Source: Dermatophagoides farinae
Taxonomy: Eukaryota > Arthropoda > Arachnida > Sarcoptiformes > Pyroglyphidae
NCBI RefSeq assembly: GCF_024713945.1
Contig: NC_134685.1
Span: forward strand, 496,001 to 560,000
Reading direction: 5' to 3'
Length of the DNA stretch: 64,000 nucleotides
Below, in pieces: positions 1 through 64,000 of this stretch. The notes below the pieces were generated by a model that worked only from the letters and a program-made list of their open reading frames with translations, was not told the origin of the DNA and searched no databases. Both the position numbers and the translations under genes were made by a program. Within the stretch, counting starts at the first letter, position 1; the number at the start of each line of letters is the position of its first letter.

Positions 1-833
1 AATCAGAGAAAATGTTAAAGGTTAATTTTCGCCAAATCTATATCTATAGCTTTTTATTTATATGTGGATAGATAAACTGGTTTTTTACTGAAAACCAATC
101 ATCATCATTTGCGACCCATCATTCATTTTTCAATTGGATCAAACATTTCATTGATAAAAAAGGGGTTCTCTCTTCGATGATGATGATGATGATGATAGTA
201 ATAACAAATGGTCAACGATTTTGATTGACTTTCCGGTTTTTATTTTCTTTCAAGAAATTCACCAAATACATTCACATCAAGCCAGTTTTTTTTTCATTCT
301 CCACTCTATTTATATATGTGTACACACACACACACACACACAATGATGATCTCTCAGTGTGGTTTGTAACAAACAAAAACCGACAACAACCACAACAACA
401 ACACGAATATGTTGTGTATCCAATAACATTATCATTATCAACATCATCATTTTTTTTTTCTTTGGATGCTACAAGTTTGATCCTGATTTTTGTTATATCA
501 AGCAGTGTTTTTTCGTTGTTGTTGAGAGTAATTTTTTTTTCCTATTGAATGTGTCAGTTGTATAATTGAAAATTTTCGATTCGGTTGAAATAGGTGTGTG
601 TTGTTGTTGTTGTTGTTCAAGTGTGTGTATGTTCTAAATTCGATTATTCGTTCGACCTAATAAATAACTGATGGTAATCTATTTTTTGCTAATTGAATTT
701 TGTTTTGGTTTTTTTTTTTGATTTGTATTTTTTGTTTTTTTTTCACACAGCATCATCCACCAAACAAATTGACAACAGTGGTTATTTTTTCCTAGTGATT
801 TTAATATCATTTTAACATAGAAAATAAAATAAT
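1..833. other. Upstream/5' leader region of the mini-spindles gene
   Basis: No convincing coding region is seen. It holds a GAT-type microsatellite near 176-196, a (CA)n run near 322-341 and a GTT repeat near 600-617. A pyrimidine tract ending in CACACAG at 741-750 looks like a good splice acceptor, so a 5' UTR intron may end there, about 85 bases before the start codon of the next gene. The overlapping open frames here have low-complexity composition and no recognisable domain. Confidence 0.5.
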
Positions 834-3800
834 ATGGATGATAACGGATCATCATCACAGGATGTGGATTTTTCAAAATTATCCATTGAAGATCGTATTT
901 CACATAAGGTATGTTTTTGTATTTCATTTTATCATCGTTTTTTGGATTGTATAATCTATTTTGTTGTTTTTCATTTATATAGAATTGGAAAGCAAGACTT
1001 TCCGGTTATGAAGAATTGATGCGATTATTTCCACAATATGAAGATCGAGAATTTCAACGTTATGCACCTTTAGTGAAAAAATTTGTGATCGATACGAATG
1101 CAGCAGCACAAGAAAAAGGTTTAGCTGCAACATTGGCATTTGTTGATTATTGTCCACAAGCCGGTAAATACGTTGAGAATATTGTAGCCGGTGTTGCAAC
1201 TAAATGTTTGACAGCAACACGTGCACGAACTAAAGAATTAGCATCCGATGTAGTGCTTATGTGCGTGGAAATTGAACGTCAAGATGTTGTTGTCGAAGAA
1301 TTGGTTAAAGCATTGGAACAGAAAACACCGAAAAATGTTGCCGCTACTATAGCAATGATACGTAAATGTTTGAATCAATTTGGCTATAGAGTGATTGGTT
1401 TGAAACCAATCGTACCGATATTGGCACGATTTTTGGAAGAACGTGATCTAAATGTTCGTGAAGAAACCAAACAATTAACCATTGAAATATATCGTTGGAT
1501 TAAAGATGCACTTGTGCCACAGCTCAGTTCATTGAAACCGATATTATTGCAAGAATTACAGACGGAATTTGATAAATATAAAGATATGAAAGCTTCACCC
1601 GAACGATTGTTACGTTCACAACAACATCGACAAATTGAAGATGTAGATGCCGCAACCATAGCAACTAATGAAAACGATGGTGGTGGTGGTGGTGGTTGTG
1701 ATGGTGTTCCATCTGAAGCTGATTCTGAAATAGATCCATTCGATTTACTTGAACCGTTTGATGTAATAGCCAAATTACCTGGAGATTTTTATACGTTAAT
1801 CGAAGCGAAAAAATGGTCAGAACGTAAAGATGGTTTGGAAAAATTACAACAACTATTGGAAGCTAATCCTAAATTAGCTACTGGTAGTGATTATTCGGAA
1901 TTGGTAAAACAATTACGAAAAATCATCGCAAAAGATACAAATATTGTTGTCGTTGGATTGGCCATCAAATGCCTTGGACAAATGGCACACGGATTGAGAA
2001 AAAATTTTCATAATCATGCTGGGCCATCTGTACCGGTTTTATTGGAAAAATTCAAAGAAAAGAAACAAAATGTTGTACAATCATTGCGTGATACTATTGA
2101 TGCTGTTTATCTTTCGGTGAGTTTGGAATTTCTAAAAATTTAAAAATTCAAATTTTTTTTCTCTTTTCTTACAGACTAATCTAGAAGCCATAAGTGAAGA
2201 TGTAGTTACTTCATTGGATAATAAAAATCCATCAATACGTAGTGAAACAGCATTGTTTCTAACACGTTGTTTTACCAAAACTAATCCACATACAATACAG
2301 AAAAAATTATTGAAAACATTGACAACATCATTGATAAAAACATTATCCGATTCGGATGTCATTGTACGTGAATCATCAGCTGAAGCATTAGGAACGGCAT
2401 TGAAAGCACAAGGTGATCGCAATATGGGTCCGTTATTACAAGGTTTAGAACAGTTGAAAATGACTAAAATTGAAGAATATCGTGACAAAGCAGAAGTGAA
2501 AAAATTTGCCGCACCACCACCATCATCACAATCTCAATCAACTTCAGCCAAATCATCGGCTGTAGCAAAACCAAAAACAGCACCGGTGGGTAAAAAATCA
2601 ACGTTGTCTCGACAGGTAACGCAAAAGATAGTGAAAAATGTATCTAGTGAGTCACTGGATGATTTGGATCTTCCTCCACCACCACAATCACATGCACCAG
2701 CGACAATGAAAATGAAATCAAAAATTGGTGGAACAACTAAATCAAGAATTGGTAGTGTTGCTTCGGCAAGTGGTTCTGGTTCAGATAATAATTCGACAAA
2801 ATCAGTTCGTAGTGGCGGCCTTACTAAAACATCAAATGGATCACGTTTTGGTGGTGGAACCATTACAAAAGGTTCATCAATATCCAATTTACGTGGTGGT
2901 AGTGGCGGCGGTAATGGTGTTTCCGGTGAATCTGGTTCAGCTAGCTCATTGACTTCTGGGTCAACAACATCATCGGCAAAGAAAACCGGTCAGAATGATT
3001 CCGATTCACAAGGACCATTGATGAATGGACATTTGAAAGCAAAAGAACAACGATTTGCCGATGAAAAAGCATTGAAAGTTTTGCGATGGAATTTCACTAC
3101 ACCACGTGAAGAATTCTATCAAATTCTTCGTGAACAAATGACTACGGCCGAATGGCAATCACAGCTGATTACTTATTGTTTTCATCCAGATTTTAAATAT
3201 CACATCAAAGCTATTGATTCAATACGTGATTTTTTCCAGAAAAATTCTTCTGAAGATAATCCGGTTGTCATAGCTAATTTGGATTTGATTCTTAAATGGA
3301 TTGCTCTACGATTTTTTGATACAAATCCATCTGTTATCACTAAAGCATTGGAATTGTTGCTGGTCATATTTGGGATTTGTGCCGATCCATATCAATATCA
3401 ATTATCGGATATAGAAGCAAATTCTTTTCTACCATATTTGGTATTGAAATTTGGTGATCCAAAAGACGCCGTAAGGAATAAAGTACATGATATTATTGAA
3501 AGAATCCGAAATATTTATCCAGCACCAAAAATATTTGGTCATCTATTCACTGGACTTCAATCGAAAAATTCTCGACAAAGAGCCACTTGTTTAGAAGAGA
3601 TTGGTCAACTAATTGAACAGCGTGGAATGTCTATATTTCAACAGCCAAATAGTTTGACAATGATTAAAGATTTGGCTAAATTTATTGCCGAACGTGATAA
3701 TGGTGTCCGAAACGGTGCTTTAGCTTGTATTGTACAGGTGTATTTTCTAGAAGGTGAACGTGTTTTCAAACTGATTGGTTCGCTTTCAGATAAAGATATG

Positions 3801-6211
3801 AGTCTTGTCGAAGAACGAATTAAACGTGCATCGAAAAATCGTCCACCACCACCTGCAAATTCAGCTCAAACTACACATTCGAATCATACATCAGGTAAGT
3901 CATTTAGTTCATCTATCTAGTTCATCTTTGTTTAAAAATCATTTCAATTATCGTTCAATATAGAACCTACACAATCAAATGGTACATCTGGATTGCCAAC
4001 ATTATCTGGACGTATAGGTGGTGCTCGTAATGGTGGTTCTGGACTTGCTACTCCTACCGATTTTGAAGGTTCAAAAATGGCATCACCATCAAATCTTCCA
4101 TTTGATGGCGCAACATTGACTAAATCACCAAGATCATCATTATCGAATTCATTATTACGTCGTGGCCAAAGTGGTGGTAATTTTACATCGTCGTCTCGTC
4201 TTCGTGCTCAACAGCAGCAGCAACAAGGAGGATTGAAATTTTCGACACCACCACCACCACTACCACTTCCATCACAACCATTTACTACAGATACGGAAAC
4301 TGAATCGGAAACAATGATGATCGATCCAAGAAATGGTGTTGATCATCATCCTGGAATCTTGTCCTCAACAGCTACTGAATCTAATGTATCAAATAATCGA
4401 TTAACAAGCGGAACATCTGAATCTTCAGATGTCTATACAACCGATGACGATAATAATGATAATGAATTACAACAACGTATCAAACAGGCATTGAATTTAC
4501 CAGAATCTATTCGTTATCGTCCAACAAATAGAGCATCATCATCAACAGCTACAGTACGTTCATCAAGTTCAGATTCAAGTCGTTCAAATGGTCATTATAT
4601 TACACCAATAAGAATGAATGGTGGTGGCATGAATCATGGATCACCCAATTCATCACCATCAAATTTGAATTCTGAATTGCAACAAAAATTCAATCAATTA
4701 TTTCAGTTGCTTGGATCTACTGATCTTCAACAAGCTATCGAAGCAGCCGAATTGTTAAATGTTGCAATGAAAGATTTGGAAAAAAATCAACGATATTTTG
4801 AAAGAAAAATTGATCAACTAATTATTCTTTGTAATAAACAATTTCGTTTATTTCTATCAAAACATTATCCATCCGAACAACAACAACAACAACAAGCTAT
4901 TGATGAAAATCGTGATACCGAACTTGACAATAATAACAAGGATTCTGATGATAGATTGATTGCTGAACGCCGTGAACGTGCCATACTTTTATTTCGAACA
5001 ATTACAAATTTATTGAACAAAGTATTCCGTTCACCATTAGGCAAATTGATTAGCCGTGATACTGTACGTGAATTAATCACTCATCTACTTAGCTATTTTG
5101 CTGGTATGCGTCACATCCAAACAGTATTTAATTCAACAAATTGTTTAATTGGTATTATAATGGCTGGTGCCGATGCTACAAATCTATTTGCTGCCTTAAT
5201 CCGTATGCTACATGATTATGTTGGATCACCTAGCGTAGAACAATCGGATAAATATCTGAATTTAACAATCAAATTTTTATGGCGTATAACCAAAACACTC
5301 GAAGAACGTTATTATGAACATTTAAATATTGATCAAATTCTTTATGAATCTCATTTGTTTTTCAAAAGTTATCCAAGTAAGATGATTGATTTAAAAATTT
5401 TTGGTTTGATTTTTTTTTCATTTTATTTTTTTCACTATTTTTTACAGAATCATGGTGGCAATTGAATCGTAAAGATGATCTTCCATTACGTACAATTAAA
5501 ACGCTTATATTTTTTATCGTTAGCCTCAAAGGTGATTCAATATTGGATCATTTCACGTTGATACAGAACAAAGATGAATCAGAATTATCTTTTTATGTTC
5601 AAAAAGCATTACGACAAAAATTTGATAAATCCACTGGCAGTACTAATAATAATAATAATAATTCAACAACGTCAAAATCTTCAACATTGAAAAATGATTC
5701 AAAGAATTCAAAATTAGATATGAATAGTCCATCAAGATCATTCGATAATAATAGTAGCAACGCTACGAATGGAAACGGCGGAAATGTTAAAGAAAATCAA
5801 AATCAATCACCATCGCCCCAACAATCTTCAAAACAACAACGTCGAATTCCTGAATTATCACCACGAACAGATTTTCCACTTCGTCTTCGACAGATTCATA
5901 ATGCTGAATCATCAGCTAATGGTGGAATGGTTTCGACTATACCAATTGTAGAAACTAAGGAAGATTTTCAAATCTATTGTGATCATACAGCTAAAAAATT
6001 ACAGATAAATGAATTAAGTTATGAAAGATTTCGTAATAATTATCAACAATCCCAACATAATCAGCAACAACAACAGACACGAATACGTAATATCGAAGAT
6101 GCAAAACGTGCTGTAGAATTGGCTAAACAACGTTTGGATCATTTAAAGACCTATCTTAATAATGATAATAATAATCAGATTACTCGACCATCATCATCAA
6201 ATCACCATTGA
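834..6211 (+). CDS. msps: XMAP215/ch-TOG/mini-spindles microtubule polymerase
   Basis: Five exons by eye: 834-908, 983-2116, 2175-3894, 3964-5376 and 5448-6211. All introns are GT...AG and the frame is continuous, giving about 1701 residues. The family binds tubulin dimers through TOG arrays, polymerises microtubule plus ends and organises spindles. TOG1 spans about residues 1-230 (starts KLSIEDRISHKNWKARLSGY) and TOG2 about 275-505. A Ser/Gly/Lys-rich linker is followed by a domain starting RFADEKALKVLRWNFTTPRE (about 695-958), which matches TOG4 of CKAP5. TOG5 spans about 1210-1450. The C-terminal tail has the conserved LPLRTIKTL and LKGDSILDHFTLI segments. A TOG3-like domain is not seen between TOG2 and TOG4, and that stretch lies inside one uninterrupted exon. 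The length is short for the family (about 2000 in fly and human), consistent with loss of one TOG. Confidence 0.93.
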
Positions 6212-6578
6212 GTTTTATTCATTCATTCATGTTTACATACACCAACTACACCCACCTATTTCACAACAATTCTTGGTCTTTCACATACTCCCTTTCCTTT
6301 TTAAAAAACAAAAATTTCACAATATTTAAATTTTTTTTCCTCGTAGGATCGATTCTGTTTAATCTAAAAACTGATGATCATTATATTTATTTGAGTAATT
6401 GACGAATTTTTTAATAATAAATTTTCTTATTCATTTTTTTCATAACGCCCTCTGTCGAATGGTCATGAAAATGAGTTTGCATGTAAACACCTAATTTATA
6501 AATCGTTCGATGATCACAGTTTGCAAATATTTTTCAGTATCAAAACATTCAATCATCGTGATCATCGTCAAAAAAAAA
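6212..6578. other. Intergenic spacer between msps and MEA1-like gene
   Basis: The spacer is 367 bases and AT-rich, with an AATAAA-containing stretch near 6413-6422 that could be the polyadenylation signal of the upstream gene. No coding or structured element is recognised. Confidence 0.4.
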
Positions 6579-7223
6579 ATGCCAACCAAAGATTTTAATA
6601 ATGATTCATGGCCAGAAAATGACTGCCCCGATCATCATCAGAATGGTTTAAATCCCAATGACGATAATGATCAAGATGATGATGATGATGATTTGTTTGA
6701 AGATAATGTTTGGAATAATCTGACCAATGCAAATGGTCTAAATCTAAATGGATCAATCAATCATGAAGATGATAATGATAATGATGATGATGAAATTAAT
6801 CATGAATATGTTCTTCTTAGTCAAGATGAAAACGCAATCAACAATGGTCAACGCCAATATTATCGTCATGATTATCAGGTATTATGGATTGAAACAAATG
6901 AACCATTGTTTGAACAATCTTCCACCGTTCAATCAACTACAACAAACAATCACGGGCCAACAACGACAATCGTCGAAAGAGAAAATAATTCCATTGAATC
7001 AAACGAAAATTCCACAACTACGACGACGCCGACGAACACCATCACAAATGATAATAATGAAAATGATGAAAAACTTGATGTAGATACTATAAGAAATTTA
7101 ATGGCCAATTTTCAATTACCCGATAATCATTATCCAGATTGGGCACGTAATATACCGGAAAATGAATGGCATCAAAGACTACGGACAAGATTAACGATGG
7201 ATAAACAAAATAATGGAACATAA
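6579..7223 (+). CDS. MEA1-like acidic protein
   Basis: Single exon, 214 residues, starting at MPTKDF; an upstream in-frame ATG at 6510 would add 23 hydrophobic and lysine residues and looks less likely. The N-terminal two thirds are Asp/Asn-rich and probably disordered. The C-terminus (about residues 168-205) reads VDTIRNLMANFQLP...YPDWARNIPENEWH. It lines up with the conserved C-terminal motif of male-enhanced antigen 1 (VELVKRTMAGVSLP... PAWAREISDAQWE). The molecular function of MEA1 is poorly defined; a spermatogenesis link comes from mammals. It is tail-to-tail with the proteasome gene, 83 bases apart. The assignment rests on about 35 residues. Confidence 0.7.
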   Translation: MPTKDFNNDSWPENDCPDHHQNGLNPNDDNDQDDDDDDLFEDNVWNNLTNANGLNLNGSINHEDDNDNDDDEINHEYVLLSQDENAINNGQRQYYRHDYQVLWIETNEPLFEQSSTVQSTTTNNHGPTTTIVERENNSIESNENSTTTTTPTNTITNDNNENDEKLDVDTIRNLMANFQLPDNHYPDWARNIPENEWHQRLRTRLTMDKQNNGT

Positions 7224-7306
7224 GTATTTTAATTTTTCTTTTATTCATTTATAAATCATCGAATTGGATGGTAGAAAAAGTAGTATTGAAAATAATTTCA
7301 TTATCA

Positions 7307-8459
<1,153 letters not shown>

Positions 8460-8980
8460 ATGGTTTGTAATAAATGTCAGAAAAAATTGGGCAAAGTTAT
8501 CACACCGGATGTATGGAAATCTGGTGCCCGTAATACGCAAGGTATGTAATTTTTTTTTGTTCATGTAAAAATCGAAAAATTTTCAAAATTTTTTTCCGAT
8601 TTAAATATTTTTCAATCAATCAATCAAAAAAAAAAAAAACAAAAAACAATAGAAAGTGGTGGCCGACAACTTAATGAAAATAAAGCATTAACATCACGAA
8701 AGAATCGTTTTCAACCATATCAAAAATTTGAAACATGTAAAATATGTAAACAAAAAGTCCATCAGGCTGGTTCACATTATTGTCAATGTAAGTTGAAATT
8801 GAATGGAAAAAAAATATCGATCGTATCGAATTTTGGAATTTCACTCATTTTACAAAATTTAACATCTACTTTCCTTTTTTTTCCATTATAATAATAGCAT
8901 GTGCATATAAAAAAGGAATCTGTGCAATGTGTGGATCAAAAATTTATGATACAAAAAATTATTGCCAATCAAGTGTTTGA
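8460..8980 (+). CDS. CRIPT: CRIPT, cysteine-rich PDZ-binding protein
   Basis: Three exons, 8460-8541, 8653-8787 and 8898-8980, give 99 residues (human 101). The protein starts MVCNKCQKKLGKVITPDVWK and contains ARNTQ/ESGGRQLNENKALTS, four CxxC zinc-binding pairs (CNKC, CKIC, YC...SC, CAMC) and GSHYCQSCAYKKGICAMCG. The C-terminus QSSV retains the hydrophobic PDZ-ligand end (QTSV in human). CRIPT binds the third PDZ domain of PSD-95 and is also found with spliceosome components. The gene is near-identical in layout to its family and too short for a single open frame because introns split it. Confidence 0.96.
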
Positions 8981-9219
8981 ACATAGGATTCGATTTGTAT
9001 TTTGTTGAAACGTTTTTTTTTCTTCATTTTTATACATAGAAAAACACATGATTCATATAGCCCCTGTTGTGTTAAACTCATCATCATCATCATCATTTTG
9101 ATAATATATAAACGACGCCTGGAGCGCCGTCATCATCATCATTTTATTGAATAAAAGAAATTGATTGATTGATTGCGATTTTTTTTCCAAGTGAAAACCC
9201 ATCTTCATTTTTTTTCCAA

Positions 9220-10131
9220 ATGACCACCATTACTGAAACAACACAGCGAACATCATCCAATCAGCAGCGACCAAGATTTCGTCCACCATTATCCGTTCAA
9301 CGATATCTTTATGTTTGTGATGTTATTCGACATTTAGGCCAACATCAACATCGACAACATCATGATGATGATAATGGTGATGATAAAAAATCTATTGAAT
9401 CAGTGGCTGATCTTGGTTCCGGTTGTTGTCGTCTTGGATGGCATCTAAAACAATTACCATTTCTTCGTTGTATTCGATGTTTGGATTTGAATGATAATTG
9501 TTTTGAAGGTAATACCTATGTTGTACCATCAATGGAAGAAAGACTTACAGATAGATCATGTCCATTGCAAATTGAATTATATCAAGGTGATGTACGACAA
9601 AATGATTATCGATTTCTTCGCACAGATGTTGTTACTTGTGTTGAAATGATTGAACATTTACCCATTGAATCATTGGATTCATTTGCAATGAATGTTTTTG
9701 ATTTCATACGACCACGTTATGCCATAATAACGACACCGAATTTTGATTATAATGATTTATGTCGTATGAAAAATGATAATGACATGGATGATGATGATGA
9801 TAATCAACGTGATCATTATCGTGATCCACGTTTTCGTGATTGTGATCATTATTTTGAATTTACACGTCAAGAATTTAAACAATGGTGTGATCAGATTCTA
9901 GTGAAATATCCACTATACACATATCGATTATCAGGTGTTGGCCGATTACGATCATTAGATCCAGATATGCAACGTGGTTATGCAACACAGATAGCTATTT
10001 TTAAAAGAAAATTCAACAACGATCACGATGGTGATGAAGAACAACAACAATCGAATGGTTCAATACAACAAAATTATCATCATATTCGAACACATTATTT
10101 TGGACAGCCATGGAGTCGTTGGAAACCATAA
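9220..10131 (+). CDS. Hen1: Small-RNA 2'-O-methyltransferase (HEN1/HENMT1)
   Basis: Single exon, 303 residues from MTTITETTQRTSS. The frame is open upstream only through non-ATG codons. The enzyme methylates the 3'-terminal 2'-OH of piRNAs or siRNAs using SAM. The SAM-binding motif is VADLGSGCCRLGW (about residue 63), preceded by the family's FRPPLSVQRYLYV entry. The acidic/His Mg-binding cluster CVEMIEHLPIE (about 142) and the distal His in DCDHYFEFTRQEF (about 205) are present, and TTPNFDYN matches STPNxEFN. Asp/His-rich inserts interrupt loops. It is a short animal-type form with no La or dsRBD module. Catalytic residues look intact, so it should be active. Confidence 0.93.
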   Translation: MTTITETTQRTSSNQQRPRFRPPLSVQRYLYVCDVIRHLGQHQHRQHHDDDNGDDKKSIESVADLGSGCCRLGWHLKQLPFLRCIRCLDLNDNCFEGNTYVVPSMEERLTDRSCPLQIELYQGDVRQNDYRFLRTDVVTCVEMIEHLPIESLDSFAMNVFDFIRPRYAIITTPNFDYNDLCRMKNDNDMDDDDDNQRDHYRDPRFRDCDHYFEFTRQEFKQWCDQILVKYPLYTYRLSGVGRLRSLDPDMQRGYATQIAIFKRKFNNDHDGDEEQQQSNGSIQQNYHHIRTHYFGQPWSRWKP

Positions 10132-10870
10132 TCAACATTGATTTGAATCTGAATAAACAAATGAAAACAAAATTTTTTTTTGTGTGTGTGTGTGTGATGT
10201 GTCTGTATTTTCACCCCCATTAATGTTGATTATTATTGTACATTTTTTTTTCTTTTTTATCATTGAAAATTTTCACAAATAAATCGATTAAAAATTTCAT
10301 TTTTGAATCAATCAATTAATGACCACAATTAATCAAACAAATATAATCAATTAGTCAATGACGAAAAACAAAAGCAAAAACAAAACAAAAAAAGATTTGA
10401 GGTTTTTTTTCCAAGAAAAAAAGGCAGTTTTTTGAAAGAAAAAAATTCAAAATAAATATTGGGCTAAAAAAAATCTGGCGCTATTTATAAGGTTTGTTGT
10501 TTGTATAGGAGAGGATGGCAATTGATAATTGTAAGATGATGATGATGATGATCACAAATGATGAAACACTGACAGAATGGAATGTGTGAATGTGATCAAC
10601 AAATGATAGAATTGAGTTTAGATGAGAAATGAAATGGAAATTTGAGTTAAAATTTGTAACACACAAAAACAGCACACAAACAGATATAAAGAACAACAAA
10701 AAAAAGAAACATTTTCACACATAAAACCAGCAACTACCTTTTTTTTAGTTTTTTGATTGATTCATTTTTTTGTTTAATGTTGTTCGAACCTAATTAGTTA
10801 TTGAATTTTTTTTTCTCGTCTTCATTTCCATTCCGATCAATGATGATGATGATGATGTTGATGAATCAGA
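10132..10870. other. Convergent 3' flanks of Hen1 and NCKX
   Basis: These 739 bases lie between two converging genes. They contain a (TG)n run near 10180-10196, AATAAA-like sites near 10150 and 10279, and a GAT microsatellite near 10536-10552. It is probably both 3' UTRs; no coding signal. Confidence 0.4.
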
Positions 10871-13339
10871 CTATTCACCACAAATTGGTGGATTAACTGA
10901 ACCAAACAGATTGAATTCAATAGCTGAACTAATAATAAGGAATGCTACATATGTACTAAGTAATGAATAACCAAGTGATGGATTCAATGTCCAATTATTA
11001 TGATGAAATAGATAAATTGTAGCCAATAATGATAGGAACAATAGAATGACAGCATAAACAAGACCACCACTATTAATACTTGATACAGTTCCTGGTTCAA
11101 CAATAGTTGTTTCAACAAACCAAGGTAATGCTAGACCAACTAAAATATCGAATACATTTGAACCAATGGAATTACTGACGGCCATATCGGCTTGTCCCTA
11201 TAAAATAATGAAATGAGAGCGATTAAAATTACTTATTATTATTGAAACAACTTACCATTTTAGCAACATGCATACTAGCATATGCATCCGGTACGGATGT
11301 ACCAGCAGCTAAAAATGTAATACCCATTATACTATCAGGTATGCCAAATGTCCAACCAATCATTGTTACCATCCAGACCATTATATAACTGAATAATGCA
11401 GTCCATATGATAGAGATTAAAAATGTTGCTAGAAACATATTTTTTTTCGTTCGACAATCGGGTATTGTGTAATATAGGGTAGCAGCTAATGGGGCTTGTA
11501 CGGCCCATTTGGCACATGCTAACATTCCATCGACATCTATGATAAAATGATAATCAAATTAATTGAATTTATTATTATTTTTGTCAACAGAATTTTCTTC
11601 ATTACTTGGATCAGGAATTTTTCGCCAAAAATCTTCATCATCCGGACCAATTCGAGACATACGACGTGGTTGTACATTATCATCATCTAGGTAAAAATCT
11701 CTATCGCCTTGTTGCTGCTGTTTTTGATTTTTATCCTTAGATTTTTTCGATCGTATCATTATTAGATGTGCAGCTGAACGAAATCGTGTGTTTGGACGAA
11801 ATAAACGTTTATATTTAATAATTATCTGATTTGCTGCTTCAAACATTGTTGTTTCTGGTTGTCGTACGACAAATGGATTTCGCTGTACCGATGCTGCTGT
11901 TGTTGAACTATTTGCACCAAATTCATCATAATCATTTTCTATTTTAGATGATGATAATGGAAAATCAAATTAATGAATTACATCAAATCAGTGATTACCA
12001 GATATACCTTGAAAAGATTTATAATGAACTTGTTGTATAGTATTGGCTTTAAGATTGTTAAGCTCATCGATACCTGCCGATCCAGGTATTGTGGATTTCG
12101 CACCACCAATAACACCACCGAATCGTGATTGCCATTGTTCAAAGACTAAATCACGTAGTTGTATATTATATTTCATAATTAAGATGTAAACACCATAAAA
12201 TAATAGTAAAGTGAATGATTCAAATGTAGTTACTTCGCCATCATAAATGCACTATTTATAAATTGATAAAACAAAAAGTTAAAATTAATCATCACCATAA
12301 AATTAAAACCTACCAAAATCAAAAGCAAAACAGTAAATGTATAATAGGACGAATCACGAGCAACGGGCCACCAATTTAATTCAGTTGAAACTATAATCAG
12401 AAAAAAAATTGACAATTTATAACCACAAAATGTGATGATTACCACTAACCGACTTACCAGTAAACAATGAACAAAATCCAATGACAAACAATATATTAAA
12501 TACTGCAGAACCGACAATTGTACCGGTACCAACATCACCTTTGGCAATGAATACACCCAAAATGGCTGTAAATAATTCTGGTGCTGATGATCCGGCAGCC
12601 ATAAATGTAGCACCAGCAACATCTTCGGATAGATTTAATCTTAGTGAACATTCTTCCAGCGATGGGAGAAAATAATGATCACAAACAACGGCCAAACAGT
12701 AAAACATATAACAAACAACAGCAATATGTATGATGATTGCACCACGTGAACGCGCACGATCCGAGAATAGATCCGGTGGAAATTCCATATATGCTGGATC
12801 GATACAAGTGATATTTTTCGAATCAATCAATGGTATTAATGGTTTTTTTGGTCCAATCTTGTGACTAGTTGAAATTGATTGAAAAAAAACATAATTTAAA
12901 AATTATAATAAAAATCGAAAAAAAACTCAACTTACGTTTTATTATGTGGATTGTCATTAATCGTTCGATTATTGCTTATGATTTTTGTTTGATTCTTTTT
13001 AATCGTTTCTTTGGCTTGTAAAATACGACGACTATGGAATATAATTTCTTTTTCTTTCGCAGATCTACCAACAACACCAGCAACATTATCATCATTTTGC
13101 ATTGGTAATGAGGCACGAATTTTTGACAATGATGATGAAGATGATGATTGCGATGATCGAAGATAAATATTACAACAAGCAATTATAAATATGACTATCA
13201 CCAGAATACATTTTCGTTGAATGAAAAATCGTTGTTGAATTTGTTGTTGTCGTCGTTGTTGGTGGTATTTATCATTATTAAAATTTCGTTGAAGCAACGA
13301 ATCATGATGATGTTCATCATCAATTCTAATCGATTCCAT
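10871..13339 (-). CDS. K+-dependent Na+/Ca2+ exchanger (NCKX/SLC24 family)
   Basis: Seven minus-strand exons by eye: 13339-12936, 12864-12458, 12390-12314, 12251-12008, 11938-11606, 11536-11256 and 11197-10871, about 690 residues. NCKX exchangers use Na+ and K+ gradients to extrude Ca2+ across the plasma membrane. The N-terminus has a hydrophobic segment near residues 43-58 and a Ser-rich extracellular loop. The alpha-1 repeat holds AGATFMAAGSSAPELFTAIL (about 210-230). The alpha-2 repeat holds GITFLAAGTSVPDAYASM (about 555-575) then SNSIGSNVFDILVGLALPW. The central cytosolic loop is short and polar. Both ion-binding Glu/Asp positions in GSSAPE and GTSVPD are kept. The donor for exon 5 (CCAA|GTAATG) is the least certain junction. 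SLC24 subtype not assigned. Confidence 0.92.
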
Positions 13340-14840
13340 TATTAATTTGATTGTCGGATCAATATCGGTTCCAATTGAGAATTCTTAAAGCCAATATTCA
13401 TTCATTCATTCCATAATAATAGAATACAAAATATAGAATTGATAATAAACACACGCCACAATACACGAAGCAAAAAAAGTAAAGAAATTCTGATTCACTA
13501 GATTCTGTTGTTGGTTGCCAAAGACAACAAACCAAAAAACTAGTGGCCACCACCTTTTTGTATTGATTCTAGATTCAGTTTCGGTCGAGTGAATATTCGG
13601 TATCCACGGAATCTTGTTATTTCAATTTAATGTTTGATTGATTATTAATTTCCCATCCATATGGTTGTACAATTAATGTTTGTGTTGGTAAAATTTACCT
13701 TGATTATTTTGATCCAAAATCCAAATAAATTCTTCTTTTTTTCGATCAGGGTAATAAATAAATAAAAAATAATGAGCACATACAGAATATCAAACGATAA
13801 ATTTATTCTTCTTCTATTTTTTGTTGAAAAGCATTTAAGAATTGCCAAGGATTTGTTTTGTTTCATTTAATGAAAAGTAGTTGATTATTATAAAATAACA
13901 AGGGTGAATTTGATTGATTGATTGATTGATTGTCAAATTGAATTGTCAGATTGTTTTTATCGATCGATTGATTGAATTAAATTGATTTATATATAATGTT
14001 TATTGTGATTATCTTTGTTGATTTTTTTTTATTTATCAATGGAAAAAAAGTAATGATTGTCATTGTTGTTGATGATGATTATCTTCTTTGTCCATTGTCA
14101 ATGTGTGTGGTGATTTTGGGATGTGTGATGAATGGAAAATCTCATTCGAAAACAAAACAAAACAAAAAAAAATTGTGATTTCGATTGCAACAAAAAAAAT
14201 GATGATGACGATTGTTCCATTGAAAATTTAAATGTTGTTTTTCTTTTTTGGATTTTTTTTTGTTCGATCCAGGAGGCAATAAATACAAACGGTAACAAAA
14301 GAATTTTTTTTCAATCAAAAATGAAATAAATTCCTTTTTTTTTGAATCAGATTTTTTTTTCTCGATTGAAAAATGATGATTATGAATGAAACACAAAAAA
14401 CATGAATAGTGGTGAGATTATAAGAATTGAAATGAAATGAATATATAAGGATCAGAAATTTTCAATTTTTTTTTTCTTTACAAAATTCAATGAAAGAACG
14501 AAATTGAATAAAAAGGGCATAACAGTAATATGATTTCTTCTACTATGGATGGTCTCTAGTGAGAAATGATTCTAAGAATTCATTCTGATTGTATGGATGA
14601 TGATGAAGATAGGCAGAATCAATATTTGTATGTTGAAATGATGAAATCGGTTGTTGTTGTTGTTCGTTGTTCACAATTCATATTGATTTTCAATACAATA
14701 TATAAATGTGTTCAAAATTTTGTTTCTTTCGACAATCATTTTACGACTCATTGATATTATAAGGGTACTTGATGATGTTTTCTATATGCATACATATCTT
14801 CGTGTGAAAAAAAACTTGAACTTTATCAGATGCAGAAAAC

Positions 14841-14872
<32 letters not shown>

Positions 14873-16951
14873 CGCTAAATGTGTATTTGCATTCTAAATA
14901 TTGTTTCAATGTTTCAACAAGAATTTCATTCAATTCATTTTTCATTGATCAATTTAGATAGTGTGCGTGTTCTTCATGTAAATTCTTCAATTCAACAATA
15001 ATAAATAGAACTTGTGTATGATAGTCTCATGACTTTGGTTCGGGCATAAAGAAAAATAAAAAAAAAGATAAAAACACTAAATGCACACACACACGCATAC
15101 AGACACAATATATAATAATGGACCAATGGGTTATGATGATGATGATGAGTTCCAGAATTAAATGTTTAAAAAATAGAATGAATAGAACACATACATATAC
15201 ACATACACACAAACCAGAACAATATGAATGTGTGTATTATATATGTTTAGATCTAAATAGCAACACAATTTGGAACATAAAATTGACGACGTTCCAAAAA
15301 CAGAAGACGATGATGATGGTGGTGATGATGATGATGATGATACTGGGGAAGGATAGTTTCCGAGCTTTTTTCAGTACCATCACATTCGGTTGTGTGAAAC
15401 ATTTTCTTCTTTACATTAATGTATGCTATTGCTTTCTTCTTCTTCTTTTTTTTTCATTGCTGCTGGCGAAGGAAGAAGGAACGATGACGATGACGATGAT
15501 TTTTTTTTCATAATATGACATTGAGAGGATATACATTTAGTGTGTGTGTGTGTGTGTGTATGGGTCTAGATTGGCTGCCTTTTTTCGTTTGTCTGATCGA
15601 ATGGAATAAAAATAATATAATGTCGGGACAGAGATCCATCTAACTAAACACTAATGGAAAACTATGGATCAATATTGTTGGATATCATACATTTATAGTT
15701 AGGGCTATATATATAACCCAAAACACATACAAAAGGGATTTTTTTTCTTCTTTGGTGAATTTCATATAGAGGAATTGTTATTGTGTATTCGTTGTTGTTG
15801 TTGTTGTTGTTGGTTATTATACACCATAAAATTGAGTTTTCATTGGCTATGCGTTAATCTTGGTTTGCATTTCATGTTTCGTTTCGTTTCGTTTCATTTC
15901 ATTTGGTTTCGTTTCATTTCATTTCATTTCATTTCGATTCGATTTTGTTTTTTTTTTTTTGATCCGAAAACATACCAGAAAATGCAATGCAAATTGTATA
16001 TAAAATAACCGGATCTGTTGAATGAAAACAAATTATTTCATAAATAGAAGAAAATTTTTCATATATAACATACCGAATGTTTGCTGGGTTGCTGGGTTCG
16101 TCGTTTATCGTTATAATTGGATGTGTGCGTAAAGATGTCTATAGAAACATCATTTTCCATTACAATTTTTTTTTAAATTAAATTTGAAAATAAACTAAAA
16201 AACGAAGACCGTTGTTTTGTAGCAAGAAAAAAAAATGTCATGATTAATAATGTAAAACATTAGAGAATGTAATATGTAGTATACCTGAATCAAATATTAG
16301 TGCCGATCAGGCAATTGGAGATTTTTTCTTTTTTTTCTGGTATTTACCATTTTCTGGCAACCGGGGTCAGTGCTAAAAATAGGACAAGAAACAAAAAATT
16401 CGAATGGATTGTGAATTTGATGGCTTGATGTGTATTCATTTATGAATGGGCTGCTATATATATATGCCCACGGGATCCATTGGTAGCCGGAATTTTTGGA
16501 TGATCTTGTGATCGAATAAATTCAAATCATCATAAAAATGTGAAATTGATTTGATTATAATTACGTTTAGATCAATATATGTATACGGTCGTCCCAACGG
16601 GGCGTTGTATTTTTTCAAAAAAAAAATCAAAAAAATTTTTTTTCACCGATGACGACGATGTAAATAACATTCACGGCCATATGTAAATATAGGATGTTTG
16701 CCAATAGAAAAAAATTTTTTTTTTTTTGATTCGAAAACCACAGCCCATATCATAAAATTGAAATCTATTGATTTTTTTTTTTTTAGTTTCTCTGGCCAAT
16801 ATATATAAAAACCACAGCCCAGAAAAGATTGACGATATCGATAAAATGACCATCAATTGTTCGATTCGATTTTGATAATGATTGTACAAAAAATAGTTTT
16901 CTGATACGATTCAAAAAGATAACAGGATTTGTTTTTTTTGTTCGATCGAAA
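13340..16951. other. 3.6 kb spacer, no gene recognised
   Basis: No open frame here has a recognisable domain or coding-like composition. The region is rich in simple repeats: GATT repeats near 13911-13932, GAT runs near 14840-14870 and 15308-15340, a (GT)n run near 15540-15560, GTT repeats near 15789-15812 and a TTTCR pentamer tract. The first few hundred bases are probably the NCKX promoter and 5' UTR. Two near-identical CAGCCCA-containing motifs flank 16740-16820. An unannotated non-coding RNA cannot be excluded. Confidence 0.45.
15876..15940. repeat. TTTCG/TTTCA pentanucleotide satellite
   Basis: About 13 imperfect tandem units of GTTTC/ATTTC, ending in GATTC units. It is a microsatellite in a non-coding spacer, read directly from the sequence. 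Confidence 0.85.
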
Positions 16952-17457
16952 ATGATGAAAATTCTTTTCATATCGATTTTCATTTGGATCATCATCTATA
17001 TTTGTATGAATGGTAAGTGAATTTAAAAAACCAAAGAAATAAAACAAAAAAAAATTAATTTTAAATTTAATACAAAACTAAACTCACCTGATTAATGGAT
17101 TGATCGATGATAACAACAACAACAACAACAGCGGTAATGATGATACCATTTCAACGTTGTGCATTGAATTCAGAATGTTCAACATTTTGTTCTGGTTATG
17201 GTTATAATCGTTCTGAATGTAATGTAAAAAAAAATTCCGTATTTCGTATGAATCGTTTTTGTGAATGTTATGATTGTGATTTTGTACTTTGTGCAACATA
17301 TTGTACAAAAAATAATTTAAAATTCGTTGGCTGCAGTTGTTTTGCATTACCAGCATTGGTTGGCCATTCATCATTTACACCGAATAATGTTGATATGAAT
17401 CAATTGTTAACAAATGAATGTTATGATAATAAATTTTTATGTCAATGTTCCAAATGA
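16952..17457 (+). CDS. Small secreted cysteine-rich protein (CS-alpha-beta-like)
   Basis: Two exons are proposed, 16952-17012 and 17132-17457, about 128 residues. Exon 1 encodes a classic signal peptide (MMKILFISIFIWIIIYIC). Its donor GTAAGT is strong; the acceptor sits in a CAACAACAG run and is the weak point. The mature part has 14 cysteines. The first group is C-x5-C-x3-C-x8-C then CxC; the second is C-x4-C-x3-C-x9-CxC, followed by a C...CxC tail. CxxxC plus CxC is the hallmark spacing of the defensin-like CS-alpha-beta fold, so two diverged units in tandem are possible. No full family match is recognised. It could be an antimicrobial peptide, a protease inhibitor or another secreted effector; function is not assigned. 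Confidence 0.65.
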
Positions 17458-17804
17458 AAAAAAACAAATAAACAAACACCAGAATCCACTTTTCACTATT
17501 GCCGGTGGTGGTATTTTCTCAAATTCGCGAATCATCCAGAAAAATGTTTGATGACGATTTTCGAGGAATTTTTTTTTTGCTCAATTTTTTTCTGGAAATT
17601 TTTTTTTTGTCAAAAAAAATTTTTTTATTTTTTTTTTAATTAATTTCCTAAATTTTATATTAAATTTAAACATTCACATTTTTTTGTTGCAAGAATTCAT
17701 GAAATAAAAAAAAAAAAAATTTTGAACATAATTTGAAAAAAAATCAGGAAATAAAATAATCATCATCATAAACATTCGAAAATGTTTCCATCTTATCATC
17801 ATCA
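17458..17804. other. AT-rich spacer with homopolymers
   Basis: These 347 bases are dominated by T and A homopolymers and lie between two converging genes. An AATAAA occurs near 17465 just after the stop codon. Nothing else is seen. Confidence 0.4.
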
Positions 17805-18869
17805 TTAGTTGGCCATTGATGAATGAATGATTCCATTACCACCATCACCACCACCATTGATAAATGGATTTGTTGTTGTTGATGACCAGCAATAAAATTC
17901 ATATTTATTCTTCACCTGACTTGGTAATGTTGATAGTAAATGATTTCGATTTTCTATTGGCATACGATTAAATACAGATGGTAATGGTAAACGAAATGCA
18001 TTAAATAATTGTGTATCTTTTTGTTCCAAATTGATCATTTGATGTTGTTGTTGATTTTCCATTTGATAGTACCATGGTATTTTTTGTTGAGATGATGATG
18101 TTGATGGTTCCATCAATGGAAATGCTTGTTGTTTTTGTTGTTGACTATTCGAAGTTGACAATGTTGATGATGTTGATGCTGATGATGACGATGAATGTGG
18201 CGATGGATCTAGATTGATTACTTCCATTTGATCAGGCCGATTATTAATGTTGTTGTTGTTGTTGTTATTGGTTGAAAAAGCCGGATATAAAATGTTTAGC
18301 TGATTGTTGTTGTTGTTGTTCAATCCGTTGTTACGTGATGAATTTTCCAAATTTTTCCAAAAACTAAACGAGCCATCATTATTAATCAACGAACGATCGT
18401 TTTCTGTCATCATCATCACCATCGAAGGCATTGGCAATTGTTGCTGTTGTTGAGGTTGTGCATGTTTAGCAATCCAATCCAATACATATGAATCGTCATC
18501 ATTAATACGATTCGAAGAACCATCATTGAACGGATAGAATCCCATTGATGATGGTGATGATGCAAAACGTTTATGACCACCACCACCACCAATAAATTGA
18601 GAATGATGATGATGATGATCATCGGCAATCTGTTCAACTAGATAATGACCTTCAGGAGTGAATCGAAAATCATTACCACTCGATATACGATTATTTTCAT
18701 CACCATCAATATAAGGATCACCACTAATAATATAATAAATATAACGAATAAGATTATCCACAGATAAACGTTCGAGAATATTCTTTTGACAAATCGATGA
18801 TAATCGTATGAAATTTTTACGTTCAGGCAATAATAATTGCTGTTTCGATATCGGTTTTGAATATGGCAT
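17805..18869 (-). CDS. Low-complexity orphan protein
   Basis: Single-exon open frame of 354 residues, not recognised. The N-terminal 60 residues (KNFIRLSSICQKNILERLSV... LIRYIYYIISGDPYIDG) look ordered and helical. There is a short ordered stretch DDDSYVLDWIAKHAQ (about 125-140), then Asn, Gln, Ser and Gly-rich disorder, and a C-terminal LFNAFRLPLPSVFNRMPIENRNHLLSTLPSQVKNKYEFYCW block. No signal peptide, membrane segment or zinc finger is seen. The length and the non-repetitive blocks at both ends support a real gene. It is divergent from the La-motif gene across a 514-base spacer. Confidence 0.6.
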   Translation of the reverse strand: MPYSKPISKQQLLLPERKNFIRLSSICQKNILERLSVDNLIRYIYYIISGDPYIDGDENNRISSGNDFRFTPEGHYLVEQIADDHHHHHSQFIGGGGGHKRFASSPSSMGFYPFNDGSSNRINDDDSYVLDWIAKHAQPQQQQQLPMPSMVMMMTENDRSLINNDGSFSFWKNLENSSRNNGLNNNNNNQLNILYPAFSTNNNNNNNINNRPDQMEVINLDPSPHSSSSSASTSSTLSTSNSQQQKQQAFPLMEPSTSSSQQKIPWYYQMENQQQHQMINLEQKDTQLFNAFRLPLPSVFNRMPIENRNHLLSTLPSQVKNKYEFYCWSSTTTNPFINGGGDGGNGIIHSSMAN

Positions 18870-19383
18870 TATTTATTTATTATTATTCAAATTATAAATA
18901 AATGAAAAAAAAATCGAAATTCGTAAAATTCGTAAACCAGAAATATAATAATGATGAAACGATGAAACTAAATATGGAACAGGAAAAAAAATGAAATTAG
19001 AAATGGAAAAACAAAAAATAGAAAATCAGAAATTAATCAAGGAAATACTGAAAATTGAATGATTTAACATTTCGTTTTTATGTACCAAAATGAATGAACA
19101 AACGAACAAACGACGACGACGATGACGACGAAAATCGAATCGAAAATCGAAAATCGAATTCGACAGAAATAATTTCAAACGAAATTAAATAGATGGCGTT
19201 GGTGGGGATGATTTTTGTTTTTCCTAAATTCGAATTTGAATGTTTATCGATGATGATGATGATGAGTCAATTATGATTTGATGGAAAAAAAACTTTTTTT
19301 TGGCTTTCTAGCTAAACTCAATCATCATTGAAATTCATTCTGGTTTGGTTGGTCTGATTGTGATGAACATTAAATCGTGTTTA
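18870..19383. promoter_or_regulatory. Divergent spacer, orphan / La-motif gene
   Basis: The 514 bases between two divergent start codons include a run of overlapping CGAAAATCGAA units near 19130-19160 and GAC/ACG repeats near 19108-19132. The promoter role is inferred from orientation; no specific box is recognised. Confidence 0.35.
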
Positions 19384-20690
19384 ATGATGATGGAAAAAAT
19401 TTGTAGCCAAATTGATTTTTATTTTTCCGATTTCAATCTTCATCATGATCGTTATATGCGTTCGTTTATTACTACGGAAAATTCTCGTAAGTTTCCCAAT
19501 AGCTTTAATGAATTTTAATGTTTCTTTTCCATTTATTAGTGGTTCCCGTGGACATATTGCTCAAATTCAAATTGATCAATCAATTATTAGAGAATGAATC
19601 CATCAATAATGTAATCGACGTATTCAAACAATATCAATTTGAAAATGTTCGATTCATTGCTGAAAAACAATCATTTCAACGTATCAATGCATTTGTTTAT
19701 GATAAAAGTGGTTATATGAAATCAATGATGGATTCAATTGTACATGTTTCACGTTTGCCATCCACTGTATCGGCTACAATGGTCGATCTAATCAAATGGA
19801 TTGCCGATTTATTCGATAATGGTGAAAATGGTCTATATGGTATCAATGTTTGTAAACGTAGTAAAGAGAATGGAAATTCTATTCGTAGTGCATTGATTGG
19901 TAGGTTTTTTTTTACTATTTTTTAAGAAATTTTAATCTCAATTTTTATCATTACAGTGTTAAAGAATGGTGATTATATTCAAGTGTTACAAGAGAAAATC
20001 CAATCATTCGATAATGATATCCGTATCGTACCATATCGTGATTATATACGATACAAGAATAAATTACGAATGAAACGGCGGCAAAAAAAATCAATGATTA
20101 ATCGAAAATTTGGTCAGATGGTGATTAAAAATGAAAATAATGGATTAAAAACGTTGAAGCAACAGCAACGATTGCATGGACTACGATCATTAGTGGCAAA
20201 ACGTACAATCATAATGAATTCGATACCGGATCCAATCGCCAAATGTATGATGATCCAGGATGATGATGGTTGTCGTTTATTTAAACAATATCTACAACCA
20301 ATCGGGCTAGTCTATCTGTATCGACCGAAATTGAATCAATCAACCAATAACAACAACAAAAACAACAACAACAACAACAACATTAGCCGTCGTGATTATT
20401 ATCTTTTTTTCAAAAATCGTACATTACTCTTACAATTCTATAATCGTTTGCGTCAAGAAGATCCAATGAAGGTTTTCGGATCATTATTGGCCAACAGCAA
20501 CAACAACAACAATGAATGGATGATGATGAATAATGAAACAACAACAACAACAACAATGATAACGGGTAAAAATTTCTCATTAATCAATATGGCAGATGAT
20601 GATGATAATCTACCACGACGTTTCATACATTATGTTCATTGTGTTCGAAAATTTTTCCAAAATCGTAAAGCTCAATCATCGGATTGTTGA
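19384..20690 (+). CDS. La-motif RNA-binding protein (LARP7/La-like)
   Basis: Three exons, 19384-19486, 19540-19899 and 19957-20690, give about 398 residues. Exon 1 plus the start of exon 2 encodes a La-type winged helix. ICSQIDFYFSDFNLHHDRYM matches the QIEYYFSDxNLxxDxFL signature, followed by LVPVDILLKFKLINQLL. A diverged RRM follows: RNP2-like VHVSRLP and RNP1-like IRSALIVL (about residues 95-170). The basic KNKLRMKRRQKK follows. A C-terminal segment (LVYLYRPKLN...YYLFFKNRTLLLQFYNRL) may be a second RRM. La and LARP7 proteins bind 3'-terminal U tracts of Pol III transcripts or 7SK. Which subfamily it belongs to is not resolvable by eye. Poly-Asn and poly-Thr tracts are inserted late. Three in-frame ATGs occur at 19384, 19387 and 19390. 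Confidence 0.8.
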
Positions 20691-20744
20691 ATTTTTATCA
20701 TCGCAAACAAACAAACACAAATTTTTTTCTTTCCATTTTTTTTT

Positions 20745-23284
20745 CTAAAATCTATATTGTTCAATTTGTTCCATAAAATGTTTATATAATTTCAAAAATT
20801 CTATGGTCAATAAACGATGGATGTTTGTACCAATATTCCTTATGGATATGATACGCCAACGATCAGGCATTAATGGTTGATGATCACGTGCAACGACAAA
20901 TTGTTGTTCAATATACATCCGTAATGATCGTAAACAATCATCATTTTGCTGATGATGTGGAAAACCACCGCCTTTGTTTATGGATGATGGATCAAATTTT
21001 TTTGTTAATAATGACATATACGATGCTGCAATAGTTACATCATCATCATCATCATCATTGTTGATTATCATTTCTTTTTGTTGTTTTATTTTACGTTTCC
21101 TCATCATCACGGGAAATGGCCAAAATCGTTTTTTTGTTGTCATTGTTGTTTCGGTTTTTTTCACCATTTTGGCCATTTGTTTTCGTTGCCGTCGTAGTCG
21201 TCGTTGCCGTTCATTTGCAGTTAATTCATTCAATTTTTGTCGTATATGAACATCTTTATATTGATATTCATTGATAATATCAATCAATGATTGATTTCCT
21301 ATATTTCTTACATTGATATGATGATGATGATGGTCACCATTTTTATCATTATCATCATCTTCATCAATTAAACGACAAATAATCGATAATGATCGTAATC
21401 TTAGTGTTTCAAAAAACGAAGCCAATGATGGTAATGATAATGATGATGATGATGATGATTTAGATGGATGACATATCAATGATGATTTCTGTTGTAATTG
21501 ATTAGTGATTACTGTTGTGAGGTAGTGATAAATTCTATTGACAAAAGAAAAAAGGTTGATGAATATGCAAATAAATCATACACACACACACACACACATA
21601 CCTAAAATGAATAGGATTATTAAGACGTAATGAACGCCATGATTCTTGTAATGAATATATTGATGGTAAACGTAAACCACGCATTATTGATTCGAATGAT
21701 TGAAAATTTTTTCTCATAAATAATATGAAGGAAACCTATGAATAAGAAATGAAATAATCGGATAATCCGATTAATTGATAATCAAGAGTCAATCTTTACC
21801 TCAATAATGGTTGCAATTGTTTGTTTTTGTCCTTCCACAGATGTTTCCGTTAGTATCCAACAGCCAACCAGTTGAGATAATTCTCGAGCAAATCGAATCA
21901 TTTGATGTAGATTCTGATTATTACTGGGAATTTTCCCGAATAAATAATTCAATACTTCACGTCGTGTTAATTGTAAAAAATTCTGTCGTTCTAATCGTGT
22001 TATACGTGCTGCTAAACGTTTTGGATTCTGTAGCTCTTGTTTATATGCAAATTGTCGACAAATGGTTAGTGATTTTCGTCGAAAATTTTCCAATATCATA
22101 TCTGCATCTTCTGTTTCGACCATTACTGATGATGATGCCGATTCAGACTGTTGTTGATTATCATTGTTGGCCATCATTCCACGTAAATCAAGCTCTGAAC
22201 ACCAACGACGAAATGGTAATGGATCATATTTCCGTCCAATATTTGATTTTACATAAGGAAATTTCCGACCATCCATAAGTTCAGAATGAAAACAAAGAAA
22301 TCGTATTGGATCACCAAGAACATTGTTCAGAGATCGTTGATTTGTTATTGTTGTTGTTGTTGATGATGATGATGATGATTCGGTCCATAACATTAGGACA
22401 CAATCAGCCAATAAATCAATACTTTCCCATGTTGAATGACCACGATAAATATCACTACCATCCATTGGTAATGCTAATGGAAAAAGACATGTATCACAAA
22501 CATCAGTACCAAAACGTTCGATTTTTCTGAGAAAATTTCCTTTATTCATTGTTGTTGTTGTTGTTGTTGTTGTACAAATAATTTGTGCATGATCATTATC
22601 AATTGCCGTTGTGTTCACATCATTTTGTTGTTGATCATCATTATTGTCACCATTATCGATTTTTAATAATTGATAATTGGCTGGACTACAAAGTATCGAT
22701 GATTTACTACAACATGAAAACGTATCACCATCGTCATCATCATCGTCATCTTTAATTGAATTATTATCATTGTCGTCATCATCATTTTTGAAATTTGAAC
22801 ATCGATCCATTCCATCATCATTATTAATGGCGGCATTCATTAAAATATTATCCAATTTATTCAACACTTTATCTTCAATCAACAAATTTTCATCATCATT
22901 ATAATCAATGATTGATGAACAACTTGTATCCACACTCATCATGGATTGATTCTAATATTTTTGGATTTTTAATTTACAAAATGAAACAAAACAAAAAAAT
23001 TCTATTACAAGATCATCATCATCATCATCATCACTTACATCGCTCATTCGTAGTAAATATGATGGATCCGTTTTAAATTCTCCATCACCATCATCATCAT
23101 CATCATCAAATTCAAACCATGATATTGGAAATGATTGTTGTTGTTGTTGATTTAAATCACCATTTGAATGATGATGATGATGTACTTCTGCTTTGACCAA
23201 CATTCTATTTGTCTTCATTTGTATTGAATTATCATTGACATTGACATTGGATTGTTGCTGCTGCTGAGTCATATAAATTGTCAT
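20745..23284 (-). CDS. Divergent RasGEF (CDC25-homology) protein
   Basis: Four exons, 23284-23039, 22951-21800, 21735-21602 and 21534-20745, give about 773 residues. The N-terminal half is acidic and disordered, with poly-Gln, poly-His, poly-Asp and poly-Thr. Around residues 390-505 the sequence follows the RasGEF layout. AARITRLERQNFLQLTRREV corresponds to the xQLTLIExELFxxIxPxE helix. IRFARELSQLVGCWILTE corresponds to FNxVSxWVxxEIL. NFQSFESIMRGLRLPSIYSL corresponds to NFNSxxAIxSGLxxxxIxRL, followed by QESWRSL. RasGEFs exchange GDP for GTP on Ras/Rap/Ral. The usual following segment (PPCIPFLGxYLxDL) is not obvious and is replaced by a basic and Asp-rich insert, so catalytic activity is uncertain. 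It ends 54 bases from the converging La-motif gene. Confidence 0.7.
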
Positions 23285-24488
23285 CGTTTTTACAGTGTTC
23301 CAAAAGCAACAGCATCAACACAACAATATTTTCGTCATTCAATTACGTCAATGAATATCAATCAATCAATCAATCGATAAAATTTTTTTTTTTTTTTTTT
23401 TGATGTTGTGTATTCACAAACGTCATGAATGTTGTGAATGTTTCAATTTCAGAATCACAAAGTCACAAACACAAACACATACCAAACAAACAAACATCTG
23501 TCTTGTTCTCGGTGCTTAATAGTGGATCTGAAACAAAAAAAAAAAAAATTTTAATTGAGGATTATTATTGGCAAGAAAAAATGTTTTTTTTTCTTTTGTT
23601 TTTAATCCTCAGAGAACAAAAAAAAAAAAAAAATTTTTTGACTCAATACTAATGGCAACCATCAACCGACAATCATCATCGATAACCGATTGCCGGAATA
23701 CCAATCCCAATCCCAATTATCGACCTGTTCATTTATAAAAAATTTTTGGAAACATTTGGAAACATCAAGTGGTTTATTATTATTACCGTTTTAATATGGT
23801 GTCAAAATTTCTAATCCATTCTCATTCATTGATTTATGAGAGAAAAAAGAAAAGAAAAATCCAATATTTCTCAGCTAAAGAAATCAAATCAAAGAAAGAA
23901 ATAATTTTGTTGCCATTAATTGCAATCAATTTTTTTTTGTGTATGCGTGTGTGTGTGTAAATCATCATCATTTGTTATTATTGGATAGCACGCATACACA
24001 CACAAGATCAATCAATCGATTAACCTTGAACATCATCATCATCATCACCATAATCATCATCGTCATCTTTAAAAAAAAAAAAAAATTAATTTAAATGTAC
24101 AAATGATTGTAATCCATATATATATGCACATTCTTTTTCGCAAAAAAAAATGGTGATGATTGAAATTTTTTATTTTTTTTTTTTTTACAATTACAAATTG
24201 ACAAAAAAAATGAAAATGAAAATCCATTTTCAAAACAAACAAACAAACAAAAACAACAAAAATCATGTTGGAAATGTTTACGAAATTTTTTTTTTCGATC
24301 GATTTTTTTTGTTGTTGTTGTTGTTGTTGTTGCAAATTCAAAATAATGTGATGATGATGAAATAAGAAATGAACGAAGGAAAATTAGAGCCTTGATATGA
24401 ATGATAGAGTGTAGAGATATGTTATGTTACAAAAAAAAATTTTTTTTTTTTCGATGAACAAAATAACGACGAAACTAGCTGATGATTA
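23285..24488. other. 1.2 kb spacer, simple repeats only
   Basis: It contains long T and A homopolymers (for example 23385-23400 and 24171-24186), a (GT)n/(CA)n pair near 23949 and 23993, CATCAT runs and a GTT repeat near 24310-24332. The part next to 23284 is probably the RasGEF promoter. No gene is recognised. Confidence 0.4.
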
Positions 24489-25289
24489 TTATGTCATCAT
24501 AAGATAGATATTGTTACGATAATCTTCATGTTCAGTATCCATTTCTAATGTATGATCATCAGATTCTGGTTCATCTGGTGGTATTGATTGATCTACACGT
24601 CCATTACGACGACCACCACCATCAACATTTTCGATTGGTTGACCACCACGAAACACAATAAAATGACCACCATTTAAACGTGAAAATTCTATATGATATT
24701 CAGGATCTTCTAATATTTTTGCTTTTACAAGTAATGGATTTTTTACGATTATTACTGACCATGAATTACCATGGCCATAAAAACGATCCAAATCAAATTT
24801 TAATTTCGATGCAATACGATTATAGCGACGATAACCGGTCATATTACGTGCAGCGATTGCATGTACATGGGCCCAATATTCAATTTTTTCCATTTGTTCT
24901 TCTTTAATTTTAGGTCCATCCACTAGTTTATGCGTAGCAGTTATGAAATAATGTACACCATTTATCGAAATGGACATCCAAACACCATGCAATGCTTTTC
25001 CCATTGTATTTCGCGATGTTGAACTTACTATTATACTGAAACGATAATTCCATTCATTGAATATTTTTTCCAAATCTTTTTTCATATTTCTAGCTACTTT
25101 ACGACGACTTGATTGTTTAAAATGTTGTTGTATCAATGTCCGATTACACATACGTAATTCTTCGGAATTCATGTTTGTACCATGCAAAATGATTTTCCAT
25201 ATTTTTGATGCTAATTCACTAAATGATGCATCACCATTGTCATTTCGATTCGATTCATGATTACCACCAACACCACCACCACTGGACAT
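24489..25289 (-). CDS. Protein with two LC8 (dynein light chain)-like repeats
   Basis: An open frame of 266 residues from the ATG at 25289 (MSSGGG). Two units align to each other without gaps over 24 residues: VARNMKKDLEKIF...RFSIIV (about 65-88) and IASKLKFDLDRFY...WSVIIV (about 159-182). Each is followed by a beta-rich stretch ending VHYFITATH or GHFIVFRGG. This resembles LC8 dynein light chains (DIAxxIKxxFDxxYxxxWHCIVG then HFIYFYxGxxAxLLFKxG). LC8 is a dimeric hub that binds short peptides. The match is inferred by eye and the repeats are strongly diverged. The frame stays open upstream but with His-rich out-of-frame composition. A related upstream reading frame (25300-26018) ends 10 bases before this ATG, so both may belong to one gene broken by a frame shift. 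Confidence 0.6.
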   Translation of the reverse strand: MSSGGGVGGNHESNRNDNGDASFSELASKIWKIILHGTNMNSEELRMCNRTLIQQHFKQSSRRKVARNMKKDLEKIFNEWNYRFSIIVSSTSRNTMGKALHGVWMSISINGVHYFITATHKLVDGPKIKEEQMEKIEYWAHVHAIAARNMTGYRRYNRIASKLKFDLDRFYGHGNSWSVIIVKNPLLVKAKILEDPEYHIEFSRLNGGHFIVFRGGQPIENVDGGGRRNGRVDQSIPPDEPESDDHTLEMDTEHEDYRNNIYLMMT

Positions 25290-25299
25290 TATAAATGGT

Positions 25300-26018
25300 T
25301 TATTTGTAAATGGTGATGTACGTTGTATATTTGTAAATGGTGGCGGTAATGTTGATGATGATAATGATGACCATGTTAATAACCGAAGGCATTGGTGGTA
25401 AAAATGGTGTTGTTGAACGTGTCGATGATAAAGTACTAGCAGCCATTGTCGAAAATGATGATGGTGATGGTGATGGCGATGGTGATGATGACGATGACGA
25501 TGAACCACTATTCCTTGTCGATGTAACATTAGTCGTTGATGAATTCACTGATGATGACGATACTATTGGATGTGTACTTGGCGAATCCCAAAAATCATCG
25601 ACAATTGTATCATCATCGATTATTGTTAGATTATTATCAACTGATGATGATCTTTCTGATGGTCCAGCCGCTGCCAATGAATAGAATGTATTTGAACGAT
25701 TTGTTATTGATACATCATTATCATCAATATCAGCATCATCGACAATAATAATCTCTGATGATGATTGAATAAAAAAAATTATTAAATTCCAATCATGAAT
25801 ATTCCCGAATGAAACATACCATGATGATGATCATTATGATCATTGATGATATTCGAATCGATCGCTGCTGTCGTAGTCATAGTCGTGGTCGTGGTCGTCG
25901 TCGTCATATTTGTTGTTGTATTCATAGCCATAACAATAATGAGATCATTTGGAATTAGAATCATGGTCAATAATACAATGATTATGACTAATGATGATGA
26001 TGGTGATTTTGATGACAT
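25300..26018 (-). CDS. Possible N-terminal part (signal peptide, Ser/Thr-rich) of the LC8-like gene
   Basis: Two exons, 26018-25820 and 25754-25300. Exon 1 encodes MSSKSPSSSLVIIIVLLTMILIPNDLIIVMAM, a signal-peptide or membrane-anchor-like start (shown here only in part as LVIIIVLLTMILI), then a Thr-rich run. Exon 2 encodes an acidic then Ser/Thr/Pro-rich stretch ending in TAA at 25300. Near 25390-25400 the normal Ser/Pro composition passes from this frame to the +1 frame (LSSSTLPPPFTNIQRTSPFT), which leads into the LC8-like part. No GT...AG intron that restores frame is seen. This could be an assembly indel, an allele-specific break, or two separate short genes. Confidence 0.4.
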
Positions 26019-27942
26019 GATTTTTTTTGGAATTTTCAATTAAAAAAATCAATTCCACTGAATAAAAAAAAATTAATCAATTGTGTGTTCAAATTACTGG
26101 GTCATTGATCTGATTAATGGTTTCTTTTTTTTTTGTTTATATATAACAAACACAACGGAAAAATGTCATAAAATCATCATCATCATCATAAAATAATCGA
26201 TAAGTCGACTATTTCAACAACCGATCAAATAAACAAAACAAACAAATGAAAAATGAAAAAATGAAAACGGTTTTTGACCCAATGACCAGTATGGTGATGA
26301 TGATTTTTCCATTCGAAAAAAAATTTTTTTTTCTTCAAATTTTTATTATGACACAATATACAGTCACGTACACATACACACATGCACACAAAATTAATTA
26401 CTGGTCACCTGTTGTTGTTTGTCGTTTTTTATTATATGATTTATAATGACGATAAATGTTCAATGCATACATTCGATGAAAACGTGTTGAAACTGGAAAA
26501 CAAAAATTGTTTTTGAAACTTGAAAAAGCAAAAAAAAATTCTGTTTTTTTTTTTGATTATTTTAATTTGTGATGATTGCATCAAATGAATTTAAAGAATA
26601 AGGAAGAAAAAAAATGTATAATGTAGTGGTGATGGTGGTAGTATTTTGCTGTATAATTTTCAAATTTCTGATTATGATAATTATAATAATAATAATTATG
26701 TTGATGTTGATGATGATAATTATCAATCGTTTTTTTGTTTTGTTTTGTTTTGTTTCTAACAAACCGAGAAAAAAAATAAGGGTTTCACCTCATTCAGTTG
26801 TTGTTGATTCAGTACACATGGTCAACATCATCATCAATCATCATGATGATCATTATCACCAGTTATAAACAATTAAGATGGATGGACTACCACCACCACC
26901 ACCACCACCACTTTGATTATCATCATCAACACTACTATTGATGATGAAAATTGATAAAACAGAAAAATCGACACCACCAAAATCATTCACTTGTTTATGG
27001 AATGCACACACACACAATCAATTGATTCGAATTCGAATCACTTTTTTTTTATCCATTCAAAGATGTTGTATGGTGAAACTTATTGGATGCATTTTTTCGT
27101 TGTCATCATCGTCGTCGAATCTATTTCACAATTAGTTTTTTTTTGTTTGTTAAATTAGATGTCCAAATTTGTGCATATTGCATTCATTGAATGTTTGCAA
27201 AGAAGAAGAAGAAGAAAAAAAAATCTGATGATTTCATTCATTTCATTCCATTCTCGTTTGTTCGATTGATATACTCGATCCAATATACTTGACGACGATA
27301 CTTGAAATGAAATGAAAAGAAAAAAATCTCAATCTGTATTAATAGTGTATTCATTGCTTTACTTGTTTTTTGTTGTTGTTGTTGTTGTTGTTGTTGAAAG
27401 AAAATAAAAATTGAGAGACGATGACGATAACTGATGATGAAGCTCACCACCACCATCATACATAGTGAATGATAAAACGAACAGCAGCTAAAGACCATAG
27501 GGATGAATGAAAGAAGAAGAAATGGAATGGAATGGAATGGATGGTAGTTATTCGACGTCATTCGATGAAAGATCTGATAAAACATGATTCAAAAAAAAAG
27601 AAAAAGAAAATTCAATTTTTTTTTCCTCATAATTGATTGATTGATTCATGATTCGATGATGATAACCGATGATAAAATGCATGAAAAAATTTTCTCTGAT
27701 GATGAATATGATGATGAAGAAGCATCGAACACACACACACACACACACAGACAAACAGTAAGAGGAAGGAATTATGATTGTTCGATATATCGATTGTTTT
27801 TTTTTCATATATTTATTATCGATTATATCGTATACGATATTTAAAATAATAATACAAACATTCGATATGGCCATCGTCGATGACTTCGTTCATGATCTTT
27901 GTTTGTCTGTGTGTGTATGTTTTTTTTTTTTTTTTGATGATC

Positions 27943-27964
27943 ACAAATGATGGCCATCATTTGT
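27943..27964. repeat. Perfect 22-bp palindrome
   Basis: The 22 bases from ACAAATGATGG to CCATCATTTGT are their own reverse complement with no loop. It sits in a non-coding spacer. It could be a dimeric factor site or simply chance within CAT-rich sequence. Confidence 0.7.
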
Positions 27965-28021
27965 ACGATTGATCGAAAAAAAAGAAAAAAAAATTTTTTT
28001 TTTCTTTTGTTTACCTGTTTT

Positions 28022-28051
28022 GTTCCAAACATTAACGACGTCGTTTGGAAC
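28022..28051. repeat. Inverted repeat, 9-bp arms
   Basis: GTTCCAAAC at 28022-28030 is repeated inverted as GTTTGGAAC at 28043-28051, with 12 bases between that include the palindrome GACGTC. It lies 58 bases after the 22-bp palindrome. Confidence 0.6.
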
Positions 28052-29889
28052 GAACAACAAGTTTTTTTTTCGATGATGATGATCAATGGAATGGCATGGC
28101 ATAAATCGTCTTTTGTTTTGATGTCATAAAAAAAAAATTTCGCACCATCATCATCATTATCATTTTGGAACATGAATTTATTTGCATCACAATTGAAGAA
28201 GACGATCAAAAAAGCAAAAAATTCAAATTTCAGTCGGACAGGGAGTGAGGAAAAAAACCTCAATATGATCGATTCGGGGGGCTATCCTGTCGTTGAACTT
28301 TTTTTTTGGGGGGCCTATTTCTCACCGTTATTTATTCATACGAACGAACTGCCATTGTTGTCCAATTTTATGATCATCGAATTAATATTGATCAAATTTG
28401 ATTCTAGAAAGAAAAGAAATTTAAAAAAAAAATCTTGAAGATTTGTTCAATTTTTTTTTATATTTCTCGTGATGATTTGTGAAATGTGGACAGTGGTCAC
28501 AACTGTTTTTTTTTAAATTTTTTTCTATCAAAACAAAAAATCATCATCCAATGATGAATTCAATAACAACAAGATAAAGATCACTTTTGAAATTCCATTC
28601 GAAATTATCATCAGAAAGAAAAAAAAAAAAAGAAAACGACAACAACAACGTCATCAGCAATCGTATGATGATGATGGCAATGAAAACATTGAAAACGCCA
28701 TCCATTAACCCAACAACCGTAATAAAAGGATTATATTAAAAATCAAGTATATAAAAGTTTCATCAAGAAGAAAAATAACACTAATATCCGCATACCGTGC
28801 AAAAAAAAAAAACTCGAATGACAAGATTATTATTAGAAATCATTGACATTACAAGATGGTAATGGAATCAATCCTTTTTTTTTTGGCCGGTTATTGATCT
28901 CGGTTTTTATCGTCATTAATTTTTTCAAAAACAACAAGAAAAACAATTTAAAAGTTTGGCAAAAAAAATAACACTATGGCAACGATTTCATCACTTTGAA
29001 TTTTCAACATTTATTTTTTTTGTTATTATTCAAATTTTTTTCTGTTTTTTTTTTGTTTTGTTTTTCTAGAACATCGTGATTGCTGTTGTTATTGCATTTT
29101 TGATTGGATTTAGAGCATCATTCATCGACATTATCGTGACTAGAGATTAGTGAACAAAAAAAAAATAATAATAATCATCATTGTTTCTTCTGTTGTTAGA
29201 TTATACCATTTGTAATCTTTGACAACATTTCAGACATGGTAATTATATATGAAACACACAGGCATCAAGCATTTTTTTTTTATTCCACAGAGATACACAT
29301 CAAAACAAGATAATCGAAAGAGAAGAATAAAGACAAAGTAGACATGTGATGTGTAGAATGAAGAAATTCAGTGATGGCCATGAAATGAAATGAAAAAATT
29401 AAATTAAAAAAAAAATGTCAAAATCAAGATCAAAAATAAACAAACGAAAAAGGTCAGAAAATTTTGATGATGATGATGATAGAATATCTTTCTTCGTATT
29501 TTTTTTCAAGAATTGTTCGATTTGAGCATTATTGATTTGTTTATATTAATTAAATGGCTACCATCACCACCTGCTGTGTTGAATAATAAAACAAAACAAA
29601 ATGAGCATTTCACTGGATTTCACGTTTTGTGATTGCAATTTTTAATTGAAATTTTTACACGAATCATCATCCAATGTGTAATGATGATTCATGATTTGAT
29701 GATGAAGCGCGAATTTGAAAATTTTGAAAAAAAATATCAAAAATAGTCGTTCATCACAATCGATGATAGTGATGATGATGATGTTGCATGTTGCATGCAT
29801 GTGTTTTTTTTGTTTTAAATTCGACGAATGATTTTTGTTTTTCTATCAACTTTTAAGTACATTTGACCAACAAAAAAAAAAAAAAAAAC

Positions 29890-31179
29890 ATGACGGAAAA
29901 ATTATTCAACGATCTTCGTGAAATAGCCGATGAACCGAATGACGATATGACTGAAATTGAAAATTGTTATTGTGTCAATTGTGGCAAAGATGGTACTACA
30001 CGTATGCTGTTGACAGATATTCCATTTTTTCATCAAGTAGTTGTCATGTCATTCGAATGTTTACATTGTAATTATCGTAATAATGAACTACAACCAGCTG
30101 CAAAAATAGCCGAAAAAGGTGTCCGTTTTGAATTGATGGTAATGGACGTGAAAGATCTTAGCCGACAATTGATAAAAACCGAATGGTCACGAGTGAAAAT
30201 TCCAGAATTGGATTTTGAAATTAAACAACAAAATGGTTTGGTTACAACTGTTGAAGGAATCTTAGAACGTGCCATTACTGGTTTGAAATATTCCCTTGAA
30301 CTTAATGAACAAATCGATAATGATCAACGAAACGCTATGGTGGATTTTATCGAACGAATGCACGGTCTACAAGAAACACGTGAACCATTCACGTTGATTA
30401 TTGAAGATATAAGTGGCAATAGTTTTATTGAAAATTTCCTTGCACCTGAACCAGATCCACGATTAAAAGTAACGAATTTTATACGAACAATCGACGAGGA
30501 TAAATTACTTGGAATCTATGAAAATAATATCGATGACGACGGAACAGCCGATAATCTTAAAGATGAAGTTTTACAATTTCAAACAAATTGTCCAAATTGT
30601 AATGCACCATGTTTTACGAACATGAAATTGACGAAAATACCACATTTCAAAGAAATAATTATAATGGCCACCAATTGTGAAATATGTGGTAGCCGTACTA
30701 ATGAGGTTAAATCCGGTACTGGTATCGGATCTCATGGTGTACGTATTACCATGAAAATTCGTAATGAAAATGATTTGAAAAAAGAAGTTATACGTTCCGA
30801 TACATGTAATATATCGATACCGGAATTATCATTGACACTTCATTCATCTGGTTCTGGACGTTATACAACCGTACAAGGATTAGGTATGAATATGATCGAT
30901 GATCTACGAAAAACAAATCCATTCATTGATGGTGATTCATCGCGTGAAGAAATCCGTCAAAAAATTGATAGATTAAAAACACGTCTATCGGATATGTTAG
31001 ACATGACAATCATATTGGATGATCCATGTGGAAATAGTTTCGTTGAACAAGCCGATAATGTTAATGTTGAATATTATGAACGTAGCTGGGAACAGAATGA
31101 AGAATTTGGTTTGAATGATATGAATACCAATGATAATGATACCATTGTTGTTGGAACCAAAACAGATGATGGGAAATGA
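29890..31179 (+). CDS. ZPR1: Zinc-finger protein ZPR1
   Basis: Single exon, 429 residues starting MTEKLFNDLREIADEP. Two ZPR1 units are visible. The first zinc finger has CVNCGKDGTTRML then FECLHCNYRNNE (about residues 25-62), followed by the A-domain. The second has CPNCNAPCFTNMKL then NCEICGSRTNEV (about 236-275), again with GVRITMKI...ELSLTL. GNSFIENFLAPEPDP and GNSFVEQA are the repeated end motifs. ZPR1 binds and helps fold eEF1A and moves to the nucleus on growth stimulation. The duplicated architecture and length (human 459) are normal. Confidence 0.96.
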   Translation: MTEKLFNDLREIADEPNDDMTEIENCYCVNCGKDGTTRMLLTDIPFFHQVVVMSFECLHCNYRNNELQPAAKIAEKGVRFELMVMDVKDLSRQLIKTEWSRVKIPELDFEIKQQNGLVTTVEGILERAITGLKYSLELNEQIDNDQRNAMVDFIERMHGLQETREPFTLIIEDISGNSFIENFLAPEPDPRLKVTNFIRTIDEDKLLGIYENNIDDDGTADNLKDEVLQFQTNCPNCNAPCFTNMKLTKIPHFKEIIIMATNCEICGSRTNEVKSGTGIGSHGVRITMKIRNENDLKKEVIRSDTCNISIPELSLTLHSSGSGRYTTVQGLGMNMIDDLRKTNPFIDGDSSREEIRQKIDRLKTRLSDMLDMTIILDDPCGNSFVEQADNVNVEYYERSWEQNEEFGLNDMNTNDNDTIVVGTKTDDGK

Positions 31180-31598
31180 AAAAAAAGAATTACAATCGAA
31201 TTACATCAGAACACATTTGGTAACATTATTCATTGATGGCACCCTGTGTGTGTTTGTGTTTGTGTGTGTGTGTGTGTGTAAACAGCATGCATCCAAGGAC
31301 AAGATTGGCGTGTTTGTGTTCGAATTAAAAATAAAAAAAAGCCAACAAACAAATGAACCGGAATCGATCCATATCCCAGATATTTTATAACATTTTCTCT
31401 AAATCAATTATTGTATTCTGATTCGATTTTTTTGATTGTTGTTGTTGTTGTCATTTGTGATTTTTTCATTTATCCATCAAGATCATTTTTGTATTTTATT
31501 TTTGTATACCAAAAAAAAAAAAGATTCGATTTTTTTTCCAATTTGAATTTTTGTTTTTGTCGTTGTTGTTTTAATCAATTATCATTCAAGTGAAGACA
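31180..31598. other. Spacer between ZPR1 and HAD phosphatase gene
   Basis: These 419 bases carry a (GT)n run near 31250-31279 and GTT repeats near 31437-31451. It probably contains the ZPR1 3' UTR and the promoter of the next gene. No other feature is seen. Confidence 0.4.
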
Positions 31599-32466
31599 AT
31601 GTCATCATCATCATCAACATCATCGGTAACACCGTTACAACCACAGAAAACCATCACACATGTTATCTTTGATATGGATGGTTTGATTTTGGGTAACAAA
31701 AAAAAAAAATTTTCGTTGTTTTCTCTCTCGTTAAATTATTCTATATTCATTGATTTCAACGATAGATACGGAAACGTTGTATGAAAAAGCCATCAATTCG
31801 GTAACAAAACGTTATGGTCATGAATATCCATTTGAAGTGAAAAGTAAGTTTTCATACATGATAGAATTTGTCATTCATTTTGTAATGGTTTTTTTTCATA
31901 TAGTGAAAACTATGGGCCGTATCGGTCCAGAAGGATCACAGATTATTATCGATGAACTTGAATTGCCATTGACTGTTGATGAATATTCCCGTTTGGTGGA
32001 TGAAGAATATCGAAAAGTTTTCACCGAATTTGTTCCACTGATGCCTGGCGCTGAACGATTGATTCGCCATTTACATAGCCATGGAATACCAATAGCTGTA
32101 GCAACAAGTTCAAAAGCATTTGCATTCGATTTGAAAACTAAACATCATCCGGAATTATTTCAATTATTTCATCACATATTGATTGCATCGAATGATCCAG
32201 AAATAGTACGTGGTAAACCAGATCCACAAACATTTCTAGTTTGTGCACGAAGATTTCAGCCACCAGTTTCGGAATCACAAATGTCAAATGTTCTTGTATT
32301 TGAAGATTCAGTTGCCGGTATTCAGGCTGCAAATGCAGCCGGTATGCAATCTGTTTGGGTGCCGGATTCACGTATGCCAAAAAATTCTGTCCAATCATCG
32401 ATAGTATTGAAATCATTACAAGAATTTAAACCCGAACAATTTGGTTTACCACCTTTTGTTGAATGA
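31599..32466 (+). CDS. HAD-family pseudouridine-5'-phosphatase-like (PUDP/HDHD1/Gs1-like)
   Basis: Three exons, 31599-31692, 31766-31843 and 31904-32466, give about 244 residues. HAD motif I is FDMDGLILDTE, with the nucleophile and acid/base Asp pair, and is split by the first intron. Motif II is AVATSS, motif III the Lys in GKPDP, and motif IV VFEDSVAGIQAA. The cap region VKMKTMGRIGPEGSQIIIDE matches the HDHD1 helical cap. These enzymes dephosphorylate pseudouridine 5'-phosphate or related sugar phosphates in the cytosol. Substrate is inferred from family only. It ends 73 bases from the converging DUS3L gene. Confidence 0.9.
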
Positions 32467-32539
32467 AACCAAAATCTTTGTCCAAAAAAAAAATTTAATT
32501 AATTTAATTTAGAATTTAAAAAAAAAATTTAAATAAAAT

Positions 32540-34494
32540 TCAATAAGAAGATGCTTTATGTTTGGGAATGAATGTAAAACCATCATCCACTGGGCCAAGA
32601 AGCATTTCAGTGATGTTGATCCAATCACTACAAGATGATGATGCCATCATTGTTTCGAGATCATCACGTCCATGATATCTAGGTGGACGATCATTAATAT
32701 GTTGTGGTAATCGTTCCAATAAACCAACCGGTATATAACGATGTAGAAATGAAAGCCATTCCAATAGGAACCAACGTGTTTTTTCCACACCTTCTCTATC
32801 GGAACCCCAATTGGCTAGACCATGATTAACAAAACGACGTAGAATGTCTAAACGTTCCGTTGAACGTATATCCCAAACACGACGTTCTTTAATTTCCGTA
32901 AATATCCATGGTTTAATCAATGCACCGCGTCCAATCATAATACCATCAACATTGTATTGTTCTAATTTTTCATAATATTCTTCCTGTGATAATATATCAC
33001 CTGATCCAAATATAGTTAATGGTTCATAATCTTTGCTATCATCATCAACAGATTTATGAGCTTCGGTTACACATTCACCAATATATGACCAATCAGCCAA
33101 TTTTGTATACCGTTGTTCACGTGATCTACCATGTAATGTAATCATTGACAAACGATTACGTGGCCATTCACGTACAGTGGTGATTAGATTTTTTGCTATA
33201 TTTTTTCCATTATGTACACCTGTTCGCATTTTTAATGTAAACGGTACGTTTATAACTGATGATACACCTTTTTGTTTGAATGATGGATGGAAATTATTAT
33301 TAAATTTTTTTTTTGTTGAAAAAATTTCAAAACATCATGACTTACTGTAGATGATGTTATCTAATTTACGTCGACGTTCCATAAGTGCACAACCGGCACC
33401 TTTACGATAAATCAGATCGATTGGACAGCCCATATTTAAATCGATAAAATCAACATCACATTCATTGCAAATAATCTGGGCACAACGTGCCAATTGATCT
33501 GGTCCTGAACCACATAATTGTACACCGAATATATCTTCAGATGAATGGCGACGAATTAGTGCCCATTCTGAACTGGAACCTTCTAAAAGCGATGAACTGA
33601 CGGCCATCTCACCACAGGTAATATCGGCACCGAATTCTTTACAAATACGACGAAATGGTAAATTTCCAACAGTTGTCAATGGTGCAAGATAAAGTTTGCC
33701 ACGAAAATCAACCGTTCGTTTTAATGGCAATGATCGTGATTCTTTTTTCAATTCTGCTAATCGAACATTATCTGCTGAACAAATTCGTTGACTTATTTGA
33801 TTGGCATCACCAAAATTATATTTTCGTTTTCTTAGCTGAAGTTGTACATCTTTGGCAAGAAAATTCAACGTTCGATCTTCACGGCTAATACGTTCGAATT
33901 TTTCCTCATCGATCACATTATAACGTCCATCACGAAGATGGCCACTACCAAAACGACAAAATATTCCAGCATTACATTTACCGAATCGTTCGAAATTTGG
34001 ACAATGATCACCGATATCATTACGGTTAGGATTTTCGGCCAGATATGCATCGATATCATGTGAAAATGTACAACCATCACCGAATGGACATTTATTATCA
34101 CGAAAATAACCACGACATATTCGATGTCGGGTTTGTCCCAATTGTTTCACTGCTTTATGCATCTGTCCACGACGTTGTTTATTTTGACCACGCATCTTTT
34201 TTTTCCGTTTCTTTTCGATATCGCCATCACCATCATGATTAATTGATTCATTATCATTTTCCGAAATTATTTTACGTTTATGTTCAGATTTGTCATCATC
34301 ATCATTATCTCCATCTTTGATTAATTCATTTTTTTGTTCAATGAAAATATTTGTCGAACGTTCGATAAGAAATTCTTTTCGGATCGGTGCTATACCTAAA
34401 TAATCAATTATTAGGTCACAACAATAATCTATATATTCAATTCGTTACCTTTTTCAATAATGACACCATCTTGATGATTATCGGATTTTTCCAT
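32540..34494 (-). CDS. DUS3L: tRNA-dihydrouridine(47) synthase (DUS3L)
   Basis: Three exons, 34494-34449, 34395-33346 and 33267-32540, give about 607 residues. Two CCCH zinc fingers (CRGYFRDNKCPFGDGCTFSH and CPNFERFGKCNAGIFCRF...H) precede an FMN TIM barrel starting LYLAPLTTVGNLPFRRICKE. The catalytic Cys is in LNMGCPIDLIYRKGAGCALM. LKMRTGV, TLHGRSREQRYTKLADW, MIGRGALIKPWIFTEI and RWFLLEWLSFLHRYIPVGLL follow the family closely, as does the C-terminal FIPKHKASSY. The enzyme reduces U47 in tRNA variable loops (and some mRNA uridines). The exon 3 acceptor is an A-rich AAAAAG and was chosen because it restores exact alignment to the family. Confidence 0.96.
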
Positions 34495-34729
34495 AATAAT
34501 AATTTTCGTTTTATGAAAAAATATTTTATTTTTAATACACACGTGCACGTGACGTTTATTACATGTCGTACGTCCTATATGGAAGGCACCGTTTTTTTTT
34601 CATTTCGTGAGTTTGACCGAGTTGTTATTGTCTTGTTTTGTTTGTGTGATATATTCGATTATATTTGTCCTGATCGTGTTTTTTCTTTTGGAAAGATTGA
34701 AAATTTTTTGAATAATCCAATTTAAAACG
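34495..34729. promoter_or_regulatory. Divergent promoter with tandem CACGTG E-boxes and TGACGT
   Basis: The 235 bases separate divergent DUS3L and COX7A start codons. Two directly adjacent CACGTG E-boxes occupy 34540-34545 and 34546-34551. They overlap a TGACGT CRE/ATF half site at 34550-34555. CACGTG is bound by bHLH-ZIP factors such as USF, Myc/Max or TFEB. In this CG-poor sequence such a cluster is unlikely to be incidental. Regulation of both genes from it is inferred. Confidence 0.55.
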
Positions 34730-35261
34730 ATGGCCAATTTACTTCGTACCGCTTATGTTCGTCGTGCAATGATGATGAATCCGACATTGTTCAAGGTAAA
34801 ATTCGATTGATTTTTTTTTTAAAAGTTATTTCACATTGTTGATTTTCAATAATTTTTTTTTTTAAATAGTACACCGCAATGCGAGCATTATCGGCTGCAC
34901 CGGCACCAAAACCAAATCCACATGGCTGGAAATCATGGAAAGATATACCGGATTCTGAATTGCCAGCATGTCCAGATCCAACGAATCCATTGTATGAATT
35001 GCAGCAATATAAAAATATTCAAAAGAAACGTATCTGGTATCAGGTATATTATATAACACAATCAGTTTATGATGAAAATGTGTGCTCTACTGAATCTAAT
35101 CTGAATCATTTTTTTTCCATTTTTCATAGATGAATGAACATATTCCAATTTATTTCCGTGAAGGAACCAAGGATAAAGTTTTGGTTTCACTTTATGTTGT
35201 CATGTTGTTTTCACTATTATCATATGAATATTATATGATTGTTACAAAGGTTGCTGTTTGA
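34730..35261 (+). CDS. COX7A: Cytochrome c oxidase subunit 7A-like, mitochondrial
   Basis: Three exons, 34730-34795, 34870-35043 and 35130-35261, give about 123 residues. The N-terminus (MANLLRTAYVRRAMMMNPTL) is an Arg-rich, acid-free mitochondrial presequence. The C-terminal 45 residues, WYQMNEHIPIYFREGTKDKV then a single transmembrane helix LVSLYVVMLFSLLSYEYYMI, match the COX7A pattern (LFQxxNxxPVYLKGGxxDxxLY...). COX7A is a nuclear-encoded inner-membrane subunit of complex IV and influences supercomplexes. The middle section with ALSAAPAPKPNPHGWKSWKD is longer than in vertebrates. It is too small and split to be seen as one frame. Confidence 0.8.
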
Positions 35262-37278
35262 ACACAAAAAAAAAATAACAACAGACCGTGATGGCTAAAA
35301 AAAGTGAATGAATGTGTTAAATTCGAAAAAAAATAGAAAAATTTTAAATTTTTGTAGTCATCAAATTAAAAATGTTTTCTTTCCTAATCAATTGATTGAT
35401 TTGAATAAAAAAAAATAAAATAAAATTATTCTCGAGAGAATTTCCTTTTTCTACAATTTGCCATGTCATTGATATGTGCAAATCCACTACAGGTCATTCA
35501 TTCGATAGAGAATATTCTCGATCGAATGAATCAGTGGCCACACTAGATGGCCATTTTTTTCTATTTCAAGGCCAATGATGATGATGATGATGATGGTTTT
35601 TTTTTTTGTTTTGGTCACATGATGATGACATTCCAACAGTTTCTTTCTGTTTTTGCCGTGTATGTGTGTCTGTTTTGGTGTTTAATCGACCAACATTTTT
35701 TTGTCTATAAATGTATTACAGACTGTGTCCTTGACAACGAAAATGTCTAAATGTTGTTGGTTTTAGGTTTGTTTTTCTTTTCTTTTTTTTTTATTTTCTG
35801 GAAAACAATAACGTAGACGATGATGGCCAAAAAGAACAATCATTGTTGATTGAATTCAGAATTCGCACAAATGAATCACCACCATCGATGTATCGATCTA
35901 TCGAATCGACCATCATCATCATCATCTTTATATAATTTTTTGAACATTCGATTTCAAAATCATCATCTGCACACAATAACACACACACACCAAACATTGG
36001 AATTGAAAAAATTTGACATTGAAATTTTTTTCATTTGTTTTAACCTTGACATTTGCCCTTTCTGTTTTGTTGAAGGCCATTCTCATCTGATCTCACCCAC
36101 CTTTTCATCATTTGATTTCACATATAATCATCATCATCATTGTTCGAAGGATGGTAGTGTAATCTCTCATCATTCTCAATTATCGTATCATTATTAAAAC
36201 ATGAATTTGACAGACTGAATTTTGTTGTTCTGGTCATATGACACCAACCACAAGCACATTCAAACCAAACCATGAAAAAAAATCGATACGTGAAAAAAAA
36301 CGAGTTTTACATAACAACAACAACAACAACAACAAATATGGACGTTCAATTGAAAAGAAAAAAACGTACCAAACCAAAAGGTAAGGTTGTTCCCAATTTC
36401 ATTATAAAAAATAATAATGTGGGCGGTACAACCGGATGTTTATACCCCCTACAACCATCATCATCATCACTTTTATTTATTTGCAAACAGCATTTAAACA
36501 AAACCAATGGGATTTGTGTTTGTTTGTGTGTGTGTAATGGAGGTTGGTCTCAATTTTTTTTTTGTCTTCATATGTGAATACACAACATACACAATATACA
36601 CACACACAGACATATTATATAAATACCGTGATAACCTTGACATGATATTATTTGGTCATCGTTTGTGTTTGTGTCATGACACATGAAAGGTTAAATAACC
36701 AAAATCAAAACATTTTTGTTTATGATAATCATTCATTTACTATCATCATGTGAAAAAAAAATTATCCAAATGAAAATCCATATATTATTATAATGTGATC
36801 ACGTGTTTTGGTTTGTTTGTTTGTTTCATCATATATTTAATCCCGGAAATTCCATTCTAGCCAGACAAGAAAAAAAAACCGACAAACTACTACCCTCATT
36901 TTAGCTTCAGCTACCATCATCATCTTAATCATCTTAAAATTATATAGCGATTTTTTTTCTGATCACACGATTATGTATATTCGTTGCGTTTCTGATGAGT
37001 AGTGGTATGATGCACCAGGAAAAGTAAATTTCTAAAAATAGAAAACCAGAAAAGAATCATTTTGTGTGTGTGTGTGGATACCCTCGCTTATTCTCAACTC
37101 ATGCATCAAATCGGTGAGTAGTAAAAGAATCCATCACGTACACAGACAGACACACACACACACACATCTTTGATCGGATGGAAATAACAACCCAAAACCA
37201 AGACAAAATCAGCTATAGTAAAACATTGATTGAGTCGAATCTTCATCATTATGAAAATTTCAAATTTATTTTATTAAT
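35262..37278. other. 2 kb spacer upstream of menin
   Basis: No recognised full gene. It includes a 36-bp near-palindrome (listed separately), (CA)n runs near 35980, 36600 and 37150, and an AAC-repeat tract near 36315-36335. A possible small coding exon lies at 36338-36380 (MDVQLKRKKRTKPK) with a good donor GTAAGG. It could splice in phase to the CAG at about 37312-37318 inside the menin frame and give a basic N-terminus, but this is speculative. The remainder is probably promoter and 5' UTR. Confidence 0.35.
35496..35531. repeat. 36-bp near-perfect palindrome
   Basis: The left half ATTCATTCGATAGAGAAT and right half ATTCTCGATCGAATGAAT are reverse complements with one mismatch and no loop. Position 35 bases upstream and downstream shows only partial further pairing (CCACT / AGTGG). 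It lies 235 bases after the COX7A stop codon. Confidence 0.65.
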
Positions 37279-40200
37279 ATGGCTACCTATACAACAACAA
37301 CAACAACAACAGCAGCAGCAGCAAACTGGATTGCAATTGCGTCAAATCAACATCATCAATGCCACCATAATAGTTTTACCAGATTATCATCATCATCATC
37401 ATCATCACAGCATATTCCTGATTCTTCTTCTTCTTCTTGTACTTCATCATTGAATGATGAAATCATCATTTCAACTTTTAATAATCTAAACAACAACAAA
37501 GAACAACAAATTGATGGTCATCATCATCATCATCATACTTGTCATGATCAAGATGATATTGAAAAGATATCATCTACCACTACTACAACAGCAACAACAA
37601 CAACAACTACTCCTTTGAATACTAAAATTCAATCATCATCGATATTATTCAATAAGCTTCAATCGAACCATCATGATGATGATGATGACAGCGATGGTAA
37701 ATATTATAAATCCACAAATAATCATTATTCATCATCGTTATCATCTAGTTGTCAATATTCAATAATCAATAATCATAATCATAATCATCATCAGATAAAT
37801 TCTTGTGATACAAATCAAGAATCTGTCTGGAATTATACCGCTGCCGCTACTACTACTACTACTACTGCTGCTGCTACCGCTATCACAATTGGAAATTTGG
37901 AAACTAAAACCAGGACTAGCTGCAGTAGCAGCAGCAACAACAACAACAACGACAACAGCAGCTGCACAAACACGAATAATTTCAATCAACAAACGAGCAG
38001 CAGCATCAACAGTAGCAGGAATACGTTGAGTAATTTTGTTAATGGTAAAAGTAGTGGTGGCGATGATGGAAACATCATCAATGAATCTACTACTACTACA
38101 ACTACTATTAAAGAAAAACGACAGAATCAAAACACGGAAATAAATAAATGTTCCAACAATAACAATAAAAATGACAATGTTTTGGAAAAATTTAATTCAT
38201 CTGCATTGATGAATCATCATGATTATGATAATAATCGATTGCAAACATTTGATGAATTATTAAATCATCACATACATGAACTGTCATCATCATCATCATC
38301 ATCAACATCTTGTTATTGTTCATCGAATAATAATAATAATTCGTTGAACCATAAATCCAGAAAAAAATCAAAACGACCAAGACAACAACAACAACAACAA
38401 AAACGAATGACAGCCCATAATAATAATGCCGGTGTTCTATACAATGAACAACGACAACAAAAACAACAACAGCATCATCATCATCAACAACAACAACAAC
38501 AACATAGAAAAAGATCATCATCAACGAAATCGATCGTTGTTATTGATGGTGGTAATCATAATCATCATCAATGTAATAATAATGTCGATGATGATGATGA
38601 TATGGGTGGTAATAATGTTGATGCTGGTGATGGTAGTTATGTTGAAAGAAATCAAAGGCAAAATTTAGGTAGCCGACATCGACAAAATAGTAGACGAACG
38701 ACAGCGAATCATCACTTTAATAATTCAAGCATTTCATCATCATCATCATCATCATCATTGATTGGACATTCATCAAACCTACGTCATAATAATAATAATA
38801 AACTAAATTTACAAACAAAACAACAACAAACGAATCATATTAAATTATCAACAAATAACAAAAACAATAATGAGAATGAAAATAAAAATATACCTGTAAC
38901 ATCCGGTCCAATTACGACGACGACGATGAATTTACGAAATCGAACATTAAAAGTAGCAGCTATAGCGACAGCAACAGCAACAGTGACAGCGACAACAACA
39001 AAAACGGAACATCAGCCGTCATCGAACATATCGACATTGGCAACATGTCCTACACAAACAACGTTACCAACAAATAGTGATACAATAATAATTAAGAATC
39101 TTACAACCAAAATTAATAATGATAATCATCATTCAGGACAACAGCAACAACAACAACGACGACGATCGAATCGACGTCAAAATAATAATAAACAGGCAGA
39201 TTTATCAATCGATTCGAAACAATCTGAACAACAACAACAACAGGCAAGTCTTCCGCTATCATCATCATCATCATCCACGACGACATTAAATTCATCAAGA
39301 TCTATACGCAGTTTTTTTCCATTACGTACAATTGGTGCTGTTTGTGAATTATTTCGTTCACAATTAGATCCTGGACAATGTAATGACAATGATGATGATG
39401 ATTCAGATTTGATTAGTAATCGTCATCATCATCATCATCATCATGAATCATCGAATCGGAATGAACCAGATTTAGCGTTATTATCAATTGTATTGGGTAT
39501 AATTGAAACATCACTTACACGTGGTCTTTATATTGATCATACGGAATCCTCATCATCGATTAATAATGAACATTCGACGACGACGACATTATCCGATTCT
39601 CATGAATTACATCAGCAACAGCCATCAATGACAAATGATAGTAATGAACGAAATTCATCAACAACAATGAATGATGATAATCATCATCATCATCATGGTA
39701 GCTATTCACCAGCTGAAGCATCTATTGCACCAATTGTACCTATTGTATCGAATATAATACATACACCATTAGATATACCAATACCAACTGTTTATTATGA
39801 AAATGTTGAAAGTTTATTAAAAAAATTTCAACAACACATTAAAGGTAAGCCATATTTTCAATTCCAAGTGTTAATCAATCAATATTATAATAATAATAAT
39901 CGGAAATGAATTCAACGAATGAAAAAAAAATCCGTTACATTTACTTGTTGAATCCAATTGACACACAGACAGACACATGGTTGAATTAATGTAGTGGAAA
40001 AACTATTGTGTGCGTGTGTGAACAGCTGTCATGTCCGTTTGTCCGACAGTTATGTTTATGTGGGACATCTGTTATGTTTGTTGAATGAATGAAATGAGAG
40101 AAAGGATCGATAGATTGAGAGTTGTGTTGAGACAGATGACAGACCGGTATTTTTTTTTTTTTTTTTTTTTTGATGGATTACTAATTTTGAATTGCTAATT

Positions 40201-42221
40201 TGATTTTTTTTTCTCGTTGTTATTTAGAATCGATTGATCTCGATAAATGTGTAACGGATGTGGTGATTGAAAAGCCAAATAATGATGATAGTTGCAACGA
40301 CGACAATGGTGGCAGCAACAGTAATCATGATTCAAAAACCACTCCAACTGCCACCACCAACAATTATAATAATAATAATTTACGTGAGCTTATAACAAAG
40401 ATCTCCGAATTAATCTGGTCAAATCTACATCGATCACATTATAAAGATCGTGCACATTTACAAACAATTTATAGCTATGTTAGTGAAAATAAATTGGACT
40501 GTTATGGTGTTGCATATACTGTATTGGCTGCATGTCAAATATTGGGCCTAGATGATGTTCGTCTTGTTATGTCTGAAGATCATGCATGGGTTACATTTGG
40601 CCAAGGTAAGTTTTTGTCATTTTGATTTTTGATTTCAATTGATGGAGTATATATTTGTAACAGGTGAAACATGTGAAGTTACATGGCATGGAAAATGTGG
40701 TAATGATGATCGTTGTGGTCAATCAATACCATCACAAATGGAATCATTAAATTGTTGGCTTTATTTAAATGGAAATACAATGATATGTGATCGATTTCAA
40801 ACAATAGCCACATTGGTATCGGCCATGAATTTATCAATAAATGCAACACAAGATTCCGAAGAATTAGCAATTCTTCAACAACATCTTCTTTGGATATTAT
40901 ATGATTATGGTTACCTTGAACGTTATCCAATGGCATTAGGTAATCTTGGTGATATTGAAGATGTTTGTTCCATACATTCAACAACGGCACGTAAACATCC
41001 ATTAGAATTATTTAATGAAGCTATTGAATCAGCAAAAAAGTATTATAATGATTATCATGTTTATCCATATACATATCTTGGTGGTTATTATTTCCGAAAA
41101 CGCCAGTTTAAACAAGCATTTCAAGCATGGGCCGATGCTTCACGTGTTGTAATGAAATATAATTATACACGTGATGATGAAGAAATTTATAAAGAATTTC
41201 AAGAGATATCTAATGATCTCATACCATATGTTGTTAAATATTCTACTTCTGTTGCCACTGCTGCTGCTGTTGGTAATGATGATGATAATGGTCGAATAGA
41301 TTCTATTATTGATGATCCAGAATGTTTTGTACATTTGCTAAGATTTTATGATGGTCTTTGTGCATGGGAAGAAGATTCAACGACACCTGTATTACATATT
41401 GGTTGGACAAAACCAATTGTATCGACTATATCGAAATTTCCATATCGTACAAGATCTCAAATCATTATTAAAGTTGATCCAACATTGAATGTTAAACATC
41501 AATTTAATCAATCATCAATGATCAGTGATGGTGATCATCAAGATGATTCGATTGAAAATTCAGAAAATCATAATATAAACATCAGTGGAAGTATTGTTGT
41601 CGTTGCTAGTGGTGGTGGTGGTGGTCGTGAAAGAAGGCGAAGACGTGCAGCATCAATTGGTCAACAACAACTACCACCGGCAACACCGCCACCACCTGTT
41701 GTAATGATAAAACAAGAAATTAATAACAGTAATGGTGAATTGAACCATACGGAACAAATGAAACAAAAATCCATTGAAAAAATGGATTGTATTGATAACC
41801 AAGATGAAAATGATGGAAAAATTGTCGCCATTTTAGTTAGTAAAAAATTTTCTGGTATTAAAAATCTTCTGACAGCTGATAAATTAAACACATCGGCCAT
41901 ACAGCTACAACTGACAGCACAATCACAGGTAAACATTTTTAATCATGGAAAACGTTCTGGTGGCGGTGGTAGTAATCGATTATTAGGTAAGTTATCTTTT
42001 TCGAATCGAATCTATCTAATTCCAATTTTGTTCAAATAGTCGGTTCAGGTAAATCTATTGGTCAATTTTCCGAAATGGATTATATTGTATCGACGACGAC
42101 GACAACGATGAATTCATCAACAACGACTGCTGTTGGTAGTGGACAAACACGCACAAATAATCATCATACAATCATAAATCAACAACAAAATTCAAGTAAT
42201 AAACGTCTCCGTCGTGAATGA
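37279..42221 (+). CDS. Mnn1: Menin with very long low-complexity N-terminus
   Basis: Four exons, 37279-39844, 40228-40605, 40664-41986 and 42040-42221, give about 1482 residues (human menin about 615). Menin is a nuclear scaffold that links MLL/Trithorax H3K4 methyltransferases and JunD. The menin core starts near residue 677 with RSFFPLRTIGAVCELF and EPDLALLSIVLGIIETSLTR. It continues with ELITKISELIWSNLHRSHYKDRAH, VRLVMSEDHAWVTFG, EVTWHGKC, HLLWILYDYGYLERYPMALG, the TPR-like YTYLGGYYFRKRQFKQAFQA WADAS and ECFVHLLRFYDGLCAWEE. KFSGIKNLLTADKLNTSAIQ LQLTAQSQV matches the conserved C-terminal helix, and the tail ends in the basic KRLRRE. The first 675 residues are Ser, Asn, His, Gln and Thr homopolymers. 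The true start may lie downstream of 37279. Exon 1 is followed by an unusually long 383-base intron. Confidence 0.92.
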
Positions 42222-43238
42222 TAATTTTTTTGTTTTGTTTTGTTTGTATTCGAACAAAGAAGAAGAATCGAATCATCATCATCAGTATTTTTTCTCTATT
42301 GAATGGATTAAGTGGAGTGAAAGAATTTTTTTTTCATTGCTTGTTTGAAATAATCATCTCATCATCATCATCATCCTCGTGTCCAAAAAAAAAATTCAAA
42401 AATCATAGAATTTCAGAATTTTTTTTTCTTTATTCGTGTTATTAGATTCAAATTCAAAATTTTTTCATTATTTCTACCATTTTTTTTTCTATCTCAACAT
42501 CATCATCAATCATCATCATCATTACCATTGAAATATAATTCTTCCACAAACACACACACACATACACAAAACTTTGCTTCATCAAACACAATCGATAATT
42601 ATCTGATTTCATTTTTTTTTATCTCTCGAATTTATTACTTCATTTGTTTCTTCATGTGAAAAAAAGGTAGGTTTTATCATTCATTATTTTGTATTGCTAG
42701 TTCTTCACACACACCGACACACTGATACACCAAAAATTTTGAAACTAGAAAAAAAACTCCACTTTTTCACTACACAAACACACAAACACACACACATCAC
42801 ATGGACAGTATTTGATATATTTATGTGAGAGAAAAAACACAGAATTTTTTTTTGTTACAAATTTTATAATCTAAAAAAATTTGACATAATTATTGTTGTC
42901 GTTTTTCTTTTTTTTTGCTATAGAATATTACACACAAACACGTGACAAAAAACCTAACCTTTACGTTATTCGACTAAAAAAAAAAAAACAAACAAACAAA
43001 GAAAATATTTTTGTATTGATACAGATTATTATTGCTCTACTATTACTATTATTATTATTGAAATTTTAATCTGAATTGAAAAATTTCTCTGAGATTTGAA
43101 TTTTGAATCATTATTATTATTATCTATTATTACATATTGATGATTATGATTATATAAAATATTTAAAAATTTGAATAAAAAATCAATTTTCTTTTTTTTT
43201 TTTTGTTTCTTTGCCAAAATCATGTTCTCATCATCATA
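42222..43238. other. Convergent 3' flanks of menin and SMYD4-like gene
   Basis: About 1 kb of AT-rich sequence with (CA)n runs near 42549-42565 and 42775-42795, CATCAT repeats and T homopolymers. It is probably the 3' UTRs. No coding or RNA gene is recognised. Confidence 0.4.
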
Positions 43239-45011
43239 TCATAGCTGTATAATAAGTCGTGGATGAAATTGTATACGTTGATCAAAATCAACAAATGCTT
43301 TATAGATAATTTTACCGGATTTAAAATATCTACCAATATTACCTACTCGTTGTCGAGATTGTTCCAATTGTTGTTGCTGCTGCTGTTGTTGTTGTTGTTG
43401 TTTATCACTATCATCCGTATTATTCATAGCTAATGATTTTTTGAATGGTACAACATTGGTTGTTGGTGATGTTGTTGCACAACATTCGAGTAAATATTCA
43501 ATTATACCATGGCCATAGATATCGGATTTTTTCTGTACACATGTTGTACCATCATTAATGATGGTAAATTTTTCTGCAATACGTTCAGCTAAAAATGGTG
43601 ATCGATAACGATTACGTAAATCGGTTAATATTTCACGATAATAATGAACATTTGGTTGTAATGTACCGCGAAAAATTTTCTGCTGTATTATATACGATAA
43701 TATGATTGAACGAAAACGTATTTGATTTTCATTATCTATAGCCATTTTAAATGGTTGTTGTTGTTGTTGTTGTTGTCGATGTTCATCATCATAGAGCCGT
43801 GACGTTGTTGCCGTCGATGTTGATGTTGATGGTGATGGTGATGGAATAATAATTTTTTTCGTTTTAGCTGCTTCAGCATAAATCAGATAACATTCAATAC
43901 CCAATAATTCAGCAACACGATAATGATAGCGACAAATTTTCAAATGGCCACCAAATTCTTCATCCAAACGGCGACAATAATTATTACAATAAATAATTTG
44001 ATCACAACCAACGCATGGAATGAATTTATAGCCAATCCAATTGGCACACCAACCACAATAACGAAGTGGTTTTGTGGTCAACATTGATATTGGTTTTTCA
44101 TACAAGATATCGTGGCCACGTGGTTGAACCGTATTATCTTTATAGCAATTTTGACTCAAATCCATCACTTGTTCCATATTGCTATGTTTATATGGATAGT
44201 ATTGAAATTTATTTGCAGCCATTGTTGGCGATAGATCAATTTTCGTTTCTAATGCATCCAATTTATACATCCATTGTATCAAACGATCGGATGGTTTCGT
44301 TTTCGTTGTTGTCGTTGAAAGCATCTGAATGGCCAATTCAACTCGTGCACGGTCCAAAAATTCGGCTGCTATACGCATCCATCGTTGTATACGTGAATCA
44401 GAACGTCCAAAACAGGTAGTTTTATTTAGATTTGAATCAACTATCTCTATACATGATTCAATATAACATTCACTTATGGTACGATGATTATCACTATCTT
44501 CAATAACATTTTCTAGATAATAATTTGAATCAAAAAATGAATAATAAAATAATCTTTTCGAAAGAAATGCCAATGCACGATGATGATATGATTCAAATAA
44601 TAGACGATCATTTGCAGCTGTAAGTATGGCTCTTGAAAAACAATTAATGGCTAAATTCAGTTCCGATAATCTACCTTGTCGAATGAAATATTGTCCCATT
44701 TGTAAAAATCGATTAGCTTCTTGATCATTTTTTGAATGTTTTCTATTTTGATCATCAATATCATTTCGAATCATTCGATATAATAAATCGATCGAAATAG
44801 TTGCCTGCTGTTGTTGTTGCTGTTGTTGATGTTGTTGTTCGAAAAATGTTTCTTCTGATAAAATTTCCGCATTATCGGGAATACGCCAATCTCTTATCAT
44901 TTTTCGTATAATATTTCCAATACTTTTCATATCAATATCATCTTCATCTTCTTTATCAGCGACATCATCGTCGATTATTGATTTGAACATTGTCGTTCCG
45001 AATGTTGCCAT
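43239..45011 (-). CDS. SMYD4-like TPR/MYND protein, SET core not seen
   Basis: Single exon, 590 residues. TPR-like helices span about residues 100-230 (RFLQMGQYFIRQGRLSELNL AINCFSRAIL). A SET-N-like stretch RGHDILYEKPISML leads into a MYND zinc finger at about 318-362: CGWCANWIGYKFIPCVGCDQ, IIYCNNYC, HLKIC. The order TPR, SET-N, MYND is that of SMYD4-type proteins. The expected SET catalytic motifs after MYND (NHxxxxN and the YxxD-type end) are not visible. The C-terminal third is partly poly-Gln. It may be a protein adaptor rather than a methyltransferase, or the SET part may be too diverged to see by eye. A poly-Gln/poly-Ser insert separates it further. Confidence 0.7.
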   Translation of the reverse strand: MATFGTTMFKSIIDDDVADKEDEDDIDMKSIGNIIRKMIRDWRIPDNAEILSEETFFEQQHQQQQQQQQATISIDLLYRMIRNDIDDQNRKHSKNDQEANRFLQMGQYFIRQGRLSELNLAINCFSRAILTAANDRLLFESYHHRALAFLSKRLFYYSFFDSNYYLENVIEDSDNHRTISECYIESCIEIVDSNLNKTTCFGRSDSRIQRWMRIAAEFLDRARVELAIQMLSTTTTKTKPSDRLIQWMYKLDALETKIDLSPTMAANKFQYYPYKHSNMEQVMDLSQNCYKDNTVQPRGHDILYEKPISMLTTKPLRYCGWCANWIGYKFIPCVGCDQIIYCNNYCRRLDEEFGGHLKICRYHYRVAELLGIECYLIYAEAAKTKKIIIPSPSPSTSTSTATTSRLYDDEHRQQQQQQQPFKMAIDNENQIRFRSIILSYIIQQKIFRGTLQPNVHYYREILTDLRNRYRSPFLAERIAEKFTIINDGTTCVQKKSDIYGHGIIEYLLECCATTSPTTNVVPFKKSLAMNNTDDSDKQQQQQQQQQQQLEQSRQRVGNIGRYFKSGKIIYKAFVDFDQRIQFHPRLIIQL

Positions 45012-46409
45012 GACAAAAATTCAACACGTTTTTTTTTCTTGACGAAAAAAAAAATTCGATCCATTTTATGTTCATGGAAGCAACAACTAAAAAAAAAAAT
45101 TCCACCTATTACTCAAATTAAATTATTTGAAATTGTTCGAAATTTGCTAATTTCAATGACTTATTTTTTTTTGTTTTCAATGTCAAAATAATGACAGCAG
45201 CAACAACAGCCATGGAAAAGGATGAAGAACCTAAAGGATGTCTAATTATGGCATAGTCATTCAAATTCAGGTAAAATCAAATCGAAATGTCTCTCAATGT
45301 TTTAAATTTTCATTTTATCATTCGAAAACAAAGGAATCCTACTATTACTATTATGTTCGAATGGTAAGCATTCAAGAATCAAGAGCTTTTGACCATTCAC
45401 TATTAATAACCAGTTATCATTCATTAATTCAGTTTTTTTTTTATTTTAAATATATTCATCTTCCTGGTTATTATGGGCGCCAATGGCAATTCAATTGGAT
45501 TATTGTTGTTGACAAACGTCGTAGACAATCGATCATTAACAACACAATAATATTGCCACAACAACAACAGTGTTGAAAAAAAAGCCAATCAAACCAAACA
45601 GACCACCACCACCATCATCATCAACAATCGTAAATTATCATTAATGATGACGATGATGATGATGATGGTCGTCATTGAAAGAAATACACTATCCACACAT
45701 ACATACATAGTGACAGACAGTTGATCATAATGATCGTCTCTTGTTCTCTCTCTCTCTTTCTCTCAATGTTTTGATCAGTTTTCTTGTTGTATACAACAAC
45801 CAAATAATGATGATATACAAATGGTGGTGGTGGTGGTAACACACACACACACACACACACATATCAAACACTCAATCTCTTTTTCTATCTGTTTGTGCAT
45901 TTAATTATTATATGTCCAAAACATCCATTATTATTAGATGGATGGATGTGGATATCATCCACTTTTTTTATCACTGACTGAAATGTGAATGCGTATTGTA
46001 TCTTTAAAATGATGAATGAATGGATGAAAGAAAGCAGAAAAAAAATGTTGAAATCATCATCATTATTATTATTATATGTCGATGACAACAACAAAACAAA
46101 ACAATCAAACAAACATTGACATCATCATCATCATCATCATAAAAAAAACATGATAATTCACTATAGTGGATTTGATCATCATCATCATCATCAGAAAAAA
46201 AATCGAACGCATCATTTTCATCGAATGTTTTTAATTTGTTGTTGTCGATACTGCTGTTACATTATTATCAATTAAAGCAATCAAAATTTTGATTTTGATT
46301 TTCTGATCATCATCCAATAACAACGACGATTTACATTTTCTTTGTTTTATATTTACATTACACATTCATTTAAATTCAAAATAATTCTCAACGGTCAAAA
46401 AAAAAAAAA
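45012..46409. other. 1.4 kb spacer, one doubtful small ORF
   Basis: A 112-residue plus-strand frame at 45238-45576 (MSNYGIVIQIQVKSN... GYYGRQWQFNWIIVVDKRRR) overlaps a shorter upstream frame starting at 45192. It has some non-repetitive sequence but no recognised domain, and a possible donor GTAAGC at about 45363. The rest is microsatellite: a TCTC run near 45745-45765, (CA)n near 45841-45860 and (ATC)n near 46119-46140. The end is the probable REEP promoter. Confidence 0.3.
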
Positions 46410-47139
46410 ATGAAAACAACATCAAAAAACAAATCATCATCTACGGCAAATTCCAATGATAATAATAATCATCATCAACAGCAGCAACAACAACAACAAG
46501 CTGCAGCATTAAAAACAATGTTTAACAATGTAATGGAAACAATGGATCGTTTTCTTGATACTGAAGATAATCTTATTGTACAGGCATTAATGCAATTAGA
46601 ACAACGTACAAATATATCGAAACGTTTTTTAGCACGTATATTATTAATATTAATAATTGGCTATCTAATATTTAGCTATACATTTTTGGATACATTATCA
46701 CGTATTATAATGTTTCTTTATCCATCATATCGTTCATATTATAAACTTAAATATTGTTCACATTTACAACGTGAAGATCTTGTTGATCTGGTCAAGTAAG
46801 TTATTTTGTTTTGATTGAATTTGAATTTAATTATCCAATATATTTTTTTTTTTTAGATTCTGGATATTCATGTCATTCTTTATAACTGTTGATCTTTTAT
46901 TTGGTAATCTAATACCATTAGGATTTTTTATAAAAGGATTAATACTTGTACAATGTGTTATACCACATAATCCAACGGCAATACATTTTGTATATGAAAA
47001 TATTATCAGACCATCGTATGCATATCTTGAAGAAAATGATTATATACGACAATTGAATCAGTATTTACAGCAACAACAATCATATCATCATCATAATCAT
47101 AATGATCAATTGGATTCTGATGAATTTCATGTACGATGA
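46410..47139 (+). CDS. REEP5/6-like TB2/DP1/HVA22 ER-shaping protein
   Basis: Two exons, 46410-46795 and 46857-47139, give 222 residues. After a Gln/Asn-rich head, FNNVMETMDRFLDTEDNLIV QALMQLEQRTNISKRF matches REEP5 (RFDRFLHEKN... LLAKLEAKTGVNRSF). Hydrophobic hairpins follow: ARILLILIIGYLIFSYTFLD, LSRIIMFLYPSYRSY, and FWIFMSFFITVDLLFGNLIP LGFFIKGLILVQCVIPHNP. The segment FVYENIIRPSYAYLEEN is the conserved C-terminal helix of the family. REEP5/DP1 proteins wedge into the ER membrane, shape tubules and form homo-oligomers. The tail has poly-Gln/His. Confidence 0.92.
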
Positions 47140-47374
47140 AATTTAAAGATTGAACAAACTAAAACAGAACAAAAAAAAATGATAAATGAATTTTTGCTCA
47201 TTCCATTTCCATATGATGATGATGATTGTCAAATTTTTTTTTATATCTGATTTTATAGATGAATTTTTATATTTCACTGATATGATCACACTATATGTTA
47301 CATTTCCTTATTTGTTTATTTTTCTTTCTAATAAAAATTGAAATGAGAAAATAAAAAATAAAAATCTGGGTTAA

Positions 47375-48090
47375 TTAAGGGGGATAGGAACTGTAGAGGG
47401 CGCAAAAAAAACGCATTTTTTGTTAAATGATTGCTCTTCAATGAAACGTCCGAAGTTTTTGAAACTTACTTATGTAATTATTTAGGGTCCCTAGAATAAT
47501 TTAACATAAACAAAAAATAAAAAATATTTATACATCAATATGAAACAATCAGTTGAAAATCAGCTGTACAAAAAACATGGTCCGCGTGATATCTTAAGAA
47601 CCGTAGCTCAGAATTTGATGAAATTTTCAGGAATTATGGACAGAATTAGCGGCTATCGTGAGTGACTAAATCATGGCTCACAACCGGATATTATGGCGGA
47701 TATTAGCCTGAATGTGAAGAAAAAAACTGTTAATTTTTCAACCCTAAGTTTCAATTGGTCCAAAAATGCCCTTCTCCTTGGAGATATATAACGATTTAGT
47801 CACTCACGATAACCACTAATCCTGTCCATAATTCCCGAAAATTTCATCAAATTCCGAGCTACGGTTCTTAAGATATCACACCGACCATGCTTTTTGCACA
47901 GCTGATTTTCAACTGATTGTTTCATATTGATGTATAAATATTTTTTATTTTTTGTTTATGTTAAATTATTCTAGGACTCCAAAATAATTAAATAGGTAAA
48001 TTTCAAAAATTTCGGACGTTTCATTAAAGAGCAATCATTTAACAAAAAATGTGTTTTTTTTGCGCCCTCTATACTTCCTATCCCCCTTAA
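47375..48090. repeat. Foldback element with 298-bp inverted arms
   Basis: The left arm 47375-47672 (TTAAGGGGGATAGGAA...GTGACTAAATC) and right arm 47793-48090 (GATTTAGTCAC...TTCCTATCCCCCTTAA) are inverted copies with scattered mismatches. The 120-base spacer has no coding potential. Both ends are TTAA flanking GGGGG/CCCCC, consistent with insertion at TTAA or with TTAA as part of the termini. It looks like a non-autonomous foldback/MITE-type transposon. If transcribed it would give a long hairpin RNA. It lies 235 bases downstream of the REEP stop codon. Confidence 0.85.
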
Positions 48091-48767
48091 TGCAACAACA
48101 ACAACAAAAAATAACCAATGTAAATGATCATACCATTAAATTTTGGTTACAATGTAATAGATATAATTATACAATAAACCCACCAGTACCATTACCACCA
48201 CCACCACCACCACCGCACCACCCAAACGAAAATAACATTGACCCATTTTTAGATAATTGGCATTTTTTTTTTGCATTGTTATCACCAAAACCAATATATA
48301 CAACAAACACTTCCTATATGTCACACGATTGTATGTGTGTGTGTATTTATCACACACTTACACAATAGTTTGACAGTGAAGAATAGAAAAAGAAAAATAG
48401 AAAATAGAAACAAAAAAAAATAATCGAAATTGTTCCGGTTCGAATGTTTTTGATGATTCTTCAATATATTACTATAGCTTGTTTGAATGTGTGTGTGTAG
48501 ATCGTTCTAACTAACTATAATAAGATATAGTTTGAAAGAAAAGAAAAAAAAAGACAGGTTAGTGTGTGTTTTTTCTTTTTGTTTGCAAACTAGATTTTAT
48601 TTTCTGTACATTATTACCATTTGGTTGTCGAAGATCGAAAAAAAGAATGGAATATGTCACATTCGATTCAAAATATTCGATTTGATCATTTGATTTTCTC
48701 CAAAAGTATCTCGAGCATATTGTTTTCGTTTTTTTTTTTTTTTTTTTTGGAATTCAACGGGAACATC
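48091..48767. other. Spacer before secreted orphan gene
   Basis: Contains a CCACCA run near 48194-48215, a (GT)n tract near 48488-48499 and a long T run near 48730-48748. A frame across the proline-coding CCA repeat is most likely chance. Probably promoter sequence at the 3' end. Confidence 0.35.
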
Positions 48768-49822
48768 ATGTATGGTTACGGCATCAATCTGGTGATTATA
48801 ATAGTGTTTTTTATCGAAGCTTCCTGTGGTAAGTAATTTTATTTCGTAAAATTTTGTTTTGAATTTGATTTTAAAGTTTTTTGTTTCTCACACCTCATTT
48901 AGAAAAATCTGAACCATATCGAATCAATACAAAAGATTTGAATAAATTTTTCAACATCAAATACAATGGCAGTAGCAACGTTGTTCGTGATGATGATTAT
49001 ACAATGGTCCGTTTGGATCAATCGAATAATGACAATGATCGGATGACGAAACAAACGGATAATGATTCAATTAATCAACGAAAAGGATTTCAACGAAAAA
49101 ATATTGAAACAATTCCTGACTATTTAGACTTGAATTTGGTTTCAAATTCGAATCTTGACCACAATAGTAAAAATAGACATTCAAATGATCGTTGTCGATG
49201 TGTTTGTGATACGGATCGATTTGAATCATTTGAATTTTTATTACCGGAAATAATAAATTTGAAAATGTTACGAAATATTACTAAATATGCACCGAATTCA
49301 AATCATTTACAACGGCTTTTCAATAGTTTCATAATCGATGAACATAACGTGAAACGACCAAAAACGACATCAAATCCGGCAATAATTATGACGACAACGA
49401 CTAGACAACCAGAAGTATTGTCACCACCATCATTGTTCAGTACATCCACCAGTCAACCGTTGATCACTAGTCCTGTCCGATGGCAACGACGTGCATTCAA
49501 ATTAGGTATACCATTTCTAGCTACAGCTATGTTGACCAAAATATTTGGCCACAATTATTCATTACGACGATCATCACCGAAAGCAAAACGATTCGATGAA
49601 AATCAATGGTCATTACCGTCGAAATCAGATGACGGTGAAAATATTCAAACTGAAAATCTCCTATATTGGCCTGGATTCATTGATGTTAGACCAATCGTAT
49701 TGAATTCTGATGATATTCAATGGTCATCACCATCGCCACTTGCATCATCACAATTCATACAAAGACGAAAAGATACATGTCATAGTCAACAACAACATTA
49801 CTATGATTATGATAGACGATAA
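48768..49822 (+). CDS. Secreted orphan protein
   Basis: Two exons, 48768-48828 and 48903-49822, give about 326 residues; not recognised. Exon 1 is a signal peptide (MYGYGINLVIIIVFFIEASC G). The mature protein is polar and basic. It has a tight cysteine cluster DRCRCVCDTDRF (about 130), a Leu-rich helical stretch (FEFLLPEIINLKMLRNITKY), then a Thr/Ser-rich section. The conserved-looking block RWQRRAFKLGIPFLATAMLT contains a short hydrophobic helix. A 3' portion of this gene is duplicated at 61033-61395 and broken there. It ends 82 bases from the converging ABCG gene. Confidence 0.7.
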
Positions 49823-52440
49823 TGTTACAAATTATTTATTTATTTATTAACAATTATTAGGCATGTATGGTTTTTTTCATCTTGATAATTTATTTTCAAT
49901 AAACTTAAAATAAATGTTTCGATTCTATCTTAAGAATATGTTCATTACGATAACGTTCAATACGTTCGGCTCTTTCATGTCGATTGATTAATGGATTGTA
50001 TTTAACACAGAATACTAATAATGCCATTGTATGATAAAATATGACCAATAAGACTAATTTGACAATACAATCGTAGAAATATTCAACATTTGTTGGAATA
50101 TTAAATATATACATCAATGATTGTATTTCATACGATTTACAACGATCACCACCATAAATAAGCCATAATGTTGCATGAAATTGATACCGATATATTGAAA
50201 AATTCGATAGAAAACGTACGATAAAATTCATTTCTTCAATTACATTGTATACATTGGATAATAATAGAAAAAAGCCCTGTGAAAATCCTATTACAATAAA
50301 TATGGCAATAATTGATCTATGTAGTAACAAAACGTTCATATTCATTAGGGCCAGAAAACACAATGATGATAAATATAAATTGATCACTTGCCACCAGAAA
50401 AAATTATTGGGCGAAACTGTTGAATAGATATCGATTACATAAGCAAAGATTATGACGATCGAAAGAATCATGATAGAATCGAACAATGATTTCGCCAAAT
50501 AATATGCGCCACACGTATACCACCCTTTAATTAGAATAAATTAGTTAATTGGAAGTGATTAAAAAGAAACGAAAATCGAAAACATACCATTTGAATGTTG
50601 AGTTGCGAAAAATTTCACTTCGAAGGAAAACAAGTTGCTTATATGCGCATTCAATATCGAAAAGAATGCTAAACTTGAAAACATGACAAAATTAACATTG
50701 CTGGCAAGACGAGAATCGTTTTTCCATTTATGATCAGTAACATTCAAACAAACAGCTTGAAAATCATCTTCTATCGATATACAACCGTCAATTTCAGCTA
50801 TTTTTTTATCAAAAAAATCAAGAATCATAATGCCTAGAAAGGCGTGTACAATCACACTTGTAAGCCATAATGGCCATTGATATCGGATTGAACAATGAGC
50901 CAAACGTCGGAATAAAATTGATACCGATCGCAATGAAAATCGCATTCGAGGGAATGGTACACCATCCTTTATATGAACAGCATCCTGTAACAGCGACGGT
51001 GTGATTTTATTGATTTGATTATCAGTTTTTTCGGCTAATCGCTGTACGATGGGATTCAAGTGACCAGTGCAAGAATATCGAATGAGAGTTTCGATTGGGA
51101 ATCGTTTATCTTCATCGATGGAAGATGCTTCACTGAGAAAACTTTTGATTTGGGCTGGCGGTCCTGAATAGATACCAAGGCCATCGAATGCAAGCACATA
51201 GCATAGGTCAAACATGTCCAATTGTTCGGTACTAGGTTGATGAATGCTGACCACCATAGTGATATCTGGATGACGAGCAATGAATTGTCGAAGACATCGG
51301 AGGACCAACCGGGCCGAATTGGAATCCAAACCACTGACAGGTTCATCAATGCAAATTAGATTGGGCATTCGAACGGATGTCAATTCCATTGCCAGAGCCA
51401 GTCGTTTCCTTTCTCCACCGGAACAATTTTGTACCAAAGTGTTGGCCGTGTTGGTCATGTCTAATTCATTGAGCAAATTGTCAGCCACTTGTTCATGATC
51501 AATTGCTTGTGTTTCGTGACAATTCTTTAATTTAGAAGCATAGACCAAACTTTGTTTGCTTGTCAATCCGGGTATCAAGTGTTTGGATACTTCTTGTTTG
51601 ATATAGCAAGTCCGAATCGGTACGAATCGACTGAGGTAGAATTGTGTCGAGCCGGTCAGTTTGGTCTTCATTTTTCCATTGAAAACTTTCAACAGTGACG
51701 TTTTGCCCGAACCGGAGCTGCCCATGATTGCATTCAATGTTCCAAACTGAAATTGTCCACTGAGATTCCGTAATATCAACTTGTCTCCCAAATCATCTAA
51801 CGATTCAGGTGTAGGACGCACTTCATAGATGGTATCAGTCGCAAACAATGTCAATTGACGCCATCCAATTATGTAACGGCCAGTACAAAATTGTTGAAAT
51901 TCATTTTTGGTCATTTCAGGTTCAATATTATTATTATTACTATCAAAAATCTGGACAAACGTAGGCTTTTCATGAAAATCGATTTCAATTGCAGGAGTTA
52001 GGATTTTTGTCAATGTTTCTTGCTTTGTTTCTGATACGATTTTTCCATTGTTCACATTGCTAAATGTCCAACGCATCACAATGATAGAAATGATTCGAAT
52101 CACTATTATTACAATCATCGGCTTTTCTAGGTTTGAATAGACATGGTCTGTGTCGACAAAAAATTGTTTCAATATTTGTGAATATTCTGTTTGTGGATCG
52201 CAACGATCAATACCATAGTATGTATGGAGATATCCACCTGCAATAAATCGAGAAGCAAGTAAATGTGATATTGTTCGATAAAATGGTTTGTCCATTAAAT
52301 CACTGATAACTATCAATCCATTATTTATATTTACTATAACCACCACTACTTGACATAGAATGATAAGTATTTCAAATTGATCAATACAAATACTGGTCAA
52401 TAAATAACCGAATGATTGGCCATACAAGAATGAAACAATG
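49460..52440. repeat. Segmental duplication, copy A
   Basis: This stretch matches 61033-64000 in the same orientation. It begins in the middle of exon 2 of the secreted orphan (TTGATCACTAGTCCTGTCCG) and runs through its stop codon and most of the ABCG gene. Similarity is very high over the orphan 3' end and NBD2, and lower in patches of the membrane domains. The duplicated unit extends past the window end, so the other breakpoint is unseen. Confidence 0.92.
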
Positions 52441-54036
52441 TTAAATAAATATAGAGTACTCAAACGATACCAATTTATTCGATATTCATCAATATAGAGA
52501 ATGCCACTAGTCACATAATAAGTCACAACGCTTATAATAACGATGAATATCAATGTGATCAAGTCATTCGCATGAACAGGATGGATTAATGATGAAAAAC
52601 TGTACCAACCTGTAAAATATATAAATTAGATATATACTGTGTTCAATGCTACGAGTCTTACCAGTACGATATTCGTGACGGAGAATTTTCATAAAATTCA
52701 CTGTCATCAACGAATACATTGCTATACCGAGTGAAAATGTAAGTAATATTATTAAAAAAAGTAGCATAATAAGTGTTCCGATTAATCGATCTTCTTTCAA
52801 TTTATTCTGACAGGTTTGATTCAAATGTTCAATATTGAATGGTATACATCCTCGTGGTATCACCATATCTTTATTGGTGATTGATGTATAAGTAATAAGA
52901 GTTATTATGATTAAAATCAAAATACCAATTATATGCCGAACATCTGCTATGAATGTCAAACGTAATAGACGCCAGAATTGTGTCCAAAGATCCGAACTAC
53001 GAAATTTTCGTGAATAATGAGGAATGCCCTTTGGAATAAAAGCAAATGGACATTCTTCTTTTTCAAATTTACTGAATTGAGCTGTAAGTCGTTGATGGTC
53101 TTGTTGCACACTTTCTTTTGTTAATTTTCTCACTTGTTCATCATTGATGCCATTGCTAGCGATACGAAGATATTCCTGGATCGGAGAATCATCCTCATTC
53201 AATGCGATTCCAGTGATTTGATTCAGATGTGACCGTAATCGATCCGGTTGATCAGAATAAATGCAAACACCTCCTTTGGCTATGATATACAATTGATCGA
53301 ACATATCCAATATATCCGAACTGGGAGCATGAATTGACACGAGGACTGTGATGCCATTCTGTGTGGACAATCGTTGTAGACACTTCATAACCACCAATGC
53401 TGACTCACTATCCAGACCGGTAGTAGGTTCATCGATGAACAAAAACGGTGGTTTCGATTCGATTGACATCAGCTCTTGAGCGATAGCCACTCGACGTTGT
53501 TCGCCACCAGAGCAATTTTCGAAACGTGTTTGCAACACTTTTGGATTTAGCATTAATTCCTGAATCGTTGACTGGATGTGTTGATATGCTCGGCCATGAT
53601 AGTGAGCAGGATTCTTGAAGCAGAATGCATAATACAAAGTCTCGAGCACTGTGAACCGTCCAAGGATTATCTCATGAACGAATTGTGGCACAAAACTGAC
53701 CAATGAATTCGATGACTTTGTGATTATTTCACTGTTAATATAAATTTCAGTGTCGGGTGAAATGTTCTTGGCTGGAACATTGCCAATGAGACAATTTATG
53801 AGCGAAGTTTTACCGGCACCGGATGGTCCAAGCAATGCATTCAAACTGTTTATCCGTACTGATCCATTAAGACGATTGAGGATCACTTTTCGCCGTCGTC
53901 GTGGTTGCCAACCATCGACCATAAACCATTCATCAACTTCATAACGTAAATTTTTCCAACACAACGAAATTGGTTTTTTGAATTCACAACATACATCTGT
54001 TTCATTCGACATCATTTTATCAAATAAAATGCTCAT
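49905..54036 (-). CDS. Full-length ABCG transporter (NBD1-TMD1-NBD2-TMD2), copy A
   Basis: Three exons, 54036-52662, 52609-50588 and 50524-49905, give about 1338 residues. NBD1 has Walker A GPSGAGKTS, signature CSGGEQRR, Walker B LFIDEPTTGLD and H-loop SIHAPSS (about residues 40-290). TMD1 spans about 400-640. NBD2 has Walker A GSSGSGKTS, signature CSGGERKR, LICIDEPVSGLD and SIHQPSTE (about 690-960). TMD2 spans about 1060-1330. NBD-before-TMD order and the RTGWYS / SNGWYT start of each membrane domain are ABCG features. The exons join in one frame: each intron interrupts a Gly codon just before the WY of a TMD, at equivalent sites in the two halves, which supports an ancient internal duplication or fusion. 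Metazoan ABCGs are usually half-size. Substrate unknown; lipid or xenobiotic efflux is typical of the family. Confidence 0.88.
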
Positions 54037-56305
54037 GGATAAAATATCATCAAATATATAAAATTGAAAATGCAATCATCATCATATGAATAACAATTTT
54101 CAGAAAATGAATTGGATAAATAAATTTTTCATGGCCATTGATAATGAATGAATGAACTGCAAATCTATATATATGCATTTATTTTACAAATATCTGCCTT
54201 TCAGTTGTATGTATATGATATTATCAGCAACAACAAAAAATCTATTAACTTTGTGTGTTTAATAACTTGACCAAAAAGTGAAAAGTACATCTCTTGAATG
54301 ATGATTTGATTTCAAGGAAATTTTTTTTTTTAAACTTGATAATTTTAGCCAAAAGGGTTAGCATTTTTTTTTGTTGTTGTTGTTGTGAAATAAAAACATT
54401 AATTTGCACAATTCACATTAACCAGTTTGAATGATAAGAACAAAATTCAATATGGCAAATGCAAATAAATCAATCATGAATCGTTGATCTAATCGAAAAA
54501 AATTGAATATATTAAAGTGGAAATATTCATTATATAATTCAGACATTTCCAATAGTCATATTTGATGGCGGATATTTTCATAAACAAACGAATGCTAATA
54601 TTTACATCAATTTCTTTGATTATTTCATTATCATCATCAATTGGTGATTGTTTTATATTCAATGTGAATGATGATTCAATTGGGGGATTGATGAATCCAT
54701 AGTTTCGTATACTGTTTCATTGGATAATTGGAACATCTTTTTTATCTTTATTAATTAATAGTTTATATTTTTAATGAACTTGAAATAAAGAACTGATCAT
54801 CATTGAATTCAGTTTACAATCATTTAATAATTTTGAATAAAATTTTAGCAATTTTTACTAAATTTGATAAATCAATCGATACAATGTAAATAAGATATAT
54901 GATTATTGTGATGAAAAAACCAAGTAATGGATAATTTAATTGTTTGGATGTCAATGCCAATAATACTAGATCCAAACAATTACTAATATATTCTAGTAGA
55001 AATATCCATGAAAATAATTCATTAAACTCAAATTAATGCCCAATTTTTTTTTGAAAAAAGTTATTAATTATAAAAATTTGATGCCTACAAGTAATAAATA
55101 TGACATTTATTCATTTTTTAAATTTTTATATTTCGAAAAATTAAACTTTGAACTTTCATCCTATATATAGGATCATGGGCATTCAAAGTACTAAAATATC
55201 AACCTCTGGTAATTATTGAAACCTATGTATTACATCTTAGGATCTCTTGTTTTCTATGTAGGGCTAGTATATTTTTCCAAACAAAAATCCGGACAATCCA
55301 TTGATCAGTGTTTCTCAACCATAGGGTCACCATCAATACACGATTATTACAGAGATTCTGGATATGTCCGGACTAAATCCAGACATATGGTGACCCTAAG
55401 AATTTCTATGCCAAATTGTTAGAGTGCTATTCTTTTTATTAGTGAGAGAGGAAAATTATTCAAACTCCACACCAGCAATAAGAATCGCCTTTTATTCTGA
55501 ATCTGGCCATTGAAGATAGACAAAGAAAGTGAAAAATTAGATGATAGTTTTGATAAGAAAAATAAACAATTTCTTGTAGGTTGAAAATATGGAAATATGG
55601 AAAGTATGAGAAAGCAAAAAAAAAAAAAAAAAATATCACCACTAGAACTGAAAGATTGACAACGGACAACGTGACATTGATCTTGTATTGACTCATTTCA
55701 TATCGTGTGTATCGTACATTTTTAAAAAAAACTTGTGTGTGTGTGTGTATGATCCGAAAAAAACGAAATGTACAACAAAACAAAGATTTTGTTTGACAAT
55801 AAACGATATGTGGTCAAACAAAAATGCAAAAAAAAGGATTTATTGGCCCTGGAAAAAAAAGAACATTTTGCTTGTTCGATATCGAAGAATAACCCCACAC
55901 ACACATGTTCAAGGTCATCATTATCGAGAACGATGTGGATTTTTAAACTTTTTTTTTTTACTAAAATTATCGTCTATCATTATCGATCCAGGACAGTATG
56001 GAGAAATAAAGACAAACAGCGACATCTAATGAACAAGATATTTCTGATGATGATCAGATGGCCATCGAATGATGGTGGTGAATATAGCTGGATTGAGCTG
56101 TTTGTTTGTTTGTTTATTTATTTTTTATTTTTTTTTTTCATTTATTTTGATCACCATAATCATCATTGAAATCATCTGATTATCAAATGATTTTTTTCCA
56201 CATGCCAAATCATTATACTTGATTTGTACTTGAACTTTTGTAATAATAATCCTAGTGAATTTTCATTTCCATAATCTATATATCCAAGGACTTTGACTAT
56301 ATAAA
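54037..56305. other. 2.3 kb spacer upstream of ABCG copy A
   Basis: No gene is recognised. It is AT-rich, with a TATATATA-like stretch near 54164-54175, a (GT)n run near 55735-55750, GTT repeats near 54373-54386 and a small hAT-like remnant (listed separately). The 54037-54300 part is the probable ABCG promoter. Confidence 0.4.
55306..55397. repeat. Possible hAT-type remnant / hairpin
   Basis: It begins CAGTGTTTCTCAACC, close to the terminal sequence of Charlie-type hAT transposons (CAGNGGTTCTCAACC). AGGGTCACCAT at 55323-55333 is repeated inverted as ATGGTGACCCT at 55387-55397, with a nested TCTGGAT / ATCCAGA pair. Only one terminus is clear, so this may be a remnant or a small hairpin MITE. 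Confidence 0.4.
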
Positions 56306-57489
56306 CCCTAGAAAGGTAACCATATCGATATTGCGGTAAAGGGAACCTACGTAAATTTTACGTAGTTGATATGCCTAACTTATTTCAACTTTAAAAATTA
56401 GTTATAGTAACTGACATCACGATTGAAACAACTTTTCTTTATTTGGTCAAAACAAAAATAACTTTTACAAAACAAAACAAAACAAAACAAAAAACCCAAC
56501 CGCAACGCACACAACCGTCACGTGTTTCTTGTACTCACATCCATCCCGGTTCGGAGAATACGTTACCACCGAGGCAACATTATCTGATTATTTATGTTAA
56601 ATTTTAACGTTTATTCATTGAAACACATCTCTCTATTTTATATTAAAGAAAAAAAAATCATTTTTCAAAAGTGGAAAGTTGAAAAATATCAAATCAAATT
56701 AGATATGGTGTAAATTTTGAATTTTTTTTATAACTCTCGGTCAGAAATCACACGATTAAAAGATTTAATCTCAAATATCAAAATATGACTTTATTGATCG
56801 ACAGACAAAAACGAATTATTATTATAACTGACAAACAACACACACGTGTTGTCTTTTTACTTTTTTTTACTCGCCGCCGGTGGCGCTCATATCATTAACC
56901 ATTACAATTGTCAATTTTGAAATTATCACAGCGTCAAGAAAAAATAAAAAATGATCCTGTAAATATGATTAATCAATCGATGATTGTGTTTCGAAACATG
57001 ATTGACAAATTTTTATCTGATATTCGCCACATAGGCGGTGCAACAACGTTTACATCCGGTCGTTTTTAAACGCTTTTTGCAAGCATTTTTATTTTGAATA
57101 AAGTGAAAAACATAAACAAATGAACAGAAAAGACGTTTATTTCAAAAAATATTGCGACAAAACGACGTTTTTGACAAGTGAAAAGATAAAAAAAAGAAAA
57201 AAATTAAAATTATTTTTATTCATAAATGACGTTTTTTGGGAAAAATTTCCTAAGATTTTTCTATGATGATTCAGGCAATCATACGTAAATTTTACGTATA
57301 AGCTTTTACGCCTGAGCTTATAGATAACAGATAAAAGGTAAAAACTGGATTTTTTCTATTTCTAAAGGTGTAGAAATATATTCTTGAGGAATAGAAAGTG
57401 GTTCCAGCTGTCTTAGCATCGCGAGTGTTTTTTTGGAACATTTTTTTCGTGGCAAAAACATAAATTTTACGTAGGTTACCTTTCTAGGG
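56306..57489. mobile_element. piggyBac-like non-autonomous element
   Basis: The left end is CCCTAGAAAGGTAACC and the right end is GGTTACCTTTCTAGGG, an exact 16-bp terminal inverted repeat. CCCTAGAAAG is the known piggyBac terminus. The right end is followed by TTAA at 57490-57493, the piggyBac target site; the left flank is TAAA (56302-56305), possibly mutated. Sub-terminal ACGTAAATTTTACGT-type palindromes occur near 56350, 57283 and 57465, reminiscent of piggyBac internal repeats. The 1184-bp interior has no long open frame, so no transposase; it would depend on an enzyme encoded elsewhere. Confidence 0.85.
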
Positions 57490-57747
57490 TTAAATGGAGA
57501 ATAAAAAAAATAACGATCAAAATCAAAATCCTAGGGATCATCTGATCAATCTGATCATCATCATCGAATTTTTTTTTTTGTATTAGAGAAACAAGTTTAT
57601 AAATTATAATCTTAAGTTGTTTTAATTAAAAAATGAAAAAGGAAAATAATTTTTGGGTGTGTGTGTGCTTTTGTTGTTCGTTTGTTCGATGGAAATCATG
57701 ATCATCAATCGTTTGATGAGTAGTGTGTGTACGTGATTCGACCTATG

Positions 57748-57774
<27 letters not shown>
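57748..57774. repeat. (AC)n microsatellite
   Basis: An uninterrupted AC run of about 27 bases. A complementary GT-rich tract occurs at 57896-57910, so a weak hairpin is possible. Confidence 0.9.
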
Positions 57775-57778
<4 letters not shown>

Positions 57779-58064
57779 AAAGAAAAAAATGTTGATGATA
57801 AGAAAAATAAAATACAAAAAAAAAAAAAAAAAACACGATACGTGTGTGTTCAATATCATAATGCGAACCATATTGTAGTTTTCACTGGTGTTAGTATGTG
57901 TGTGTGTGTGCTGTAGTAATATAATCACTAATCAGCTTATGTTTAACTCTATTTTTGCCAACTAAATGGTCAAAGATTATCAACACCATCCCTCTATATT
58001 ATTACAGAGCAGAAAAAAAAACTTGACGCATGGCAAATATTAATTCGTTCGTGGTTTATTGCTA

Positions 58065-58085
58065 CTGCTGCTGCTGCTGCTGCTG
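58065..58085. repeat. (CTG)7 microsatellite
   Basis: Seven uninterrupted CTG units in non-coding sequence. This is one of few CTG runs in a window dominated by CAA, CAT and GAT repeats. Confidence 0.9.
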
Positions 58086-59001
58086 ATAGTGATGGTGACG
58101 GTGACCAATAAATACCCATTGACCATCGAATCATCGAATCATTATTGGTCTGTCTTTATTTTGACATTGTGGTTATAAATCTGTGAATTTTTTTTTTATT
58201 CCAATATATTCTACCCAACGAATATTATCGTTCGGAATTCTATTTTCATATACACGGATATTCTGTGCATGTGTCTGGTAAGTGTAATTTTTTTTTTTTT
58301 TTTTTGCATGTCTGGAATTTTGTTTTTTTTTTGTGTGTGTCAAAAACAAACAAAAAAAAAATTTGGAACATGGTAATATTTCATTTCAGTCAGTCAGTCG
58401 ATCAATTTCTCTCTTGTGAAATCAAAATCAAAAAAAAAAAAAAATGATCCACGATCATCTCCATGATGAAAGTGGTGTTCCAAATTTTTTTTTGTTCCAA
58501 AAAAAAAACTAAAACTTGTTGATTCCCTTTTTGTTTTGTTCATTAATTAGCCACTGCACATTAATTACATCAGTGTTAAAAAAAGAGAGCCTGTCCATAT
58601 AATGTGAACTATCCTCGCTCTCTCTCTCATCGTGTTATTTATCGATCTTGATCTTGAATCATGATCAATGATCATCATCAATTTCTTTGCCATTGAAACT
58701 TGTTTCTTGTTTACTAGGTTATATAAAAACACATTGCAAACTTTGATCACTTTTTTTGTGTTTTGTTGTCTTCATTCATTCGTTAGTTATTGTGGATTGC
58801 TGATCAATCAATTTTTTTTCTGTTTTTTTTCTGATTCCAACGATAAATACCCAATTATGTGACCAAACATGATACACTTTTGAAAATTCTGGAAATTTTT
58901 TCACTAAATTTTTTTTTCTCTCTCTCTCACTCCATTTCAGCTTCTTTTTTTCAATAAATTTCTATATCCGTACTTGTTCTATCAATAAATAAAAATCAAT
59001 C

Positions 59002-61004
59002 ATGGTTGTACCACCGCCATCATCATCCAACAGTGATTCAATTATCGGTTCAATACCGGCACCAATTGCAGCTGTTAATCATAATAATATAACCACCACT
59101 AACGATCATTCTGATGCATTCCATCATTGTACATCGCTTATGGCACAAGGTCTTGTTGAACAACTTGGCTGGATGTTTTATTATGTTAAACCAAATTCAT
59201 CGATATTTATGAATGTTGATGATGTTCCCAATTATGAAGTGCAGGTAAGTGTTTCCATATATTATATATTCAATTTTCAATTAAATTTGGTTTAGATATT
59301 TCCAATATTTGGTGTATTGGTCATTATTGAACAAATGATACGTCTAATGCAACGTAAACGTTTTTCACGTTTAAGCGATGTAATCGTCAATATTGGTGCT
59401 GGTCTCATATTTGTAGCCGTCCGTGTAGCATTATTGGGTGTGGTGATGAAATTATTTTATTTTCTTTATGATAATTATCGTATCGTTGATTTGCCCAAAA
59501 ATTGTGTATCCACATGGTTCATATCATTATTATCGGTAGAATTTGTCTACTATTGGGTACATCGTTCATTACATGAAATTAATATATTCTGGGCAAGCCA
59601 TCAATTTCATCATAATGCCGTTGAAGTTGATGTTTCTGTTACATTACGTGATACAGTTGTTGATTTGGTCATCTATGAGGTATGTACATAGATTACATTA
59701 CATTAATTGATTGATTGATCCATAATGTTTCGTTTTTGTCGTTTATAGTTTTTCCCAACACCATTGGCATTGTTTGTACCGCCACCAATCCTATTGGTAC
59801 ATATGCAATTTTCATTGATCTATCAAGTTTGGCTCCATACCGAAGTTGTATCACATTTAGGTCCAATCGAATACATTATCAATACACCACGACAACATCG
59901 TGTACATCATGGTAAAAATCCATGGTGTATTGATAAAAATTATGGTGCACTATTGATGGTTTTTGATCGCATATTCGGCACCTATCAAGCTGAAGAAGAA
60001 AAAATTGTTTTTGGCACCACAGAAAAACCATATGAAACATTCGATACGATTACATTGCATTTCTATTATTATTATGATTCTGTATGGAAAAAATTCAAAT
60101 CAATGAATTCATTTGGTGATAAAATGAAAGCATTATTCTATGGACCAGGATGGGCACCAGGTATGTGTTTGCTCTATTTTCATTTGTCATGTCCATTTAA
60201 TAATAATGATGATTCGATTCAATTTGTTTTGAACATAGGAAAACCACGAACTGGATTATTGTCCGATATTCCACCTGTTGATATTCATGCACCAATTGAA
60301 CGTTATGATTGTGAAATATCATTCTGGGAATCATTCTATGTTATGTTGCATAGTTTTATCATTGCAATGGGTTTCTATATTATCACCGATCATCCATTGG
60401 TCCGTAATTCACCGCTGAATGCAATGATCATCATGTTTTATGTACTATTTGCATTGACATCATTTGGCACCATATTTGATCGACGGTAATTACATTGAAT
60501 CAAATTTTTTTCATTGATCAGTGAATCTAATCACAATCTATTATTTACAGATCGATTGGACCATTAGTGGAATCATCACGTTGTCTTTTATTCTTTCCAT
60601 TCGATTCATATGTTATGCAACCATGGATTGAACAACTGACACCACCGATGCATTTACATGGTTTTATTGATTATATGTTGGGCTTAATCCGATTGATTCA
60701 TATCGTATCGATCGCTGTTTGGTTGATACTTTGGTTCCGAAATGCACGCCGTAATCCAAAATCATTTAAAGCCGAATTATTGCTGGCCAGCGATAATAAA
60801 TCCACATTATTGAAAGAAGATAAATGCATTAGTGCATTTGCTTATAGTAACAATATCAATGTCATCAATCAACGACGACCATGGGCAATTGCATTGTATG
60901 CCGTTACAATGGTCATATCATTGACATTTATGTTTTTCATTTTTGCACTTCGTTTCGATCATTGTAATAGTATTTTCAAGACATCCAACAACATTGAACT
61001 TTAA
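59002..61004 (+). CDS. AGMO: Alkylglycerol monooxygenase (AGMO, fatty acid hydroxylase superfamily)
   Basis: Five exons, 59002-59244, 59296-59679, 59749-60160, 60239-60485 and 60551-61004, give about 579 residues. The di-iron histidine boxes are HRSLHE (about 174), HQFHH (about 184) and HRVHH (about 259). They are embedded in YYWVHRSLHEINIFWASHQF and INTPRQHRVHHGKNPWCIDK NYG, as in AGMO. Other family segments are VWLHTEVV, DRIFGTYQAE and YGPGWAPG. Several membrane helices flank the core (IFPIFGVLVIIEQMIRL, LIFVAVRVALLGVVMKLFYF). AGMO cleaves the ether bond of alkylglycerols using tetrahydrobiopterin in the ER. It is longer than human AGMO (about 445) through a Ser/Asn head and a longer tail. 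Its stop codon is only 28 bases from the duplication breakpoint. Confidence 0.93.
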
Positions 61005-61032
61005 ATCAAGACAATCACTACAAGACAAGACA

Positions 61033-61395
61033 TTGATCACTAGTCCTGTCCGATGGCAACGACGTGCATTCAAATTAGGTATACCATTTCTAGCTACAGC
61101 CATGTTGACCAAAATATTTGGCCACAATTATTCATTACGACGATCATCACCGAAAGCAAAATGATTCGATGAAAATCAATGGTCATTACCGCCGAAATCA
61201 GATGACGGTGAAAATATTCAAACTGAAAATCTACTATATTGGCCTGGATTCATTGATGTTAGACCAATCGTATTGAATTCTGATGATATTCAATGGTCAT
61301 CACCATCGCCACTTGCATCATCACAATTCATACAAAGACGAAAAGATACATGTCATAGTCAACAACAACATTACTATGATTATGATAGACGATAA
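61033..61395 (+). pseudogene. Broken 3' copy of the secreted orphan gene
   Basis: It matches 49460-49822 almost base for base, starting LITSPVRWQRRAFKLG. A CGA-to-TGA change gives a stop at 61162-61164 (SPKAK then stop). The first two thirds of the gene, including the signal-peptide exon, are missing. It therefore cannot encode the secreted protein. It now forms sequence downstream of AGMO and may act as its 3' UTR. Confidence 0.9.
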
Positions 61396-61464
61396 TTTTA
61401 CAAATTATTTATTTATTTATTTATTAGTTTTTTTTCATATTTTGATAATTTATTTTCAATAAAC

Positions 61465-64000
61465 TTAAAATAAATGTTTCGGTTCTATCTTAAGAATATG
61501 TTCATTACGATATCGTTCAATACGTTCGGCTCTTTCTTGTCGATTGATTAATGGATTGTATTTAACACAGAATACTAATAATGCCATTGTATGATAAAAT
61601 ATGACCAATAAGACTAATTTGACAATACAATCGTAGAAATATTCAACATTTGTTGGAATATTCAACATATACATCAATGATTGTATTTCATGCGATTTAC
61701 AACGATCACCACCATAAATAAGCCATAATGTTGCTTGAAATTGATAACGATAAATTGAAAAATTCGATAGAAAACGTACGATAAAATTCATTTCTTCAAT
61801 TACATTGTATACATTGGATAATAATAGAAAAAAGCCCTGTGAAAATCCGACAAAAGTGAATAAGGCAAGAATTGATCTATGTAGAAACAATACGTTCATA
61901 TTCATTATGGCCAAAAAACATAATGATGATAAATATAAATTGATCACTTGCCACCAGAAAAAATTGTTAGGCGAAACTGTTGAATAGATATCGATTACAT
62001 AAGCAAAGATTATGACCATCGGTAGAATTGTGGTAGCATCGAACAATAATTTCGACAAATAATATGAGCCACAGGTGTACCAGCCTTTAATTAGAATAGA
62101 TTCATTGATTAAAATAAATGAAAAAGAATCCCAAATTGAAAACATACCATTTAAATGTTGAGTTGCAAAAAATTTCAATCCCAATGAAAACAAGTTGATA
62201 ATTTGAGCGTCCAATATGAAAAAGAAAATGAAACTTGAAAAAATTACAAAATTAACATTGCTGACAAGACGAAAATCGTTTTTCCATTTATGATCAGTAA
62301 AATTCGAACAAACGGCTAAGAAATCATCTTCTATCGATATACAACCGTCAATATTAACTATTTTTTTATCAAAACAATCTAAAAACATGGTTCCTAAAAA
62401 TACGTAGAAAATCAGGTATGTCAACCATAATGGCCATTGATATCGGATTGAACAATGGGCTAAACGATGGAATAAAATGGCTACCGATCGCAATGAAAAT
62501 CGCATTCGAGGGAACGGTACACCATCCTTTATATGAACAGTATCCAGTAACACCGATGGTGTGATTTTATTGATTTGATTATCAGTTTCTTCGGCTAATC
62601 GTTGTACGATTGAATTCGAGTGATCAGTGCACGAATACCGGATAAGTGTTTCAATTGGGAATCGTTTATCTTTATCGATGGAAGATGTTTCACTGAGAAA
62701 ACTTTTGATTCGGGCTGGTGGTCCTAAATAGATACCAAGGCCATCGAATGCTAGCACATAGCATAGGTCAAACATGTCCAGCTGTTCGGTACTAGGTTGA
62801 TGAATGCTGACCACCATAGTGATATCTGGATGACGAGCAATGAATTGTCGAAGACATCGAAGGACCAACCGTGCCGAATTGGAATCCAAACCACTGACAG
62901 GTTCATCAATGCAAATGAGATTGGGCATTCGAACGGATGTCAATTCCATTGCCAGAGCCAGTCGTTTCCTTTCTCCACCGGAACAATTTTGCACCATAGT
63001 GTTGGCCGTGTTGGTCATGTCTAATTCATTGAGCAAATTGTCAGCCACTTGTTCATGATCAATTGTTTGTGTTTCGTGACAATTCTTTAATTTAGAAGCA
63101 TAGACCAAACTTTGTTTGCTTGTCAATCCGGGTATCAAGTGTTTGGATACTTCTTGTTTGATATAGCAAGTCCGAATCGGTACGAATCGACTGAGGTAGA
63201 ATTGAGTCGAACCAGTAAGTTTGGTTTTCATTTTTCCATTGAAAACTTTCAACAATGATGTTTTACCCGAACCGGAGCTGCCCATGATTGCATTCAATGT
63301 TCCAAACTGAAATTGTCCACTGAGATTACGTAATATTAACTTGTCTCCAAAATCATCCAACGATTCAGGTGTAGGACGCAATTCATAGATGGTATCAGTC
63401 GCAAACAATGTCAATTGACGCCATCCAATTATGTAACGGCCAGTACAAAATTGTTGAAATTCATTTTTGGTCATTTCAGGTTCAACATTATTATTATTAC
63501 TATCGAAAATCTGGACAAACGTAGGCTTTTCATGAAAATCGATTTCAATTGCAGGAGTTAGGATTTTTGTCAATATTTCTTGCTTTGTTTCTGATACGAT
63601 TTTTCCATTGTTCACATTGCTAAATGTCCAACGCATCACAATGATAGAAATGATTCGAATCACTATTATTACAATCATCGGCTTTTCTAGGTTTGAATAG
63701 ATATTGTCTGTGTCGACAAAAAATTGTTTCAATATTTGTGAATATTCTGTTTGTGGATCACAACGATCAATACCATAGTATGTATAAAGATAGCCATCGG
63801 CAATATATCGACTACCAAGTAAATGTGATATTGTTCGATGAAATGGTTTGTCCATTAAATCAATGGTAACTATTAATCCATTAGAAGCATTTAATATGAC
63901 CAAGATTACTTGAGATAGAAGAAGAAGTAATTCAAATTGATCGATACACGTTGCGATCAACAAATAACCGAATGATTGACCATACAAGACTATAACTAAT
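61465..64000 (-). CDS. Full-length-type ABCG transporter, copy B (partial)
   Basis: The 3' part of a paralogue of the gene at 49905-54036: the rest of TMD1, NBD2 and TMD2, with exons 64000(beyond)-62148 and 62084-61465. NBD2 keeps GSSGSGKTS, CSGGERKR, LICIDEPVSGLD and SIHQPSTE. The sequence is nearly identical to copy A in NBD2 and the last TMD2 section, and clearly different in the first TMD2 helices. The 63-base intron (62147-62085) has GT...AG ends but contains no stop and is a multiple of three, so unspliced RNA would also be translatable. There is no disabling change in the visible part. The 5' half lies outside the window. Confidence 0.9.
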   Translation of the reverse strand, partial: LVIVLYGQSFGYLLIATCIDQFELLLLLSQVILVILNASNGLIVTIDLMDKPFHRTISHLLGSRYIADGYLYTYYGIDRCDPQTEYSQILKQFFVDTDNIYSNLEKPMIVIIVIRIISIIVMRWTFSNVNNGKIVSETKQEILTKILTPAIEIDFHEKPTFVQIFDSNNNNVEPEMTKNEFQQFCTGRYIIGWRQLTLFATDTIYELRPTPESLDDFGDKLILRNLSGQFQFGTLNAIMGSSGSGKTSLLKVFNGKMKTKLTGSTQFYLSRFVPIRTCYIKQEVSKHLIPGLTSKQSLVYASKLKNCHETQTIDHEQVADNLLNELDMTNTANTMVQNCSGGERKRLALAMELTSVRMPNLICIDEPVSGLDSNSARLVLRCLRQFIARHPDITMVVSIHQPSTEQLDMFDLCYVLAFDGLGIYLGPPARIKSFLSETSSIDKDKRFPIETLIRYSCTDHSNSIVQRLAEETDNQINKITPSVLLDTVHIKDGVPFPRMRFSLRSVAILFHRLAHCSIRYQWPLWLTYLIFYVFLGTMFLDCFDKKIVNIDGCISIEDDFLAVCSNFTDHKWKNDFRLVSNVNFVIFSSFIFFFILDAQIINLFSLGLKFFATQHLNGMFSIWDSFSFILINESILIKGWYTCGSYYLSKLLFDATTILPMVIIFAYVIDIYSTVSPNNFFWWQVINLYLSSLCFLAIMNMNVLFLHRSILALFTFVGFSQGFFLLLSNVYNVIEEMNFIVRFLSNFSIYRYQFQATLWLIYGGDRCKSHEIQSLMYMLNIPTNVEYFYDCIVKLVLLVIFYHTMALLVFCVKYNPLINRQERAERIERYRNEHILKIEPKHLF

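Follow-up and report, generated by a model that had tools for sequence, protein, structure and literature searches.

Animal half-size ABCG transporters (White, ABCG1, ABCG2, ABCG4, ABCG5 and ABCG8) carry an NBD followed by a TMD, and each of the White-type half-transporters of family TIGR00955 has a single NBD and a single TMD. By comparison, the PDR pumps of fungi and plants (Pdr5, CDR1; TIGR00956) carry NBD-TMD-NBD-TMD in a single polypeptide. According to the available parts of the respective papers, metazoan ABCGs reported to date are half-transporters only (PMC3724490), the full ABCG structure was lost in metazoa (PMC4649718) and full-size ABCGs are confined to plants and fungi (PMC4923091). 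The first-pass annotation of the locus described here had likewise taken animal ABCGs to be half-size and the full-size layout to belong to fungi, plants and some protists. Against this stands an excerpt of another paper, in which full-size ABCG transporters are mentioned, on the basis of cited papers, for an oyster and for a shrimp (PMC4247197); there may therefore be earlier claims in other animals.

For mites and other arachnids, the available excerpts describe arachnid ABCGs as few, with a median of 3.5 (PMC8290562), and Tropilaelaps as being without an ABCG expansion (PMC5467014). Large ABCG sets are recorded in excerpts on the acariform mites Tetranychus urticae (23) and Aculops lycopersici (16) as well (PMC3724490, PMC7738191), and the 23 T. 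urticae proteins are given an NBD-then-TMD organization, i.e., they are half-size, unlike the fused mite copies described below (PMC3724490, in the part available). An expression table for Psoroptes ovis, from a partly available paper, includes two genes whose annotation reads ABC transporter G family member 20 (PMC12364353). None of the titles and abstract openings among the literature matches listed is about full-size ABCGs in mites, which is no proof of absence. What appears to be new here is a full-size ABCG family in an animal, most likely of independent origin. Since metazoan ABCGs have been said to be all half-transporters, this family would, if the reading is true, mean that the full-size layout arose a second time, by convergence.

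Architecture of the gene and its genomic copies

The window analyzed here is a stretch of 64,000 nucleotides (C9:496001-560000) of the 62.4 Mb, 22-contig genome of Dermatophagoides farinae. It contains a minus-strand gene whose parts are listed in Table 1. A single gene model with the order NBD1-TMD1-NBD2-TMD2 and intact nucleotide-binding motifs in both halves had been proposed from a first look at the sequence; its coordinates proved exact to the base, Pfam found two stretches each of ABC_tran (PF00005) and ABC2_membrane (PF01061) in the protein (the latter with 60.7 bits against a cut-off of 26.9), and a motif alignment of NBD1 and NBD2 confirmed the motifs. These comprise Walker A (GPSGAGKT at residue 70 and GSSGSGKT at residue 755), the signature CSGGE at residues 175 and 854, and a DEP Walker B, the Q-loop Gln and the H-loop His in both halves. 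In each half the NBD is N-terminal to the TMD, as membership in the ABCG subfamily requires and as is likewise the case in the animal half-size proteins. A hydropathy scan predicted 12 helices, six after each NBD; the same scan predicted 11 helices in each of two paralogues. Exon 2 lies inside a 688-codon open frame that runs from TMD1 through the linker and NBD2 into TMD2, and the fusion is therefore independent of where the introns are placed.

Table 1. Features of the full-size ABCG gene (window positions) and exons of its neighboring paralogue L031 (contig positions)
Feature	Position	Strand	Basis
Full-size ABCG coding region, 3 exons, 1338 aa	49905..54036	-	ORF, spliced model and Pfam
Exon 1: NBD1 and first TMD1 helices	52662..54036	-	spliced model
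Intron 1 (phase 1, 52 bp), splitting the Gly codon ahead of WY	52610..52661	-	GT-AG
Exon 2: remaining TMD1, linker, NBD2, TMD2 start; single open frame	50588..52609	-	ORF and model
Intron 2 (phase 1, 63 bp), splitting the Gly codon ahead of WY	50525..50587	-	GT-AG
Exon 3: remaining TMD2, stop TAA ending at 49905	49905..50524	-	spliced model
NBD1, codons 22-270	53227..53973	-	model and motif alignment
TMD1, codons 360-640, 6 predicted helices, intron 1 within	52065..52959	-	hydropathy; coordinates from exons
Linker between halves, codons 641-696; no stop and no AATAAA/ATTAAA on minus strand	51897..52064	-	
NBD2, codons 697-950	51135..51896	-	model and motif alignment
TMD2, codons 1040-1320, 6 predicted helices, intron 2 within	49962..50867	-	hydropathy; coordinates from exons
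AATAAA x3, 3' of the stop, candidate 3' end	49835..49894	-	motif scan
L031 exons	C9:561582-560229, 560169-558148, 558084-557465	-	

A genome search with the window NBD2 gave 105 matches, 29 of them at 300 bits or more, and a search with NBD1 gave 115 matches, from which 29 NBD1-type places were picked by hand, two rows of one gene being merged. Every one of the 29 NBD2-type matches at or above 300 bits has a same-strand NBD1-type match upstream; the median distance is 1296 bp, with 27 pairs falling at 1246-1377 bp and the other two at 2427 bp and 569 bp. The pairs are spread over six contigs (C3, C4, C6, C7, C8 and C9), with six lined up on C3 (5.614-5.644 Mb) and four lying on C9 at 2.01-2.04 Mb. 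The same architecture at 29 loci argues against chance or a local misassembly. With about 29 copies against the 12 half-size loci sampled, the fused type appears to outnumber the other kinds of ABCG observed in the genome.

Besides the window gene, 14 copies could be modelled automatically as spliced genes free of internal stops (1303-1421 aa), although some ends and extra introns of these models are unsure. In two more copies, L017 and L028, NBD1-TMD1-NBD2 is visible in the available stretch, and the evidence for the remaining 11 pairs consists of NBD matches alone. L028, in which NBD1 through the start of TMD2, with both Walker A motifs, lies in one unspliced frame of 1127 codons, is the clearest proof of fusion. 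A 54-bp intron in the automatic model of L028 was rejected as an artefact because the frame stays open across it, and the automatic model of L017 also contains unneeded introns. The 15 modelled proteins (window included) keep the ATP-site residues and have the signature CSGGE or CSGGQ; the exceptions, both in NBD2, are CSNGE in one of the 15 (L037) and CSDGE in L017, which is outside the 15.

The neighbor of the window gene, L031, is a full-size paralogue about 7.4 kb upstream (C9:557465-561582); its 3' part occupies window positions 61465-64000 on the minus strand and the gene runs on beyond the window end. In the pair with the 569-bp distance (L036, C6:4505576-4508652) nothing corresponds to residues 210-519 of the window protein, and this copy looks truncated. 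An extra, divergent NBD1/NBD2 pair (C3:813971-817121; 813971/816420) lies near L017, itself full-size, and is outside the 29. The half-ABCG gene L008 (C6:2845414-2847250) lies about 6.6 kb from the full-size L040 (C6:2853823-2857981) on the same strand. An ABCG5-like half gene (L022, C2:6914465-6915106, minus strand) and an ABCG8-like one (L015, C2:6925063-6925623, plus strand) are divergently oriented about 10 kb apart; the rough models of both are without SGGE, and the Walker A of L022 reads GSKGSGKK.

Relation to PDR pumps and to half-size ABCGs

A PDR-type full-size ABCG, either inherited from the eukaryote ancestor and kept or gained from fungi, plants or protists, would have the same domain order as the window gene, and the loss of an ancient full-size ABCG in Metazoa has been inferred (PMC4649718, in the part available). 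ABCG or PDR chains make up the first 27 of 43 PDB matches to NBD1 and the first 27 of 46 to NBD2, and PDR chains top both lists when their two domains are summed. Scored per domain, however, NBD1 reaches 92-98 bits with ABCG1, ABCG2 and ABCG25, the best being ABCG25 and ABCG2, against at most 80 bits with PDR domains, ABCG5 and ABCG8 (75-76 bits) being level with PDR. NBD2 reaches 70-100 bits with half-ABCGs, ABCG1 scoring best, against at most 61 bits with a PDR domain. The PDR family model TIGR00956 gives 203.9 bits on the window gene, far under its cut-off of 1959. The best NCBIfam match is TIGR00955, at 327 bits and spanning a whole half, which is likewise short of its cut-off (736); the window protein departs from the layout of that family in having two halves per chain.

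At the level of motifs, three aligned PDR chains have Cys in place of the Walker A Lys and Asn in place of the Walker B Glu in NBD1, where the mite NBDs are canonical, and their NBD2 is without SGGE, unlike that of the window gene. A fungal-type degenerate ATP site is absent from the mite fused copies in the motif alignment, and no PDR-associated Pfam domain was found at E values up to 10 in exon 1, in exon 2 or among the best 25 of 33 matches for L028. The mite proteins are also shorter (about 1340 aa, against about 1500 aa for PDR).

The phylogeny of NBD1 and NBD2 that the first-pass annotation had put forward as a check was run on 47 rows with few outside references, which included two fungal PDR proteins and were without ABCG2, plant PDR and other mites. 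Left out of the tree were the near-identical C3a_2, C3a_3, C3a_6 and L031, NBD1 of L017 and L028, the truncated L036, and L010, L014, L018, L020, L026 and L030, which were judged ABCA-like, partial or without a clear NBD; among the rough half-gene NBDs that were used, L003 seems to retain an intron and the ends of L008 and L022 are unsure. The tree placed NBD1 and NBD2 together and away from both fungal PDRs and mite half-ABCGs. Shared fusion ancestry with PDR predicts that N-terminal halves group with N-terminal halves and C-terminal halves with C-terminal halves. In AU tests, whose p-values here and below are optimistic because the groups were named after the tree had been seen, both groupings were rejected (NBD1 with PDR-N, p 0.006; NBD2 with PDR-C, p 0.010), which argues against common descent. 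A single clade of all full-size NBDs, mite and PDR, was disfavored but stopped short of rejection (p 0.067), which counts in favor of a PDR origin. Given the two rejections, the per-domain scores, the motifs and the TIGR00956 score, a PDR origin of the mite gene is improbable.

It is more doubtful still that the locus encodes two half-transporters on two mRNAs and that the joint model is an annotation artefact. A Met does lie near the end of the linker in the window and L031 proteins, and the gene itself contains six further AATAAA or ATTAAA sites, one of them in TMD1 at 52474. This Met column is missing, however, from the other 13 of the 15 models; between TMD1 and NBD2 the minus strand has neither a stop nor one of these hexamers, and the frame that connects the halves stays open in every one of the 15 models and is unspliced in L028.

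Origin of the two halves and their shared intron

In the NBD tree, 11 NBD1s form one group (100/98) and 13 NBD2s another (100/100). Both groups fall into a single clade (100/99) with the degenerate L025, and the fungal, plant, human and mite half-size NBDs in the tree lie outside it. The fused copies thus differ from animal half-size ABCGs in having an NBD clade of their own as well as two halves per chain, and the duplication is older than the expansion of the family. An origin of the gene by internal duplication or by fusion of half-genes, as had been suggested from the window alone, gains support from this clade, from the AU rejections and from an intron ahead of WY in both halves of 15 models. 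The best reading of the sequences is that one half-gene was duplicated and fused in the mite lineage and the product then multiplied. That halves from two distinct half-ABCG lineages were joined instead is the least credible of the alternatives, given that, for all the modest identity of NBD1 and NBD2 (about 37% in the window gene) and the missing TMD1 intron in two copies, both NBD types share the clade with L025, AU tests rejected NBD1 plus L025 (p 0.0006) and NBD2 (p 0.005) as members of the six-row mite half-ABCG clade, and the intron site is common to both halves of the modelled copies.

All 15 models (window included) have a phase-1 intron in the codon ahead of WY, once in TMD1 and once in TMD2. 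In TMD2 the split codon is always Gly. In TMD1 the window gene, L031 and L043 likewise split a Gly codon, and the other models split one for Gln, Lys or Arg. The observation in the first-pass annotation that the introns fall at equivalent positions in the two halves, in a Gly codon before WY, holds for the window gene, where both are phase 1, but the TMD1 intron is missing from L017 and L028, two of the 17 copies with sequence there, in which the site reads NEHRNRWYS straight through (for both copies the intron status is known for the TMD1 site only). These two are found among intron-bearing copies in the NBD2 tree, with weak support (82/83, 84/87). The simplest history would be that the intron is ancestral to the duplication and was later lost from TMD1 in L017 and L028. 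Because these copies are without it, the introns may also have been gained independently at the same site in both halves.

Fourteen loci, including L009 and L011, which overlap, were scanned for the same site. The five half-ABCGs that are readable, L002, L006, L007, L013 and L019, have contiguous coding sequence where the modelled fused copies have the intron; only L006, L007 and L013 among them read NGWY there, and these three have the motif NGWYS in common with the fused copies. In eight of the 14 loci a clear site before WY was not found by pattern. L025 (C5:5257945-5259820), a degenerate ABCG with Walker A GPQNCGKT and signature CTVEER, reads NG and then GTAAGT where the fused copies share their intron; the tree places it next to the NBD1s (95/79) with a long branch, and an upstream half may exist.

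Under the reading of self-fusion, a half-size ABCG gene with an intron ahead of WY would have been duplicated head to tail, the first copy would have lost its stop so that the two frames were joined, and the fused gene would then have multiplied in the genome. It is highly probable that the window gene is a genuine single-chain ABCG exporter of the mite, one of about 29, formed by tandem duplication and fusion of a half-gene. The wider proposal is held with moderate confidence: that an animal full-size ABCG arose independently of fungi and plants by self-fusion of a mite half-gene, became the most numerous ABCG type seen in the genome (about 29 against the 12 half-size loci sampled) and exchanges TMD cassettes between conserved NBDs. 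A viral source was not supported by the viral contigs (36 pattern matches, no relative), nor a bacterial one by the genome contigs (64 loci, the best segments of which cover parts of the NBD2 query at 22-39% identity).

Divergence among the copies and possible function

In six pairs of paralogues, some sharing a copy, omega was 0.06-0.17 for the NBDs, 0.12-0.69 for the TMDs and 0.20-1.34 for the linker. The NBDs are thus under strong purifying selection, with weaker constraint on the TMDs and the weakest on the linker. The faster divergence of the TMDs suggests that the copies may differ in substrate.

Between the window gene and L031, base differences amount to 1.8% over the NBD1 block (codons 1-350), 19.2% over TMD1 (codons 351-600), 2.9% over the block of linker and NBD2 (codons 601-950), 11.8% over codons 951-1250 (13.8% in 951-1150 and 7.7% in 1151-1250) and 2.3% from there to the end, and the borders of the divergence blocks are sharp. 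Values of dS shift in parallel (NBD1 0.06, TMD1 0.27, NBD2 0.12 and TMD2 0.21). Such shifts are not explained by relaxed selection on the protein alone, and the mosaic is therefore likely to reflect conversion between tandem copies or an exchange of cassettes among them.

Judging from other members of the ABCG family, both halves of a single chain would pair like two half-ABCGs, and ATP would be bound and hydrolyzed at two composite sites, both of which look active. The substrate would leave through the TMD interface, lipids or xenobiotics being the default guess, and the approximately 29 copies with faster-evolving TMDs are candidates for lipid or xenobiotic export. As fusion fixes the pairing partners and both ATP sites are canonical, the family could serve as a natural experiment on what ABCG proteins gain from fusion.

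The Blo-t-5 allergen family is not known from outside the mites, and its presence in this genome points to an astigmatid mite. Its Pfam model (PF11642) matched the genome at 184.5, 114.9 and 27 bits and none of 14 control prokaryotes, and two genes of this family lie in divergent orientation at C4:4170433-4171937.
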